Assembly (NCBI RefSeq): GCF_021028995.1
Contig: NZ_JAJJZG010000008.1
Location: forward strand, 62,001-126,000
From: Halobacterium sp. KA-4
Lineage (GTDB): Archaea; Halobacteriota; Halobacteria; Halobacteriales; Halobacteriaceae
Length of the DNA stretch: 64,000 bases
Direction of reading: 5' to 3'
This document shows, one piece after another, positions 1 to 64,000 of this stretch. Below the pieces are notes generated by a model. It was not told the origin of the DNA. It ran no database searches and saw only the letters and a list, made by a program, of their open reading frames with translations. The stretch's first letter is position 1, and every line of letters starts with the position of its first letter. The translations under genes and the position numbers were made by a program.

Positions 1-869
1 GGCGGCTGGTCGTAGACGCCCGCGACCGCGTCCCAGCCGCCGTCACTGTGGACGTGCTCGACGAACGCCGACCCCGCGCTGTACGGGAAGTACTTCATCA
101 TGTAGACGCCGAGGTGGATGCTCCCGCCGCCCCCGCCACCACCGCCCGCGGCTTCGGGCGTGGCGCACTCCCACTCGGCACCGCAGCGCTCGCTGTACTG
201 GCTGTCGAGGAAGCTCGCTTCGCCCTCGATGAGGCCGTTGTGGGCGTTGGCCTTGTCCCGGGTGGGCGAGGAGAAGTTCGCCTGGAAGTTCCGGAATTGG
301 AGGGCGTGCATCAGCTCGTGGCCGAGTGTGTTCTCGTCGATGGTCGGCGTCTCGGACTCGGAGATGACGACGATTCGGTCGTCGCGGGGCGTGTAGAACC
401 CGAGCACGTTCGACCCGCGGTTTTCGTTCTGGACGGACAGCGAGTCGTTTCGCTCGCCGACGAGGAACAGCGCCTCGAATTTTACGTTGTCGAACGTCGC
501 CATCGCGTCGCTGGAGTTTCCGGTGCCGGTGTACTCGTCGCGGTACGTCGACCGCGAGATGACGTCGACGGGCACCGGCTTCTGGAATTCGATGCCGCGG
601 AGCTGTTCGACCCGCGCCATCGACCGGTTGACGACTTGGTCGCGTTCGGTCTCGTTGAGGCCGTCGTCGACGGTCACGGGGAGGGACTCGTTGTGCCAGT
701 AGCCGCCCTCCCAGCCGAGCGCGTCGCCGGCGGGGTCGGCGTAGTCGAAGTCGCTCGTCGCGGGCGCGGTCGTGGTCTCGACGGCCCCACCGCCGGTCCC
801 GGCGGGGGACTGACAGCCGGCGAGGACGACCAGCGCGACGAACGCCACGGCCAGAATACGGCGTGTCAT
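1..869 (-). CDS. Hvo_1808-family surface lipoprotein (C-terminus cut by window edge)
   Basis: A partial secreted protein of at least 289 residues; its C-terminus lies outside the window. The start at 869 gives a short hydrophobic signal ending in a lipobox (VLAGC, Cys19), so it is probably lipid-anchored on the outer face of the membrane. Residues 184-188 read HELMH, a zinc-metallopeptidase-type HExxH motif, and a Gly-rich stretch follows near residue 240. The overall pattern matches the haloarchaeal Hvo_1808 family of putative surface metallopeptidases. Substrate is unknown. The next gene is divergent, with about 100 bases between them that could hold both promoters. Family assignment is from recall of the HELMH region and lipoprotein layout; peptidase activity is inference. 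Confidence 0.8.
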   Translation of the reverse strand, partial: MTRRILAVAFVALVVLAGCQSPAGTGGGAVETTTAPATSDFDYADPAGDALGWEGGYWHNESLPVTVDDGLNETERDQVVNRSMARVEQLRGIEFQKPVPVDVISRSTYRDEYTGTGNSSDAMATFDNVKFEALFLVGERNDSLSVQNENRGSNVLGFYTPRDDRIVVISESETPTIDENTLGHELMHALQFRNFQANFSSPTRDKANAHNGLIEGEASFLDSQYSERCGAEWECATPEAAGGGGGGGGSIHLGVYMMKYFPYSAGSAFVEHVHSDGGWDAVAGVYDQP

Positions 870-968
870 TACACGCGGTTCGGTCTCGACGGGGTAAAAC
901 GCTACGCACAGCCACACCGCCCGAGGGCCGGCCCAACGGCTTAGTGGCTCGCCGGCGAGCACTCGCGC

Positions 969-1541
969 ATGGAGTTCGACCCCGACAGCACCGCGGTCGT
1001 CGTCGTGGACGTCCAGAACGGCTTCTGCCACCCCGAGGGGAGCCTGTACGCGCCCGCCAGCGAGGAAGTCGTCGACCCCGTCACCTCGCTCGTCTCCCGG
1101 GCGCGCGAGGCGGGCGCGAGCGTCGTCTACACGCGGGACGTCCACCCGCCCGAGCAGTTCGAGGGCAACCACTACTACGACGAGTTCGAGCGCTGGGGCG
1201 AGCACGTCGTCGAGGGGACATGGGACGCCCAGTTCCACGACCGCCTCGACGTGCGCAACGAGGACTACGTCGTGGAGAAACACACCTACGACGCGTTCTA
1301 CCAGACCGGCCTCGAAGGGCACCTCGACACCTACGGTATCGACGACGTGCTGGTCTGCGGGACGCTGGCGAACGTCTGCGTGCTCCACACCGCGGGGAGC
1401 GCGGGCCTGCGGGACTACCGGCCGGTGCTCGTCGAGGACGCCATCGGCTACATCGAAGAAGAGCACCGCGAGTACGCGCTCGACCACGCCGACTGGCTGT
1501 TCGGCGAAGTCCTCGACCGCGACGAGGTCGCGTTCCAGTAG
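969..1541 (+). CDS. Isochorismatase-fold cysteine hydrolase, nicotinamidase-like
   Basis: A 190-residue cytoplasmic hydrolase of the isochorismatase-like fold. The catalytic triad is visible as Asp14 (VVDVQNGF), Lys104 (VEKHTYDAF) and Cys137 (GTLANVCV). Asp57 and His59 in TRDVHP, with a further His at 68, look like the zinc site of nicotinamidases. The length is normal for the family. It probably deaminates nicotinamide to nicotinate in NAD salvage, but other cysteine hydrolases of this fold (isochorismatase, ureidoacrylate hydrolase) share these residues. No other NAD-salvage gene is adjacent. The neighbour on the right is convergent, with only a 9-base gap. Confidence 0.85.
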   Translation: MEFDPDSTAVVVVDVQNGFCHPEGSLYAPASEEVVDPVTSLVSRAREAGASVVYTRDVHPPEQFEGNHYYDEFERWGEHVVEGTWDAQFHDRLDVRNEDYVVEKHTYDAFYQTGLEGHLDTYGIDDVLVCGTLANVCVLHTAGSAGLRDYRPVLVEDAIGYIEEEHREYALDHADWLFGEVLDRDEVAFQ

Positions 1542-1550
1542 TCGGAGCCG

Positions 1551-1988
1551 TCAGTGGAGACTGCCGGACTCGGTGGGCGTCTTCCGAACGATGTAGAGCG
1601 CGCCGACGAGCACGGCGAGCAGGACGGCGAATCCGGCGGACGTCAGCAGCGCTTCCATCGCGGCGTGGTCATCGGGGTGGAAACTGATGACGCGACGCGT
1701 GACCGCGATGATGCCGGTGATGATGACGATGCGGACGACGCTCTCCTCGCGGGTGTACGCGACGACCGTCTGGTAGATTTCCACGATGATGAAGAGGAGG
1801 AGGACGGTGTCGATGAGCGCGATGACCTCGCTGGTCTGCGTGATGGCGCCCGTGCGGACCAACTGGAAGATGTTCAATCCGAGGTCGAAGACGCCGACAG
1901 CGAACAGCAAGACGAGCACGTACGCGGCGACGATTTCGACCGCCTGGATGAGTCGCTCGGTGATTCGTACGTGGTCGTCGACGTCCAT
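1551..1988 (-). CDS. PsiE-like membrane protein
   Basis: A 145-residue integral membrane protein with about four transmembrane segments and an Asp-rich cytoplasmic N-terminus. The pattern ERLIQAVEIVAAYVL near the N-terminus, later LIDTVLLLFIIVEIYQT, and a His/Asp pair in a loop (SFHPDDHAAM) resemble the phosphate-starvation-inducible PsiE family. The biochemical role of PsiE is not established even in bacteria. The gene is monocistronic in appearance, and the upstream region is shared with no divergent gene. No phosphate-regulation gene is visible nearby, so phosphate control is not supported by context. Confidence 0.75.
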   Translation of the reverse strand: MDVDDHVRITERLIQAVEIVAAYVLVLLFAVGVFDLGLNIFQLVRTGAITQTSEVIALIDTVLLLFIIVEIYQTVVAYTREESVVRIVIITGIIAVTRRVISFHPDDHAAMEALLTSAGFAVLLAVLVGALYIVRKTPTESGSLH

Positions 1989-2049
1989 GCACCGGAGTAC
2001 AGACGGGGCGCTATTAAGAGCGTGGGCGGGACGCGGTCCCAGGTGACCG

Positions 2050-2871
2050 CTACGTAATGTCGACCGAGACGCTATCTCCGACCGCGAGGTCGTGGCCGGG
2101 TGCGACGAGTTTGACGCCGAGCCGATCGGTGCCGAGCCACAGCGAAAGCCCGCGAATCGGCTCGCCGTTCGCCGTCACGGTGACGTCCCGCCACGCGACG
2201 GTGCGGCCGTCCGCGACGTCGCCGACGTGCGTCCCGAGGAACGAAACCGGGTCGTCGTCCGCGCTGCCGCGTCCGAAAACGCCGCCGCCCTCGTAGTGCG
2301 GGAAGCCGCCGTCGAGCACACGGCCGTCGTCGGTGGCGATACCCGCGAACCGCTTGCCCGGTTCAGGGTGTTCGGGCGCGTCGAGGAGCGCGTACGTCTC
2401 CCCGGTTTCTACGACCTCGCCAGTGCCGTCCCAGGGGACTGGCTCGACGTGCGCGTCGAGGTCGAGCGGGAGCGACCCGGACGCTCGCACGGCGTCGCCG
2501 TCGCGCTCGCGGAACCCGAGGTGGACGTGGTTGTCGACCCACGGCGCGAAGAAGCCCGAGCGCACCATCCGCCCGAGGTCGTCGCCGAGCGCGACGGCAT
2601 CGCCGGCTTCGACGGCGGGCGCGACGTGGAGGATGCGCGCGAGGTAGTCGCCCGTATCGACGACGATGAGGTGATCGTGGTCGGCGGCGTACGGCTTCGA
2701 CGGACAGCGGACGGTGCGGGTCTCCACGACTTCGCCCGCGACCGGACTGGGGGCGCGAGCGGTCCGGGGGTACAAGTCGACCGCACAGCCGGCGTCGTGG
2801 GCGGGGTACGGCGAGTTGTAGAGGGACGCTCGCGGGTAGCGCGCGAGCACGTCGCCGTCCAGCGTGACCAT
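2050..2871 (-). CDS. Conserved haloarchaeal protein with M23/lysostaphin-like domain
   Basis: A 273-residue protein without signal peptide or membrane segment. The N-terminal half has the layout of an M23/biotinyl-lipoyl-like beta fold: an HDAGCAVDLYP segment near residue 25, then PVAGEVVETRTV, DHLIVVDTGDYLARILHV and VDNHVHLGFRERDG. The His-x-His (NHVHLGF) resembles the second metal-binding motif of M23 peptidases. Haloarchaea lack murein, so a peptidoglycan role is unlikely. It could be a carrier-like or repurposed domain. The C-terminal part (from about residue 165) resembles nothing I recognise. It is divergent from the lipoate ligase-like gene, with about 50 bases between the two starts, which suggests shared control. 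Confidence 0.7.
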   Translation of the reverse strand: MVTLDGDVLARYPRASLYNSPYPAHDAGCAVDLYPRTARAPSPVAGEVVETRTVRCPSKPYAADHDHLIVVDTGDYLARILHVAPAVEAGDAVALGDDLGRMVRSGFFAPWVDNHVHLGFRERDGDAVRASGSLPLDLDAHVEPVPWDGTGEVVETGETYALLDAPEHPEPGKRFAGIATDDGRVLDGGFPHYEGGGVFGRGSADDDPVSFLGTHVGDVADGRTVAWRDVTVTANGEPIRGLSLWLGTDRLGVKLVAPGHDLAVGDSVSVDIT

Positions 2872-2922
2872 ACCCGCGAATCGGACCGTGAGGATTTACC
2901 GCCGTCGGTCGAAGGGACCGGT

Positions 2923-3591
2923 ATGCGCGTGCTCCGCGAGCAAACCGACAGCCCGGACGCCGACCGCGCGGCGACCCGGCGGCTCCTCGATTCCGTCGGG
3001 GAGACCGGCGAGCCGGCGGTCCGCGTGTGGGCTCCGGGTCGCCAACTCGCGTTCGGCCGCCGAGACGCCAACAGCGACGGCTACGAGGCCGCCCGCGAGG
3101 CCGCTCGAGAGCACGGCTTCCCGCCAGTCGAGCGCAGCGTCGGCGGGCGCGCGGTCGCGTACACGGAGACGACGCTCGCGTTCGCCAGAGTCACGCCGGT
3201 CGAGGGCGTCCGCACGGGCCTCCAGGAGCGCTACGACGCGATGGTCGCGGACGTCGTCGACGCGCTCGCTGCAGTCGGCGTGGCCGCCAACGAGGGCGAA
3301 CCTCCAGACTCGTTCTGCCCGGGCGACCACTCCGTCTCCGCGGACGGTAAACTCGCGGGCATCGCCCAGCGCGTGACGAAGGACGCCGCGCTCACGTCGG
3401 GCGTGCTCGTCGTCGACGGCCGCGACGAGATTGCCGACGTACTCGCAGACGCCTACCCGAAACTCGGGGTCCCGTTCGACCCGAAATCGGTGGGGAGCGT
3501 CGCGACTGCTGGCGGCGACACCGAACGCGTCAGGGACGAACTGGAGCGTGCGCTCGTCGGCGATGAAGAGGTCGACGTGGAACGGCTCTAG
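2923..3591 (+). CDS. Lipoate--protein ligase A family protein
   Basis: A 222-residue member of the biotin/lipoate A/B ligase family. The N-terminal region RVWAPGRQLAFGRRDAN and the SVGGRAVAYTETT segment (about residues 66-78) match the substrate-binding RRxxGGxxV motif, and SADGKLAGIAQR (about residue 145) contains the conserved lysine. It would activate lipoate or octanoate with ATP and load it on the E2 subunit of 2-oxoacid dehydrogenase or on GcvH. The start at 2923 was chosen because an upstream reading frame extension runs through the divergent gene. There is no LplA C-terminal domain here. A likely client, the 2-oxoacid dehydrogenase complex, lies about 50 kb away in the same window. 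Confidence 0.82.
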   Translation: MRVLREQTDSPDADRAATRRLLDSVGETGEPAVRVWAPGRQLAFGRRDANSDGYEAAREAAREHGFPPVERSVGGRAVAYTETTLAFARVTPVEGVRTGLQERYDAMVADVVDALAAVGVAANEGEPPDSFCPGDHSVSADGKLAGIAQRVTKDAALTSGVLVVDGRDEIADVLADAYPKLGVPFDPKSVGSVATAGGDTERVRDELERALVGDEEVDVERL

Positions 3592-3643
3592 GGGCTTTCC
3601 AACCACAGTACCAGCGATTACACAGCCGGCCCCTGGCGGATTG

Positions 3644-3709
3644 AAAGGGCGAGGCGCGCTCGCGGCCGGAGGCCGTGTGCGGTCCGCGAGCGCGACGAGG
3701 GCTTTCTAG
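3644..3709. repeat. Intergenic long inverted repeat
   Basis: An 11-bp perfect inverted repeat lies between the lipoate ligase-like gene and dihydroorotase: CGCGCTCGCGG at 3655-3665 and CCGCGAGCGCG at 3684-3694. GAAAG outside the left arm and CTTTC outside the right arm extend the pairing. The loop contains a smaller GGCC/GGCC dyad. It follows the stop at 3591 and could act as a terminator-like hairpin or be a member of a dispersed haloarchaeal repeat family. Confidence 0.6.
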
Positions 3710-3747
3710 GAGGCGGCACCGAGTAACGAGCGGTGAGTACGTCTCCG

Positions 3748-3758
3748 CAGTACTTAGG
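3748..3758 (+). promoter_or_regulatory. TATA-like element of dihydroorotase gene
   Basis: The sequence GTACTTAGG lies about 28 bases before the ATG at 3782, the spacing of an archaeal TATA box for a leaderless transcript. Assignment is by spacing and base composition only. Confidence 0.35.
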
Positions 3759-3781
3759 CCGGTGCCTGAAGACGACCACGT

Positions 3782-5044
3782 ATGCGAGTAATCCGGAACG
3801 CAACGCTGGCGGACGGGCGGGAGCGCGACGTCCGAATCGCGGATGGGCGCATCGACGCGGTGGGCGAGGACCTCGACGGGGAGACGCTCGTCGACGCGAC
3901 GGGGAAGCGCCTGCTGCCGGGGATGATAGACGCGCACGTGCACTTCCGCCAGCCCGGGTACGGGCACAAGGAGACGTGGGCGACGGGGTCGCGGAGCGCG
4001 GCGGCGGGCGGGGTCACTACCGTCGTCGACCAGCCGAACACGGAGCCGCCGACGGTGACGGGCGCGGCGTTCGACGAGAAGGCCGAGTACGCGGTCGACT
4101 CGCTCGTGGACTGGGGTATCAACGGCGGCGTCACCGAAGACTGGGACCCCGAAACGCTGTTCGACCGGCCGCTGTTCGCGCTCGGGGAGGTGTTCCTCGC
4201 TGATTCGACCGGGGACATGGGCATCGACGCGGACCTGTTCGCGGACGCGTGCCGGCGCGCGGCCGAGGAGGACGTGGTCGTTACCGTGCACGCCGAGGAC
4301 GCCGACCTATTCTCCGAGGAGGCGAAGGAGCGTGACGACGCGGACGCGTGGAGCGCGTACCGGACGGCCGAAGCCGAGGAGGCGGCCGTGGAGCGCGCCG
4401 TCGGCGTCGGTGGGAACGTCGGCGCGACGATTCACGTCGCGCACACGTCGACACCCGAGGGCGTGGACGCGGCGCGGGCGGGCGGCGCGACCTGCGAGGT
4501 GACGCCCCACCACCTGTTCCTCTCGCGCGAGGACCTCGACGAGTTGGGGACGTTCGGGCGGATGAACCCGCCGCTGCGCAGCGAGGAGCGCCGCGAGGCG
4601 CTGTTCGAGCGACTCGAGGACGGCGAAGTCGATATCGTCGCGACCGACCACGCGCCCCACACGCGCGAGGAGAAGGACGCGAGCATCTGGGACGCGCCCT
4701 CCGGCGTGCCGGGTGTCGAGACCGCGCTGCCGCTGCTGCTCCAGGCTGCCAGCGAGGGGAGGCTGAGCTACGAGCGCGTGCGGGACGTCACCGCCGCGAA
4801 TCCCGCGGATATCTTCGACCTGTCCGACAAGGGACGCATCGAAGCCGGCCGGGACGCCGACCTCGTGCTCGTCGACCCCGACGCGTCCCGCGAAATTCGC
4901 GGCGACGACCTCCACTCGAAGTGCGGGTGGACGCCGTTCGAGGGGATGGCGGGCGTGTTCCCTGAGTTGACGATGGTGCGCGGGACGGTCGTCTGGGACG
5001 GCGAGGAGTTCGACGAGCACGACGGCGAGAACGTCCGCGCCTGA
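3782..5044 (+). CDS. pyrC: Dihydroorotase
   Basis: A 420-residue amidohydrolase that closes carbamoyl-aspartate to dihydroorotate in de novo pyrimidine synthesis. The metal site is visible: DAHVHFRQPG at residues 50-59, then VTVHAED, HVAHTSTPEG, TPHHLFL and the catalytic-Asp motif VATDHAPH. NPPLRS, which binds substrate, is also present. Length and motif order fit archaeal type I dihydroorotase. The C-terminus has the expected strand that reads ADLVLVDPD. It is followed after 45 bases by carbamate kinase in the same direction, so the two may be co-transcribed. pyrD is also in the window but about 36 kb away. Confidence 0.95.
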   Translation: MRVIRNATLADGRERDVRIADGRIDAVGEDLDGETLVDATGKRLLPGMIDAHVHFRQPGYGHKETWATGSRSAAAGGVTTVVDQPNTEPPTVTGAAFDEKAEYAVDSLVDWGINGGVTEDWDPETLFDRPLFALGEVFLADSTGDMGIDADLFADACRRAAEEDVVVTVHAEDADLFSEEAKERDDADAWSAYRTAEAEEAAVERAVGVGGNVGATIHVAHTSTPEGVDAARAGGATCEVTPHHLFLSREDLDELGTFGRMNPPLRSEERREALFERLEDGEVDIVATDHAPHTREEKDASIWDAPSGVPGVETALPLLLQAASEGRLSYERVRDVTAANPADIFDLSDKGRIEAGRDADLVLVDPDASREIRGDDLHSKCGWTPFEGMAGVFPELTMVRGTVVWDGEEFDEHDGENVRA

Positions 5045-5089
5045 GAGATTGCCGGCAGGGCTTAGTGCGGCGACGGCGACCGCTCATGT

Positions 5090-6001
5090 ATGCGAACGGT
5101 CGTCGCGCTCGGCGGGAACGCGCTCGCGCCGAGCGGCGAAGCCACGATAGCCGCCCAGCGCGAGCGAATCGAGGAGACCGCCGACGAACTTCAGGTACTC
5201 CACGAGGAGGGCCACGACCTCGTGTCGACGCACGGGAACGGCCCGCAGGTCGGCGCGCTGCTCCGCCAGCAGGAGGAGTCGAACGTGCCCGAGCGCCCCC
5301 TCGACGTGCTCGTCGCGGAGACGCAGGCACAAATCGGCTACCTCCTCCAGCAGGCCATCGACGAGCGCATTAACGCCAGCGTCGCGTCGGTCGTCACCCA
5401 AGTAGCGGTTGACCCCGAGGATTCGGCGTTCGACGAACCGTCGAAGCCGGTCGGCCCGTACCTGAGCGCCGAGCAGGCCCGCGAGCGCGACTTCGAGACG
5501 ACGGAAGTGACGACGCCCGAGGGCGAGACGGCGTACCGGCGGGTCGTCCCCTCACCCGAACCCACGCGGATTTTGGAGGGCGAGCGCGTCGAGAGTCTGG
5601 TCGCGGACGGCGCGCCCGTCGTCTGCGGCGGCGGTGGCGGCGTCCCGGTCACCGTCGGGGAGGAAGGAATCGAGGGAGTGGCGGCGGTCGTCGACAAGGA
5701 CCACACGACGCGCCTCGTCGCCGAGCGCGTCGACTCGGAGGTGCTGGTGATGGCGACGGACGTCCCCTGCGTCTACACGGACTTCGGGACGGCCGAGCAG
5801 ACCTCCATCGAGGATGCGACCGCCGCGGAGATGCGTGAACACCTCGCCAGCGGCGAGTTCGGCGAGGGGAGCATGCAGCCGAAAGTGCGGGCGTGTCTGC
5901 GGTTTCTCGACGCGGGCGGCGAGCGCGCGGTCGTCGCGGGAACGGGGGATATTGCTGCGGCGGTCGCGGGCGACGCCGGCACGCAGATTAGCCCGGACTA
6001 G
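5090..6001 (+). CDS. arcC: Carbamate kinase
   Basis: A 303-residue amino acid kinase family enzyme that interconverts carbamoyl phosphate plus ADP with carbamate plus ATP. Diagnostic segments are VVALGGNAL at the N-terminus, STHGNGPQVGALL, VCGGGGGVPVT and VVDKDHTTRLVA; the last two are characteristic of carbamate kinase rather than other kinases of the fold. Length is typical. In haloarchaea it can work in fermentative arginine use, but no arginine deiminase or ornithine carbamoyltransferase is nearby. Its position after dihydroorotase suggests a link to carbamoyl phosphate metabolism. Its stop overlaps by four bases the stop of the convergent membrane protein gene. Confidence 0.93.
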   Translation: MRTVVALGGNALAPSGEATIAAQRERIEETADELQVLHEEGHDLVSTHGNGPQVGALLRQQEESNVPERPLDVLVAETQAQIGYLLQQAIDERINASVASVVTQVAVDPEDSAFDEPSKPVGPYLSAEQARERDFETTEVTTPEGETAYRRVVPSPEPTRILEGERVESLVADGAPVVCGGGGGVPVTVGEEGIEGVAAVVDKDHTTRLVAERVDSEVLVMATDVPCVYTDFGTAEQTSIEDATAAEMREHLASGEFGEGSMQPKVRACLRFLDAGGERAVVAGTGDIAAAVAGDAGTQISPD

Positions 6002-6348
6002 ACGCCGAGCGCGACGGCCGTGACTGCGGCGGCGAACGCCCAACCCGCGCCCGTCCACGTGAGCACGAAGAAGGCCTCGCGCGCGCCAGCCTCGGTCCAC
6101 GCGGAGCCGACGTCGACGTACTCCTGGACGCCGCGGAGCGTCTCGCCGAGGCCGACGGCGGTCGCCCACGCGAACACGCCGAACCCGAGGACGAGCGCGC
6201 CGAGCGCGAACGCCGTGTCGGTCGCGCCCTTCGGGGACGTGACGACGAGTAGCGCCAGCGAGAGGGCGACGCCGACTGCGGCGCCGCGGAGGGTCCAGCG
6301 GCCCGCGCGAACGACGAGGTCGCGCAGGCTGGGGGGAGAATCAGTCAA
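5998..6348 (-). CDS. Small four-helix membrane protein at end of ABC operon
   Basis: A 116-residue hydrophobic protein with about four predicted transmembrane segments and a short charged N-terminus (MTDSPPSLRDL). I do not recognise a characterised family. Its start overlaps the end of the upstream permease gene by eight bases, so translation is probably coupled and the gene is the last of the peptide-importer operon. A role as accessory membrane component is possible but unproven. Its stop overlaps the carbamate kinase stop on the opposite strand. Confidence 0.75.
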   Translation of the reverse strand: MTDSPPSLRDLVVRAGRWTLRGAAVGVALSLALLVVTSPKGATDTAFALGALVLGFGVFAWATAVGLGETLRGVQEYVDVGSAWTEAGAREAFFVLTWTGAGWAFAAAVTAVALGV

Positions 6349-7258
6349 TCGCTTCCCGCATCCGCGGGTCGAGCGCGTCGCGCATGCCGTCCCCGAGGAG
6401 GTTGAACCCGAGGACGGTCAGCGCGAGCAGCAGGCCGGGGAAGAACGACCACCACCACGCCCCCGAGAAGAGGCCGTACTCGACGCCGTTCGAGAGCATC
6501 ATCCCCCACGTCGGTTCGCCGGGGCTGGCACCGAACCCGAGGAAGGACAGCGCGGCGATGTCGATGATTGCGAGCCCGAAGTTCAGCGTCGACTGGACGG
6601 TGATGGGGGCCAGGCAGTTCGGGAGCACGTGGCGAACCAGCAGCCGGGGGTCGGTCGCACCGAGTGCGCGCGTCGCCTCGATGTACTCGTCCTCCAGAAC
6701 TTTCAGCGCGGCGCCGCGGACGACGCGGGCGAACCGCGGCGTGTACACGAGCGTCAGCGCCGCGACCGCGCGCCACAGGCCGAGGTCGTCCGGGAAGATG
6801 GTGACGAGCGCGAGCGCGAGCAGTAGCGACGGGAACGACAACAGCACGTCCATCGTGCGCATGATGACGTTGTCCGTGAGGTCGCCGTAGTACGCCGCGA
6901 TGATGCCGAGGCCGACGCCGAGCACGGTGGAGGCGGCGACCGTGACGGTGCCGTACAGCATCGCGTACCACGCGCCGTACAGCACGCGCGGGAAGATGTC
7001 GCGGGCCTGGCCGTCGGTGCCGAACCAGTACTGCGCGCTCGGCGCGGCCTCGGTTGGGTTCGTACCGAACTGCGTCGACGTAATCGCGCCGAGGTCGTAG
7101 GCGAACCGGGCGTAGATGGCGACCGCGAACACGCCGCCGATGAGCGTGAGGCCGAGGACGGCCAGTCGGTTCGACAACAGTTCGGAGAGGAACGGGCTCG
7201 CGCGGAGCCGCTCGACGATGCCACGCTCGACGTCGGGAGTTTGGGTTTCGGTGCTCAT
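6341..7258 (-). CDS. dppC: Dipeptide/oligopeptide ABC transporter permease (DppC/OppC type)
   Basis: A 305-residue inner membrane permease of the binding-protein-dependent transport family. The N-terminus is cytoplasmic and followed by about six transmembrane segments. The C-terminal part carries the EAA loop (YIEATRALGATDPRLLVRHVLPN), which docks the ATPase, and the OppC-like end GDGMRDALDPRMRE. The start codon at 7258 overlaps the stop of the DppB-type gene by four bases, typical translational coupling. Together with the upstream genes it forms a complete importer for peptides or related solutes; nickel is an alternative substrate for this family. Confidence 0.92.
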   Translation of the reverse strand: MSTETQTPDVERGIVERLRASPFLSELLSNRLAVLGLTLIGGVFAVAIYARFAYDLGAITSTQFGTNPTEAAPSAQYWFGTDGQARDIFPRVLYGAWYAMLYGTVTVAASTVLGVGLGIIAAYYGDLTDNVIMRTMDVLLSFPSLLLALALVTIFPDDLGLWRAVAALTLVYTPRFARVVRGAALKVLEDEYIEATRALGATDPRLLVRHVLPNCLAPITVQSTLNFGLAIIDIAALSFLGFGASPGEPTWGMMLSNGVEYGLFSGAWWWSFFPGLLLALTVLGFNLLGDGMRDALDPRMREAID

Positions 7259-8268
7259 TGTTCGATGCGGGGGTCGAGGACGGAGTACGTCACGTCGACG
7301 AGGAGGTTCACCAGCGTGTACATCACCGCGAACACGAGCACGGTGGCTTGCACGACCGGGTAGTCACTCTGGTTGATGGCGCTGACCAGCAGCGTGCCGA
7401 TGCCGTTGATTTCGAAGACGGTCTCGGTAAGCACGGCACCGCCGAGCAGCGCCCCGAACTGGATGCCGATGATGGTGATGACGGGGATGAAGGCGTTGCG
7501 GAGGCCGTGTTTCATCGTCGTAATCTTCTCGCCCTGGCCCTTCGCGCGGGCAGTCCGCATGTAGTCCTGGCGGATGACCTCGATCATCGACGAGCGCATC
7601 ATCCGCGAGATGAGGGCCATCTGGTAGATGCCCAGCACGACGATGGGCAACAGGAGGTGGCGGAACGCCGACCGGAACGCGGGGAGGTCGCCCGCGAGGA
7701 GGGTGTCCACGAGGATGAAGCCGGTGACGGCGTCGATGAAGTGCGCGGAGCCGATGCGGCCGCTCGTCGGTAGGATGCCGAGGAACTGCGCGAACAGCAG
7801 GATGAGCAGCGGGCCGCTCCAATAGATGGGGATGCTGATGCCGCTGAGCGCGCCGATGCGCGTGAGGTGGTCGGTGAGCGTGTCCTGTTTGACCGCGCTC
7901 AGGATGCCCAGCGGCAGCCCGAACAGCAGGCCCGCGAGCTGGCCGAGCACCGCGAGCTCGATGGTGATGGGGAGGCGGTCGGCGAGAATCTGGCTGACCG
8001 GCGTGCCGCGCTGAATCTGGTAGGACTGGCCGAAGTCGAAGGTGGCGACGTCGCCGAGGAACCGGAGGTACTGCTGCCAGAGCGGGTCGTTCAGCCCGAG
8101 GTCCGTACGGACCTGCTCGACGAACGCCTGACTCGCGCGCTGGCCGGCGATTGCGACCGCCGGGTCGCCCGGCGAGAGGTGGAGGATCGCGAACACGACG
8201 GTCGCCACCCCGAACAGCACGGGGACGAGGAGCAGCAACCGTTTTGCGACGAACCGCTTTGAGACCAT
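7255..8268 (-). CDS. dppB: Dipeptide/oligopeptide ABC transporter permease (DppB/OppB type)
   Basis: A 337-residue permease with an N-terminal transmembrane helix (KRLLLLVPVLFGVATVVF) and the OppB hallmark HLSPGDPAVAIAG in the first periplasmic-side segment. Later helices include the EAA-type loop YMRTARAKGQGEKITTMKHGLRNA. Length and order fit the OppB family. It is the third gene of the minus-strand operon: fused ATPase, binding protein, DppB, DppC. It is separated from the binding-protein gene by about 50 bases. Confidence 0.93.
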   Translation of the reverse strand: MVSKRFVAKRLLLLVPVLFGVATVVFAILHLSPGDPAVAIAGQRASQAFVEQVRTDLGLNDPLWQQYLRFLGDVATFDFGQSYQIQRGTPVSQILADRLPITIELAVLGQLAGLLFGLPLGILSAVKQDTLTDHLTRIGALSGISIPIYWSGPLLILLFAQFLGILPTSGRIGSAHFIDAVTGFILVDTLLAGDLPAFRSAFRHLLLPIVVLGIYQMALISRMMRSSMIEVIRQDYMRTARAKGQGEKITTMKHGLRNAFIPVITIIGIQFGALLGGAVLTETVFEINGIGTLLVSAINQSDYPVVQATVLVFAVMYTLVNLLVDVTYSVLDPRIEQ

Positions 8269-8317
8269 TACGCGAAGGGGGGAGTGCGAGAATTAAAAAG
8301 GTCCCGTCGTGGGGCCG

Positions 8318-9958
8318 TTATTCTAGTTCGACGAGGTCGAGGTGCGGGCCACCGATGGCCGAGATGGTGTAGTTGCTCACGCCGTTGCCGACGCCGCGCA
8401 CCTCCTCGGCGTAGTCGATGTACACCCACGGCGCTTCGTCGTGGGCAATCTGGACCGCCTCGTTGTACAGGTCCGCGCGTTCGCTCTGGGTCGTCGTCGT
8501 CTGTGCTTCCTCGACGTGGTTCATGTAGTCCTGGTTCGCCCACGCCGTGATGTTGGACGTGTTGTAGCCCTCGGTGTCCCACGACACCCAGTCCTGGCCC
8601 TGGGGGACCTCGCACTGGGGGTGGAGGAGGACGTAACAGAAGTTGTCGGGGTCAGCGTTGTCCGTGTACCAGCCGGCGAGCGCCGCGTCGTGGCGGCCCT
8701 CGGCGGTGTACGTGAGGTAGTCCGAGAACTGGCGGTCGTCGATGGTGACGTCGATGCCGACCTCGTCGAGGTTCGACCGGATGGTCTCGGCGGTCGGGAG
8801 CGGCGCGGGGTTGTAGCCGCGCGGGTTCTGGAACGTCGTCAGCTCGAAGGAGAAGCCGTCGCCGTAGCCGGCTTCCTCGAGCAGCGACTGCGCCTGCTCG
8901 GGGTCGTGGGGGTACGGGCTGAGGTCGTCGCTGTGGCCGAACAGCGCGGGCGGAATCGGCTGGTCAGCCTGCGTCGCGATGCCCGAGTAGATGTTCTCGA
9001 CGATGGACTGCGTGTCGATGGCGTAGCTGATTGCGCGGCGGACGCGCCGGTCGCGGAACGCCTCCACGCGGGACATGTTGAAGCCCATGTAGCCGATGTT
9101 GATGCCCTGCTCCGTCTCCACGGAGGCGGTGTCGGAGCCCTCGACGGTCTCGATGGTGTCGGGGTCGAGGCCGTCGATAATCTCCATCTCCTCCTCGACG
9201 AGAGCCTGTGCGCGCGTGGAGTTTTGGCCGCGCGTGAGGAACAGCACTTCGTTGACGTTCGGGGCGTCGCCCCAGTAGTCGTCGTAGGCGGTGAGTTGGA
9301 TGCGGTTGTTGGCGTCGTCGAGCTCGGAGAGCTCGAACGGCCCGGTGCCGACCATCTCCTCGTCGAGGTTGACGTCGCCCTCGATGGCGTCCTGGGAGAT
9401 GACGACCGCGCAGAACATTGCGAGGTTCCGGAGGAACGGCGCGTACGTCTGCGTGAGCGTGATGTTCAGCGTGTAGTCGCCGTCCTTGGAGACGCTGTCG
9501 ATCCAGTTACCGAGCGTGAACGGCCCGTACGCGGACGCGTCCTCGAAGTGGTACTCGTAGTCGTCGTCGACGAACCGGCGGTACGTCGCGATGAAGTCGT
9601 CGGCCGTGAAGTCGGAGCCGTCGTGGAACGTCACGTCCTCGCGGAGCTGGAGGGTGACGTTCGAGCCGTCCATCGTCCAGTCGGTCGCGAGCGCTTCGGT
9701 GAGCGCGGCTTCGCCGGGCTGGAAGCCGATGAGCCCCTCGTAGGCCTGGTTGGTCACCTTCGCGACCTCGCCGCTGGTGGTATTCTGCGGGTCGAGCGTC
9801 GAGGAGTGCGAACCCCGGCCGTACCGGAGCGTGCCGCCGCCACCGCCGCCGCCACCGAGACAGCCGGCAACGGAACTCGTCGCGGTCGCGGCGACGGTCG
9901 CGGTACCGGCGGCCTTCAGGAAACTGCGCCGTGAGACCTGGCTGTCATTACCTGCCAT
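8318..9958 (-). CDS. Peptide ABC transporter substrate-binding protein, Tat lipoprotein
   Basis: A 546-residue family 5 extracellular solute-binding protein. The start at 9958 was chosen because it gives a clean twin-arginine signal (SRRSFLKAAG) followed by a lipobox (SVAGC) and a glycine linker (about eight Gly). Upstream in-frame residues have no signal character. The mature part shows family segments such as LDPQNTTSGEVAKVTNQAYEGL and the repeated strands typical of DppA/OppA. It captures the substrate outside the cell and delivers it to DppB/DppC. The ligand is uncertain: peptides are the default for this family. Confidence 0.92.
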   Translation of the reverse strand: MAGNDSQVSRRSFLKAAGTATVAATATSSVAGCLGGGGGGGGTLRYGRGSHSSTLDPQNTTSGEVAKVTNQAYEGLIGFQPGEAALTEALATDWTMDGSNVTLQLREDVTFHDGSDFTADDFIATYRRFVDDDYEYHFEDASAYGPFTLGNWIDSVSKDGDYTLNITLTQTYAPFLRNLAMFCAVVISQDAIEGDVNLDEEMVGTGPFELSELDDANNRIQLTAYDDYWGDAPNVNEVLFLTRGQNSTRAQALVEEEMEIIDGLDPDTIETVEGSDTASVETEQGINIGYMGFNMSRVEAFRDRRVRRAISYAIDTQSIVENIYSGIATQADQPIPPALFGHSDDLSPYPHDPEQAQSLLEEAGYGDGFSFELTTFQNPRGYNPAPLPTAETIRSNLDEVGIDVTIDDRQFSDYLTYTAEGRHDAALAGWYTDNADPDNFCYVLLHPQCEVPQGQDWVSWDTEGYNTSNITAWANQDYMNHVEEAQTTTTQSERADLYNEAVQIAHDEAPWVYIDYAEEVRGVGNGVSNYTISAIGGPHLDLVELE

Positions 9959-10107
9959 AAGAGGACACCCGAGAGCTACCCAAATAATAGTATCGGATAG
10001 TCGTGGTGTAATCGGCACACGCCGCTGGGGTCGCCCGCAGACGGACTTCGTCCGGGGGCAAAATTGCCGCTAACTCCGGGGCGGCGACGGGGCAGTCCCA
10101 GCCCGGT

Positions 10108-12837
10108 TCACTCAGCGTCGGAGAACAGGTGACACGCTGCGGGATGGGGCTCGTCGCCGAGATGGGGGTCCTTCCGCTCGCAGACGCTTTCGAAGGTTTC
10201 GCTAAGGACCGCTTCCGCGCCATCCCAGTCGCCCTCGGCGAGGTAGTCGAAGGACTCGTCGACGGCGTCCCGAGCCTTCCCGGAGAGTGGCTCATCGAAG
10301 AACTGGTCGTGGAGGACGGCGTGGAGGTCGCTACCGCCGTCCGCGACCGCTCGGTCCGCGTGGGCCTCGCCGGCCGCCTGCTCGCGTGCGGCGTCAAGGT
10401 CGATGTCGCGGGACTCCACGCGCTGCCGGTAGAACATCACTTCGCGGTAGCGCTCCTGCTCGATGTCAAGGTCCTCGGGCGGAATCACGGACGGACACCG
10501 CGTGCGGAAGTGGCAGCCCGACGGCGGGTCGATAGGCGACGGCACGTCCCCCTTCAGGATGGTGCGGTCGCTGGTCTCGGCCAGCGGGTCGGGCTCGGGA
10601 ATCGCCGACAGCAACGCGTTCGTGTAGGGGTGTTTGGGGTCGCCGAACAGCTCGTCCGTCCCCGCGACCTCCACGATTTCCCCGAGGTACATCACCGCGA
10701 CGCGGTCGGAGATGTGGCGCACCACGGAGAGGTCGTGGGCGATGAACAGGTACGTCAGGCCGTACTCCTCCTGGAGGTCCTCCATGAGGTTGATAATCTG
10801 GGCCTGCACAGAGACGTCAAGCGCGCTCACCGGCTCGTCCGCGACGATGAAGTCGGGGTCGACCGCGAGTGCCCGCGCGATGCCAACGCGCTGGCGCTGC
10901 CCGCCCGAGAGTTCGTGTGGATAGCGGTCGTACTGACTCGGGTCGAGCCCGACCTCTTCGAGGAGTTCGACGACGCGCTGGCGGCGGTGGCCCTCCGCGA
11001 GGTCGTGAATCTTCAGCGGCTCCATGACCGTCTGACCGACCGTCATCCGCGGGTCGAGACTCGACATCGGGTCCTGGAACACCATCTGCATGTCCTTGCG
11101 CTTCTCCCGGAGTTCGGTCTTCGAGAGGGTCCCGAGGTCGTCGCCCGCGAACACGACCGTGCCGTCGGTCGGCGGGTCGAGGTGGAGGAGCGCGCGCCCG
11201 GCCGTCGACTTCCCGCAGCCGGACTCGCCGACCAGCCCGAGCGTCTCGCCCTCGTGGACGTCGAGGCTGATGCCGTCAACGGCCTTCACGCTGGGCTCCT
11301 CGCCCGGGAAGAACCGGTCGAGCCAGCCCGACTCCTGCTCGTAGTACTTGCGCATCTCCTGAAGTTCCACGAGCGGTTCGCCGATTTCGTGTTCGGCCTT
11401 CGAGGAGACGCCTTCGGACCCGTACTCGCTCTCGTCGAAGTCTGGGAGGATGCACTTCGAGCGGTGGTCGACGTCCTCGGCGCCGTGCTGGAGGAACGGA
11501 ATCTCGCCCTCGCGGCACTCGGGTTTCGCCCACGGGCAGCGGTCCGCGAAGTGGCAGCCCTCGGGCATGTCGATGAGGTCCGGGACGTTGCCCTCGATGG
11601 GCGTCAGGCGCTCTTTTTCCTCGGTCGGAATCGACTCCAGCAGCGTGTACGTGTACGGGTGGCTGGGGTTGTGGAAGATTTCTTCCACGGGCCCCTTCTC
11701 GACGATTTCGCCCGCGTACATCACCGCGACGCGGTCGCAGGTCTCGGCGACCACGCCGAGGTCGTGGGTAATCATCAGCACGGACATCCCGAATTCGTCC
11801 TGGAGGTCGTCGATGAGGTCCAGAATCTGGGCCTGGATGGTCACGTCCAGCGCCGTCGTCGGCTCGTCGGCGACCAGCAGCCGCGGCTGGCACGCCAACG
11901 CGATGGCGATGAGCACGCGCTGGCGCATCCCTCCGGAGAACTCGTGGGGGTACTCCTCCAGCCGGGTCGTCGCCTCGGGAATTCCGACCTCGGTGAGGAT
12001 GTCGATGACGTCCTCGAACACTTCCTCGTCGTGCTCGCGGCCGCCAATCTTGGGGAGAATCTCGCGAATCGCGTTCAGCCACGTGTCGGGCTTGCGGTCG
12101 CCGTAGCGGTGGAGGCGCAGCGACTCGGCGACCTGCTCGCCGACGGTCACCGCGGGGTTCAGCGACGTCATCGGGTCCTGGAAGATCATCCCCATCTCGC
12201 CGCCGCGCACCTTCCGCATCGCTTCCTCGGGGGCGTCCGTGAGGTCGAGGACGCCGTCGGTCACGTCCACGTCAGCCACGTCCGCCCCGCGCAGCAGTTC
12301 GGCGCGCGCGTCGTCGTCGACGTAGACGAAGCCGTCGTCGGCATCGTCGACAGCGGTTTCGAGGGCGTCCGCGACGACGGACTCGGTCGTGCCTTCGTCG
12401 AGTCGGTCGGCGGCCTCGCGGAGGTCGTCCGCGAGGTCGGCGGGGTCGTCGGCACCCGTGAGGTCGGCGGACATCCCGCGGAGTTCCGCGGACGCCGACT
12501 CAACGCCTTCGCCGACGCGGAGGTCGCCGACGACTTCCCAGACGGCGTCCACGAGCTCGAACGGGTACGGGACGACGCTGCCCTCAAAGTCCCCCGCGAG
12601 GTCGGCGGCGAGGTCGGCAGCACGGAACGTCACGCGGCCGTCCACGACCTCGCCGGGGTCGTCGACGAGGTCCATCGCCGACAGCGCCGTGACGCTCTTC
12701 CCGGAGCCGGATTCGCCGACGAGCCCGACGGTCTCGCCCTCCTCGATTGTGAGGTCGATGCCGTCCACGGCCTTCACCGCGCCGCGTTCGGTCTCGAACT
12801 GCGTCCGCAGGCCGGAGAGCGACAGGAGGTCAGTCAC
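10108..12837 (-). CDS. Fused OppD-OppF type ABC ATPase with large insertion
   Basis: A 909-residue protein combining both ATPases of a peptide importer. The GTG start at 12837 places the first domain at the N-terminus ([10 protein letters not shown]). Domain 1 has Walker A GESGSGKS at 41-48, Q-loop near 220, signature SGGMRQ at 301 and Walker B LLVADEP at 320-326. Domain 2 has Walker A GESGCGKS at 537-544, signature SGGQRQ at 644 and Walker B FIVADEP near 663-669. Each domain is followed by an OppD/OppF Cys motif ([25 protein letters not shown]). Between Walker A and Q-loop of domain 1 about 130 residues (roughly 72-203), acidic and Ala-rich, replace the usual short beta region. A further 120 residues follow the last Cys motif. 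It is the first gene of the importer operon. Confidence 0.9.
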
Positions 12838-12919
12838 TGGGCAAAATTCGCAGTCCACCCAAGAAATACCTTGCGGGACTTGGGCAACGCTTATCCCCGG
12901 CGCTGCCCGCGACACAGAC

Positions 12920-13408
12920 ATGAACGACAACCCCGCCAGCGACGGCCCAACGAACCAGCCGACAGAGCAGGGCTGGCAGGCCGTCGTCGACGACATGGCG
13001 GCGACCGCCGAGGCGTACCGCGACCGCGGCTGGACGACGCTGGAACTCCACCCCGGCGACTCTGTACTCGTGGACTCGGAGTTCCGCACCGGCCTCGACG
13101 TGTTGCTGCCCGGTGACGAGTACGAGGACCTCGAAGCACTCGCCGAGGACACGGCGTTCACGGACGTGGACGTGTTCCAGGCGGCCGCGAACAGTACGAC
13201 GTACCTGCTCGTCGTGGAGAAAGACCCTGACAGCGAGACCGCGGTGTTCGTGCCCGCGTACTACGACAGCGCAACCTCTGCGGAGAAACTCGACACGATT
13301 CGCGCGAACGGCGAAGTCCGGCTGTTCTGCCGGCGACTCAACGACGACTACGTGGAGTTCGTCCACGAGAACGTCGACCCGTTCCTCCCGGAGCAGCCCG
13401 ACGCCTAG
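12920..13408 (+). CDS. DUF7529-like haloarchaeal protein
   Basis: A 162-residue acidic cytoplasmic protein with an N-terminal polar tail and a compact alpha/beta region ([33 protein letters not shown]). It resembles the uncharacterised haloarchaeal family DUF7529; this is from recall and not certain. No catalytic motif is evident. It is divergent from the ABC ATPase gene with about 80 bases between the starts. The final four bases overlap the stop of the next convergent gene. Confidence 0.75.
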
Positions 13409-14028
13409 TCGTCGGCGCTCGCGTCCGCGTCGATGGTGTGCCCGCAGTTCGGGCACTCCGTGCCGTCGTGGCGCAGTTCGTCGCTCGCCGAGCGCACGTC
13501 CCGCATCACCGACGAGATGCGTTCCTCCGCCTCTAACTCCTCCTCGACGGCGAGGTCGACGCCCTCCACTTCGAGCAGGAACTTCGCGACCTCCGTCACC
13601 TCGTACATCAGGTCGTCGAGCTCGTCGGCCGTGAAGAACCCGGACATCGCGCCGTAGAGGAACGTCGCGCCCGCCATCCGGACTTTGTCCTCGAACGCCG
13701 ACCGAGCCTGGTTGACCGCCTGCGGGCTGTACGTGTCGGTCATGAACGGCACGAGTTCCGGGAGGTTCTCCCCGATTTTCGTCATCTCCACGCCAGTCTC
13801 CGTGCGGAAGTCCGCGCAGAGCCGCGCTATCGCCCACTCGCGGGCCGTGACGTAGGTTCGGTCCCGGAGGAACTCGTTGACGCGGTCGTACTGCGCGCCG
13901 TCCATCTTCGAGAACCGCGCGTACTCGCGGACGTCCTCGGGCACGTCGTCGGTGTCGTCGGTCGGGGCCTCCGTCGGCTCGACGGCCGGCGTGAGGTCCC
14001 AGTCTGCGGGAGAAGCGCGTTCGGGCAT
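13405..14028 (-). CDS. DUF5806-like haloarchaeal protein
   Basis: A 207-residue mostly helical protein. The segment from QYDRVNEFLRDRTYVTAREWAIARLCADF to VEEELEAEERISSVMRDVR is the conserved body I associate with haloarchaeal DUF5806. The C-terminus ends in a CPNCGHT motif, so the protein may carry half a zinc ribbon. The function is unknown. The start at 14028 was chosen because upstream residues are encoded in a repeat-rich intergenic stretch and look non-coding. The stop overlaps the convergent DUF7529-like gene. Confidence 0.82.
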   Translation of the reverse strand: MPERASPADWDLTPAVEPTEAPTDDTDDVPEDVREYARFSKMDGAQYDRVNEFLRDRTYVTAREWAIARLCADFRTETGVEMTKIGENLPELVPFMTDTYSPQAVNQARSAFEDKVRMAGATFLYGAMSGFFTADELDDLMYEVTEVAKFLLEVEGVDLAVEEELEAEERISSVMRDVRSASDELRHDGTECPNCGHTIDADASADD

Positions 14029-14397
14029 GGAGTAGGGTTGCCGTGTTGAGCGCAAAAGCGTGTCGCCGGCGAGACTCCGACCAGAGGGAGGAGTCTCGTT
14101 ATTGCGAGCGGCGACCAGAGGGAGCCGTGAGCAGCGCGGGGCGATCAGCCCAGCGAGAAATTCCCGAACGGACGAGCGGGGACGTGCTCGACCGGAGAGA
14201 GAGCACGGAAGAGCGAGCCGTGAGCGTAGCGAGCCGCGAGCAGCGCGGCTCGCTGAGTGGGGCGTTCGGTCACTCTGTGCTCGGAATCCCGCAGTTCGCG
14301 GGTCGCTTCGCTCCCCGCTCACATATCCGGAGGCGACTCGCGTTGCTCGTCGCCTCCCAGCCGAATCCTTTTACTCGGCGGCGCTGACAGTCCGACT
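14029..14397. repeat. Repeat-rich intergenic region with two hairpins
   Basis: A 369-base stretch without a gene. It holds the dyad CGTGCTC/GAGCACG at 14183-14207 and a longer perfect 11-bp inverted repeat at 14228-14238 and 14244-14254 (AGCGAGCCGCG). Surrounding sequence repeats GAGCG/GAGCC-type words. Near the right end, TCCTTTTACTC at about 14366-14376 may be the promoter of the universal stress protein gene at 14398. A near-identical copy of the first dyad occurs at 54662-54686. Confidence 0.6.
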
Positions 14398-14766
14398 ATG
14401 AAAGTGCTGCTCGGCATCGGCGGCGCAGACGACTCCCTCGACGCGCTCCACGAGACGGTCGAACGGGCGGTCGAGACCGGCGACGAGGTGACGGTGGCTG
14501 TCGTGGAGAATCCCGACAGCGACCGGTCGCCCGAGGACATCGTGGAGGTCGCTCGGGAGACGCTGACCGAGGCCGGCCTGGAGGCGGACGTGCGGCAGTT
14601 GTCCGGCGACCCGGGGAGTAGTATCGTGCAGTTGGCCGAGACCGAGGAGTTCGACCAAATCGTGCTCGGGGGCGGCCAGCGAAGCCCGATGGGGAAGATT
14701 CGCCTCGGCAACATCGCGGAGTTCGTGCTGTTGAACGCGCGCGTGTCCGTGAAGTTGGTGCGATAG
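14398..14766 (+). CDS. Universal stress protein domain protein
   Basis: A 122-residue small UspA-fold protein. It begins MKVLLGIGGADDSLDALH, with the usual first strand, and ends with the pattern DQIVLGGGQRSPMGKIRLGNIAEFVL, which is the GG-x(2)-R-x(9)-G(S/N) nucleotide-binding region of the family. The canonical first Asp after strand 1 is partly replaced (GIGGADDS). The start at 14398 gives a normal family N-terminus. The next gene begins two bases after the stop, so this gene and the GNAT acetyltransferase are likely one transcript. Ligand and role are not known. Confidence 0.88.
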   Translation: MKVLLGIGGADDSLDALHETVERAVETGDEVTVAVVENPDSDRSPEDIVEVARETLTEAGLEADVRQLSGDPGSSIVQLAETEEFDQIVLGGGQRSPMGKIRLGNIAEFVLLNARVSVKLVR

Positions 14767-14767
14767 C

Positions 14768-15316
14768 ATGTCCGACGAACGAGCGTACCCCGACGAGGTC
14801 GCGGACGAGTTCCCGCGGCCGCCGCGGGAGTTCGAGGACGGCGAGGGCCGAACCATCGAAGTGCGAGCGTGGGAGGGCGAGCACGGCCCGGGCGACGACG
14901 CCTTCGAGGCGGTCGTGGAGATGTACGTGGAGTTCGACCCGGCCGACCGCGCGCAGGGCGTGCCACCGGTCGGCGAGGAGCGCATCCGGGAGTGGCTGGA
15001 GAACCTCTTCGAGCAGGACGGCTACGACGTGCTGGCGTGGGACGACGACGAGGTGGCGGGGCACGCGACGCTCGTGCCGGACAACGAGTCGACGTACGAG
15101 CTCGCCATCTTCGTCCACCAGGACTACCAGGGCGCGGGCATCGGCACGAAACTCATCGAGGCGCTGCTCGGCCACGGCCAGGAGCACGGCGCGGAGTACG
15201 TCTGGCTGACCGTCGAACGCTGGAACCGGCCCGCAGTCGCGCTCTACGAGAAGGTCGGCTTCGACACGGCGGCCGCCGAGAGCTTCGAGATGGAGATGGC
15301 GATTCGACTGAATTAA
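14768..15316 (+). CDS. GNAT family N-acetyltransferase
   Basis: A 182-residue acetyltransferase. The acetyl-CoA loop is seen as HQDYQGAGIGTKLIEALL (about residues 118-135), following the strand YELAIFV. The C-terminal segment WNRPAVALYEKVGFDTA is the standard motif B of the family. The N-terminal 30 residues are highly acidic. The start lies one base after the stop of the universal stress protein, so they are translationally linked. The acceptor substrate cannot be deduced. Confidence 0.9.
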   Translation: MSDERAYPDEVADEFPRPPREFEDGEGRTIEVRAWEGEHGPGDDAFEAVVEMYVEFDPADRAQGVPPVGEERIREWLENLFEQDGYDVLAWDDDEVAGHATLVPDNESTYELAIFVHQDYQGAGIGTKLIEALLGHGQEHGAEYVWLTVERWNRPAVALYEKVGFDTAAAESFEMEMAIRLN

Positions 15317-15341
15317 TTGGGTGGCGGGGGACGTGCCGACG

Positions 15342-15638
15342 ATGACAACCCCGGATTGGTCCGACGAACACGTCTCGCGGGCGAACCGGTTCACGCTCCA
15401 CGTGGTGCTCGTGTGGGTGGCGCTCGTCGTGTTGCAGGCGATGCTGCTCCCGACCGGCTCCATCGGCATGTTGCTGACGGGTGTGTTCGCGCTCGGCGCG
15501 ACGTGGCTGCTCGTGCACTCGCTGTTCACGCAGGTGGACGGGCTCGTGAAGACGAGAATCGCGGAGGCAGAAGATTATGCAGACGTAAACGAACCGGACG
15601 CGGAGGCAGAGGGCGACGCGGCGGAAGAGTTAGACTGA
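15342..15638 (+). CDS. Small membrane protein with two transmembrane helices
   Basis: A 98-residue protein: short charged N-terminus, two hydrophobic segments (LHVVLVWVALVVLQAMLL and SIGMLLTGVFALGATWLLVHSL, given here separately), and an acidic C-terminal tail of about 30 residues. I recognise no characterised family. The ATG at 15342 is preferred over a GTG at 15321 because it removes a short unconserved-looking leader. The gene follows the GNAT gene by about 25 bases and overlaps the convergent stress protein by nine bases. Confidence 0.65.
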   Translation: MTTPDWSDEHVSRANRFTLHVVLVWVALVVLQAMLLPTGSIGMLLTGVFALGATWLLVHSLFTQVDGLVKTRIAEAEDYADVNEPDAEAEGDAAEELD

Positions 15639-16073
15639 GAGGACCGGCTGGCTGGCGTACAGCAGCACGTACTCGGCGGCTTTTTCGAGGACGTCGCCGG
15701 TTTCGTCGCGCATGCCCTCGCGGGGGATGGTGAGGAAGTCGGCGTCGACGTCCGCGGCGCAGTCGAGGATGACGCTGCCGGGGTGCTGGAGTTTGCGCCT
15801 CGTGGAGAACCCGTACGCGATGGTCGAGTCGACGCGGACGTCCTCGGGCGCGAGTTCCTCGACGTCGTTGAGGAACGTCCGGGTCTCGTCGGCGAGTTCC
15901 GGTTCGTCGACTTCGCCGGCGTGGATGCCGCGGCTGACCGTCTCGCCGAGGACGTACAGCGCGTGGGCGTCGGCGTCGTACCGGTCCGCGACCGCGAACG
16001 CGTACTCGGCGGCCGTGACCGAGGCGTCGGTCCCGTCCACGGGCACGAGCACGGTGTCCACTTCGAGGCTCAT
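15630..16073 (-). CDS. Universal stress protein
   Basis: A 147-residue UspA-family protein. The N-terminus MSLEVDTVLVPVDGTDASVTAAEYA has the canonical Asp of the ATP-binding type. The C-terminal glycine motif (GMRDETGDVLEKAAEYVL) is degenerate compared with the G-x(2)-G-x(9)-G(S/T) consensus, so nucleotide binding is uncertain. It is divergent from a second universal stress protein gene at 16168, with about 95 bases between the starts. Confidence 0.9.
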   Translation of the reverse strand: MSLEVDTVLVPVDGTDASVTAAEYAFAVADRYDADAHALYVLGETVSRGIHAGEVDEPELADETRTFLNDVEELAPEDVRVDSTIAYGFSTRRKLQHPGSVILDCAADVDADFLTIPREGMRDETGDVLEKAAEYVLLYASQPVLSV

Positions 16074-16130
16074 GGCTGCGTCTGCGCGGGCGGGCTACTA
16101 AAGCGCTCCGCGTGTGCGGGCTCCACTGCC

Positions 16131-16146
16131 GCGTGGCTTTAAGGGG
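16131..16146 (+). promoter_or_regulatory. TATA-like element for universal stress protein gene
   Basis: GGCTTTAAGG lies about 26-30 bases before the ATG at 16168, consistent with an archaeal TATA box and a very short or absent leader. Assignment is by position and composition. Confidence 0.4.
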
Positions 16147-16167
16147 CGCGGGCGCGCAGCGTCGAGT

Positions 16168-16599
16168 ATGATAGAGACGGTGGTCATCGCGACCGACGGC
16201 TCCGAGAGCGTGGGGCGCGCCGTCGCGGTCGCGCTCGACTTCGCGGAGCGCTTCGACGCGGACGTCCACGCGCTGTACGTCTTAGAGGAGAGTGAGGTCG
16301 AGAGCGCGCCCGCGGAGGTCCGCGAGGAGATGCACGACGCCCTCGAGGAACGCGGCGAGGAGGCCGTCGAGCGCATCGCCGAGGATGCCGACCAGCGGGT
16401 GACGACGGCAGTGCGGGAGGGGCGGCCGGCCGCGGAAATCAGCCAGTACGCCCGCGACGTGGACGCCGACGTGGTCGCGACCGGGACGCGGGGCCGCCAC
16501 GGTGAGAACCGCTTCCTCATCGGGAGCGTCGCCGAGCGCGTCGTCCGGACGTGTCCGGTGCCCGTGTTGACGGTGCGCCAGCTCGACGAGAACGAGTAG
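16168..16599 (+). CDS. Universal stress protein, ATP-binding type
   Basis: A 143-residue UspA-family protein with a complete motif set: MIETVVIATDGSESVGRAV at the start and ATGTRGRHGENRFLIGSVAERVV near residues 110-132, which is the G-x(2)-G-x(9)-G-S nucleotide-binding signature. This suggests the ATP-binding MJ0577-like class, unlike the degenerate divergent paralogue. The start at 16168 matches the usual N-terminus and the promoter spacing. Confidence 0.93.
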   Translation: MIETVVIATDGSESVGRAVAVALDFAERFDADVHALYVLEESEVESAPAEVREEMHDALEERGEEAVERIAEDADQRVTTAVREGRPAAEISQYARDVDADVVATGTRGRHGENRFLIGSVAERVVRTCPVPVLTVRQLDENE

Positions 16600-16664
16600 C
16601 GGGAGTACAGCGAGCGTCTGACCCAACGCGGGCTTTTTCCTCCGGGCGGCCGGGCGTGTAGTCG

Positions 16665-17693
16665 ATGCCCTCCACGCGCCGCCGGTTCCTCGCGGCAGTC
16701 GGTACGACTGGTATCGCGGCCCTCGCCGGGTGTAGCGCGTTCGACGGCGGCCGTCCGGACGTGAACACGGGGAGCGGCCTGCACGCGGACACGAGTCGCG
16801 TGCTCGACGACGAAGCCGTGTACCTCGCCGGCGACACCGACGACCTCCCCGACCCGCCGAACACCAACGATGCAGTCGCGGGGGCGGACATCGTGCTCGC
16901 GACCGCGAGCGCGGACCGCGGGGACCTCGTCCGAGCGTTGCGAGCGGGCAAACCAGTGGCGTTCGCGGCCGGTGACGTACAAGCCGCGCTCCGCAGCCTG
17001 CTCGAAGCCGTGCGAGGCGAGTACACGTTCGGCGTCGAGGCCGTCCGCGCGAGGCCCGTCGAGACGGTCGTGGCGATACCGAACGCGAATGGAACCGTCG
17101 AGACGTACACGTTCGTCGACGACGGCGGGTGGGACGACCCCGCGCTCGACCCGCTCGGGTGGGCGCTCGTCGGCCGCGTTCCCGAGTGTGACACGTTCGT
17201 TCCGGAGTCCTCGGCGGACTCGATGTACGACTACGCGGGTGCCGCGCACGTCGTCGGCTGCCTCGAAACCGGGGAGGCGTACGCGTCGCGGACGGTCGCG
17301 TCGGTCAGCCGGCAAGACACCGGCCAGTACGTCCGTCTACGAACGACCCTCCACGCGGCGGCCGGCGACGGGTACGCCGTCGAGGAGGCCGTCCGCAGCG
17401 CCGACCTCCCCGACGACCAGCGCCTCGACAGCGTCTTCCCGAACCCGCACACGCGCAACGGCGTGCAGGTCGCGAACGTCTCGGACACGATTCGGAGCCA
17501 GTTCGCCGTCGAACTGACGCCCGCGTCCGACCGCGCCCGGAGCGCGCTCACCGGCTGTGGCGGCTTCCGGACCGAGGGTGCGGTCGGCTACGACCACCGC
17601 AGCAGTTTCCAGTGGAAACGCGACCGGCTGCTCGGGAGCGACCGTCACTACGCGAGCGCGACGGGGCGCGGCGAGTGGCACCTCGACGACTGA
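16665..17693 (+). CDS. Tat-exported haloarchaeal lipoprotein of unknown function
   Basis: A 342-residue secreted protein. The N-terminus has a twin-arginine signal (STRRRFLAAVG) followed by a lipobox (ALAGCSAF), so it is exported folded and lipid-anchored. I do not recognise the mature domain. It contains segments such as DIVLATASADRGDLVRALRAGKPVAFA and has five Cys residues after the signal, which is unusual for a haloarchaeal exported protein. The codon usage matches the neighbours. A GGCTTTTTCC element about 30 bases before the ATG may be the promoter. Confidence 0.8.
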   Translation: MPSTRRRFLAAVGTTGIAALAGCSAFDGGRPDVNTGSGLHADTSRVLDDEAVYLAGDTDDLPDPPNTNDAVAGADIVLATASADRGDLVRALRAGKPVAFAAGDVQAALRSLLEAVRGEYTFGVEAVRARPVETVVAIPNANGTVETYTFVDDGGWDDPALDPLGWALVGRVPECDTFVPESSADSMYDYAGAAHVVGCLETGEAYASRTVASVSRQDTGQYVRLRTTLHAAAGDGYAVEEAVRSADLPDDQRLDSVFPNPHTRNGVQVANVSDTIRSQFAVELTPASDRARSALTGCGGFRTEGAVGYDHRSSFQWKRDRLLGSDRHYASATGRGEWHLDD

Positions 17694-17746
17694 CCGCCAA
17701 CCCACCGAACCACTGGGTTCTTTGCGCGTCCGGGCGTCCGTCCAGT

Positions 17747-18832
17747 ATGGAAGATTGGGTCATCGAGGACGAGGACATGCCGCTGGAGCGGAAGTCGCTG
17801 CTCCCCGGCAAGGGCTTCTTCATCCCGGACAGCATCCACGAGGAGCGCAAGGACCGAGAGATTCGCGAGGAAGCGGAGGGCGCGGACGTGCTCGTCGTCG
17901 CGGACCCGGACGCCGACGGGATGGCCTGCGCGGCCATCGTCCGCGAAGTGTACGGCGACGCGGCGCTCGTGCCCGCGGGCCCGCACGAACTCGAAGACGG
18001 CCTGCGGCGCGCCGCGGAGTTCGGCGAACTCGACTGCACGGTGTACGTCTGTGACCTCTGCCCGGACAAGTACGCGTACGTCGAGGACGAGCTCGCGTAC
18101 CTCGTCGAGCACGCCAGCGACGTGCACTGGTACGACCACCACCAGTGGACCGACGACACCGAGGCCGCCGTGCGCGAGGCGGGCGTCGACCTCGTCATCG
18201 GCGACTCCGAAGAGGAGTGCACGGCCGACGTCGCGGTGCGCTCCATCGACGCGGACCTCCCGCGCTACCTCAAGGAACTCGCGGCTGTCACCCGCGACCA
18301 CGACCTCTGGCTGAAGGAGGACCCGCGCAGCGACGACCTCGCGGACTACTCCTACTGGGTGGACACCGACGAGTACATGGAGACGATCCAGGAGCACGGC
18401 GCGGACCTCCCCGAGGACGTCATGGAGTTCCTCGAGGAGCGCCGCGTCGAGAAGAACGACCTCATCGACCGCGCGGTGTCGCGGGCGTCGCTGCGCGAGG
18501 TCAACGGCTGGACCGTCGGCGTCACCTACGGCCGCTGCTCGCAGAACGAGGTCGCCGAGGCGCTGCGCGAACAGGGAGCCGACGCCGCAGTCGTCGTCAA
18601 GCCTTCCGGGAGCGCGAGCATCCGGGGCACCGAGGACTTCCAGCGAGCCCACGAGGTCGCCCGCCAAGTGAACGGCGGCGGCCACCCGAAGGCGGCGGGC
18701 TGCAAGCCCGACATCTACGAGGACATGATGGACTACGCGAACCACTGGACGTCGCAGGGCGCGACCGCGAAACAGGTCATCCTCGACGGGTTCCGCAACC
18801 TCGACCCCGAAGAAGAACCGGACGAGTCCTGA
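17747..18832 (+). CDS. DHH family phosphoesterase
   Basis: A 361-residue cytoplasmic enzyme of the DHH/DHHA1 superfamily. Motif I is VVADPDADGMACAAIV, the DHH motif is VHWYDHHQWTD, and the C-terminal DHHA1 domain has the GGGHPKAAG loop. This superfamily includes RecJ-like nucleases, oligoribonucleases and cyclic dinucleotide phosphodiesterases. Absence of membrane or CBS domains argues against the GdpP class and favours a RecJ-like or nano-RNase activity. The start at 17747 fits a TTCTTTGCG promoter element about 28 bases upstream. The stop is immediately followed by the convergent DUF5807-like gene. Confidence 0.9.
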   Translation: MEDWVIEDEDMPLERKSLLPGKGFFIPDSIHEERKDREIREEAEGADVLVVADPDADGMACAAIVREVYGDAALVPAGPHELEDGLRRAAEFGELDCTVYVCDLCPDKYAYVEDELAYLVEHASDVHWYDHHQWTDDTEAAVREAGVDLVIGDSEEECTADVAVRSIDADLPRYLKELAAVTRDHDLWLKEDPRSDDLADYSYWVDTDEYMETIQEHGADLPEDVMEFLEERRVEKNDLIDRAVSRASLREVNGWTVGVTYGRCSQNEVAEALREQGADAAVVVKPSGSASIRGTEDFQRAHEVARQVNGGGHPKAAGCKPDIYEDMMDYANHWTSQGATAKQVILDGFRNLDPEEEPDES

Positions 18833-19270
18833 CTAGCGCTCGCCCGCGAGCCACTTGTCGGAGTACGACTCGCCGCAGGAACAGTAGACGTAGGCGTGGA
18901 TGACGTCGCCCTCCGCGTAGAGGCCGCCGACCTCCTCGTTCTGGGGTTCCGCGAACGAGAACGCGAACTGGGGGCTGTGCTCCTGGGGGCCGTCGCTGGC
19001 GTGCGGGCAGTCGCCGCCCGCGAGGTCGCTGTCCACGTGCCCGGGGTTGTCCATCGCGGCGGACCCGAAGTCCATCGCGCCCATCCCCGTAATTTTCTTG
19101 AAGACGCTGCGGCCGCGCTCGCCCTCGACGACGAGCACGACGCCGTCGTCGACCCGTTCGGCGTCGTCGCGGTCGGCTAGCTTGTCCACGTCGGAGACGT
19201 ACGACTCGGAGAGGTAGAGTGCGACGTCGTCGGTCCTGTCGCCGGCGAGATACGCGTCGTAGTCGCTCAC
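18833..19270 (-). CDS. DUF5807-like haloarchaeal protein
   Basis: A 145-residue acidic protein. The order DAYLAGDRTDDVALYLSESYV, then FSFAEPQNEEVGGLYAEGDVIHAY and VYCSCGESYSDKW matches what I recall of the haloarchaeal family DUF5807. The C-terminal CSC, together with the internal GGDCPHASDG, could bind a metal. Function unknown. It lies just downstream of the S6e gene on the same strand and may be co-transcribed with it (gap about 42 bases). Confidence 0.8.
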   Translation of the reverse strand: MSDYDAYLAGDRTDDVALYLSESYVSDVDKLADRDDAERVDDGVVLVVEGERGRSVFKKITGMGAMDFGSAAMDNPGHVDSDLAGGDCPHASDGPQEHSPQFAFSFAEPQNEEVGGLYAEGDVIHAYVYCSCGESYSDKWLAGER

Positions 19271-19312
19271 GACGACGAATACGCGACGAACGCGAAAAAG
19301 CGTGGCGTTCCG

Positions 19313-19738
19313 TTAGGCTTCGGCTTCTTCGGCGTCCGCTTCCTCGGCTTCCTCCTCGCCCTCGCCGTAGAGGGATTCGACGGACTCCTCGCCGCGCTCG
19401 GCGATGGAGACGTTGAGCTGGGCGACGGCCTCGGAGACTTCCTTCCCGCGGACGGTGACGCGCTTGCGCTCGCCGTCGTCCTCGGGGTTGAAGCCGGGGC
19501 CGCCCGTGAGCAGCACGTCCTTGAGCGCGGAACCCTCGACGTCGCTGCGCATCGGTCGGCCGGCGGCGTCGCTGCCGCCCGTGATTTCGACCGTGTAGCC
19601 GTCGAGACCGACGGCTTCGCCGTCGACTTCGTCGCCGATTGCGAGGCCGAGGAACCGATTCGCGTCCTGTCCGTCTACCTCCTGCTGGTAGCTTCGCCCC
19701 GACTCGGGGTCGGCGACGACAACTTGGAACGTAGCCAT
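19313..19738 (-). CDS. rps6e: 30S ribosomal protein S6e
   Basis: A 141-residue small-subunit ribosomal protein of the eukaryotic/archaeal S6e family. The diagnostic core is [18 protein letters not shown] followed by [10 protein letters not shown] and [21 protein letters not shown]. The start at 19738 gives the conserved [13 protein letters not shown]-terminus; longer forms have no homologous look. The last 20 residues are a glutamate-alanine tail typical of halophilic proteins. A TATA-like GGGTTTTTGAAC (minus strand, about 19762-19773) lies some 25-30 bases upstream. Confidence 0.95.
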
Positions 19739-19875
19739 GCGTGAAACCAATCGGGCGCAGTTCAAAAACCCGTCGAAGCCGCTCCCGCCGGCAGGACGCT
19801 CCTCGCGGGGGAATTGTGGGTGCTGGGGCGTAGCCGGCACCCGAGCGTTGAAGGCGCGGCCCACACAATCACGCG

Positions 19876-20163
19876 GTGACGGACATGGACCGCGAAGTTC
19901 TCATGGACCGCCTCGAAGCCGCCTTCGGCGGGACGCCCGCGGAGCGCCGCGTGGTCGCGCGGATGGCCGGCGACCTCGCCGACGCGGAGGCGGGAGACGG
20001 CGACCTCGACTTCGAGGTGACGCCGGAGGCCGTCGTCGACCACCTCGGGGACGCGCCGGGCGGGTCGCCCGCGGAGCGCTGGAACTGGTGGATTGGCGCG
20101 CTGGACGCCGCCCACGGCGGCTACCGGCGGTTCCGCGTGACGGCGTGGCAGCAGGACTCCTAG
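19876..20163 (+). CDS. Small conserved-looking hypothetical protein
   Basis: A 95-residue acidic protein beginning [38 protein letters not shown]. It has a helical N-terminal half and a Trp-rich segment ([20 protein letters not shown]). I recognise no named family. The GTG at 19876 and the ATG at 19885 are both possible starts. It is convergent with nosY and ends four bases into the nosY stop region. Its coding quality (third-position GC, acidic composition) supports a real gene. Confidence 0.7.
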
Positions 20164-21101
20164 ATGGAGCGCCGGCCGAGCGCGGCGACTGCGGCAGTCA
20201 CGGGCACGAGTATCCACGCCGCGAGCGCCGCCAGCAGCACGCCCTGACTCAGCCCCGCGCCGGTGAGGACGCCGGCGATGCCGCCCGCGGTCGTGGAGAC
20301 GGTGCGGAGCACGAGCACGCGGAAGAGGTCCGCGGGGTTCGCGAGCACCGCCACGGAGACCGCCCACTGCGGGAGGTCGAAAGTGGCGATAGCGCCGAGC
20401 GCGACGAGGTCGTGGACGAGCACGAACCACACCCACGCCGCGAGCGCGCCGCCCAGCGCCCGCGTCTTCTCACTGGCGAGCGCGGACGCGAGGACGCCGA
20501 CGCCGAGGAACGCCAGCGCCGCGGCGACCGCGATCAGCGCCACCCACGCGTACGCGCCGGCGACGCCCACGCCAGCGTATCGGACGAGGAGTGCGCCGCC
20601 GACCGCGAACCCGAGCAGCATGCCGCCGCCGACCGCGGCTGCGCGGCCCGCGTACTTCCCGACGACCACCGAGAGATTCGACAGCGGGAGCGCAAGCAGC
20701 ATCTCGAGGCTGCCGGACTCGTCGGCGCCGACGATGGCGTCGTAGCCCGCGGCGAGCGCGACCAGCGGGACGACGTAGACGCCGACCTGCGCGAAGCTCG
20801 CGAGCACGGCGCCGACGCGCGTCGGCCCGACCTCGGAGCCGCCGAGAACGACCAGTGCCAGCGAGAACAGCGCGAACACGACCGCCGCGCCGACCGCCCA
20901 GCGGCGCCGGACCGCGAGGCGGTACTCGCGGGCGGCGACCTCGACAGTGCCGCGGACGGTGCTGCGGATGCTGTCGCGCTCCACGAGGTCTGTCGCCGTT
21001 GCGCCGTCGGCTGCGAACTCTGGGGGTTCGTCGACGACCGCAGTTGCGCCGCCGTCGGTCGCAGGCTGCTCGTCCACGGCGTCGGTGCGGTCTGCCGTCA
21101 C
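20160..21101 (-). CDS. nosY: NosY-type ABC permease
   Basis: A 313-residue membrane protein with about six transmembrane helices after an acidic cytoplasmic N-terminus of about 60 residues. The segment GADESGSLEMLLALPLSN is typical of ABC-2 type permeases of the NosY family. With NosF and NosD it forms the maturation apparatus that helps supply sulfur to the CuZ cluster of nitrous-oxide reductase. It is the last gene of the nos operon, and its start overlaps the stop of nosF by four bases. Confidence 0.9.
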   Translation of the reverse strand: MTADRTDAVDEQPATDGGATAVVDEPPEFAADGATATDLVERDSIRSTVRGTVEVAAREYRLAVRRRWAVGAAVVFALFSLALVVLGGSEVGPTRVGAVLASFAQVGVYVVPLVALAAGYDAIVGADESGSLEMLLALPLSNLSVVVGKYAGRAAAVGGGMLLGFAVGGALLVRYAGVGVAGAYAWVALIAVAAALAFLGVGVLASALASEKTRALGGALAAWVWFVLVHDLVALGAIATFDLPQWAVSVAVLANPADLFRVLVLRTVSTTAGGIAGVLTGAGLSQGVLLAALAAWILVPVTAAVAALGRRSI

Positions 21102-22057
21102 GCCCGCTCACCCCCGGTTTCGACTGCAACGTCGCCGCCCGCGGCGACCTCCTCACGAAACACCGCGTCGAGACCGGGCTCGGTGACCTCGACAGATTCG
21201 ACGTCGGCGGCCTCGCGAAGCGCGTCGAGCACGTCGAAGACGCCGTCGCGCTCGCAGGTCAAGTGGACGCGGGCGCCGTCGGTTTCTACAGTCGTCACTG
21301 CGGCGTGGTCGAGCAGGTCGGCGGCGGCCGCGTCGGGGTCGCTCACGACGGTCGCGTCCACCGAGACGGTGTCTGCGGCCGCGCGTCGGAGGTCCTCGAC
21401 GCTCCCCGAGACCGAGACGTCGCCATCTTCGAGGACGGCGACGCGGTCGCAGAGGCGCTTGATTTCCGGGAGGACGTGGGAGGTGACGAGGACCGTCACG
21501 TCCGTCTCGGTGGCGAGCGCGTCCACGATAGCGTGGAAGTCCGCGACGCCCGCCGGGTCGAGGCCGGCGGTCGGCTCGTCCAGGAGGAGGACGTCCGGGT
21601 CGCCGACGAGCGCGGTCGCGAGCCCGAGCCGACGGTTCATGCCGTTCGAGTAGCCGCCGACGCGCCGGTCCGCGGCGTCCGCGAGGCCGACCGTGCGGAG
21701 CACGCGCTCGACACGGCGGTCACGCGCGTCGGCAGGGACACTTCGGACACGAGCGTGGAACGAGAGGACTTCGCGGCCCGTCAGCGACGGCGGGAAGCCG
21801 GCGTGTTCGGGGAGGTAGCCGACGCGCTCGCGGAGCGCGGTGCCCGCCGACGGCGCGAGGCCCGCGACCGTGACGCTGCCCGCGTCCGGCGTCTCGTGGC
21901 CGACGAGGAGTTTGAACAGCGTGGTCTTGCCGGCGCCGTTGCGGCCGACGAGCCCGAGCGTCTCCCCGCGGTCGACGGCGAGGCTGGCGCCGTCGAGCGC
22001 GGTGACTGTGCCGTAGGACTTCTGCACGTCGCGGATGTCGATGGTTGGGTCAGGCAT
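21098..22057 (-). CDS. nosF: NosF-type ABC ATPase
   Basis: A 319-residue ATP-binding subunit. Walker A is GLVGRNGAGKTTLF near residue 37, the signature is VGGYSNGMNRRLGLA, and Walker B is DVLLLDEPTAGLDP. The signature departs slightly from LSGGQ, as is frequent in NosF and related CcmA-like ATPases. The C-terminal 90 residues form an accessory domain. It energises the NosFY maturation transporter. Its start overlaps nosD by eight bases. Confidence 0.92.
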   Translation of the reverse strand: MPDPTIDIRDVQKSYGTVTALDGASLAVDRGETLGLVGRNGAGKTTLFKLLVGHETPDAGSVTVAGLAPSAGTALRERVGYLPEHAGFPPSLTGREVLSFHARVRSVPADARDRRVERVLRTVGLADAADRRVGGYSNGMNRRLGLATALVGDPDVLLLDEPTAGLDPAGVADFHAIVDALATETDVTVLVTSHVLPEIKRLCDRVAVLEDGDVSVSGSVEDLRRAAADTVSVDATVVSDPDAAAADLLDHAAVTTVETDGARVHLTCERDGVFDVLDALREAADVESVEVTEPGLDAVFREEVAAGGDVAVETGGERA

Positions 22058-23441
22058 AGTATCGCCTCCAGTCGTCGTGAGCGGGAGTCGCGAGCGGATG
22101 GTGGTCGACGACGCCGGGCGCGTCCACGAGCGGCACCGACCGACCCGCCAGCCGGACCGCGTCGAACGCCGGGCTGGACGCGAACACGCGGGCCCCGGGA
22201 TGTTGGCGCGCGAGGTTCTCGACGGTGCCGTCGGGCTGGAACCGGACCTCGCTGACGCCGTCGTGGTCGACGTCGACGGGGCTGGCGTCGCTCCAGTAGT
22301 TGCCGCGGTCGCTGGCGTTCCACGCGACCTGCTCGCCGACCACGGCGTACATCGCGTCCGCGTTGTCGACGAACGAGTTCCCGGCCGCGCGGACGTCGAC
22401 GCTGCCAGCGGTGAGGTGGACGCCGACGTCGTTGGCGAGCACGAGATTGTCCCGGAACGCGTTGTCCAGAGAGTTGTAGACGAAAATCCCGTTGTCGTTA
22501 CCGACGAGGTCGTTGCCGGCGATGGTGGAGTGGTCGACCTCTTTCACGAGGACGCCGTGGCCGCTCGTGCCGGTGTTGTTGACGGCGACGTTGTCGACGA
22601 TTTCGAGGTCGTCCGAAACCATCAGCGCGTAGCCGGCGTCGTTGTCGAAGGCGGTGTTGTTCGCGAGCCGGTTCCTGTCGGAGTACATGTAGTGGACGCC
22701 GTAGCGGAGGTCCCACAGCGTGTTGTTCGACGCGACCACGCCCGAGCTCCACGAGAAGTAGACGCCGTCGCGGACGTCCGTGATGCGGTTGTCCGCGATT
22801 TCGGCGTCGTTGGCGCGCCAGAGTTGGATGCCGTTCCCGCGGTCGGAGCGACGCTCGACGCTCGTGCGGCCGACGATGGTGGTGTTCGCGATGCGAGCGT
22901 CCGGCACGCCGTTCACCCAGACGCCGAACGTGGTGTTCGTGATGCGCGTGTCCGCGACGGTCGCGCCGGGTGCGTCCACCCAGACGGCGGCGTCGTTGTC
23001 CTCGGTGCTGTAGCCGGCGTTGCGCACCCAGACGTCCCGAATCGTCACGCTGCTGGCGTTGACGGTGACGACGTCGCCCTCGGCTTCACCGGAGACGACG
23101 GACTCGGAGGGCGACTTCCCGGCGATGGTGACGTTCGGCGTGTCGACGCTGACGGGGCCGGCGACGTGGCCGTGGACCGCGACAGTATCGCCGGGTTCAG
23201 CCGCGTCGACGGCCGCGGCGAGGGAGTCGTAGCGTTCGTCGCCGATGGCCGCGTAGCCATCGCCGCGCTCGCCCACCGACGAGAGCGCGAAGTCGTACTC
23301 CGCGGGGACCGGCGCGTCGAACGCGACCTCGGGGCTGCCGGCCGCGTCGTCGCTGGGGGCGGCGACGACGGCGCCGACGCTCACCACGAGCACGGCGACG
23401 ACCGCGACGGCGAACCCACGCTCGATGCGGCGGTCAGTCAC
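22050..23441 (-). CDS. nosD: NosD copper-enzyme maturation protein
   Basis: A 463-residue exported protein with an N-terminal hydrophobic signal (GFAVAVVAVLVVSVGAVVA) and many parallel beta-helix repeats of the NosD/CASH type, visible as recurring N-x-I/N-x-T/A-D-N-x-I patterns (for example ANDAEIADNRITDVRDGVYF, VASNNTLWDLRYGVHYMYSD). The YGVHYMYSDRN segment is highly typical of NosD. It cooperates with NosFY in assembly of the CuZ site outside the membrane. There is no clear C-terminal membrane anchor. It lies seven bases after the NosB-like gene. Confidence 0.93.
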   Translation of the reverse strand: MTDRRIERGFAVAVVAVLVVSVGAVVAAPSDDAAGSPEVAFDAPVPAEYDFALSSVGERGDGYAAIGDERYDSLAAAVDAAEPGDTVAVHGHVAGPVSVDTPNVTIAGKSPSESVVSGEAEGDVVTVNASSVTIRDVWVRNAGYSTEDNDAAVWVDAPGATVADTRITNTTFGVWVNGVPDARIANTTIVGRTSVERRSDRGNGIQLWRANDAEIADNRITDVRDGVYFSWSSGVVASNNTLWDLRYGVHYMYSDRNRLANNTAFDNDAGYALMVSDDLEIVDNVAVNNTGTSGHGVLVKEVDHSTIAGNDLVGNDNGIFVYNSLDNAFRDNLVLANDVGVHLTAGSVDVRAAGNSFVDNADAMYAVVGEQVAWNASDRGNYWSDASPVDVDHDGVSEVRFQPDGTVENLARQHPGARVFASSPAFDAVRLAGRSVPLVDAPGVVDHHPLATPAHDDWRRYYA

Positions 23442-23447
23442 GGGCGG

Positions 23448-24158
23448 TCACCTCGCAGCCTCCGCGTCCTCGGCGGTATTTCGGTTCGTGATGCGCGCGG
23501 CGAGGTCGCCGAACGTCGCGTCGCTGTCCCGGAAGTAGAACGCCACGACGAGCAACGCGACGGCGACGATGGCCATGTACGCGCCCAGCCCGAAGCGGCT
23601 GTAACTGGTGATGTTCGCGACGTGGTACTGGCCCCACAGCGGCGGCGTGAATCCCTCGACGCCCATCACGGGCGCGTCCGGGTCGAGCGTGTGGCCGGCC
23701 TGGTAGAGCCGGTACTGGATGTCCGCGAGCATCACGCCGAACACGACGACGGTGCCGACTAGTTGGGCGGTCAGCCCGCGCTTCAGCCGGCGGGCGTCGG
23801 GCGCCAGCGAGACGAACAGCGTGGCTGCCGACACCGCGACGAACGCCAGCGGGCCGAACGACCACTCCGGCACGTCCACGGCGTACGGGTGTGGCTCGTA
23901 GTTCGGCTGCCAGTACACCGGGTCGGGGTAGTAGAAGCCGATGTACTTGTTGAGGTTCGCCATCTCCGCGTAGTCGCCCGCGATGCGGGGGTAGGCGTAC
24001 AGTTCGAGGTGCAGCGTCGTCGACGGGTACTGCACGGCGTCCACGGCGATGCGCCACATCGGGAAGCACAGCGCCGCGACGAACAGCACCGCCGCTGCGA
24101 GCGGGAGCGCGCGCCGGACTTCGCGGAACGCCGAGGGGTCGGGAATCTCGTAGTCCAT
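23448..24158 (-). CDS. NosB-like membrane protein of the nos operon
   Basis: A 236-residue protein with about five transmembrane segments. After a short N-terminus a first helix is followed by an extracellular loop rich in Tyr, Pro and aromatic residues (YIGFYYPDPVYWQPNYEPHPY), and another loop holds GFTPPLWGQYHVANITSYSRFG. Its place directly after nosZ and before nosD matches the uncharacterised nosB gene of many clade II and Gram-positive nos clusters. The function of NosB is not established; electron transfer or metallocentre assembly is inferred from context. The start at 24158 is chosen because the upstream extension is a poor fit. Confidence 0.7.
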   Translation of the reverse strand: MDYEIPDPSAFREVRRALPLAAAVLFVAALCFPMWRIAVDAVQYPSTTLHLELYAYPRIAGDYAEMANLNKYIGFYYPDPVYWQPNYEPHPYAVDVPEWSFGPLAFVAVSAATLFVSLAPDARRLKRGLTAQLVGTVVVFGVMLADIQYRLYQAGHTLDPDAPVMGVEGFTPPLWGQYHVANITSYSRFGLGAYMAIVAVALLVVAFYFRDSDATFGDLAARITNRNTAEDAEAAR

Positions 24159-24290
24159 GGTGTCACCTGCCCGGGGTTCGCGCGACGAACCACCGGTTGC
24201 GACCCCCGCGGGCCGCGCCGACACGGCGAGCGTGCCGGCGCCCCGGGGAGGCCGCCGATGGCCGTCGAGTGGATGACAGACAGCGGTCGG

Positions 24291-26282
24291 TCAGTCGTCG
24301 CGCGGTTCGACGAGCATCCGCGAGCGCATCTCCAGGTGGAGCGCGCTGCAGAAGTACGTGCAGTAGATCCAGTAGACGCCGGGCTCGTCGGCCGTGAACG
24401 TCGCCTCGCGGGTGTCCTGGGGCGCGATGGCGAGGTGGACGTCGTGCTCGGGGATGGCGACCCCGTGGATGACGTCGCGCACGCCCTCGATGTTCGTCAC
24501 CGTGAGCGTCACCTCGTCGCCCTCCTTGACGGTGAAGTCCTTGAGGCCGTACTCCGAGCGCATCGAGGACGTCTTCACGTCGACGGAGCGCTCGCCCGTG
24601 CGCTCGACCCGGGAGTTCTCCTTCGTGACGAACTCCTTCTCGCCCTCGTAGTCGGCTTTGTCCCACGTCGTCGCGGGGTCGAGTTTGTCCTTGTGCGCGA
24701 ACACGCAGTCGTGGGGCTCGGGGTAGGCGGGGTGGTCGGCGACCAGTTCCATCTCCTTCTCGCCCTGGCCGATGTGGATGAGCTGGTCGTTGTCCGGGTG
24801 GATGGGGCCGACCGGCAGGAAGCGGTCCTTCGAGAGCTTGTTCAGGCTCACCAGCCACTCGCCGTCGGGGTCCATCGTCATCGCCTCGACGGCCTGAATG
24901 TGGCCGGGGTTGTAGTGGACGTCCTGCTTCTCGATGACGGGGTCCGAGGAGCCCTCCTCGGCCTCCACCGCCGCCTGGATGTCCCACTTGACGGCCTGGG
25001 AGTCGATAAACAGCGACGTGTACGCGTGGCCGTTCCCGTCGAAGGTCGTGTGCAGCGGGCCGAGGCCGACGTTCGGTCGGCCGGCGACGACGTCCTCGGG
25101 GTCGCTGGAGGAGTCCAGCGCGTCGATGTCGAGGATGGTGACCGTCGGGGAGAGTTTTCCCGCGATGAACGCGTAGTCGCCGTTCGGCCCGATTTCCACG
25201 CAGTGCGGGCTCTTCGGCGTCGGGATGTACCGCACGATGGGGCTGTCCCCCTGGTTCAGCGAGCTGTCCTGCGTGCCGTCGACGACGGGCACGCCGTTGA
25301 CTTCCTCGTACTCGCCCGCCTGCACGGCCTCCTCGATGGCGGGCACGTCGAATGCCTTCACGTAGTCGCGGTCGTCGCGGGTCATCTCCGTGACCGTGAC
25401 GCCGCCCTCGTCGTTGTACGCCGACGAGATGGCCCAGCGGCCGTCCTTGTCGGTGTCGACGATGTCGAGGTTGCCGTCGACTTTCACCTGCCACTGGGTC
25501 TCCATCGACTCGGGGTCAATGGCGGAGAACAGCGACACGTACTCGTCGGGGTTGTCGAGGTCGCGGCCGTCGTTGGGCAGCGGTGTGCGGAACTCGCCGT
25601 TCCCGAATATGTACTCCGTGTCCGGGCTCTGCACGGAACACCCGTGGATGGCCTGCATGTTCGGGACGTCCGTGATGGCGTCCGTCTCGAAGTACTTCAG
25701 ATTCACCCGGGCGATGCGGCCGTTGGCCTTGTCGTTCACCCAGAGGTACTCGCCGTCGTAGTCGCCGTCCGTCTCCGACAGCACGGGGTGGTGGTTGTCA
25801 CCCCACGTGTAGTCGCCGGCGCCCTCCAGCATCTCCGCGGTCTGGTCGTCGTAGCCGTAGCCGCGGCCGGCCTCCGTGTTGAACACGGGAATGCGCATCA
25901 ATTCGCGCATCGACGGGATGCCGATGATGCGGATTTCGCCGGACTGGCCGCCCGACCAGAAGCCGTAGTACTCGTCGTGCTCGCCGGGCGCGACCTTGTG
26001 GTCGGGTGTCGACCCGTCCGAGCTGGTCGTGGTGTTCGAACTGCCGCCGCCGATGTTGCCCGAACAGCCCGCCAGCCCCGCCATCGCGCCGGTCGCGACG
26101 CCGGCCTTCACGAAGTCACGCCGGGAGAGTTCGAGGCCGGCCAGTTCCAGCGTCGTCGAGTCCTCTTCGGGGGTCGGTTCGTCGACCTCCGCGAGCAGGT
26201 CGTCGAGTTGGTTCTCGTGGCGCTCGACGACCGCCTCGGGGTTGAGCGTCTCGTCTGCGTCGTCGGGAGTGTGTTGGGACAT
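24291..26282 (-). CDS. nosZ: Nitrous-oxide reductase, Tat-exported
   Basis: A 663-residue multicopper enzyme that reduces N2O to N2 outside the membrane, the last step of denitrification. The N-terminus is an acidic extension of about 50 residues, then a twin-arginine signal (LSRRDFVKAG) and a lipobox-like AGLAGCSG. The beta-propeller holds the CuZ ligand histidines (for example GDNHHPVLSETDG and HGCSVQSPD). The C-terminal cupredoxin domain has the CuA motif YCTYFCSALHLEM. The start ATG at 26282 is two bases past the halocyanin stop, so the genes are co-transcribed. The operon contains no visible nosL. Confidence 0.96.
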   Translation of the reverse strand: MSQHTPDDADETLNPEAVVERHENQLDDLLAEVDEPTPEEDSTTLELAGLELSRRDFVKAGVATGAMAGLAGCSGNIGGGSSNTTTSSDGSTPDHKVAPGEHDEYYGFWSGGQSGEIRIIGIPSMRELMRIPVFNTEAGRGYGYDDQTAEMLEGAGDYTWGDNHHPVLSETDGDYDGEYLWVNDKANGRIARVNLKYFETDAITDVPNMQAIHGCSVQSPDTEYIFGNGEFRTPLPNDGRDLDNPDEYVSLFSAIDPESMETQWQVKVDGNLDIVDTDKDGRWAISSAYNDEGGVTVTEMTRDDRDYVKAFDVPAIEEAVQAGEYEEVNGVPVVDGTQDSSLNQGDSPIVRYIPTPKSPHCVEIGPNGDYAFIAGKLSPTVTILDIDALDSSSDPEDVVAGRPNVGLGPLHTTFDGNGHAYTSLFIDSQAVKWDIQAAVEAEEGSSDPVIEKQDVHYNPGHIQAVEAMTMDPDGEWLVSLNKLSKDRFLPVGPIHPDNDQLIHIGQGEKEMELVADHPAYPEPHDCVFAHKDKLDPATTWDKADYEGEKEFVTKENSRVERTGERSVDVKTSSMRSEYGLKDFTVKEGDEVTLTVTNIEGVRDVIHGVAIPEHDVHLAIAPQDTREATFTADEPGVYWIYCTYFCSALHLEMRSRMLVEPRDD

Positions 26283-26283
26283 C

Positions 26284-26787
26284 TTAGACAACCCGGACGT
26301 AGCCGACCATCCCGCTCATCTCGTGCGGGATGCAGTAGTACTCGTAGGTGCCGGTCGTCTCGAACGTGTGTTCGTAGGTCTCGCCCTGCGGCACGTTGCC
26401 CTCCTGGCCGCTGTTGTAGCCGTCGATGGCGGCCTGCTCGGAGTCGAAGTCGCCGGACGCGAAGTACTCCGCGCCGTCCGGGATGTTGTCCTCGTAGGCC
26501 GTCACCGTGTGGCCGACCGCGCCGGTCGTCTCCCACGTCACCGTGGTGCCGGCCTCGACCTCGATGCGTTCGGGCTCGTAGACCAGTTCGTCGGTCATGT
26601 CGACGGTGCTCGTCTGTACCCACTCCTCGCCGGAGCCGCCGCTCTCGGTCTCGGTCGGCTCGGCCGTCGTCCCGCCACCGCCGCCACCACCGCCGCTGTC
26701 GCCACCGCCGGAACAGCCGGCGAGCGCTGCGACACCGACGACGCCAGTGCTTGCGAGGAACCGTCTGCGCGAGTAGTGCTCGTCCAT
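26284..26787 (-). CDS. Halocyanin (plastocyanin/azurin-type blue copper protein)
   Basis: A 167-residue exported type I copper protein. It carries a twin-arginine signal (YSRRRFLASTG), a lipobox (ALAGCSGGG) and a glycine-rich linker. The copper ligands are His in GAVGHTVTAY and the cluster YYCIPHEMSGMVG (Cys, His, Met). It is the first gene of the nos operon and is the likely electron donor to NosZ. The start at 26787 fits the Tat signal; the upstream region contains an inverted repeat at 26862-26875. Confidence 0.93.
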   Translation of the reverse strand: MDEHYSRRRFLASTGVVGVAALAGCSGGGDSGGGGGGGGTTAEPTETESGGSGEEWVQTSTVDMTDELVYEPERIEVEAGTTVTWETTGAVGHTVTAYEDNIPDGAEYFASGDFDSEQAAIDGYNSGQEGNVPQGETYEHTFETTGTYEYYCIPHEMSGMVGYVRVV

Positions 26788-26850
26788 GTTTGCCTCACGT
26801 CGTCGGTCAGGGGCACACACACGTAAACCGGAAACCACAGTACAAGGTCC

Positions 26851-26880
26851 CGGGAACGCAACCGAACACGTTCGGGAACG
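26851..26880 (-). promoter_or_regulatory. Dyad and direct repeats upstream of nos operon
   Basis: An inverted repeat CCGAAC-AC-GTTCGG spans 26862-26875 and is bracketed by two copies of CGGGAACG (26851-26858 and 26873-26880) that are 22 bases apart, about two helical turns. It lies 64-94 bases before the halocyanin start. It resembles the CGAAC/GTTCG inverted motif reported upstream of haloarchaeal denitrification genes controlled by NarO, but the spacer here is two bases, shorter than the one I recall. Operator function is inferred. Confidence 0.45.
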
Positions 26881-27006
26881 GGGTTACGGGCGGCGGCTCT
26901 GATATGGTTGGTAACAACCCACACAACGGCTGTGGCGGCCGGATTCTGGGGTCGCTGAGACTGACTGGACCGACGGAGCCAAACAGCGCGCGCCCCTACC
27001 ACGCAT

Positions 27007-28257
27007 ATGGACTTGCGGTTTCTCGGCGGCGCGCGCGAAGTCGGGCGCAGCGCGATTCTCGTCGACGACTCGCTGCTGCTCGACTACGGGATGAAGCCCG
27101 GGACGCCCCCGGGCTACCCCGAGGACGTCGACCCGGACGCGGTCGTCGTCAGCCACGGCCACCTCGACCACGCCGGCGCCGTCCCCGCACTCGTCGCCGG
27201 CACGCGCCGCCCACCGATTCACTGGACACCGCCCACACGCGACCTCACGCGGTTGCTCGCGCAGGACACGCTCAAACTACAGGGAGGCGGCGAGCGCGGC
27301 GGCCGCTACGACTGTCCGTTCACGCGCGCGGAAGTCGCCGCGCTCGGCGAGGTCTCGGAGACGCACGGCTACCGGGAGACGTTCGAGGCCGCCGGCTACG
27401 AAATCACGCTCTACGACGCCGGCCACATCCCCGGAAGCGCGCACGTGCTCGTGGACGACGGCGACACCCGCTTGCTGTACACGGCGGACTTCAACACGGA
27501 GGACCAACGCTTGCTCGCCGGCACGACCGCCCGGCCCGACGCCGACGTCGTGATTACCGAAGCCACGTACGCGGACGTGACCCGCAATGACCGCGCGAGC
27601 ATCGAGGACGCGTTCGCCACCTCCGTAGCGGAGACGATTCGCGGCGGCGGCACCGCCGTCGTCCCCGCGTTCGCGGTCGGGCGCACGCAGGAACTGTTCA
27701 TGGTGTGTGCCGCCCACGACATCCCCTGTTACGTCGACGGGATGGGCGTCGCCGTCACCGAGCGGTTCAAACAGACCAGCGAGTTCCTCCGGGACGCCGA
27801 CGCGTTCCAAGAAGCGCGTGGCCACGCGCGCCTCCTTGACAAATCCACGCGGAACGGCCAGCGAAAGCGCATCGCCGACAAACCGACAGCCATCGTGACG
27901 ACGGCGGGGATGCTCTCGGGCGGCCCCGCGATGACGTACGTCCCGGAAATTTCGGGGAATCCCCAGCACGAAGTCGCGCTCACGGGGTACCAGGTCGAGG
28001 GGACGCCCGGCCGCGAACTCCTGGACACGGGCAGCGCAGAAATCGACGGCCGCCATCTCCGGGTCGCCGCGCGCGTCAACAGTTACGACTTCTCCGCGCA
28101 CGCCGACCGCGAGGGCCTTCGCGGGTTCCTCGAGGACTACCGCGGCAGCGAGCTGCTCGTCAACCACGGCGACCGCTGCGAGTGGTTCGCCGACCAGTTG
28201 CGTGCGGACGGCTTCGACGCGAGCGCGCCCGACCGCGGCCCGACGATTACGGTGTAG
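27007..28257 (+). CDS. Beta-CASP metallo-beta-lactamase ribonuclease
   Basis: A 416-residue MBL-fold nuclease. Motif 2 is VVSHGHLDHAGAVP (HxHxDH), with later motif segments DAGHIPGSAHV (His), TADFNTEDQ (Asp), and the beta-CASP motifs TEATYA, GTAVVPAFAVGRTQE and the C-terminal NSYDFSAHADREGL and VNHGD. It lacks N-terminal KH domains, so it is not the CPSF1 orthologue but a shorter aRNase of the beta-CASP group. It would cleave or trim RNA in the cytoplasm. Monocistronic; divergent from the nos operon. Confidence 0.92.
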   Translation: MDLRFLGGAREVGRSAILVDDSLLLDYGMKPGTPPGYPEDVDPDAVVVSHGHLDHAGAVPALVAGTRRPPIHWTPPTRDLTRLLAQDTLKLQGGGERGGRYDCPFTRAEVAALGEVSETHGYRETFEAAGYEITLYDAGHIPGSAHVLVDDGDTRLLYTADFNTEDQRLLAGTTARPDADVVITEATYADVTRNDRASIEDAFATSVAETIRGGGTAVVPAFAVGRTQELFMVCAAHDIPCYVDGMGVAVTERFKQTSEFLRDADAFQEARGHARLLDKSTRNGQRKRIADKPTAIVTTAGMLSGGPAMTYVPEISGNPQHEVALTGYQVEGTPGRELLDTGSAEIDGRHLRVAARVNSYDFSAHADREGLRGFLEDYRGSELLVNHGDRCEWFADQLRADGFDASAPDRGPTITV

Positions 28258-28527
28258 TTACTCGTCGCTCTCGGCGCGGTCGGCGTAGGACTCGAGTTCG
28301 CCCGCGAGTTCGCGGGCCTCCTCGGGGGAGAGGGTCGCGCGCTCGGCGTGGGCCGGCACGTGCTCAGTGTCCGTGTTGTCCAGTTCGATTTCGAGGCGGA
28401 CGTCGCCGTCGTCGGTCGTGACGTTGAGCACGGCGAGCGCGTCCTCGGTCCAGCCGTGGCCCTCCGCCTCGCCGGCGAGGAGGGTGAACGTCGTGTACGC
28501 GTTGACCTTGATGATGCGGTCGGCCAT
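28258..28527 (-). CDS. DUF6360-like small protein
   Basis: An 89-residue acidic protein starting MADRIIKVNAYTTFTLLAGEAEGHGWTEDALAVLN and ending in a helix (SPEEARELAGELESYADRAE). I recall this pattern as haloarchaeal DUF6360; the assignment is tentative. Two beta-rich stretches with alternating Val/Leu suggest a small beta fold. No catalytic motif is visible. It is convergent with the beta-CASP nuclease gene, directly adjacent. Confidence 0.72.
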   Translation of the reverse strand: MADRIIKVNAYTTFTLLAGEAEGHGWTEDALAVLNVTTDDGDVRLEIELDNTDTEHVPAHAERATLSPEEARELAGELESYADRAESDE

Positions 28528-28615
28528 GGGGAGAGCACGCGCTCCGCGTGGGTGGGTGTTTCGACAGCGGCAGTAGAAAGCGGAGCGTGAGAGGAGAACG
28601 AGAAGCGCGGTCGCG

Positions 28616-30376
28616 TCAGTCGTCCGCGGAGATGGGTTCGCCCTCGCCGTTCGTCGGCGCGGGGCTGGCGTCCATGTCGTCGTCGTCCGCGTACGGGTAC
28701 CACGTCATCTTCGTGTTGTGCATGTACGGGTCGTCGTAGTCCGTCTCCTCGGGGTCCGCGAGCTCCTGGAGCGCGTCCTCCTCCTGGCGCTGGATGAAGT
28801 CACGGAACGTCTCGTCGTTCTGGCGCTCGTCCTCGTAGGTCGCCAGCAGGTTCTGGATGTACCCCGGCACCTCGTCGGCGGGCACGCGCATCTCCACCCA
28901 CTCCGCGAAGTGGGGGTTCTCGCCGAGCCCGCCGCCCAGGCCGACGTCGAGCGCTTCGACGGGTTCGCCGTCCTTGCGGGTCTTCATCCCGCGGAGGCTG
29001 ATGTCCGCAATCTGGGGCTGCGCACAGGACGCCGTGCAGCCCGAGAGGTGGATGTGGAAGTCCGTCACGCCGTCGGGGACGTCGACGTTCTCCTTGAGCC
29101 AGCGCGCGTACCGCACCTGGCGGTTCTTCGTCTCCACGATGGACAGCGAGCAGAACTCGGTTCCCGTACACGCGATGGAGCCCCGCATGAACGGGTGGGG
29201 GTCCGGCGAGTAATCTTCTAAGAGGTCCGCCGCGAGGAAGTCGTCGAGGTCCTCCTCGGGGATGTCCGTCACGATGACGTTCTGGCGCTGCGTGAGCCGG
29301 ACCTCGCCGCTGCCGTACTCGTCGGCGAGGTCGGCGAGTTCGTAGACGTCCTCGACGCCCTGCCGGCCGACCAGCACGTTCAGGCCGACGTAGTAGTTGC
29401 CGTCGGGCTGCTCGTGGACGCCGACGTGGTCGCCGTGCTCGTGGCCGCCCGCGTTGTACGTGTACTGGTCGCGGAGGTCGTCGCCCGCGGATTCGAGGTC
29501 CCAGTCGGTGTAGTCCTCCTGGAGGACGCGCCGAACCTTGTCGGCGCCCCACTCGTCGACGAGGAATTTGATGCGTGCGTTGTAGCGGTTGTCGCGGTCG
29601 CCGTGATCGTTGAACAGTTCGGTCACGGCCGCCGCGATGTCCGTGGCCTTCTCCTCGGGCACCCAGATGTCGACGTCGCGAGCGAGGCGCGGCTCTTTGC
29701 GGGAGAGCCCACCGCCGACGCGGACGTTGAAGCCGAGTTCGCCGTGCTTCTCGGCGGGCTCGAAGGCGAGGTCGTTGATGTCGCCCTGGCCGCAGCCCTG
29801 GTCGCAGCCCGTGACGGAGACCTTCCACTTTCGCGGGAGGTTCGAGTAGGCGTCGTTGCCCTTGAACGTCTCGTGGAGCTCCTCGGCGACCGGCCACGCG
29901 TCGATGTGCTCGTGGGTGTCCTTCCCGGCGACCGGGCAGCCGACGATGTTGCGCCACGAGTCACCACACGCCTGCTGGGTCGTGAGGTCGTTCTCCTCAA
30001 GCTTCTCGAAGATGTCCGGCACGTCTTCGAGTTTGATCCAGTGCAGCTGGATGGACTGGCGGGTCGTCCAGTCACAGTACGCCGCGCCGAACTCCGGATT
30101 GTCGACCGGGCCGCGGGCGTACTCGTCGGCGACCTCCGCGACCGTGCGGAGCTGGCCGGGCTCAAGGACGCCGTTGGGCGTCCCGATGCGCATCATGAAG
30201 TAGCTCTCCTGGCCCTTCCGCTGGTGGTACAGTCCCCACCACTTGAAGCGCTCGAACCAGGCGTCCTCCTCCTCCTCGGGGATGGCGTCCCACCCCTCCT
30301 CGGCGAACCGGAAGAGGTGCTCCCGGATTTCGTTACCGTAGACCTCGTCTTTCCATCGCTCCACGTCCGTTGGCAT
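28616..30376 (-). CDS. Ferredoxin-type nitrite/sulfite reductase (siroheme and 4Fe-4S)
   Basis: A 586-residue duplicated siroheme reductase. The C-terminal half has the 4Fe-4S/siroheme motif CTGTEFC followed by CTASCAQ. The N-terminal half has TRQSIQLHW, where siroheme-contacting basic residues sit, and GCDQGCGQGD, corresponding to the degenerate first-half cluster site. It performs six-electron reduction of nitrite to ammonia or sulfite to sulfide in assimilation. Discrimination between the two substrates is not possible by eye; no nitrate reductase or sulfate-activation gene is adjacent. Start at 30376 gives MPTDVERWKDEVYGNE, a typical N-terminus. Confidence 0.9.
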   Translation of the reverse strand: MPTDVERWKDEVYGNEIREHLFRFAEEGWDAIPEEEEDAWFERFKWWGLYHQRKGQESYFMMRIGTPNGVLEPGQLRTVAEVADEYARGPVDNPEFGAAYCDWTTRQSIQLHWIKLEDVPDIFEKLEENDLTTQQACGDSWRNIVGCPVAGKDTHEHIDAWPVAEELHETFKGNDAYSNLPRKWKVSVTGCDQGCGQGDINDLAFEPAEKHGELGFNVRVGGGLSRKEPRLARDVDIWVPEEKATDIAAAVTELFNDHGDRDNRYNARIKFLVDEWGADKVRRVLQEDYTDWDLESAGDDLRDQYTYNAGGHEHGDHVGVHEQPDGNYYVGLNVLVGRQGVEDVYELADLADEYGSGEVRLTQRQNVIVTDIPEEDLDDFLAADLLEDYSPDPHPFMRGSIACTGTEFCSLSIVETKNRQVRYARWLKENVDVPDGVTDFHIHLSGCTASCAQPQIADISLRGMKTRKDGEPVEALDVGLGGGLGENPHFAEWVEMRVPADEVPGYIQNLLATYEDERQNDETFRDFIQRQEEDALQELADPEETDYDDPYMHNTKMTWYPYADDDDMDASPAPTNGEGEPISADD

Positions 30377-30445
30377 ATAGAAGCATACTCGGTTTCCGCC
30401 CTTACCAAAGCGTGCTTGGTGTCAAGGTTCCCCGCGACCGTCCGG

Positions 30446-30466
30446 TAGCGGATACTTTTACCGCTA
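30446..30466. promoter_or_regulatory. Inverted repeat upstream of siroheme reductase
   Basis: TAGCGG at 30446-30451 and CCGCTA at 30461-30466 form a 6-bp dyad around an AT-rich centre that reads TAAAAGTAT on the minus strand. The centre could be a TATA box some 75 bases before the reductase start, and the dyad overlaps the stop codon of the upstream zinc-finger gene. It could be an operator or a terminator; I cannot decide. Confidence 0.35.
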
Positions 30467-30751
30467 TCGCCGAACACCTTCGACCAGCTCGAAGCCGTCG
30501 TCGGTCACCTTCCCGACCGGCAGCCACGGTGCCGTTCCGGACTCCCCGCAGTTCAGGCAGTGCCCGTGCGGCCGCGCCTCCACGCGCCGCCCGTCCGCGC
30601 CCACGTCGACGAACGCTTCGACGACGAGCCACGCGAGCGAGCACGAACAGAAGCTCTCCGCGACCGGCCACACCTCGCTGGTCCCCACCGCACGCTCGTC
30701 GTTCACGCTCACCCACGCGGCGTCGTCGAGCAGCCGCAGTCGCGTCGCCAT
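30464..30751 (-). CDS. Small zinc-finger-like haloarchaeal protein
   Basis: A 95-residue protein starting MATRLRLLDDAAWVSVNDERAVG. It has a CSC pair and a HCLNCGESG motif, so one zinc ribbon is plausible, and a basic region (DGRRVEARPHGHC). I do not recognise a family. The start at 30751 is preferred because the upstream extension is rich in Arg and Pro and looks non-coding. It lies about 90 bases upstream of the siroheme reductase on the same strand, but an AT-rich dyad separates them, so they need not share a transcript. Confidence 0.6.
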   Translation of the reverse strand: MATRLRLLDDAAWVSVNDERAVGTSEVWPVAESFCSCSLAWLVVEAFVDVGADGRRVEARPHGHCLNCGESGTAPWLPVGKVTDDGFELVEGVRR

Positions 30752-30905
30752 ACTCCCGCTAGGGGGTCCAGCCGGGTCCCCCCGTCGGCGCTGGCAACGC
30801 CTGCCTGCCGTCCTCACTACCGTCAAGACTCTCTGGTACCAGCCAGCGCTGGCGGGCGTTGCGCGCTAAGCGACAGTTATCCGTGTGTGTGCCGTACCGT
30901 GGAGT

Positions 30906-30992
30906 ATGCATACCCGCACCCGCGGCCACCGCCAACACGCGTCCGCCGACGCCGCACCCGAGCTGTTCACAGCGGAGGTGGACGGCGAGTGA
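30906..30992 (+). CDS. Micro-ORF of 28 residues
   Basis: ATG to TGA encoding 28 residues: a His/Arg-rich start (MHTRTRGHRQHASADAAPE) and end LFTAEVDGE. Its final GTGA overlaps the GTG start of the next small gene, the four-base overlap typical of coupled haloarchaeal genes. Length alone gives little support and no family is recognised. It may be a real micro-protein or a leader peptide. Confidence 0.3.
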   Translation: MHTRTRGHRQHASADAAPELFTAEVDGE

Positions 30993-31138
30993 ACCAACAC
31001 GCCGAACGCGACGCCGACCGCAAGGAGACACCGGACCGCGACGACGACCACCTCGCCGACGTCGAACCCGGAGCCGGCTGCACGGAGATTTGGGAGCACC
31101 TCTCGGAGCGCCGGGAGAGCCACGACGACGAGGAGTAG
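30989..31138 (+). CDS. Small Asp/Glu-rich haloarchaeal micro-protein
   Basis: A 49-residue reading frame from GTG at 30989. The segment LADVEPGAGCTEIWEHLSERRESHDDEE resembles a family of short haloarchaeal proteins with a conserved G-x-GC-x-E-(I/V)-WEH core. That core, with a single Cys, is what I recognise; the function is unknown. It is overlapped by the preceding micro-ORF and followed 32 bases later by the DUF7119-like gene on the same strand. Confidence 0.5.
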   Translation: MNQHAERDADRKETPDRDDDHLADVEPGAGCTEIWEHLSERRESHDDEE

Positions 31139-31170
31139 GTGTTTTACGCGCAACGCCGTTACTGGACGCC

Positions 31171-31827
31171 ATGACTGACGAGGAGCGGCTCCCGCCGACG
31201 GACCGCGAATCACCCGTCGGCGAGCCGGTCGTCCGCGGCGACGAACGCCTCACTGGCGAGCACGCCCGCGAAGCCGTCTCGTTCGACCCCGACGACCCAG
31301 ACAGCGTCGCCGAAGCCGCGGAGACCGTCGGCGCGTTCGCGCGCAACGAACTCGGCGACAGCCACCTCTACATGCTCCGCGGGGCCGCCGCCTGCGCCGC
31401 GCTCGTCCGCGCGGAGGAATCCTACAAGGCCGCCGCCGAGCGCGCGGACGGCGACGTCGGCGTCTCGTTCATCCGGAAGTGGGCGCGCGTCCACGACCTC
31501 CCGCGGGCGGTCCGCGAGCACGTCGCCGCCGGCCACATCCCGCCGACCGCCGCGAAACACATCGCGCGCGTCGGCGGCGACGACCGCTACCTCCTCGCGT
31601 GGGCCGTCGTCGACAACGACCTCACCGTCCGGGACGTCCGGCAGGCCGCCAGCGCGGTCAACGACGGCGACTCCCTCGACGAAGTGCTCGAAGAACTCGG
31701 CGTCACCCCCGGCGAACTCACGGTCACGCTCCCGTCGCCGGTGTACCGCGACCTCCGCCGGCACGCGACCGTGTCGGACCGCGACGCCGACGACGTCGTC
31801 TCCGACGCGCTCCGCGACTACCTCTAG
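31171..31827 (+). CDS. DUF7119-like haloarchaeal protein
   Basis: A 218-residue protein of the type I recall as DUF7119. After an acidic 45-residue N-terminus comes a helical body with a helix-turn-helix-like stretch (DLPRAVREHVAAGHIPPTAAKHIARVGG, read as two helices) reminiscent of the ParB/KorB DNA-binding helix region. The C-terminal ELTVTLPSPVYRDLRRHATVSDRDADDVVSDAL looks like a ribbon-helix-helix or dimerisation segment. DNA binding is therefore plausible but not shown. The stop overlaps the stop region of the convergent M20 peptidase gene by four bases. Confidence 0.8.
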   Translation: MTDEERLPPTDRESPVGEPVVRGDERLTGEHAREAVSFDPDDPDSVAEAAETVGAFARNELGDSHLYMLRGAAACAALVRAEESYKAAAERADGDVGVSFIRKWARVHDLPRAVREHVAAGHIPPTAAKHIARVGGDDRYLLAWAVVDNDLTVRDVRQAASAVNDGDSLDEVLEELGVTPGELTVTLPSPVYRDLRRHATVSDRDADDVVSDALRDYL

Positions 31828-33053
31828 TTCTCCGCGAGGAACGCCTCACCCGCGTCAGCGAGTACGTCCACCGCCGTCTCGACCTCCCGGAAGTCGATAG
31901 TCTCGTCCGGGAAGTGCGCCTGCTCGATGCTCCCCGGGCCGAACATCACGGTCGGAATCCCGGCCTCGATGTAGTGGCGCGCGTCCGCACCGTAGGTCAC
32001 GCCCCGCGGCGCGGTCTCCGCGAGGTCGTTCGCGCGCATCCCCGACTGGACGGCTCGCACCACGGGTTCGTCGGGCGAGATTTCCGACGCCTCGAACTGG
32101 ACGGTGAAGCGCTCGAAGGCGGGCGGGTGCTCGGCTAGCCATTCGTTATCGTCGACGACGGCCGCGAGTCGTTCGTCGAACGCTTCCTCGACCTCGGCGA
32201 CGGTCTCGCCCGGCGCGACGCCGATGCGCCACTCCGCGGTGAGTGACGCGGGGACCGTCGACGCCCACTCGCCCGCTTCGACCGTGCCACAGACGACCGG
32301 CCACTTCGTCGGGAACTCCTCGTACAGTGGGTGGGTGACGGTCTGCTCGCGCTCTTCGGCGAGGTCCGCGAACGCCTCCCGGATGCTATCGAAGTGCGGG
32401 AGGACGGACTCGCCGCGCCACGGCGTCGCCGCGTGCGAGGACCGCCCGGTCAGTCGCAGGCACTTCATCAGGCTCCCCTCAGAGGCGACCACGGGAGTGA
32501 GCGCGGTCGGCTCCGCGATAATCGCGGCGTCCCGGTCGAAGGGATAGGGGTTGTCCAGCGCTGCGGTCGCCGCACCGACGCCGCCGGCCTCCTCGCCGAC
32601 CACGCCCTCGACGACGACTCGTCCGTTCAGGTCGCGCTCCGCGAGTGCGAGTGCCGCGAACACGCACGCCGCGAGCCCGGACTTCATATCCGCCGCGCCG
32701 CGCGCCGTCAGTTCGTCCCCGCGCCACCGCGCCTCGAACGGCTGCGACGACCACACCGCCTCGTCGGCGGGCACGACGTCGAGGTGGCCGTTCAACACGA
32801 GCGTCGGTCCCGCGTCCGGGTCGCCGAATTCGAGGACGCCGCCGACGCTGCGCCGGTCGGCCGCACGAATCGCGTCCGGGTCGTCCGGGAACGACCGGTG
32901 CTCGGCCAGCAACGCCGCGTCCACCTCCCACTCGTAGGTCTCGAACCCGAGTTCCTCCAGGCGCGCCGCGAACCACGCCGACACCGGTGCCTCCCCACCG
33001 TCCGTCGACGCGAACGAGACGAGCTCGGACGCGAAGTCGCGCACTCCATTCAT
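31824..33053 (-). CDS. M20 family metallopeptidase, ArgE/DapE type deacylase
   Basis: A 409-residue zinc-dependent amidohydrolase. Metal and catalytic residues are visible in LVLNGHLDVVPADE (His, catalytic Asp), ARGAADMKSGLAA (bridging Asp), GVVGEEAGGVGA (general-base Glu and metal Glu) and IIAEPT. The dimerisation domain insertion is present and a final His is in IPTVMFGPGSIEQAHFPDE. This family deacylates N-acyl amino acids (acetylornithine, succinyl-diaminopimelate) or cleaves small peptides. No arginine or lysine genes are adjacent, so the substrate is open. Divergent from tRNA-Lys. Confidence 0.92.
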   Translation of the reverse strand: MNGVRDFASELVSFASTDGGEAPVSAWFAARLEELGFETYEWEVDAALLAEHRSFPDDPDAIRAADRRSVGGVLEFGDPDAGPTLVLNGHLDVVPADEAVWSSQPFEARWRGDELTARGAADMKSGLAACVFAALALAERDLNGRVVVEGVVGEEAGGVGAATAALDNPYPFDRDAAIIAEPTALTPVVASEGSLMKCLRLTGRSSHAATPWRGESVLPHFDSIREAFADLAEEREQTVTHPLYEEFPTKWPVVCGTVEAGEWASTVPASLTAEWRIGVAPGETVAEVEEAFDERLAAVVDDNEWLAEHPPAFERFTVQFEASEISPDEPVVRAVQSGMRANDLAETAPRGVTYGADARHYIEAGIPTVMFGPGSIEQAHFPDETIDFREVETAVDVLADAGEAFLAEN

Positions 33054-33096
33054 ACGAATCGGTTCGCCGACGGCCGCCTAAGGGTTTCGCTGGATG

Positions 33097-33109
33097 GTAA
33101 ACGTTTAAC
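33097..33109. promoter_or_regulatory. Palindromic AT-rich element between M20 gene and tRNA-Lys
   Basis: TAAACGTTTA (33098-33107) is a perfect 10-bp palindrome in an otherwise GC-rich gap. It lies 28 bases before the tRNA-Lys 5' end and about 45 bases before the divergent M20 start, so it can serve as TATA element for the tRNA and perhaps for both directions. Confidence 0.45.
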
Positions 33110-33134
33110 GTCGCGCCGCCCGACGTGAAATCGA

Positions 33135-33208
<74 letters not shown>

Positions 33209-33399
33209 TTTCTACTGCGAACGCACGTGAGCAGCGATGCGTGCCGGAAGTTCAACTCGAAGACACCGTGTATCGGCGAACCCTGATGAGCGGCGTCGAA
33301 CCCCGGGACTCTCGACCGTAGAACGGGTAGAACCGGGGCTCGACTGAACGTGGTTGGCGTTGCCACTATCGGTATCGACGGCCGAACGAGAATGAGCGA
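33209..33399. other. Non-coding gap after tRNA-Lys
   Basis: About 190 bases between tRNA-Lys and the small membrane protein gene. I see no tRNA, no convincing gene and no clear dyad. It is less GC-biased than the coding sequence. Confidence 0.4.
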
Positions 33400-33603
33400 C
33401 TACGACTGCGTGTGTGCAAGCCAGGTGAGACCAACGCCGAGGCCGACGGCACCGAGCGCGCCGAGAACCTGGAGGACGGTGACGACGCCGCTGTTGGTGT
33501 ACTGCCACGGCATCCCGACGAGCGTCCCGAGGCCGACGAGCGCGACGAACACGCCCACGAGGACTCCGTAGACGTCGAGCGTATCAGCGAATAGCTGTTG
33601 CAT
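33400..33603 (-). CDS. Small membrane protein with two helices
   Basis: A 67-residue hydrophobic protein. Two transmembrane helices (VYGVLVGVFVALVGLGTLVG and VVTVLQVLGALGAVGLGVGL) are separated by a short loop with MPWQYTNSG. The start at 33603 (MQQLFADTLDV) is favoured over a longer frame. It resembles many small haloarchaeal membrane proteins of unknown role. No operon partner is evident. Confidence 0.65.
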   Translation of the reverse strand: MQQLFADTLDVYGVLVGVFVALVGLGTLVGMPWQYTNSGVVTVLQVLGALGAVGLGVGLTWLAHTQS

Positions 33604-33656
33604 GCACGACGCCTCGCCGCGGAACACGTTAACGGTGACGGAACGCCGTAGCGGCG

Positions 33657-34457
33657 TCAGTACCGCGACGGCATGAACGCCAGCATCGAGAGCAGCGCGG
33701 CCGCGAGCGTGCTCAGGATGACGATACCCCAGAGCCCGTTCGTGCGCTCGTGGAACTCCTGCTGGGCGTCCACGTCCGAGTGGTAGTCCTCGTAGTCGGT
33801 CGTCAACTGGAGGACTGTCGAACCGTCCTGCTGCTCGAAGTGCGCGAGGTACGCCGTGTCACCGAGTGTGGTGTTCTCGCCCTGGCTGAAACTGACCTCG
33901 TTGGTCCGCGGCGCGAACCACTCGATGGTCACCGACGAATTCGTGACTGACGCGACGCGCGTCTCGTTGTCGTTGTTCGGGCGCTCGATCGCGTCGCCCT
34001 CCGCGAAGTTGTGGACGACCGGATCGTCGAGGTACTCGTCGCGCTCGACGAGCCGCCGTTCACCGTCCTCCTCGACGATGACGTACGTCGTGCCGTTCTG
34101 TTCGACGGTCGGCCGGTCGACCGTCTGGACCTCGCGGAGCTCGAACTCCGTCGGCTCGGTCTGGTTCGGGATGACGACCGAGTAGTCGTCACCCTGGTAG
34201 ACCACCGTGTCGTTGGCCGACCACGACTCCGTGTACCGCGCGGACTCGTTAGTCCACTTCGCGGTTGCGGAGCCGTCCGAGACCTCCGTGAAGCTGTACG
34301 ACGTCCCCGCCACCGTCAACGTCTCGTCAGCGGAGACCGTGTAATCCGGGTCCTCAAGTGACACGTCGGGCTGCTGAGCGGCGCCGATGAACGTGTACGC
34401 GCCGGCCGCCAGCAGAAGGAAGACCACGACGGACACCGCCGCAGCACGTCGTTGCAT
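33657..34457 (-). CDS. Haloarchaeal surface protein with N- and C-terminal membrane helices
   Basis: A 266-residue protein with an N-terminal signal or anchor helix (AAAVSVVVFLLLAAGAYTFIG), an acidic, Asn/Thr-rich extracytoplasmic domain of about 200 residues with several N-x-T/S sequons (for example NESARYT, NQTEPT, NETRV, NSSVT), and a C-terminal transmembrane helix (WGIVILSTLAAALLSMLAF) ending in a basic tail. The sequons suggest N-glycosylation. No named family is recognised. It appears monocistronic. Confidence 0.72.
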   Translation of the reverse strand: MQRRAAAVSVVVFLLLAAGAYTFIGAAQQPDVSLEDPDYTVSADETLTVAGTSYSFTEVSDGSATAKWTNESARYTESWSANDTVVYQGDDYSVVIPNQTEPTEFELREVQTVDRPTVEQNGTTYVIVEEDGERRLVERDEYLDDPVVHNFAEGDAIERPNNDNETRVASVTNSSVTIEWFAPRTNEVSFSQGENTTLGDTAYLAHFEQQDGSTVLQLTTDYEDYHSDVDAQQEFHERTNGLWGIVILSTLAAALLSMLAFMPSRY

Positions 34458-34562
34458 ACTCGAAGCGTAGAGAGGGCGTCGTATAATCGTTACTTTCCCG
34501 CCGCGTTACCCACGACGGCGACCCCCGAGACTACTGACTCGGCGATCGACAGCACGCGAAAA

Positions 34563-34638
34563 AGCCAAGGGCCGGATTTGAACCGGCGATGAGCGGCTCT
34601 GCAGGCCGCCGCGTTAGGCCGGACTCTGCCACCTTGGC
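34563..34638 (-). tRNA. tRNA-Cys (anticodon GCA), downstream of 5S rRNA
   Basis: On the minus strand: acceptor GCCAAGG/CCTTGGC, D-arm GGCAGAGTCCGGCCTAACGC, anticodon stem GCGGC/GCCGC with loop CTGCAGA (anticodon GCA), and T-arm GCCGGTTCAAATCCGGC. It is the last gene of the rRNA operon, about 125 bases after 5S, a position occupied by tRNA-Cys in many haloarchaeal rRNA operons. Discriminator U, consistent with Cys. Confidence 0.95.
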
Positions 34639-34763
34639 ACTGTCTCGTCGTACTGCGCTCGCTCGCTTAAACGTAGCGGTACGGAGCGTCGCCACTCCGC
34701 GCTACAAATACAAAAAGCCCCGAACAGCAGCAGTGCTGTTCGAGGCTTGATGAAGTATGAATA

Positions 34764-34885
34764 GCAGGCGGCAAACCGGATTTCCCAGAGGCTCGCGCAC
34801 TCCAGTACTGACCGGAACGCAGGCGGGCTTATCTTCCGTGTTCGGGATGGGTACGGGAGTTGCCCCGCCGCTATGGCCGCCTTAA
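34764..34885 (-). rRNA. rrf: 5S ribosomal RNA
   Basis: On the minus strand it starts TTAAGGCGGCCATAGCGG and contains the conserved CCCGTACCCATCCCGAACAC and the loop AGTACTGGAGTG. The terminal helix pairs AGGCGGC-type 5' sequence with GCCGCCT at the 3' end. Length is about 122 nt. The exact 3' end is uncertain by one or two bases. Confidence 0.93.
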
Positions 34886-35019
34886 TACCGACCAACGGAA
34901 TCGAACCGTTGTTCCCGGACAGAAGTCCGGGACGCCAGTATCGGCGAACGTCCGTGTGTAAGTGCAATCCAGTTAACGCCTGGACTCGACCACGTAATGT
35001 GGTGAGTGCATGAGTGTGT
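34886..35019 (-). other. 23S-5S spacer with hairpins and 3' half of 23S processing stem
   Basis: The spacer contains TCCCGGAC-AGAA-GTCCGGGA (about 34914-34933), a perfect 8-bp hairpin, and AACGG/CCGTT around 34895-34911. Bases 34952-34972 and 34980-34990 form the 3' side of the 23S processing stem (partner at 38113-38151). Confidence 0.8.
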
Positions 35020-37929
<2,910 letters not shown>

Positions 37930-37936
37930 GTTGGAT

Positions 37937-38118
37937 GTCAGCTGCAGAGCAGCTGACGATGGTACTCAACCACACGAAGTGGTCGAGGGTTGTTGGCGGT
38001 GAAGCCAACGACGATGAATGTCGACTGTAGAACAGTCGACGATGCTCAACACATAATGGTTGAGCGCTGTTGAGTCACGGATGTGACCAACAGTCGGTAC
38101 TCGACCACGGTGGTCGAG
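37937..38118 (-). repeat. Array of seven hairpins in tRNA-Ala/23S spacer
   Basis: Seven consecutive inverted repeats fill the region just 5' of 23S: 37937-37957 (GTCAGCTG arms), 37965-37987, 37992-38009 (GTTGGC/GCCAAC), 38020-38040 (GTCGACTG/CAGTCGAC), 38044-38065 (GCTCAAC/GTTGAGC), 38067-38093 (CTGTTG/CAACAG with inner TCAC/GTGA) and 38100-38118 (CTCGACCAC/GTGGTCGAG). Arms are 6-9 bp and most are perfect. The last overlaps the outer part of the 23S processing stem. It is part of the pre-rRNA and could guide folding or processing. Confidence 0.85.
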
Positions 38119-38151
38119 TCCAGTGAGCGCCTGGATTGCACTTACACACGG
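38113..38151 (-). other. 5' half of 23S processing stem with bulge-helix-bulge motif
   Basis: Bases 38131-38151 pair perfectly with 34952-34972 (21 bp), and 38113-38123 pair with 34980-34990 (11 bp). The seven bases between on each side (38124-38130 and 34973-34979) form a four-pair central helix, one a G-U pair, flanked by two three-base bulges. This is the archaeal BHB substrate cut by the tRNA splicing endonuclease to release pre-23S. The EndA-type gene is at 47723-48754. Confidence 0.88.
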
Positions 38152-38302
38152 TCGTCATCGTACGTCCTCGTGGTGAACGAGGAGCGTACATAGACCCTTC
38201 CCACCCGCACTTTCGCGGGGTGGTGCATCAGTCTTCGTCGCGATTCATCGTTGCGCCGTCTCCCACTTAAGGGGCACGGTTCAAGATGAATCCCGGACGG
38301 GA

Positions 38303-38374
38303 TGGACCCACTGGGATTCGAACCCAGGGCATCCTCCTTGCAAAGGAGGCACTCTACCACTGAGCTATGGGCCC
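38303..38374 (-). tRNA. tRNA-Ala (anticodon UGC) in 16S-23S spacer
   Basis: On the minus strand: acceptor GGGCCCA/TGGGTCC (one G-U pair), D-arm TAGCTCAGTGGTAGAGT, anticodon stem CCTCC/GGAGG with loop TTTGCAA (anticodon TGC), T-arm CTGGGTTCGAATCCCAG, discriminator A. A tRNA-Ala(UGC) in this spacer is the normal arrangement in haloarchaea. No intron. Confidence 0.96.
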
Positions 38375-38399
38375 ACCTCCCGAATCGGGAGGAGGTTAC

Positions 38400-38432
38400 G
38401 TTAGCCTTGATGGTTTGTAGGTGTCCAACTGG
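38400..38432 (-). other. 3' half of 16S processing stem with bulge-helix-bulge motif
   Basis: Bases 38400-38416 pair perfectly with 40067-40083 (17 bp); 38424-38432 pair with 40051-40059 (9 bp). Between them, GGTG at 38420-38423 pairs with CACC at 40063-40066, with three-base bulges GTA and TGT on either side: an ideal BHB motif. Confidence 0.9.
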
Positions 38433-38483
38433 TCACGGCGTCGTCGAAAGGTGGGCCAGGGCAACGCCCTGGTCCCGATCGTT

Positions 38484-39956
<1,473 letters not shown>

Positions 39957-39960
39957 GTTT

Positions 39961-40083
39961 GCTGGGGTTAAACCCCAGCGACCAGAACTAAAAGTCCTGG
40001 TTTGGCGGGAACACAAAAGTGTTCCTCATAGCCACGACAAAGCGCCGTGGCCAGTTGGATGTCACCAAACCATCAAGGCTAAC
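39961..40083 (-). other. 16S leader: four hairpins and 5' half of BHB stem
   Basis: The leader holds four hairpins: 39961-39979 (GCTGGGG/CCCCAGC), 39981-40001 (one mismatch), 40008-40025 (GGAACAC/GTGTTCC) and 40031-40051 (GCCACG/CGTGGC). Bases 40051-40059, 40063-40066 and 40067-40083 form the 5' half of the 16S processing stem with the BHB motif. The pattern parallels the hairpin array before 23S. Confidence 0.82.
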
Positions 40084-40149
40084 ATCAGATTCCATCTGTA
40101 CGGCGGACCGCAGGGGTGGAATCCTCATTCCTTCGGACCTGAACGTAGT

Positions 40150-40180
40150 CCGCGATGGGCCATAAACCCATCGGACTTCG
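40150..40180 (-). promoter_or_regulatory. rRNA promoter P1 (proximal)
   Basis: On the minus strand the TATA-like TTTATGG (40160-40166) sits inside a perfect dyad CGATGGG/CCCATCG (40153-40159 and 40067+100 i.e. 40167-40173). It is the promoter-like element nearest to 16S and differs in sequence from the upstream copies. Confidence 0.55.
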
Positions 40181-40216
40181 TTCGGTCCGAGACGACGTTC
40201 GCATTTCCTCCAACGC

Positions 40217-40258
40217 CCCGTTATTACTTAAGGGCATCGAACCACGCTCGTAAGAGCG
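40217..40258 (-). promoter_or_regulatory. rRNA promoter P2, 42-bp repeat copy
   Basis: A 42-bp element identical to the one at 40350-40391. On the minus strand it contains TTCGATGCCC (BRE-like) followed by TTAAGTAA (TATA-like, 40224-40231). Transcription would start about 25 bases downstream, near 40200. Confidence 0.7.
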
Positions 40259-40349
40259 GGAATCGAGCCCCAGAACGGGACCGAGGTAATGCATCAGTCG
40301 CCCGGAGAGACCCGGACGACCTCATTGTCGTACGCATTACCTCGTATTG

Positions 40350-40391
40350 CCCGTTATTACTTAAGGGCATCGAACCACGCTCGTAAGAGCG
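40350..40391 (-). promoter_or_regulatory. rRNA promoter P3, 42-bp repeat copy
   Basis: Second identical copy of the 42-bp promoter element, 133 bases upstream of P2. TTAAGTAA lies at 40357-40364 (minus strand). Downstream of it the word GCGAACGACG or a close variant recurs, as after the other copies. Confidence 0.7.
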
Positions 40392-40483
40392 AAGGTCGAA
40401 GCCCGGAAGCGGGCGTCGGAAGCATACGTCAGTCACCCGGGAAACCCGAGTGACCTCATCGTCGTTCGCATTCTTCCGAAGCG

Positions 40484-40512
40484 CCCGGTATCACTTAAGG
40501 GCGTCGAACCAG
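40484..40512 (-). promoter_or_regulatory. rRNA promoter P4, diverged copy
   Basis: A diverged copy of the promoter element: GGTTCGACGCCCTTAAGTGA on the minus strand. The TATA-like core is at 40491-40498, 134 bases upstream of P3. Confidence 0.6.
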
Positions 40513-40612
40513 ACTCGCCGAAGGCGAGGGGTTCGACGCGGGGGCGTCGAGGCGTCAATCAGTGGCGTCGGGTACACCGAGCCACCTCACGTCGTTCGCA
40601 TCTCATCCGAGT

Positions 40613-40640
40613 GCCGGGTTACGTAAAACCCCATCGAACC
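40613..40640 (-). promoter_or_regulatory. rRNA promoter P5, most distal and diverged copy
   Basis: Minus strand GGTTCGATGGGGTTTTACGT with core TTACGTAA (40619-40626), 128 bases upstream of P4. It keeps the GGTTCGA-type BRE region but has a changed core, so its activity is less sure. Between 40641 and 40853 I see no gene; the sequence becomes GC-rich and holds nothing I can name. Confidence 0.45.
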
Positions 40641-40853
40641 AGGGACGCATAGACACGCCACCGCATACCAGAAAACCACGTGACGGCGTACCGAGGGCTA
40701 CGCGTGAAAGTACCGCGTGGGTGGAGGTCGACCGGTCGTCCCGCGCGAGTGCGTGCGGTCGGGCCGAGTGGTGCCCACGCAGCCGTCACTAGTCGTGGGA
40801 GTGACTAAGCCGTTACGCGTCGCACACGCGGACAAAAGATACGGCGAGCGGCG

Positions 40854-41162
40854 TCAGTCTTCGATGTGCTTGATGCCTTCCTTGGAGACGTTCGCTTTCG
40901 TAATCTCGCCGGGCATCCAGTCTGGTTTGTCGCCGGGGGCCTCCTCCTCCCACGCCCACGCTTCGTAGATGTGGACTTTGTCGGTGCCCTTCTCGCGGAG
41001 CCGGAGCTCCTTGCGGTCGGCGTCCTGTTCACTGTCGGCGACGTCCTCGATACGGCGAGCCGCTTTGAGCGCGGCCTGCCGTGGGGTGTTCCCGCTGAAG
41101 ACGCTCGTCTCGTCGTCAGATTCTCGGAGCGCGAAGTTGCGCTTGCCGTCCTCACGTACCAT
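40854..41162 (-). CDS. hmc: Non-histone chromosomal protein MC1
   Basis: A 102-residue DNA-bending protein of the MC1 family, which compacts and bends archaeal DNA as a monomer. The family signature is clear: KRNFALRESDDETSVFSGN, TPRQAALKAARR, LRLREKGTDKVHIYEAWAW and KPDWMPGEITKANV. The acidic insertion VADSEQDADRKE is a halophilic feature. The start at 41162 follows a strong TATA box at 41201-41208 by about 40 bases. It sits upstream of the rRNA operon on the same strand, but with separate promoters in between. Confidence 0.95.
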   Translation of the reverse strand: MVREDGKRNFALRESDDETSVFSGNTPRQAALKAARRIEDVADSEQDADRKELRLREKGTDKVHIYEAWAWEEEAPGDKPDWMPGEITKANVSKEGIKHIED

Positions 41163-41200
41163 GGTTTTGCTCCATGCTATGCGAACACAAGGACGGGTGA

Positions 41201-41208
41201 TAAATATA
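41201..41208 (-). promoter_or_regulatory. TATA box of MC1 gene
   Basis: TATATTTA on the minus strand in the GGTATATTTATC context, about 39-46 bases before the ATG at 41162. It is the clearest canonical TATA box in the window and predicts a leader of about 10-15 nt. Confidence 0.7.
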
Positions 41209-41342
41209 CCGCCGATTTTGCCGGTAGATTTATGTACTGAGTCGGCTGGTTCGGGGAAAGCTCCGACCTCCCAGGCCGACAGTCCGCCAGCCGTACTCGC
41301 TGCCAATCGCCGCCAGCGCGCGTCAACTCAGACGGTCGGAAG

Positions 41343-41352
41343 AACTTAAGTA
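41343..41352 (+). promoter_or_regulatory. TATA-like element before AbrB-like/pyrD operon
   Basis: AACTTAAGTA about 36-45 bases before the ATG at 41388 matches the core of the rRNA promoters (CTTAAGTA). It probably drives the small gene plus pyrD. Confidence 0.5.
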
Positions 41353-41387
41353 CGGTGTGCGGCGAAAGGCAACGTAGACACTTCGCG

Positions 41388-41585
41388 ATGGTTCGCAAGA
41401 AGACGCTCAGCCCGAGTGGCGCCAAAGGCGACGACGGGGAGTACCACAACGCCCACGTCAACCTCCACGAGGACGAACTGTCGGTCGCCGGCCTCGACAT
41501 CGGCGACGAAGTCTTCGTCAGGGTTCGCGAGGACAAAATCATCATCCAGAGAGCCGACCAGGACGACGTCGAGCACGACTTCTGA
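41388..41585 (+). CDS. Small AbrB-like protein upstream of pyrD
   Basis: A 65-residue protein: MVRKKTLSPSGAKGDDGEYHNAHVNLHEDELSVAG and then LDIGDEVFVRVREDKIIIQRA. The second half has the swapped-hairpin look of SpoVT/AbrB proteins (G-D-x-V-x-V-R-x-x-x-D-x-I-x-I). Its stop is six bases from the pyrD start, so it is probably co-transcribed with pyrD. It could be a DNA-binding regulator; the function is not known. Confidence 0.8.
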   Translation: MVRKKTLSPSGAKGDDGEYHNAHVNLHEDELSVAGLDIGDEVFVRVREDKIIIQRADQDDVEHDF

Positions 41586-41590
41586 CCGAG

Positions 41591-42640
41591 ATGTACCGGC
41601 TGGCCAAACCGCTGTTGTTCCGGCTGCCCCCAGAGACCGCCCACGAAGCGATTACGGGGCTGCTCCGAGTCGCACAGCGCACACATCTCGAACGCGCGTA
41701 CGCGGGCCACTACACGGTCGACGACGACCGACTGTCCATCGAGGCGTTCGACCAGTCGTTCCCGAACCCCGTCGGGGTGGCCGCGGGCTTCGACAAGAAC
41801 GCCGAGATTCCACGAGCGCTGGCTGCGCTCGGGTTCGGCCACGTCGAGGTCGGCGCAGTCACCGCGGAGGGCCAGCCCGGCAACCCGAAGCCACGAATGT
41901 TCCGGCTCCAGGAGGACAACGCGCTCGTCAACCGAATGGGGTTCAACAACGCGGGCGCGGACGTCGTGGGCGAGCGGCTCGCCGAACAGCGCCTCCCGAA
42001 CGTGCCCGTGGGCGTGAACATCGGGAAGTCGAAGTCCACGCCACTAGAAGACGCCCCCAACGACTACCGCTACACGTACGAGCAGGTGGCCGAAGACGGC
42101 GACTACTTCGTGGTGAACGTCTCCAGTCCGAACACGCCGGGGCTACGCGAGCTCCAGAACCGCGAGCAGCTGGCGGCGATTCTGGAGACGCTCCAGGACG
42201 CGGGCGCAGCACCCCTACTCGTGAAACTCTCCCCGGACCTCCACCGCGACGCCGTGATAGATGCCGTCGAACTCGCGAACGAACTCGGGCTGGACGGCGT
42301 CGTCGCGACGAACACGACGACCGACCGTCCCGACTCGCTCCGGAGCCCGAACGCCGCGGAGACGGGCGGGCTCTCCGGGCGGCCGATTCGGGAGCGCGCG
42401 ACCGACCAGGTGCGGTTCGTCGCCGAGCGCACGGACCTCCCGGTGGTCGGCGTGGGTGGCGTGTTCACGGCGGAGGACGCCTACGAGAAGATTCGGGCGG
42501 GCGCGTCCGTCGTCCAACTGTACACGGGCCTCGTCTACCGCGGCCCCGGCATCGCGCGCGACATCAACGAGGGGCTGCTCGAACTGCTGGACCGCGACGG
42601 CTTCGCGTCAGTGGAGGACGCGGTCGGCGCGGACCTGTAA
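41591..42640 (+). CDS. pyrD: Quinone-dependent dihydroorotate dehydrogenase
   Basis: A 349-residue class 2 dihydroorotate dehydrogenase. It oxidises dihydroorotate to orotate, passing electrons through FMN to the membrane quinone. The N-terminal helices (YRLAKPLLFRLPPETAHEA) are the quinone-binding region of class 2. FMN and substrate motifs include NPVGVAAGFDKN, FNNAGADVV, VNVSSPNTPGLR (with the catalytic Ser of class 2), VATNTT, GGLSGRPI and GVGGVFTAEDAY. It follows the AbrB-like gene by five bases. The next gene is convergent. Confidence 0.95.
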   Translation: MYRLAKPLLFRLPPETAHEAITGLLRVAQRTHLERAYAGHYTVDDDRLSIEAFDQSFPNPVGVAAGFDKNAEIPRALAALGFGHVEVGAVTAEGQPGNPKPRMFRLQEDNALVNRMGFNNAGADVVGERLAEQRLPNVPVGVNIGKSKSTPLEDAPNDYRYTYEQVAEDGDYFVVNVSSPNTPGLRELQNREQLAAILETLQDAGAAPLLVKLSPDLHRDAVIDAVELANELGLDGVVATNTTTDRPDSLRSPNAAETGGLSGRPIRERATDQVRFVAERTDLPVVGVGGVFTAEDAYEKIRAGASVVQLYTGLVYRGPGIARDINEGLLELLDRDGFASVEDAVGADL

Positions 42641-42645
42641 CTGTT

Positions 42646-44388
42646 CTACCGGAGCGCGTCGAGTGCGAATTCGAAGCCGGCGACCGGCACTTCGACGTCG
42701 TGGTCGACGACGACCGCGGGATGGACTTCGCCGATGACGCCGACGTCCTCGCCGTCGATGACCACGCTCGCAGCGCGGCCGTCGATGAACGAGGGGTGCT
42801 CGGTGGCGGGCGTTTCGAGGTCGACGTGGAACTCCTCGCAGAGCGCCGCGAGTCGCGCCTTGGCGTCCTCGTAGGAGGCGTCGTGGCGCGCGAGCACGGC
42901 GGCGACCGTCCGCCGTTCGGCGACGCCCGTCTCCGTGGCGTCGTCGACGTGCGCGGCGAACCCGATTTCTGCGAGGTCCTGCGGGTACGACCGGTGCGTG
43001 TTGTTCTCCAGCACCGAAACCAGCGACGGCAGCGCCCACGTGCGGAGGATAGTGAAGTCCTCGCTGTACGGCTCGTCGATGGTCGCGGGTTCGGCAGCGC
43101 CGACAGCGGTGTCGCCCGAGCCGTCGGGCGACTGACCGGTATCCGGCGCGATGCGCATGCGCTCGAAGTTGTCGACCTCGTTGGTCATGTTGAAGTTCAG
43201 GAGGTCCTCGAAGCCGAGGCCGACGAGCGTCTCCCGGGCGGCGGCCTCCAGCCGCGACGTCTCCGTGCGCCCGCCGATGGTGCCGACGTCGGGGTAGCGC
43301 GGCACGAGGTTGTTGAACCCGTACGCGCGCCCGATGTCGTCGACGACGTCCACGGGGTGGAGGACGTCGACGCGGTACGGCGGAATCTCCACCTCGTAGG
43401 TGAGTTCGTCGCCACCCTCCGGTTCGGCATCGAGACCCGCACGTTCGGCGAGGTCGACGACCTCGTCGGGTTCGAGGTCGATGCCGAGCAGCGTCTCGAC
43501 GCGCTCGTGGGGGACCTGTTTGGTCTGGACCTCGAAGTCCGGGCGTACGAGTTCGGTGTCGGCGTACTCGACGTTGACGTCCTCGACGGTGGCGCCGCGC
43601 GCGTCGAGCGCGTAACAGATGATGGCGCACATCCGGTCGATGGTCCACTGGTCGGTGCCAGTGAGTTCGACGAACAGTTCCCGGGAGTCCGTCGAGACCT
43701 CGGTCCGGCGGCCGTTGATGACCGGCGGGAAACTGAACATCCCGATGTCGTCGTAGATGGCGGGGTAGCGGTCGTAGTTCTCGAGCAGGTCGGCGTACTG
43801 CTCGCCGGTCGGGTGCTCGGTGAGCACTTCGGCGGGCGTGCGTTCGGCGTCGTCGTCGAGCGGCACGAACGTGTCGCCGTCCGGCTCAATGCCGGTGTAC
43901 GTGATAGAGCGCCCAGCGGGGCCGTCCTCTTCACTGATGGATTCACCCTTGAGCATCGCGAGGTCGTGGATGCCGATGGCGCCCTTCGCGCGCTTGCGCC
44001 CCATCGTCGCGTGGAGTTTCTCCTGGAGTTGGATGAGCGAGTCGAGGGCGTCCTCGTCGAGGTCGACGCCGCGAACCACGGCGCCCGTGACGCAGGGCCG
44101 CTCGTCGGGGACGTCCTCGACGTTGATGGTCCACTCGGCGCTGTTCGTGTCGGGGACGTAGACGCCCCGGGTGTCGCCGTAGTGGTAGCGCAGCGAGCGC
44201 GCGATGCCCTCCACGGAGAGGCGGTCGAGGCGGTCGGCCTCGAATTCGAGTTTGAACTCGCCGTCGTCGGTCTCGCCTTCGTACTCGATGCCGAGGCCGA
44301 AGAGGTCGTCTTTGAGTTCGTCGTCGCTCTTCTCGGTGTGGCCGGTGAGCGTGCGGAGTTCGTCGGGGTCGATGTCGACGACGGGCAT
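42646..44388 (-). CDS. pheT: Phenylalanyl-tRNA synthetase beta subunit
   Basis: A 580-residue archaeal-type PheT. The N-terminus is MPVVDIDPDELRTLTG, the archaeal form without the bacterial tRNA-binding OB domain. The B3/B4 editing domain is recognised by VTGAVVRGVDLDEDALDSLIQLQEKLHATMGRKR (split here as two motifs) and the B5 domain by DVLHPVDVVDDIGRAYGFNN. The C-terminal catalytic-like domain is present. It forms the alpha2beta2 enzyme with PheS. The start overlaps the PheS stop by one base. Confidence 0.96.
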   Translation of the reverse strand: MPVVDIDPDELRTLTGHTEKSDDELKDDLFGLGIEYEGETDDGEFKLEFEADRLDRLSVEGIARSLRYHYGDTRGVYVPDTNSAEWTINVEDVPDERPCVTGAVVRGVDLDEDALDSLIQLQEKLHATMGRKRAKGAIGIHDLAMLKGESISEEDGPAGRSITYTGIEPDGDTFVPLDDDAERTPAEVLTEHPTGEQYADLLENYDRYPAIYDDIGMFSFPPVINGRRTEVSTDSRELFVELTGTDQWTIDRMCAIICYALDARGATVEDVNVEYADTELVRPDFEVQTKQVPHERVETLLGIDLEPDEVVDLAERAGLDAEPEGGDELTYEVEIPPYRVDVLHPVDVVDDIGRAYGFNNLVPRYPDVGTIGGRTETSRLEAAARETLVGLGFEDLLNFNMTNEVDNFERMRIAPDTGQSPDGSGDTAVGAAEPATIDEPYSEDFTILRTWALPSLVSVLENNTHRSYPQDLAEIGFAAHVDDATETGVAERRTVAAVLARHDASYEDAKARLAALCEEFHVDLETPATEHPSFIDGRAASVVIDGEDVGVIGEVHPAVVVDHDVEVPVAGFEFALDALR

Positions 44389-45896
44389 CAGTACACCACC
44401 TCCGCGTCCCGCAGGAAGTCGAGGTCACACAGCGTCCCGTGGACGTCGCGGATGTCCTCGAAGCCAGTGACCAACATCAGGAGCCGTTCGAGGGCGAGCC
44501 CCCACGCCATCACGTCGGCTTCGACGCCGAGCGGTTCGAGCATCTCCGGGCGGAAAATCCCGGAGTTCCCGATTTCGATGAGTTCGCCGGTCTCGGGGTG
44601 GCGGCCGAACAGTTCGAACGACGGCTCCGTGTAGGGGTTGTACGTGGGCTTGAATTCGATGTCCGTGATGCCGAACTGGCTGTAGAACTCCTGGAACGTC
44701 CCCATGAGGTCCCGGACGGAGAGGTCCTCGGCCATCACCCACCCCTCGATCTGGAAGAACTCCAGGAGGTGCGTGGCGTCGAGGGTGTCGTTGCGGTAGG
44801 CCTTCTCGACGCTGAAGTACCGCGCGGGCGCTTCCACGTCCTCACCGGCGACGCCGGAGAGGTAGCGGGCGGTGAGACTCGTCGTGTGCCCGCGGAGCGC
44901 GAGCGCACGCGCGAAGTCCTCGTCCCACGGCGAGTGGTAGCCGTCGCCGTCCGGCCCGACGCCCTCGCGATGGGCGCGTTCGACGCGCTCGACGAGGTCC
45001 TCGGGTAACTCGTCGATTTTCTCGGGCTGCTCCAGCGCGAACCGGTCCCAGTGGTTGCGCGCGGGGTGGTCCTGGGGCATGAACAGGCAGTCGTTGATGT
45101 AGAAGTCCGCGTCGACGTGCGGGCCCTCCATCTCCTGGAAGCCCATCCCGACGAGCACTTCCTTGACGCGCTCGGATGCCTGCCGGAGCACGTGCGTCTT
45201 CCCGGGCGTGTACTCGCCGGCGTCGGCTTCGACGTTGTAGTCGGCGAATTCGGCGTCCCGCCACTCGCCGGACGCGAGCATGTCGGGGGTGAGTTGGCCG
45301 ACTTCCTCGGCGGCTTCGACGCCCGCCATAAGTTCGGTGACGCCCGCCTCCGTCAGCAGCACCGACCGGACGGTGCGCTCGCGGACGGCGACAAGGTCGC
45401 GGCGCGCCAACTGGTCGAGGGCGTCGTCGTCCTCGACGGTCCCGCCCTCGGCCAGCGTCTCGAGTGCGACGGCCTCCGCGTCCTCGCTGGGGTCGGCGTC
45501 GGGGTCCGCGGAGAGGTCGCCGCTGTCGATGCTCCCGTAGCCCTTCCGGGCGTAGTTCGAGAGCGCGATGTCGACCTGTGGGTTCTCCAACCCGGACGCA
45601 CCGATGACTTCTCCCATCGAGACGGGTTCGTCGTCGGCGCCGGCGTCGAGGGCGGCCTCGTAGAGCCGGACCTCCGGCAGTCCGGCTTCGGCGTACTCGC
45701 GGCCTTCCTCGGTGAGTTCGACCTCTTCCTCGGTCTCTTCGATAACGTCCACGAGACCGGCGTCCTCCAGTTCGAACGCCGCGCCCGTGACCGTCTCCGG
45801 CGGCCGCTCGATGGCGGCCGCGAGGTCGGCGATGCGTCTCGGTTCGTCGGCGCTCGCCGCTTCGAGCACCGCGACCTGCTGTGGTGGCAGTTTCAT
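44388..45896 (-). CDS. pheS: Phenylalanyl-tRNA synthetase alpha subunit
   Basis: A 502-residue archaeal PheS. It begins with a winged-helix/HTH region (MKLPPQQVAVLEAASADEPR), as in archaeal and eukaryotic enzymes. The class II catalytic domain contains motif 1 around GPHVDADFYINDCLFMPQDHP, motif 2 near the FSVEKAYRNDTLDATH stretch, and motif 3 in MAWGLALERLLM. It charges tRNA-Phe. The start at 45896 is chosen from the archaeal N-terminus; upstream extension is not family-like. Confidence 0.96.
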   Translation of the reverse strand: MKLPPQQVAVLEAASADEPRRIADLAAAIERPPETVTGAAFELEDAGLVDVIEETEEEVELTEEGREYAEAGLPEVRLYEAALDAGADDEPVSMGEVIGASGLENPQVDIALSNYARKGYGSIDSGDLSADPDADPSEDAEAVALETLAEGGTVEDDDALDQLARRDLVAVRERTVRSVLLTEAGVTELMAGVEAAEEVGQLTPDMLASGEWRDAEFADYNVEADAGEYTPGKTHVLRQASERVKEVLVGMGFQEMEGPHVDADFYINDCLFMPQDHPARNHWDRFALEQPEKIDELPEDLVERVERAHREGVGPDGDGYHSPWDEDFARALALRGHTTSLTARYLSGVAGEDVEAPARYFSVEKAYRNDTLDATHLLEFFQIEGWVMAEDLSVRDLMGTFQEFYSQFGITDIEFKPTYNPYTEPSFELFGRHPETGELIEIGNSGIFRPEMLEPLGVEADVMAWGLALERLLMLVTGFEDIRDVHGTLCDLDFLRDAEVVY

Positions 45897-46160
45897 TGTG
45901 CGTAGGGGTGTGTGGCAGTCAGTTATCCGTTCCGCTCCCAGCCCGAACGAGTGGGTTCGGCCCGCGACGACTCTCGCCGCCACTGGGCGTCCACCGGCTC
46001 GCTCAGGCGAAGAAGAAACCGAACCCCGGAGCTGCGGCTGCTCGACGTGCGCTGCGACCGGCGTGAGGTTCGGACGCCATGTGCGGGAGCATGGCACGAC
46101 CAGTGAAAAGAATTCCGTCAGCGGTCCGCTCGGCCCGGGTTCGCTCAGTCCGCGGCCGCC
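45897..46160. other. Non-coding gap between trpS and pheS
   Basis: About 264 bases upstream of pheS. It contains GTCAGTTATCCGTTCC near 45917 but no convincing gene. I see no T-box-like or other conserved structure, which would not be expected in archaea. Confidence 0.4.
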
Positions 46161-47720
46161 CTACAGGCCGCCACGCGCCGAATTCAGTTCGACGTCGAGG
46201 CCCTCCAGCAGTTCCTCGGCTTCCTCGCGTTTCTCCTGGTGGTCTTCGAGGAACGCTTCCATGAGTTCGGCAGCCTCCTCCTTGCAGCCGCCACAGAGCC
46301 GTTCACCGCCCGCACACTCCTCGTAGACACGCTCGGCGAACTCGTCGTCGTCGCCAGCGAGGAGGTAGGCGTACAACTCGTAGACGGGGCACTTGTCGGG
46401 TTCGCCGCCGAGTTCGCGCTGCTTCTCGGCTGTCTCGCGGCCACCGGTGGTCGCGGCCTTGACCTTGTCGTAGCCGTCCTCGGGGTCGTCGAGGAGGCTG
46501 ATGTGGCTGGCGGGAATCGACGAGGACATCTTCCCGCCGGTGAGCCCGGTCATGAAGCGGTGGTAGATCGAGGAGGGTGGCACGAAGCCGTAGCCGCCGT
46601 GGTCGACTTCGACGGCGAGCGCGAGGTCCTCGGCGGTCTCGCGGTCGATTTCGAAGGCGTCGACGTGGCCCTCGAAGACGCGCTTCTCGCCGACGACTTC
46701 GTCGATGAGCGCCTCGAACGCCTCGTCGGTGGCCTGCCGGTCGAAGAACCGAATCCGGGGACGGAGCGGCTCCATTCCGGCGTTGTCGAGTTTCTGGACG
46801 ACCGACTCGACCACTTCGTCGTCGTAGGCGGCCGCGAGGTCGGCGTCCTCGCGCAGCCAGTCGGCGGCTTCCGCGCAGCGCGGGGAGCCGTGGTCCTCGG
46901 CGTACTGCTCGCGGGCGTCGTAGGCCGCGGCGACCAGCGGACGCTCGTCGTCGTCGAACGCGACGCTGGCGTACGCCTCGGTGACCTTGAAGTAGCGCGT
47001 GCGCTCGGCGAGGTCACGCGCGAGCCGCATGTGGGGGTCCTGGTCGGGGCCGACCGGGATGACGGTGGGCTTGGACTCCTCCAATTGCGGGTAGAGAATG
47101 TCCGCCATCTGGGTGACGACGCTCTGCATGTGGGAAACGTCGGTCTCGCCGTCGAACCCGTAGATGGCTTCGAATTCCGAGAAGTTCGCCTCCGCGCCGA
47201 GCTCGAACGCCAGGTCCTGGAGTTCGCGGTTCGCGGACTGGCGGTAGAGCGTGCCCTCCTCGGCGTCGAAGCCGAGCGCGAGCAGGCTGAGGAGGTAGTC
47301 CTTCGCGTGCTCGTCGATTTCGTCCCATGAGAGTCCGCGGGCAGCGTGGGCTTCGAGGTCCGCAATGAGCGCGTACGCGTCCGCGCCCTGCTGCTGATGC
47401 CAGACGATTTCGTCGAACACCATCTTGTGGCCGATGTGGGGGTCGCCGGTCGGCATGAACCCCGACAGCGCGGCGAACGGCTCGTCGTTGCGCATCGCGT
47501 CGGCGACGCGACGGTAGTCGCGGTGCCCGAAGATGATGGCGCGGCGCATCAGGAAGTGCGGGTCGGGCACCTCGTCGATGACGTCGTCGAAGGACTCGAT
47601 GCCGAACTCCTCGAAGAGTTTGCGGTAGTCCGAGACCGTCGAGGAGCCCCACGGGTCGAGGGCGACGCTGTCCGCGCCCGGCGCGTCCTCGCCGTCCGTC
47701 TCGTTGTCTGTGTCGGTCAT
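46161..47720 (-). CDS. trpS: Tryptophanyl-tRNA synthetase
   Basis: A 519-residue class I synthetase of the archaeal/eukaryotic type. HIGH equivalent is FMPTGDPHIGHKMVFDE and KMSKS equivalent is TGGKMSSSIP. The specificity region PVGPDQDPHMRLARD is typical of TrpRS. The C-terminus has a Cys-rich segment (ECAGGERLCGGCKEEAAELMEAFL) that is common in archaeal TrpRS. The start at 47720 removes a long unlikely extension. Its 5' end lies two bases after the stop of endA, so the two are an operon. Confidence 0.96.
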   Translation of the reverse strand: MTDTDNETDGEDAPGADSVALDPWGSSTVSDYRKLFEEFGIESFDDVIDEVPDPHFLMRRAIIFGHRDYRRVADAMRNDEPFAALSGFMPTGDPHIGHKMVFDEIVWHQQQGADAYALIADLEAHAARGLSWDEIDEHAKDYLLSLLALGFDAEEGTLYRQSANRELQDLAFELGAEANFSEFEAIYGFDGETDVSHMQSVVTQMADILYPQLEESKPTVIPVGPDQDPHMRLARDLAERTRYFKVTEAYASVAFDDDERPLVAAAYDAREQYAEDHGSPRCAEAADWLREDADLAAAYDDEVVESVVQKLDNAGMEPLRPRIRFFDRQATDEAFEALIDEVVGEKRVFEGHVDAFEIDRETAEDLALAVEVDHGGYGFVPPSSIYHRFMTGLTGGKMSSSIPASHISLLDDPEDGYDKVKAATTGGRETAEKQRELGGEPDKCPVYELYAYLLAGDDDEFAERVYEECAGGERLCGGCKEEAAELMEAFLEDHQEKREEAEELLEGLDVELNSARGGL

Positions 47721-47722
47721 AG

Positions 47723-48754
47723 TTAGGGAGTGAGCCTGCTCACGGAGAGCCAGCGAATCGTGTCCGCACTGGGATTGTCGAGCGCAAAAACCATTCGCTT
47801 CCGGACCCCGTGGGCGAGCCGCACGTCCAGGGAGAGGTCCCGCGGCGCGAACACGTAGCCCGCGGGAAGCACGCGCACGAGCAGTTCGGAGTGGCCGAGT
47901 TCGTCGACGGACTCGACCTCGCTGTACACGCGGAAGTCCGCGCCGAATTTGAACCCGGTCTTCGGGACCATCCCGCGGTCGCGCAGCGCCCGGTAGACGC
48001 GCAGCCGGCGGTCGAAGCGGTCGGCTTCGCCAGCGCGCCCACGATCGACCACCGCCTCGACGTCGTCGTCCCCAAGGTCGAGGACGCCCTGCGCGGCGAG
48101 GTACGCGGCTTCCAGCAGTGAGAGTTGGAGCGCGTCGTACTCGGCCGCGCGGCCGCCGAGTGGCTGCCCGTAGAACCCCTGTTCGTGGAGTTCGCTGGGC
48201 GCGTCCCAGATGAGCACGCGGTCTTCGAGCAGCGTGCCGCGGACGCCGGTCGGCGGGGTGAAGTCGGTGTCGCCGTCGGGCTCGGTGGCGGCCACGTCGA
48301 GGTACGTGATTTCGCTCTCCTCGTCGACGACCGCGAGCACGACGTCGCCGAGGTCGCCGGCGGGTATCGTCACGCGCTCGTCGACGACGCGAATCCGGTG
48401 TTTCACGACGCCGTCGCCGGGCCCCTTCCCACGCGGGAAGACGACAAAGTCGCCGTCGCCGGGGTCGTCCCACCACGGATGGCGGTCGGGCGCGAGGTAG
48501 AAGCCGCGGTCGCGGAGGTCCGCGTAGACGAGGAAGCGCGCCGCGAAGCCGGCTTCCCGACCGGCGAAGAAGTCCCGGAACCCCGCGCCGTCGACGGCGT
48601 CGAGGTCGCCGCGGAACAGCAGGTGGGCGGCCTCCACGAGCGACAGCGCGATGGTGTTGCCGTCGAGCGGGTGGCCGTAGCCGCGGGCGTCGTGGAACCG
48701 CTGGCGGGCGTCGCCGCCGACCCGGACCTCGTCGCCGTGTAGCTCGCCGTCCAT
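47723..48754 (-). CDS. endA: tRNA-intron splicing endonuclease
   Basis: A 343-residue endonuclease made of two fused EndA repeats (N half about 1-165, C half about 166-343), the tandem architecture of haloarchaeal enzymes. The C-terminal repeat has the catalytic region FKFGADFRVY (Tyr), GHSELLVRVLP (His) and the following basic region (RKRMVFALD). The N-terminal repeat has the corresponding linker segments. It cuts bulge-helix-bulge motifs in pre-tRNA and in the rRNA processing stems seen in this window. It is the first gene of an endA-trpS operon. Confidence 0.93.
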   Translation of the reverse strand: MDGELHGDEVRVGGDARQRFHDARGYGHPLDGNTIALSLVEAAHLLFRGDLDAVDGAGFRDFFAGREAGFAARFLVYADLRDRGFYLAPDRHPWWDDPGDGDFVVFPRGKGPGDGVVKHRIRVVDERVTIPAGDLGDVVLAVVDEESEITYLDVAATEPDGDTDFTPPTGVRGTLLEDRVLIWDAPSELHEQGFYGQPLGGRAAEYDALQLSLLEAAYLAAQGVLDLGDDDVEAVVDRGRAGEADRFDRRLRVYRALRDRGMVPKTGFKFGADFRVYSEVESVDELGHSELLVRVLPAGYVFAPRDLSLDVRLAHGVRKRMVFALDNPSADTIRWLSVSRLTP

Positions 48755-48779
48755 ACCGGGAGTCTCGCGCGCCCGACGT

Positions 48780-49532
48780 TCAACTGTTGCGGTCGCGCCC
48801 TCCCGCACTCGGCGTCTGCTCGCAGTCGCCGTCGAGACACCGTCGTCCGCTCGGTGTCTCGAAGAGCGGTAGCCCGCACTCACAGGTCCCGTCGACGGTG
48901 CCGCGAGGCAGCCGATAGCTGGCGTCGCACTCCGGACAGGTCGCGTGGAGGCCGCGGTCGGCCTCGATTTCGAGTGCGGCGCCGCACCGACACGACCACT
49001 CGCCGTCGAAGCGCTCGGCCACGACATCGGCGATGGGCGTGCAGTCGCGGTCCAGACACGCCGTCACCGCGCCGCCGCGTTCCACCCGCAACTGGGGGAG
49101 CCCGCAGTCCGGACAGGGCTCGTCCACGACGGCGGCGTCCCGCGGAATCGCGTAACTCGTCCGGCAGTCGATACAGACGACGCGGCCGCCGTCCCGCACG
49201 AGCGTGCCGTCGCACTCGCACGTGCCGACCGGCGGTCCAGCGGGCGACGCGGGGTAGTGGGCGTCGCCGTGCTCGGTCGCGCTCTCCACGACGAGCCGTT
49301 CGTCGCCGTCCGCCGCGTCGATGCGAAACCCGCGGGCGTCCCGCGTGTACCGGACGACGCCCGGGCGCGTGAGCCACGCCGCGGGCTGGTAGCCGTCCGC
49401 GTCGTGGACGAGCACGGTGTCGTCGGGCTTCACGATGACGACGACGTCCCCGCGGAGGTCGCGCTCGGTTCGCCCATCGCTCTCGTAGCGGACGGCACAC
49501 TCGCCGGCGAGCACGCGAATCGCGTCCTGCAT
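48780..49532 (-). CDS. NucS N-terminal-like protein with four zinc ribbons
   Basis: A 250-residue protein. Residues 1-95 resemble the N-terminal domain of endonuclease NucS (GRTERDLRGDVVVIVKPDDTVLVHD); the NucS nuclease domain is absent. Residues 105-237 carry four Cys4 units: 105/107/120/123, 140/143/159/164, 181/183/199/202 and 217/219/232/237. The second and fourth (C-x4-C at the end) resemble topoisomerase I type zinc ribbons. This suggests binding to branched or single-stranded nucleic acid. Catalytic activity is not expected. It is upstream of endA by about 25 bases on the same strand. Confidence 0.75.
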   Translation of the reverse strand: MQDAIRVLAGECAVRYESDGRTERDLRGDVVVIVKPDDTVLVHDADGYQPAAWLTRPGVVRYTRDARGFRIDAADGDERLVVESATEHGDAHYPASPAGPPVGTCECDGTLVRDGGRVVCIDCRTSYAIPRDAAVVDEPCPDCGLPQLRVERGGAVTACLDRDCTPIADVVAERFDGEWSCRCGAALEIEADRGLHATCPECDASYRLPRGTVDGTCECGLPLFETPSGRRCLDGDCEQTPSAGGRDRNS

Positions 49533-49571
49533 ACCCCGGGTTGGTCCCGGTTTCGTACTTGAACCTACGCG

Positions 49572-51908
49572 CTACTCGACGCGCACGGTCCGCGTCGCGG
49601 TGACGGGGAGCAGCGGCAGGTCCGAGAAGGAGACGGTGACCTCGAATTCGAGTTCGTCGGCGTCCGCACCGAACACGCCCACAGGAACCGAGAGTTCGTC
49701 GTCGAGGTAGCCCGTGGTTTCGGTCATCTCGACGCCGTTGACGGTGACCGCGACGCCGGCGGCCGCACCGCCCGCGCTGTTGCGGACGACGACTTCGCAC
49801 ATCTGGTTGTCGCCGACCGCGATGCTGTCGGGGAGGTCGCTCCAGTCGACGGTGACGTCGGGCATGTCGGCGGCCTGCTCGTAGACGCTCTCGGCGACGC
49901 CCGGGCCGAGCCCGGCTTCTTCGAGGCCGTCCTTGCCAGCCTCGCGGACGTCCGCGGGCGTCTCGATGCCCTCGTCGGCGAGCTTGTGCGCGCGGCCCGC
50001 AGCGACGCCGTCGAGCGCGGTGAGGCCGACTGCGTCCTCGGGGACGCCGGTGTCGATGCGGGCTTCGAGGCGGGCCGCGACGTTCGCGCCCGCGGGGTCG
50101 TCGTAGCGCTCGAAGAACGCGCCCAGCGCGGCGAGCAGGCGGAGCGCGTTCTGCTTGATAACCCACGCGTCCGAGCGCAGTTCCGGCGGAATAGAGCCGT
50201 CCATGCTCCCGCGCAGAATCGCGAGGACCTTCCGCGGGCCGGAGTCGAGGTCGTCGGCCTCGCTGCCGACGATTCTATCGACGGCGTCGCGCTCGGACTT
50301 GCGCGCGCTCACGCTGTCGAACTCGCCGGCGCTGGCGACCGCGCGGAGCACGCTGTCGGCGTCCCCGTCGCCGTCGGCCACGTCACGGAACTCGCGGGCG
50401 GTGTCCAGGCGGAGATAGTACGTCGACGCGAGCACGCCCAGCCGGGTCGCGGAGAGCCCGAGGTCGTCGTCGGTTTCCACGAACCCCTCCTCGACGAGGT
50501 CGTCGAGGGTGTCCCGGACGCGGTCCCGGAGCCCCGGGAAGTCGTAGTCGTCGGGCTCGGATTGGGCGCGCTGGTAGTAGAACGTCGTCTCCAGCCAGTC
50601 CATCACGTCCCCGAGCCCGCGAATCGTGCCCATCGCGATTTCGGCGTTCAGGTGCTCGGCGAGGTTGCCGGCGAGCCGCGACTCGATTTCCTTGCCCTCG
50701 CGGAGAAGTTCGCGGTACATGTCGGCGTCCGACTCGTCGCAGACCACCCAGCCGTAGCCGACGTCGTCGTAGCCGGGGCGGCCCGCGCGCCCGAGCATCT
50801 GGAGGACGTCCAGCGGGCTCATGTCGACCTCGCCTTCGAGGGGGTCGTGGAGTTTCGTGTCCCGGATGACGACGCAGCGCGCGGGGAGGTTGACGCCCCA
50901 CGCGAGCGTCGACGTCGAGAACAAAATCCGAATCTTGCCCTCCCGGAACCACTCCTCGACGAGGTTCTTGTCGTGCGTGGAGAGACCGGCGTGGTGGAAC
51001 GCGACGCCGTCCAGCACGGACTTCCGGAGCGTCGCGTTGTCCAGTTCCTCGGCGGCCGTGTGGAACTCGTAGTCCCCTCGCGAACCCACGGGAATGTCGC
51101 GCTCGCCGATTTCGTCTCTGGTCTTCTTCGCCGCCTGCACGGTGTCCTGCCGGCTGGAGACGAACACGAGCGCCTGCCCGTCCTCGCGGAGGTGGGGTTC
51201 GACGAGGTCCAGCGTCGTGAACAGCCGGCGATACTTGTCCGCGAACGGGTTGTCTCCGTGCGTGTATGTCCGCACGCCCGCGTGGAGGTCCACTGGCCGG
51301 TAGTCGTCGCCGAATTCGAAGGTCGTCTCGGGCTCCGCGTCGAGCCACGCCGCCACGTCGCCGATGTTCGGCATCGTGGCGGAGAGTGCGACCACGCGCG
51401 GGTCGCAGAGCCGCCGCCAGCGCGACACCACCACTTCCAGCACGCTGCCGCGCTTCTCGGAGTCGAGCAGGTGGACCTCGTCGATGACCACGCAGTCGAC
51501 GTCCGTCACGAACGAGTAGCGCGGCGAGTCGTGTTTCCGGGTGGCGGAGTCGGCCTTCTCGGGCGTCATCACGAGCACGTCCGCGCGTTCCGCACGGCGG
51601 GGGTTGAGGTCCCGCTCGCCAGTGACGACGTACACCGAGTACCCGAGCTCCTCGAAGCGCTCCCACTCCGACTCTTTCTCGTTGGTGAGCGCGCGCAGGG
51701 GTGCGACGAACACCGCGGTGCCGCCGGCGTCGAGGGTCTGGCAGATGGCCAGTTCCGCGAGCGCGGTCTTCCCGCTGCCCGTCGGGGCGGACGCGACGAC
51801 GTTGGCCTCGGAGTTCACGAGCGCTGGCACCGCCTCGCGCTGCATCTCGTTGAACTCGTCGAAGGGGAAGGCGTCGGCGAATTCGGGGACGACCTCGGCG
51901 ACTTCCAT
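49572..51908 (-). CDS. Ski2/Hel308-like superfamily 2 helicase
   Basis: A 778-residue SF2 helicase. Motif I is APTGSGKTALAE, motif II is VVIDEVHLLDSEKRG (DEVH), motif III is VVALSATMPN and motif VI is MLGRAGRPGYDDVG. A helix-hairpin-helix stretch (ALDGVAAGRAHKLADEGIETP) precedes the C-terminal Sec63-like beta domain (from TVDWSDLPDSIAVGDNQ to the end). This domain order is that of Ski2-Brr2-Hel308 proteins; it resembles the second Hel308 paralogue of haloarchaea. Role is DNA repair or RNA remodelling; not decidable here. The start may be 51911 or 51908. Confidence 0.9.
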   Translation of the reverse strand: MEVAEVVPEFADAFPFDEFNEMQREAVPALVNSEANVVASAPTGSGKTALAELAICQTLDAGGTAVFVAPLRALTNEKESEWERFEELGYSVYVVTGERDLNPRRAERADVLVMTPEKADSATRKHDSPRYSFVTDVDCVVIDEVHLLDSEKRGSVLEVVVSRWRRLCDPRVVALSATMPNIGDVAAWLDAEPETTFEFGDDYRPVDLHAGVRTYTHGDNPFADKYRRLFTTLDLVEPHLREDGQALVFVSSRQDTVQAAKKTRDEIGERDIPVGSRGDYEFHTAAEELDNATLRKSVLDGVAFHHAGLSTHDKNLVEEWFREGKIRILFSTSTLAWGVNLPARCVVIRDTKLHDPLEGEVDMSPLDVLQMLGRAGRPGYDDVGYGWVVCDESDADMYRELLREGKEIESRLAGNLAEHLNAEIAMGTIRGLGDVMDWLETTFYYQRAQSEPDDYDFPGLRDRVRDTLDDLVEEGFVETDDDLGLSATRLGVLASTYYLRLDTAREFRDVADGDGDADSVLRAVASAGEFDSVSARKSERDAVDRIVGSEADDLDSGPRKVLAILRGSMDGSIPPELRSDAWVIKQNALRLLAALGAFFERYDDPAGANVAARLEARIDTGVPEDAVGLTALDGVAAGRAHKLADEGIETPADVREAGKDGLEEAGLGPGVAESVYEQAADMPDVTVDWSDLPDSIAVGDNQMCEVVVRNSAGGAAAGVAVTVNGVEMTETTGYLDDELSVPVGVFGADADELEFEVTVSFSDLPLLPVTATRTVRVE

Positions 51909-51911
51909 CAC

Positions 51912-52127
51912 CAGTTGGGGAAGGCGGGTGGGCGGATAGGCGTTTCCTTAGTGGCGTGGTTCGGAAGGAGCGAACGAAGTGAGCGAGTGAGAACCACGTT
52001 GATGCGAGCGGTGAACGGAGTGAACCGCGAGTGGCGTGAGCCTGAGGGAGTGAGCGAAGCGAATGACTGAGACTCACGGATACAGCGAACGCCCGGAAAG
52101 AGAAGCAACCCGTTCGATCCGGGATAG
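51912..52127. repeat. Intergenic region with three inverted repeats
   Basis: A 216-base gap between the helicase start and the MATE stop. It has CGTGGTTC/GAACCACG (51955-51962 and 51991-51998), GCGGT/ACCGC around 52008-52028 and CGTGAG/CTCACG (52035-52040 and 52073-52078). The loops repeat words like GAGCGAACGAAGTGAGCGAGTGAG. It looks like the haloarchaeal GAGCGAA-type intergenic repeats also seen at 14.1 kb and 54.6 kb. Confidence 0.6.
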
Positions 52128-53540
52128 TCAGTCCGCTGCGTCCGCGGCCATCGAGGACGCGACGCGTTCGAGCAGCCCGCAGTCCGTCGAGTAGTAGAAG
52201 TAGGCGGTAACGCCGACGGCGGCAGCGACGTTCGACAGCGTGATCGCCCAGAACGCGGCGTACACCGGGATCGAGAGCACGACCACGTACGCGCCGACGA
52301 CCGCGATGGGGAGCCGGACGACCCAGTACTGGAGCATCGTCGCGACCATCGACACTTGGGTCTTCCCGGCACCGTTGAAGCCGCCCTGCACGGGGTAAAT
52401 GACCCCGAACGTCCAGTAGCCGACTGCGAGAATCTGGAGGTACGCGACCGTGTACGTGAGCGCGTCGCCGTCGAGGCTGGGCGCGAACACGTCAGCGAGG
52501 AGGCTGGGAATCGCGAATTGGACGACGCCGACGAGCGCGAGGGCGACGGTCGCGACGCCCGCGGCGAGCCAGGTCGCGCGGGTCGCCCGGGCGGGACGCT
52601 CCGCGCCGAGGTTCTGGCCGACGACGCTGGCGACCGCGCTCCCGACCGCGATGGCGGGGACGAACGCGAGCGTCGAGATGCGCATCCCGACGGTGTACGC
52701 CGCCAGTCCCGCGCTCCCGCCGACGCCGGAAACGATGGCGACCATGAGGAGGCGCGCGGTCTGTCGGCCGCCCTCCTGGCCGGCCTTCGGCACGCCGACT
52801 TCAAGGACGTCGCGCAGCGAATCGAGACGTAGTCGCATCGTCTCGCGCGTGTACGCGAAGCCAGTGAATTCGGTGGTGGCGAGCGCGACGGCGACACCGA
52901 ACCCGGCGACGTAGCCACCGGCGGTGCCGAGCGCGGCACCGAGGATACCGTAACCAGCGAAGCCGGCGATGCCCCAGCCGACGACGAGGAACGGGTCGAG
53001 AACGACGTTGACGGCGACGACGACGACGTTGACGACGAGCGCCGCGCGGGAGTCTCCCCAGCCGACGAACGCGCCCTCGATGCCGTCGCTCATTCCGCCG
53101 AACACCATCCCGCCGAGGACGACGACGAGGTAGAGCGCGCCGAGTTCGACGACGACTTCGCCGGGGTCGAACAGGGTGAGCATGTCGGCGGCGAACAGGT
53201 ACGCGAACGCGAGTGCCGCGAGGTTGAATAAGAGCGCGACGAGGATGGCGTGGAAGGCGGCGCGGCGCGCGGCTCCGTCCTTCTCCGCGCCGGCGTGCTG
53301 GGCGACGAGCACCTGCCCGCCGGTCAGCGCGACGTGGTTGCCGAGCGTCAGGAGCGCGAGCACCGGCGCGACGAGGCCGACGGCGGCGACCGCTTCCTCG
53401 CTGACGCGGCCGAGCCAGAACGCGTCGACGACCTGCTGGAGGACGACGACGTACTGCTGGACGACCAGCGGGGCGGCGACGTAGAACAGCGCCCGGGAGA
53501 GCGGACCGTCGGTTATCTCCTCGCGAGACACGTCAAACAT
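52128..53540 (-). CDS. MATE family efflux transporter
   Basis: A 470-residue integral membrane protein with 12 predicted transmembrane helices in two similar halves. The N-terminus ITDGPLSRALFYVAAPLVVQQYV and the segment VDAFWLGRVSEEAVAAVGL are typical of the MATE/DinF family. A second-half counterpart AAYTVGMRISTLAFVPAIAVGSA is also visible. It exports organic cations or drugs in exchange for Na+ or H+. Substrate unknown. Monocistronic, divergent from lipA. Confidence 0.92.
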   Translation of the reverse strand: MFDVSREEITDGPLSRALFYVAAPLVVQQYVVVLQQVVDAFWLGRVSEEAVAAVGLVAPVLALLTLGNHVALTGGQVLVAQHAGAEKDGAARRAAFHAILVALLFNLAALAFAYLFAADMLTLFDPGEVVVELGALYLVVVLGGMVFGGMSDGIEGAFVGWGDSRAALVVNVVVVAVNVVLDPFLVVGWGIAGFAGYGILGAALGTAGGYVAGFGVAVALATTEFTGFAYTRETMRLRLDSLRDVLEVGVPKAGQEGGRQTARLLMVAIVSGVGGSAGLAAYTVGMRISTLAFVPAIAVGSAVASVVGQNLGAERPARATRATWLAAGVATVALALVGVVQFAIPSLLADVFAPSLDGDALTYTVAYLQILAVGYWTFGVIYPVQGGFNGAGKTQVSMVATMLQYWVVRLPIAVVGAYVVVLSIPVYAAFWAITLSNVAAAVGVTAYFYYSTDCGLLERVASSMAADAAD

Positions 53541-53664
53541 TTTGTTTCTTGTGGGTAGTTTGAACGTCCGGGCGGCCCCTCTTTAACATGCAGGGTGCGC
53601 TCTCACGGCACGTTGCCGGCGCCCCGAACCCCACAGTTTTTGCGGTGCCCCGCGAAGGGGGTCC

Positions 53665-54603
53665 ATGAGCAGTCGGCGGAAGCCGGACTGGCTGAAGATG
53701 CGGCCGCCGTCCGGCGAGCGATTCACGGACATCAAGGAGACGCTCCGAGAGCACGACCTCCACACCGTCTGCGAGGAGGCCTCCTGCCCCAACATGGGCG
53801 AGTGCTGGAGCGGCCGCAACGGCCCCGGCACCGCCACGTTCATGCTGATGGGCGACCGGTGCTCGCGAGGCTGCAACTTCTGCGACGTCCAGACCGGCGG
53901 GATGGAGTCACTGGACCCCGACGAGCCCGCCAACGTCGCGGAATCCGTCGCGAAAATCGGGCTGGATTACGTCGTCCTCACCTCCGTCGACCGCGACGAC
54001 CTCGACGACCAGGGCGCGGGCCACTTCGCGCAGACGATTCGGGAAATCAAAGAGCGCGACCCCTCGATTCTGGTGGAGGTGCTGATTCCGGACTTCCAGG
54101 GCGAGGAGCGCCTCGTCCGGAAAATCATCGACGCCGGCCCGGACGTCATCGCGCACAACGTCGAGACCGTCGAACGCCGCCAGTTCCCGGTGCGTGACCG
54201 CCGCGCGGGCTACGAGCAGTCCCTCGCGGTGCTCGACCAGGTGGACCGCGAGTCCGACATCTACACGAAGACTAGCCTGATGCTCGGCGTCAGCGAGTAC
54301 GACCACGAGGTCTACCAGACCCTGGGCGACCTCCGCGAGGTCGGCGTGGACGTAGTGACGCTCGGCCAGTACCTCCAACCGTCGCGCTCGCACCTCGACG
54401 TCGCCGACTACGTCCACCCACAGAAGTTCGAAACGTGGCGCCGCGTCGCCGAGGACGAGTTCGACTTCCTCTACTGCGCCTCCGGCCCGATGGTCCGCTC
54501 CTCCTACAAGGCCGGCGAGTTGTTCGTCGACGCGGTGCTTCGGGAAGGGAAGAGCATCGAGGAAGCGCGCAGCGAGGCGCGACAACGGAGCGCCTCGGAC
54601 TGA
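53665..54603 (+). CDS. lipA: Lipoyl synthase
   Basis: A 312-residue radical SAM enzyme that inserts two sulfurs into octanoyl chains to form lipoyl groups. The auxiliary cluster motif is CEEASCPNMGEC, the radical SAM cluster motif is CSRGCNFC, and the C-terminal RSSYKAGE holds the conserved Ser ligand. Length is normal. It lies about 350 bases upstream of the 2-oxoacid dehydrogenase genes on the same strand, which fits its role in lipoylating the E2 subunit. Starts at 53665 after a short divergent region. Confidence 0.95.
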   Translation: MSSRRKPDWLKMRPPSGERFTDIKETLREHDLHTVCEEASCPNMGECWSGRNGPGTATFMLMGDRCSRGCNFCDVQTGGMESLDPDEPANVAESVAKIGLDYVVLTSVDRDDLDDQGAGHFAQTIREIKERDPSILVEVLIPDFQGEERLVRKIIDAGPDVIAHNVETVERRQFPVRDRRAGYEQSLAVLDQVDRESDIYTKTSLMLGVSEYDHEVYQTLGDLREVGVDVVTLGQYLQPSRSHLDVADYVHPQKFETWRRVAEDEFDFLYCASGPMVRSSYKAGELFVDAVLREGKSIEEARSEARQRSASD

Positions 54604-54952
54604 GCGAGCGGCGTCAGCCGCGAGCAGGGAGGACGCCCGAAGGGCGGCCTCCGACTGAGTGCGTGCTCGACCGGAGGGAGAGCACGAAACGGCGAACCAC
54701 GAGACGCGCGAGCCGTGAGCGAACCACCACGCGACCCCGCATCTGAACGACGCCGAACTCCGGCAATACTTCGAGTAGGGTGTCTGTACGCCCAATTTAC
54801 TAACCTAGTATCGAACGTTCAGCGAGTAACGTCGGGAAGTTGTGAACGAGAGTTGTGAAAAATGCCGTGTCGGTAACCCGCTAGAAAGACCGTTACGAAA
54901 ATCATATGGTCGCAGGGGGTGATTCTCCACACATGTCAGGACGGGGGTACCC
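54604..54952. repeat. Intergenic region between lipA and 2-oxoacid dehydrogenase operon
   Basis: A 349-base gap. Its first half has the GAGCG-rich repeat with dyad CGTGCTC/GAGCACG (54662-54686), also found at 14183-14207. The second half is AT-richer, with a palindromic GAACGTTC (54813-54820), a direct repeat AGTTGTGAA (54838-54846 and 54851-54859) and GTAAC/GTTAC dyad symmetry (54873-54896). These could be promoter and operator for the operon starting at 54953. Confidence 0.5.
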
Positions 54953-56068
54953 GTGACTGCGACCGTGCATCGAGAACCCGACGACATGGTACGGGTGCTC
55001 GACGAGGACGGCGAGGTCGTCGACGGCGCCGAGGTCCCGGACCTCGACGACGACGAGCTCGTCGAGATGTACCGGACGATGAAGCTCGCTCGGCGCTTCG
55101 ACGAGCGGGCGGTGAGCCTCCAGCGGCAGGGTCGCATCGGCACGTACCCGCCGCTGTCGGGGCAGGAAGGCGCACAGGTCGGCTCCGCGATGGCGCTCGG
55201 CGACGGCGACTGGATGGTGCCGAGTTACCGCGAGCACGCCGCAGCGCTCGTGCAGGGCCTCCCGCTGAAGCAGACGCTGCGGCTCTGGATGGGCGACGAG
55301 AACGGCGCGCGCGTCCCCGAGGACGTGAACCTGTTCACCGTCGCGGTGCCCATCGCGTCCCAGATTCCGCACGCGACCGGGCTGGCGTGGGCGTCGAAGC
55401 TGAAGGACGAACAGGACAAGGCGTTCCTCTGTTACTTCGGGGACGGCGCGACCAGCGAGGGCGACTTCCACGAGGGCCTGAACTTCGCGGGCGTCTTCGA
55501 CACACCGAACGTGTTCTTCTGCAACAACAACCAGTGGGCCATCAGCGTGCCCCGTGAGCGGCAGACGGCGTCGAAGACGCTCGCGCAGAAGGCCGAAGCG
55601 TACGGCTTCGAGGGCGTGCAGGTCGACGGGATGGACCCGCTGGCGGTGTACGCGGTGACGAAGGCGGCCGTCGAGAAGGCCAAAGAGCCCACCGAGGGCG
55701 AACTGCGGCCGACGATGATCGAGGCGGTCCAGTACCGCTTCGGCGCGCACACGACCGCCGACGACCCCTCCGTCTACCGCGAGGAGGAAGAGGTCGAGAA
55801 GTGGAAGGCGAAGGACCCGATTCCGCGCCTCGAGAAGTATCTGCAGCGGACCGACCGGCTGGACGACGAGGCGATTACGGACATCGAGGAGGACGTCGAA
55901 GACCGCGTGGCGGACGCCATCGCGGCCGCCGAGGAGACGCCGCGGCCCGACCCCGTGGAGATGTTCCAGAACGTCTACGCGGAGATGCCGGGCCGGCTCG
56001 AGAAACAACTGGAGTGGTTCCAGTCCATCCGCGCCGAACACGGCGACGAAGCGCTACTGGAGGACTAA
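54953..56068 (+). CDS. pdhA: 2-oxoacid dehydrogenase E1 alpha subunit
   Basis: A 371-residue thiamine diphosphate-dependent subunit. The ThDP motif is present as GDGATSEGDFHEGLNFAG ending near CNNNQWAISVP. The phosphorylation-loop region YRFGAHTTADDPS is typical of branched-chain or pyruvate E1 alpha. The GTG start at 54953 gives a 40-residue N-terminus; the ATG at 54987 is a shorter alternative. First gene of the operon pdhA-pdhB-E2-lpd. In haloarchaea the natural substrate is debated because pyruvate is normally oxidised by ferredoxin oxidoreductase, so a branched-chain or other 2-oxoacid is possible. Confidence 0.92.
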   Translation: MTATVHREPDDMVRVLDEDGEVVDGAEVPDLDDDELVEMYRTMKLARRFDERAVSLQRQGRIGTYPPLSGQEGAQVGSAMALGDGDWMVPSYREHAAALVQGLPLKQTLRLWMGDENGARVPEDVNLFTVAVPIASQIPHATGLAWASKLKDEQDKAFLCYFGDGATSEGDFHEGLNFAGVFDTPNVFFCNNNQWAISVPRERQTASKTLAQKAEAYGFEGVQVDGMDPLAVYAVTKAAVEKAKEPTEGELRPTMIEAVQYRFGAHTTADDPSVYREEEEVEKWKAKDPIPRLEKYLQRTDRLDDEAITDIEEDVEDRVADAIAAAEETPRPDPVEMFQNVYAEMPGRLEKQLEWFQSIRAEHGDEALLED

Positions 56069-56069
56069 C

Positions 56070-57047
56070 ATGGGAGAGAACTTGACGCTAGTGCAGGCGG
56101 TACGGGACGGCCTCCGCGACGAGATGGCCGAGGACGACGACGTGCTCGTGATGGGCGAGGACGTCGGGAAGAACGGCGGCGTGTTCCGCGCGACCGAGGG
56201 GCTCTACGACGAATTCGGCGAGGAACGCGTCGTCGACACGCCGCTGGCGGAGTCCGGCATCATCGGCTCCGCCATCGGGATGGCCGCGTACGGCCTGAAG
56301 CCGGTCCCGGAAATCCAGTTCTCCGGGTTCATGTACCCGGGCTTCGACCAGATTGTGAGCCACATGGCGCGGCTGCGGACGCGCTCCCGCGGTCGGTTCA
56401 CGTGCCCGATGGTGTTGCGCGCGCCGTTCGGCGGCGGCATCCGCGCGCCAGAACACCACTCCGAGTCGAAGGAAGCGTTCTACGTCCACGAGGCCGGGCT
56501 CAAGGTCGCGATTCCGAGCACGCCCCACGACGCGAAGGGAATGCTCATCGCGGCGATTCGGGACCCGGACCCCGTCATCTTCCTCGAGCCGAAGAAAATC
56601 TACCGCGCGTTCCGCGAGGAAGTGCCCGACGGCCCCTACGAAGTCGAACTCGGGGAGGCCGCCGTCCGCCGCGAGGGCAGCGACATCTCCGTGTTCACGT
56701 GGGGCGCGATGACCCGGCCGACGCTGGAAGCCGCAGAGAACATGGCGGACGACGTGGACGTGGAGGTCGTGGACCTCCGGACGCTGAGCCCGCTCGACGA
56801 GGAGACCGTCGTGGAGTCCTTCGAGAAGACGGGACGAGCAGCCATCGTCCACGAGGCGCCGAAGACGGCGGGCGTCGGCGCGGAACTCACCGCGACGCTC
56901 CAGGAGGAGGCGCTGCTCCACCAGGAGGCACCGATAAAGCGCGTCACGGGGTTCGACGTGCCGTTCCCGCTGGCCGCGCTGGAAGACTACTACCTGCCCG
57001 AACCCGAGCGCATCGAGTCGGGCATCCGGGAGACCGTGGAGTTCTGA
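56070..57047 (+). CDS. pdhB: 2-oxoacid dehydrogenase E1 beta subunit
   Basis: A 325-residue transketolase-like subunit. It begins MGENLTLVQAVRDGL and shows VMGEDVGKNGGVFRATEGL, FSGFMYPGFDQI, and later VDLRTLSPLDEETVVES, all typical of the E1 beta family. It pairs with PdhA to form the decarboxylating heterotetramer. Starts one base after the stop of pdhA. Confidence 0.95.
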   Translation: MGENLTLVQAVRDGLRDEMAEDDDVLVMGEDVGKNGGVFRATEGLYDEFGEERVVDTPLAESGIIGSAIGMAAYGLKPVPEIQFSGFMYPGFDQIVSHMARLRTRSRGRFTCPMVLRAPFGGGIRAPEHHSESKEAFYVHEAGLKVAIPSTPHDAKGMLIAAIRDPDPVIFLEPKKIYRAFREEVPDGPYEVELGEAAVRREGSDISVFTWGAMTRPTLEAAENMADDVDVEVVDLRTLSPLDEETVVESFEKTGRAAIVHEAPKTAGVGAELTATLQEEALLHQEAPIKRVTGFDVPFPLAALEDYYLPEPERIESGIRETVEF

Positions 57048-57048
57048 G

Positions 57049-58539
57049 ATGGCACGAGAGTTCAAACTACCCGACGTCGGCGAGGGCGTAGCGGAGGGCG
57101 AAATCGTCAGTTGGCTGGTCTCGGAGGGCGACACCGTCTCCGAGGACCAGCCGGTCGCCGAGGTGGAGACCGACAAGGCGGTCGTCGAGGTCCCGTCCCC
57201 GGTGAACGGCACGGTCCGAACCCTGCACTACGACGCGGGCGACGTGGTGCCGGTCGGCGACGTCATCGTCACCTTCGACGTGGAGGGCGAGGCAGCCGAA
57301 GCGACGGAAGAATCGGCGGGCGAGGAAGCCACCGAGGAAGTCGAGGCTACGACGAAGTCCGCGACGGAGCAGGCGTCGACGCGGACGTTCGCGCCGCCGA
57401 GCGTGCGGCGCCTCGCGCGCGAACTCGACGTCGACCTCGATTCCGTGGAGGGCACGGGACCGTCGGGACGCGTGACCGAGGGCGACGTGCGCGCGGCAGC
57501 GGAAAGCCACGCGACCGAGCCACAGGAGGAGCCACCGGATGAGGTGCGCTCCGCCGTGGAGCCGGTCGGCGAGCAGGCCGCCGAGCACACGGAAGCCGAG
57601 ACACCCGCGGTGGAGTCGGCGACCGAACCGGCGGGCCGCGAGAAGACGCTCGCCGCGCCCGCGACCCGCGGGCTGGCGAAGGAACTCGGCGTGAACATCC
57701 ACGACGTGCCGGCCGTCGAGGAGCGCGACGGCGAGGCGTTCGTCACCGCCGAAGCGGTCCAAGAGTACGCAGAAGGCGGCACTGCCGCGCAGGGTGAGGC
57801 GACGGCCGCCGCGCCCGAGAGTGAACGCGAGTTCGTCGAGGGCGGCGAGACGACGCAGCCGTACCGCGGCGTCCGCCGCAGCATCGGCGAGCAGATGGCC
57901 GAGTCGAAGTACACCGCGCCCCACGTCACGCACCACGACACGGCGGTCATCGACGACCTCGTGGAGACGCGGACGAAGCTCAAGGAGCGCGCGGCCGAGC
58001 AGGACGTGAAACTCACGTACCTGCCGTTCGTGATGAAGGCGGTCGTCTCGGGGCTGCAGGAGTACCCGATTCTGAACTCCGAACTCCGCGAGGACGAGGA
58101 GGCAATCGCGCTCAAGCACGAGTACAACGTCGGCGTCGCGGTGGCGACCGACCACGGGCTGATGGTGCCGGTCGTGAAGCACGTCGACCAGAAGTCAATC
58201 CTCGAAATCGCCGACGAGGTGAACGAACTCGCGGCGAAGGCCCGGGACCGCTCGATTTCCCGGTCGGAGATGCAGGGCGGGACGTTCACCATCACGAATT
58301 TCGGCGCGGTCGGCGGCGAGTACGCGACGCCCATCATCAACTACCCCGAGACCGCGATTCTCGGGCTGGGCGGCATCGACGAGCGGCCGGTCGCCGAGGA
58401 CGGCGAGGTGCGGGCGGCCCACACGCTGCCGCTGTCGCTGTCCATCGACCACCGCGTCATCGACGGCGCGGAGGCCGCGCGGTTCACGAATCACGTGATG
58501 GAGCGACTGACCGACCCCGAACTACTACTACTCGAATAA
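57049..58539 (+). CDS. Dihydrolipoamide acyltransferase E2, tandem subunit-binding domains
   Basis: A 496-residue E2 core. Residues 1-78 form the lipoyl domain with lipoyl-Lys43 (VETDKAVVEVPS). Two peripheral subunit-binding-like domains follow: residues 113-150 (FAPPSVRRLARELDVDLDSV) and 201-241 (LAAPATRGLAKELGVNIHDV). Acidic, Ala/Glu-rich linkers separate them. The catalytic domain starts near 265 and ends with SIDHRVIDGAEAARF (His468, Asp472). It transfers the acyl group from E1 to CoA. The acyl type is unknown. One base separates it from pdhB, and its last base overlaps the lpd start. Confidence 0.94.
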   Translation: MAREFKLPDVGEGVAEGEIVSWLVSEGDTVSEDQPVAEVETDKAVVEVPSPVNGTVRTLHYDAGDVVPVGDVIVTFDVEGEAAEATEESAGEEATEEVEATTKSATEQASTRTFAPPSVRRLARELDVDLDSVEGTGPSGRVTEGDVRAAAESHATEPQEEPPDEVRSAVEPVGEQAAEHTEAETPAVESATEPAGREKTLAAPATRGLAKELGVNIHDVPAVEERDGEAFVTAEAVQEYAEGGTAAQGEATAAAPESEREFVEGGETTQPYRGVRRSIGEQMAESKYTAPHVTHHDTAVIDDLVETRTKLKERAAEQDVKLTYLPFVMKAVVSGLQEYPILNSELREDEEAIALKHEYNVGVAVATDHGLMVPVVKHVDQKSILEIADEVNELAAKARDRSISRSEMQGGTFTITNFGAVGGEYATPIINYPETAILGLGGIDERPVAEDGEVRAAHTLPLSLSIDHRVIDGAEAARFTNHVMERLTDPELLLLE

Positions 58540-59963
58540 TGGTTGTTGGAGACGTATCTACTGGAACGGACGTGGCGGTCGTCGGCGGCGGGCCGGGCGG
58601 CTACGTCGCGGCGATTCGCGCCGCACAGCTCGGCCTCGACGCGACGCTCGTAGAGATGGACGCCTACGGCGGGACGTGCCTGAACTACGGCTGCATCCCC
58701 TCGAAGGCCCTGATTACGGCGACGGACGTCGCCCACGACGCGGGCAATGCCGAGGAGATGGGAATCTACGCCGACCCCGACGTCGACTTCGGGGAGATGG
58801 TCGCCTGGAAGGACGGCGTGGTCGACCAGCTCACCGGCGGTGTCGAGAAGCTCTGCAAGGCCAACGGCGTCAACCTCATGGAGGGCCGCGCGGAGTTCGC
58901 GGGCAACGACAAACTCCGCGTCGTCCACGGGGGCGAGGGCCAGGGCTCTGAGACCATCGAGTACGAGCACTGCATTGTCGCGACCGGCTCGCGACCCATC
59001 GAGGTGCCGGGCTTCGGCTTCGACGCCGATTCCGTGCTCGATTCGCGGCAGGCGCTCGCGATGGACGAACTCCCGGACTCCATCGTGGTCGTGGGCGCGG
59101 GCTACATCGGGATGGAGATTTCGACCGTGCTCGCGAAGCTCGGCGTCGACGTCACCGTCGTAGAGATGCTCGACGAGGCGCTGGCGGGCTACCCCGACGA
59201 CCTCACGCAGCCCGTCAAGCAGCGCGCGGAAGACCTCGGTATCGACTTCGAGTTCGGGCTCGCCGCCGACTCCTGGGAGGAGCGAGACGACGGCATCGTC
59301 GTCACTGCCGAAGACGAGAACGGCGAGACAACCGAATTCGAGACCGACAACGTGCTCGTGGCGGTCGGCCGCGAGCCCGTGACGGACACGCTGAACCTGG
59401 ACGCAATCGACCTCAAACCGAACGAGGACGGCCGCCTCGAAACCGACGACCAGGCGCGCACGGCCGTCGAGAACGTCTTCGCCATCGGCGACGTCGCGCC
59501 CGGGCCGATGCTCGCGCACAAGGCCAGCAAAGAGGGACAGGTCGCGGCCGAAGTCGCGGCCGGCGAGCCCGCGGCGCTGGACTACCAAGCCATCCCCGCA
59601 GCGGTGTTCACGGACCCCGAAATCGCGACCGTCGGCCTCACCGAGGACGAGGCCAGCGCGGAGGGCTTCGAGCCAGCGGTCGGCACGTTCCCGTTCCGCG
59701 CGAGCGGTCGCGCACTCACGACCGGGGACAGCGAGGGGTTCGTCCGCGTCGTCGCCGACGAGGAGTCGGGCTTCCTGCTCGGTGCGCAGATTGTGGGACC
59801 GGAAGCCAGCGAACTGATTGCCGAACTCGGCCTCGCTATCGAGATGGGCGCCACGCTCGAAGACGTCGCCGCCACGATTCACACGCACCCGACGCTCGCG
59901 GAGTCGACGATGGAAGCCGCCGAGCACGCGCTCGGCCACGCCATCCACACGCTGAACCGGTAG
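58539..59963 (+). CDS. lpdA: Dihydrolipoyl dehydrogenase
   Basis: A 474-residue flavoprotein that reoxidises E2-bound dihydrolipoamide with NAD+. The FAD motif is VVGGGPGGYVAAIRAAQLG, the redox disulfide is GGTCLNYGCIPSK, the NAD motif is VVVGAGYIGMEI, and the C-terminal His-Glu pair is in ATIHTHPTLAE. Length is typical. The start ATG overlaps the E2 stop by one base. Last gene of the operon. Confidence 0.96.
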   Translation: MVVGDVSTGTDVAVVGGGPGGYVAAIRAAQLGLDATLVEMDAYGGTCLNYGCIPSKALITATDVAHDAGNAEEMGIYADPDVDFGEMVAWKDGVVDQLTGGVEKLCKANGVNLMEGRAEFAGNDKLRVVHGGEGQGSETIEYEHCIVATGSRPIEVPGFGFDADSVLDSRQALAMDELPDSIVVVGAGYIGMEISTVLAKLGVDVTVVEMLDEALAGYPDDLTQPVKQRAEDLGIDFEFGLAADSWEERDDGIVVTAEDENGETTEFETDNVLVAVGREPVTDTLNLDAIDLKPNEDGRLETDDQARTAVENVFAIGDVAPGPMLAHKASKEGQVAAEVAAGEPAALDYQAIPAAVFTDPEIATVGLTEDEASAEGFEPAVGTFPFRASGRALTTGDSEGFVRVVADEESGFLLGAQIVGPEASELIAELGLAIEMGATLEDVAATIHTHPTLAESTMEAAEHALGHAIHTLNR

Positions 59964-60022
59964 CCAGCGCAAATTCTGTCGCCCCGACGCCCTTTTCCCA
60001 CCTCCGCCGCGTACGGGAGCGC

Positions 60023-60829
60023 ATGGAAACGGTCACGCTCGGCCCGACCGGCACGTACTCCCACCGCGCAGCGAGCGCCGTCACCGACGACGGCATCTCC
60101 TTCGTGGAGTCCGTCCGCGGCATCGCCGACGCGGTCGCAAACGGCGACGCCGACCGCGGCGTCGTCCCCATCGAGAACAGCATCGAGGGTTCCGTCACGG
60201 AGACGCTGGACGCGCTCTCGGAGGTCGACCTCGCGGTCGTCCGCGAAATCGTCACCCCGGTCCGGCACGCGCTCATCGCGCAGAGCGAGAACTTCGACAC
60301 CGTCGCCAGCCACTCGCAGGCGCTCGCGCAAGTCCGCACCTACCTCGACGAGAACTACCCGGACGTCGACCGCGAACCCGTCGCCTCCACCGCGCGTAGT
60401 GTCGAAATCGCGCGCGACGACCCCACGGTCGCCGGCATCGCGCACCCCGACAACGCCGACGGCGACCTCCAGGTCGTCGCCTCGGACATTCAGGACCAGA
60501 CCAGCAACTCCACGCGCTTCTTCGTCGTCGCTCCGCCCAGCGAGCGCTCCGACGCCGGCGGCAAGTCCTCGTTCGTCGTCTACCCCAACGCGAACTACCC
60601 CGGCCTCCTGCTCGAACTGCTGGAGCCGTTCGCGGACCGCGACATCAACCTCTCCCGCGTCGAATCGCGGCCCTCCGGCGAACGCCTCGGCGACTACCTC
60701 TTCCACATCGACGTCGACGCCGGCCTCTACGAAGAACGCACCCAGGCCGCCCTCGACGACATCGAAGCCATCGCCGACAAAGGGTGGGTGCGCCGCCTCG
60801 GCTCCTACGACGTCGAGCACGTGGTATAG
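60023..60829 (+). CDS. pheA: Prephenate dehydratase
   Basis: A 268-residue enzyme that converts prephenate to phenylpyruvate in phenylalanine synthesis. The N-terminal catalytic domain has TLGPTGTYSHRAA, VVPIENSIEGSV and the catalytic NSTRFFV. The C-terminal ACT domain, which senses phenylalanine, has the ESRPSGERLGDYLFHIDV region. No chorismate mutase domain is fused. It follows lpdA by about 60 bases but probably has its own promoter. Its end is separated from polD by a hairpin. Confidence 0.95.
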   Translation: METVTLGPTGTYSHRAASAVTDDGISFVESVRGIADAVANGDADRGVVPIENSIEGSVTETLDALSEVDLAVVREIVTPVRHALIAQSENFDTVASHSQALAQVRTYLDENYPDVDREPVASTARSVEIARDDPTVAGIAHPDNADGDLQVVASDIQDQTSNSTRFFVVAPPSERSDAGGKSSFVVYPNANYPGLLLELLEPFADRDINLSRVESRPSGERLGDYLFHIDVDAGLYEERTQAALDDIEAIADKGWVRRLGSYDVEHVV

Positions 60830-60831
60830 TC

Positions 60832-60882
60832 CCACTTTTTGCTGCGCTCGGTCGCTACCGCTCCCTCGCTGGCAAAAAGTGG
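60832..60882. terminator. Bidirectional hairpin between pheA and polD small subunit
   Basis: A perfect 11-bp inverted repeat, CCACTTTTTGC at 60832-60842 and GCAAAAAGTGG at 60872-60882, fills the whole gap between two convergent genes. Each strand has a five-T run. It fits a bidirectional transcription terminator for both genes. Confidence 0.7.
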
Positions 60883-62607
60883 CTAGGCGAACTTCCGGAC
60901 CGTCACGTCCAGCGTGTCCAGGTCGAGGATGGGGGCGGTGGCGACGTCGGGGTCGATGTTGACGGACTTCTGGAATTCGGTCTGGTGTTGCCAGCAGCCC
61001 GAATTCACGAGGCGGACGTTGTGGTAGCCGCCGACGCCGAGTTTGTGGACGTGGCCGGTGTGGAAGACGTCCGGCGCCTCGTCGATGACGAGGTAGTCTT
61101 CCTTCTCGGGGGCGACGCGGGTGCGGCCGCCGAATTGGGGCGCGACGTGGCGTTTCTTGAGGAGTTGCTCCATCGCGCGGTGGGGGTTGTCGTAGGAGAT
61201 GTCGTCGCCGGGGTACTCGGCGATGATTTCGTCGATGGAGACGCCGTGGTACATGAGAATGTCGACGCCTTCGACGGTGACGGTGGAGGGGTTCCCGGTG
61301 AAGCGGGCGTCGTGGGCGCTCATGATGTCGCGCAGTTCCTCGTCGAAGGCTGGCTGGGGTTCGGCGAGGCGGACGGCGTCGTGGTTGCCGGGAATCATCA
61401 CGATTTCCATATCCCCGGGGACGTCTTTGAGGTGTTCCGCGAACGTCTCGTACTGGTCGTAGATGTCGACAATGTCCAGTTCCTCGTCCTGGTTCGGGTA
61501 GACGCCGACGCCCTCGACCATGTCGCCCGCGATGAGGAGGTACTCGACGGCATCAGCTTCCTCGGTGTGGAGCCAGTCGGCGAACGCCTGCCAAGCGTCC
61601 GCGGCGAACTCCTGGCTGCCGACGTGGACGTCGGAGACGAGCGCGGCCTGCACGTGGCGGTCCGCGGTGGACGGCCGGTGCGTGCGCGGGATGTCCGGGA
61701 AGTGGAGGTCGTCCGCGAACAGGATACCGCCGTCGTCGGAGATGGTCCCTTCGACGGCGATGACCTCGTCCGTGAGGAGTTCGTCGACGTGGTCGGCGAT
61801 GTCGCGGTCTTTCATCACGAGCGTCGGGAAGACGCCGTTCGTGTCCTCGACTTCGACGAGCCAGTGGCCGCTGGCGGTCGAGCGGATGTCGTTGACCATC
61901 CCGACGACCGCGGCCTCGCTGCCGCCGGGCATCGAGTCGAGGGCGTCCGTCGGCCGGTGGTTGACCCGGCCGCGGAGCTTCTTCGAGAGGCGGTCGTAGC
62001 GGTCGCGGAACGTCGCGACGAAGTCCGCGTACTCGCCAGTCCCCGTCGATTCGCCCGTGATGTCGCCGTCGATTTCGACGCTGCGCTGGCTGTCGTCGCG
62101 GGCGTCGCGACCGTCCCGCCGCCCTGCCTCGTTCTGCCCCTCGGACACCCCCTTCGTTTCAACTGGAGAGGTTCGTTTTCGCGTCCGAATGTCATCGTCT
62201 CCGACTCCACTCGAAGCAGTGGGGGTTGTCGTCTGGTCGGTGGACGCCTCGGGCTCGGACTCGGCGGACTTCGTCGCGGCAGCGGCTGTGGTCGTGTCGG
62301 CTGCGGCGGTCTCAGTAGTGGTCGTGTCGGCCGTAGTCGTCTCGGACGCGGTCGCCTCGCCGGCTGCCGCGTCCTTGCCGGGCGCGTCGGCGTCCGTCGC
62401 GGAAGTGCTCGGCGTCGCGTCGTCGAGCACCTCGCGAACGTGGTCGGTGGTGAGCGTCAGCGCGTCGTCGGGCGCCGCGTCGACCGCGCGCTCGACGGCG
62501 GCTGCAGGGTCTCTCGCAGTCGCGAGCAGCGTCACGGCCTCGCGTTCCGCGTTGTACCCCCGGCTGGTGACTTCGCGGACGACCCGGACCGGGGGTTCTC
62601 GTGGCAC
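60883..62607 (-). CDS. polB: DNA polymerase D small (exonuclease) subunit
   Basis: A 574-residue DP1 subunit of archaeal replicative polymerase D. The C-terminal calcineurin-like phosphoesterase has ALVSDVHVGS, LLIAGDMVEGVG, IPGNHDAVR, MYHGVSID and VFHTGHVHKLG, the metal motifs of a 3'-5' exonuclease. An OB-fold region precedes them. Residues about 65-180 form a Thr/Ala/Asp-rich low-complexity linker, after an N-terminal helical domain. It pairs with the large DP2 subunit, which is not in this window. Start at 62607. Confidence 0.95.
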   Translation of the reverse strand: MPREPPVRVVREVTSRGYNAEREAVTLLATARDPAAAVERAVDAAPDDALTLTTDHVREVLDDATPSTSATDADAPGKDAAAGEATASETTTADTTTTETAAADTTTAAAATKSAESEPEASTDQTTTPTASSGVGDDDIRTRKRTSPVETKGVSEGQNEAGRRDGRDARDDSQRSVEIDGDITGESTGTGEYADFVATFRDRYDRLSKKLRGRVNHRPTDALDSMPGGSEAAVVGMVNDIRSTASGHWLVEVEDTNGVFPTLVMKDRDIADHVDELLTDEVIAVEGTISDDGGILFADDLHFPDIPRTHRPSTADRHVQAALVSDVHVGSQEFAADAWQAFADWLHTEEADAVEYLLIAGDMVEGVGVYPNQDEELDIVDIYDQYETFAEHLKDVPGDMEIVMIPGNHDAVRLAEPQPAFDEELRDIMSAHDARFTGNPSTVTVEGVDILMYHGVSIDEIIAEYPGDDISYDNPHRAMEQLLKKRHVAPQFGGRTRVAPEKEDYLVIDEAPDVFHTGHVHKLGVGGYHNVRLVNSGCWQHQTEFQKSVNIDPDVATAPILDLDTLDVTVRKFA

Positions 62608-62692
62608 ACCACGTCAGCACGGGAAGCGCGAGCAAAAGGATGGCGGTCCGCGAGGGGAAAGTTGAAACGCGGGAGCGGCGAAAGGCGAGTAG

Positions 62693-63472
62693 ATGACCAA
62701 CGGCGACGACGTGCCCGACCCCCGCGGCGGTCCGCGGGCCGCGCTCGTCTGGTTCCTCCGTACCGACCACGGTGCCGTGATGTTCGTCCGCGAGGCCGCC
62801 AGCAGCGCGCTCACGGTCGCCATGGTCGGCCTGCTGTTGTTCGCGGTCAGCGGCGTCTGGCCGCCGCTGGTCGCCGTCGAGAGCGGGAGCATGCAGCCGA
62901 ACATGGAGAAAGGCGACCTCGTGTTCGTGATGGAAGAACAGCGGTTCGCCCCCGAGTACGCCACCGGCGACACCGGCGTCGTCACCCACCAGGACGCCAC
63001 GGGCCACGACTACCAGCAGTTCGGCGGACTGGGCGACGTCATTGTCTACAAGCCGTACGGGAACGCCCGGGAGACGCCGGTGATACACCGCGCGCACTTC
63101 TGGGTGGACGACGGCGAGAACTGGTACTCGAAGGCCAACCCCGACTACGTCGACGCCAACAGTTGCGACGAACTCCGGAACTGCCCCGCGCCCCACGCCG
63201 GCTTCGTCACGAAGGGCGACAACTCCGTCACGAACGACTACTACGACCAGGCGCGCGGCATCTCCAGCCCCGTCAAGCCCGCGTGGGTGAAGGGCACCGC
63301 CGAGTACCGCCTCCCGTACCTCGGCTGGGTGCGCCTGACGTTCGCCGGTACCGTCACGCCGGGTCCGACGACGCTGGCGACCGACGCTGGGCCGGCAGGT
63401 GTCGAGGGAACTGGAGCGCTGGCTCACGAGGTAGTCGATTCGTCGCCGGGGAACGCGTCGAGCGCCTGGTAG
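62693..63472 (+). CDS. Type I signal peptidase (S26 family)
   Basis: A 259-residue archaeal/ER-type signal peptidase. A transmembrane helix (LTVAMVGLLLFAVSGVW) is followed by the catalytic Ser motif VESGSMQPNMEKGDL. The catalytic His is in TPVIHRAHFWV and the conserved Asp in FVTKGDNSVTNDYYD, which matches the Ser-His-Asp arrangement of SEC11-type enzymes. Extended C-terminus without a clear second membrane helix except a short hydrophobic stretch near LTFAG. It removes signal sequences of secreted proteins. Divergent from polD small subunit. Confidence 0.92.
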   Translation: MTNGDDVPDPRGGPRAALVWFLRTDHGAVMFVREAASSALTVAMVGLLLFAVSGVWPPLVAVESGSMQPNMEKGDLVFVMEEQRFAPEYATGDTGVVTHQDATGHDYQQFGGLGDVIVYKPYGNARETPVIHRAHFWVDDGENWYSKANPDYVDANSCDELRNCPAPHAGFVTKGDNSVTNDYYDQARGISSPVKPAWVKGTAEYRLPYLGWVRLTFAGTVTPGPTTLATDAGPAGVEGTGALAHEVVDSSPGNASSAW

Positions 63473-63607
63473 CGCTCGCGCCTGTTACGTGAGTTTCTGC
63501 GGTACGCGAATAGAAATCGTCGAACCCGTCGAACGACTAGTGTTCCCGATTAGTTGCTATATTCTTCGCTCGCGCGTCGCGTAGCGCGGGCGACGGTCGG
63601 CCCGCAG

Positions 63608-63880
63608 TCAGTCGACGTACAGCGAGTAGACGATGACCGCGAAGCCGACGGCCGTGAGCGCGCTCTCGGTCAGCACCGCGAGCGTGCGCTCGACGGCGAG
63701 CACCTGGTCGGCGATGCCCGCGAGCAGCGACCCGAGGGTCACGCACCCGAAGCCGATGGCGAGCGACCGCAGCGCCGGCGACCCGGTGCGGTTCCACGCC
63801 TTCAGCGCGAAGTACGTGACCGCGCCGCCGAGCACGAGCGTGATTGTCTTCAACGCGACGACTGGCAAGTAGTGTGTCAT
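63608..63880 (-). CDS. DUF7521-like membrane protein
   Basis: A 90-residue protein with three predicted transmembrane helices (VVALKTITLVLGGAVTYFAL, LAIGFGCVTLGSLLAG, LTAVGFAVIVYSLYV). It matches the pattern I recall as haloarchaeal DUF7521, a small membrane protein usually next to a winged-helix regulator. Its start overlaps the stop of the adjacent regulator-like gene (ATGA). A membrane-sensing role with that partner is inferred from context only. Confidence 0.8.
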   Translation of the reverse strand: MTHYLPVVALKTITLVLGGAVTYFALKAWNRTGSPALRSLAIGFGCVTLGSLLAGIADQVLAVERTLAVLTESALTAVGFAVIVYSLYVD

Positions 63881-64000
63881 GTCTCTTTGCTCACCTCCGC
63901 CCAGAGCGTTTCGAGGCGCTCGTCCGTGGACTGCGACGGCCGCGTGACGCCGACGTCGAGCATCCGGTCCTCGTCGAGCTGGATGACGACTTCCTCGAAG
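63877..64000 (-). CDS. C-terminus of probable HTH regulator (cut by window edge)
   Basis: The last about 40 codons of a gene that continues past the window: FEEVVIQLDEDRMLDVGVTR, then PSQSTDERLETLWAEVSKET and a stop at 63877-63879. It overlaps the DUF7521-like start by four bases. The position and the fragment fit the winged-helix transcription regulators that precede DUF7521 genes in haloarchaea, but the DNA-binding part lies outside the window. Confidence 0.55.
   Translation of the reverse strand, partial: FEEVVIQLDEDRMLDVGVTRPSQSTDERLETLWAEVSKET

Follow-up and report, generated by a model that had tools for sequence, protein, structure and literature searches.

We analysed a 64,000-nt stretch of the genome of Halobacterium sp. 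KA-4 (hereafter the window), which carries a nos operon and, upstream of it, a short palindrome that had been predicted from its letters to be a variant operator. NosZ is the enzyme that removes nitrous oxide, a potent greenhouse gas. The features of the locus are as follows.

21098..22057, minus strand: ABC transporter ATPase gene, NosF-like by position (PF00005, E=8e-33).
22050..23441, minus strand: NosD gene (PF05048, E=5.6e-47).
24291..26291, minus strand: gene for NosZ, the TAT-dependent nitrous-oxide reductase (TIGR04244, 753 bits against a cut-off of 625).
26284..26787, minus strand: gene for a plastocyanin/halocyanin-type blue copper protein, which opens the nos operon (PF00127, E=3.6e-19).
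26822..26829, minus strand: TATA-like GGTTTACG in the nos promoter, separated from the dyad core by 33 nt.
26851..26856, minus strand: nos block TTCCCG (CGGGAA on the plus strand), making up most of the left CGGGAACG repeat and lying on the nos side of the core at a distance of 6 nt.
26851-26858: left CGGGAACG repeat.
26862..26875, no strand assigned: dyad CCGAACACGTTCGG, proposed operator of the nos promoter, with the geometry of the published Haloferax mediterranei nos/nor motif.
26863-26874: dyad core CGAAC-AC-GTTCG (CGAACACGTTCG), with a two-base spacer.
26873..26880, plus strand: right CGGGAACG repeat, probably a chance match, sharing three bases with the dyad.
27007-28257, plus strand: divergent beta-CASP metallo-hydrolase gene, 131 bp beyond the dyad in the common intergenic region.

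The original prediction had the letters and positions of the dyad and of both CGGGAACG repeats right, and its placement of the dyad before a nos operon is borne out by the blue copper, NosZ, NosD and ABC ATPase genes, all on the minus strand. The window contains a single exact copy of the dyad, with its core 75 nt upstream of the start codon of the blue copper gene (26787). No terminator was found between 26700 and 27100, nor a promoter of the sigma-70 type, which is inapplicable to archaea. Cores with at most one mismatch number 13 in the window. Because of this total, CCGAACACCTTCGA at 30470-30483, which departs from the core at one position and precedes a nitrite/sulfite reductase-type gene (28616-30376, minus strand) by about 95 nt, may be a chance match.

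Other denitrification promoters of the genome had been named as the place to look for the same motif, and it is found there: CCGAACNNGTTCGG is present in six exact copies in the 3.34 Mb genome, each upstream of an ORF, the nos site being one of them and further denitrification-type promoters carrying others. From base composition, 0.0075 copies would be expected per window and 0.39 per genome. This is an underestimate, as CGAAC-N(0-12)-GTTCG has 392 matches in the genome over 13 spacers, or about 30 per spacer, from which we infer approximately three chance copies of CCGAACNNGTTCGG. Six copies are only a mildly high count, and not a striking one; it is their placement that departs from chance. 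Four of the copies are grouped in a 5.2-kb part of contig C51 that belongs to the nirK cluster (positions 8212, 9517, 12641 and 13354 of locus L003). Three of them lie upstream of a 178-aa gene without a Pfam match, of nirK itself (TIGR02376, 389 bits) and of a 440-aa COX1-like gene (29.3 bits, under the 34.8 Pfam cut-off), and the fourth separates an HTH_10/BAT regulator gene from a DUF2249 gene that is divergent to it. The sixth copy starts 52 bp ahead of L004:7496-8566, a gene that contains four DUF2249 stretches. A Nor-like gene (C51:164088-165434), so named on its match to PF00115 (174.6 bits), has a core with one mismatch, CGAACATCTTCG, 101 nt ahead of its first ATG. Several denitrification promoters of a single genome share the dyad, which is exact at nos, nirK and the regulator/DUF2249 region and has one mismatch at the Nor-like gene.

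NirK, a Nor-like COX1-family gene and NosZ are all encoded in the genome, but the only match to NarG has 18.8 bits, far below the cut-off, which gives the look of a partial denitrifier starting from nitrite. The lack of a better NarG match is no proof of absence, given a draft assembly of 55 contigs and a cut-off that may be ill suited to archaeal enzymes. A second copper nitrite reductase gene (G000:C8:20779-21693, in L015) encodes a product 56% identical to the C51 NirK and has no core with one mismatch or fewer in the stretch directly upstream. In the nirK-cluster locus, two one-mismatch cores 26 bp apart (L003:2531 and L003:2557) lie approximately 90-120 nt upstream of a 382-aa ORF (1293-2441, minus strand) with a weak copper-nitrite-reductase-type match.

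At least one site is present in 135 of 145 genomes of the order (that of KA-4 included), with 0-13 copies per genome. Some match to NosZ was found in 113 of these genomes, and a near-full-length match in 32 (E<=5.6e-250). In the 1000 bp preceding the NosZ match, the spacer-2 core occurs with one mismatch or fewer at 29 of these 32 nos loci and exactly at 10, compared with 0-13 and 0-6, respectively, when the spacer takes any other length between 0 and 12, of which spacer 4 is the best. Some of the 29 near-match loci (for example, G013, G021 and G053; family f3, genus g9), where the setting differs, may be chance matches. Judged by eye, five of the 32 loci (G013, G021, G053, G139 and G052) lack the dyad in the common setting. 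These five were omitted by eye from the aligned set together with G110 and G018; G018 and perhaps G110 resemble diverged versions of the common promoter, and the other five do not. The aligned set, 29 rows drawn from 25 genomes, shrank to 18 rows (16 genomes) once redundancy was removed at 70% identity; for G131 a contig end cuts the upstream DNA short. In the 18-row alignment, the TATA-like box is visible at columns 48, 49 and 50 (T in 78%, T in 72% and A in 72% of rows), with looser conservation of G at column 31 and A at column 33. The distance between the dyad and the nos-side TATA-like box is nearly constant in promoters of four families.

The same promoters contain a second conserved element, TTCCCG, whose first base comes 6 nt past the dyad. 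The dinucleotide TT at +6 after the dyad is found in 16 of 18 nonredundant nos promoters, against a maximum of 8 in 20000 shifted controls, and is spread over the families (7/7, 1/1, 2/3 and 6/7 rows). The best six-column block downstream of the dyad reaches 5.7 bits (maximum in 2000 shifts, 2.1), while a weak block upstream, near -14, was equalled in 3 of 2000 shifts and was given no weight. This element corresponds to the left CGGGAACG repeat. The right arm, GTTCC directly before the core, is present in only 2 of 29 rows, those of the window genome and one near relative, and its columns carry 0.1-0.4 bits each. The original prediction had taken the two repeats, 22 bp apart, as one bracketing feature. 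We rejected the pair because the left arm alone is conserved in nos promoters and because such repeats are common, exact 8-mer direct repeats 9-30 bp apart being found at 222 positions in the window. An inverted repeat of the form TTCC(C/T)...GGAA follows the dyad in several regulator promoters (L135, L159, L167, L171 and L188) and in the nos promoter of G116, and is possibly related to the nos TTCCCG block.

The regulator gene of the nirK cluster (L003:12659-13309, minus strand) encodes a 217-aa protein of the HTH_10/BAT family, matching PF04967 with 61.5 bits (cut-off 23.1) and PF15915 with 33.1 bits (cut-off 25.8), with a further match to HVO_0513_N below the cut-off. The domain search reported no PAS or GAF domain. 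The predicted fold is of moderate quality (mean pLDDT 79.6, pTM 0.57), its best PDB match being 5m86 (query TM 0.45, E=3.3e-4), and a profile search of PDB sequences returned a single match (E=0.7). Homologues at E<=1e-40 are present in 118 of the 145 genomes, own genome included. As only 32 genomes have a near-full-length NosZ, the protein is not specific to nos, and some of the best matches may be paralogues.

In the window genome, the exact dyad lies in the promoter of the regulator gene itself, and the same arrangement is found in many relatives. Fifty-seven regulator loci were chosen, of which 56 were relatives picked by score and NosZ presence from 117 with E<=1e-40. Within 200 bp before the regulator start, 42 of the 57 have an exact spacer-2 core and 48 a core with one mismatch or fewer, while other spacers give 0-2 and 0-11, respectively. 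A second set, the best 80 of 277 named haloarchaeal loci, which overlaps the first in some species, has an exact spacer-2 dyad in the same 200 bp at 56 loci and one with no more than one mismatch at 69 (other spacers from 0 to 12: 0-6 and 0-10). Control stretches 1, 2 and 3 kb upstream of the regulator contain an exact copy in 1, 2 and 0 of 72 cases. Over the 942 kb around the best 80 of 277 regulator genes, exact cores number 176 with spacer 2 and between 0 and 39 with each other spacer in the range 0-10. At 25 of the best 80 of 277 loci, two looser dyads (CGAAYNNNTTCG) lie within 130 nt of the regulator start, 34-39 or 44-47 bp apart, an arrangement seen in none of 216 control stretches. Where dyads are paired, upstream of L003:13309 and of regulator genes among L118-L197, the inner one is often within about 21 nt of the start codon. 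The flanks of the best 80 of 277 loci contain NirK, NosZ or Nor in 26 cases and DUF2249 in 24, and at 36 of the 80 the flanks yielded no match to any of seven denitrification-cluster query genes.

These observations bear directly on the two-base spacer. The original prediction was right that the dyad resembles a denitrification-gene operator and is found again at further denitrification-type promoters in this genome, but its reading of the spacer as a variant with a different dimer geometry does not stand. Two bases are the published spacing in H. mediterranei, and spacer 2 is the sole strongly enriched form before the candidate regulator gene. The motif CGAAYATDKTYG is described for H. mediterranei denitrification promoters in the available text of PMC10062603, with CGAACATGTTCG present in nosp and norp. 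According to the same text, point changes in the motif significantly lowered the activity of the nos and nor promoters, with one of four nos mutants showing no significant drop; the drop in the nirK promoter was not significant, and mutation of the nar motif had no lowering effect. The motif was found at 83 promoter regions of that genome (PMC10062603), and 25 motif-bearing promoter regions had differentially expressed genes by RNA-seq (PMC11218638). The H. mediterranei nirK-nor cluster has repeated motifs and includes a bacterioopsin-activator gene, DUF2249 genes and halocyanins, and the binder of the haloarchaeal denitrification motif was called undisclosed in 2024, with two bacterioopsin-activator-like candidate genes named (both from the available portions of PMC11218638). 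As for spacer 4, CGAAC-N4-GTTCG has 32 copies scattered over many contigs of the genome; upstream of the 32 nos loci it gives 6 exact matches and 13 with one mismatch or fewer (spacer 2 being stronger, with 10 and 29), and in regulator promoters it is exact in 0 of 57 and in 1 of the best 80 of 277. We rejected it as the true form of the motif.

Our data are consistent with a model in which the palindromic CGAAC-N2-GTTCG upstream of nos is an operator and would serve as the site for a dimeric transcription activator that turns on denitrification genes as oxygen falls. We consider it probable that the dyad has this role and that its binder is the 217-aa HTH_10/BAT regulator of the nirK cluster, a link that is an association between site and gene. 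The regulator probably controls its own gene, since the same dyad precedes its start. The TTCCCG block, set at near-fixed spacing between the core and the TATA-like box, may be contacted by this same protein or by another factor. Several observations weigh against the model: the five nos loci without the dyad in the common setting, the exact nos dyad of G002, which has no close regulator homologue, the far wider distribution of the regulator than of NosZ, the 36 regulator loci whose flanks gave none of the query genes, the 14 further HTH_10 matches in the genome, and, in H. mediterranei, the mixed mutagenesis results and the 83 promoter regions with the motif.

The original prediction had NarO in mind, with the dyad as a NarO operator of altered half-site spacing. 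Hattori et al. are said to have described, in 2016, the NarO regulon of Haloferax volcanii, in which NarO is reportedly a bacterioopsin-activator-like regulator of anaerobic respiration. The half-sites CGAAC and GTTCG do resemble the motif reported for NarO-controlled genes, and the cysteine motif of NarO itself is CXnCXCX7C. However, with n from 1 to 40 this pattern was found in none of the 15 HTH_10 matches of the 55-contig draft genome, some of whose frames are fragments or are cut by the end of a locus, and the proposed change in spacing falls away because spacer 2 is the common form. The available text of PMC10062603 cuts both ways, ascribing to Hattori et al. 2016 a similar motif in promoters of several haloarchaeal genera, yet reporting that H. 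mediterranei, in which the motif is functional, has neither a NarO gene nor a homologue. The occurrence of the spacer-2 dyad before the regulator gene in 56 of the best 80 of 277 loci suggests that a self-regulating HTH_10/BAT protein, rather than NarO, binds the dyad, and we regard a NarO operator as improbable. A less unlikely alternative, although still one that we would not favour, is that another HTH_10 protein or a regulator of another family is the binder and that the nirK-cluster regulator gene is only a target. The genome has 14 HTH_10 matches besides the candidate, and G002 has an exact nos dyad and no regulator homologue at E<=1e-40. Against this, the dyad precedes the regulator gene in many genera, and the spacing between the first core base and the start codon clusters at 13, 49-59 and 95-97 nt in the best 80 of 277 loci, which is the usual mark of self-regulation.

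Control of the divergent beta-CASP metallo-hydrolase gene instead of nos is very hard to reconcile with the near-constant distance to the nos-side TATA-like box in four families, and the other copies in the genome precede denitrification-type genes; what speaks for it is that the dyad lies in the intergenic region common to both, 131 bp from the hydrolase gene. Nor do we give any real credence to a chance palindrome in G+C-rich DNA: with about 30 CGAAC..GTTCG matches per spacer, such palindromes do arise in the genome, but the conservation in nos and regulator promoters is specific to one spacer.

Taking the preferred model of a self-regulating HTH_10/BAT activator further, we lean slightly towards a view in which a widespread regulator of this family without the NarO cysteines reads the haloarchaeal operator and controls itself, often through two stacked dyads, while the second nos element could tune nos apart from nirK and nor, via a second factor or a larger complex. 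The footprint of the dyad before one regulator gene in many genera points to one family as a specific answer for the binder, and the additional nos block offers a place to seek separate control of nitrous oxide reduction.

Compared with known systems, the candidate shares with the regulator of the NarO regulon of Haloferax volcanii its bacterioopsin-activator-like character, but is without the N-terminal cysteine motif. Within the HTH_10/BAT bacterioopsin activator-like family, it matches both PF04967 and PF15915; no PAS or GAF domain was reported for it, and its modelled N-terminal part appears to be without a convincing solved relative. The available parts of PMC10062603 and PMC11218638 make no mention of a TTCCCG block for the H. 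mediterranei motif, and we found no newer literature, in the sources as available, reporting binding by the regulator. The site itself is closest to CGAAYATDKTYG, sharing the two-base spacer (CGAACACGTTCG at 26863-26874) and the association with a bacterioopsin-activator gene and DUF2249 genes. It differs in its centre, which is AC here (GT on the other strand) and AT in H. mediterranei, so that one centre base is off the consensus on either strand, and in its position, the end of the core being 75 nt before the start codon and the H. mediterranei motif 69 nt upstream of the nos ATG (PMC10062603). The nos site is a well-conserved member of a known operator class, to which our work adds a proposal for the regulator and a second nos element.
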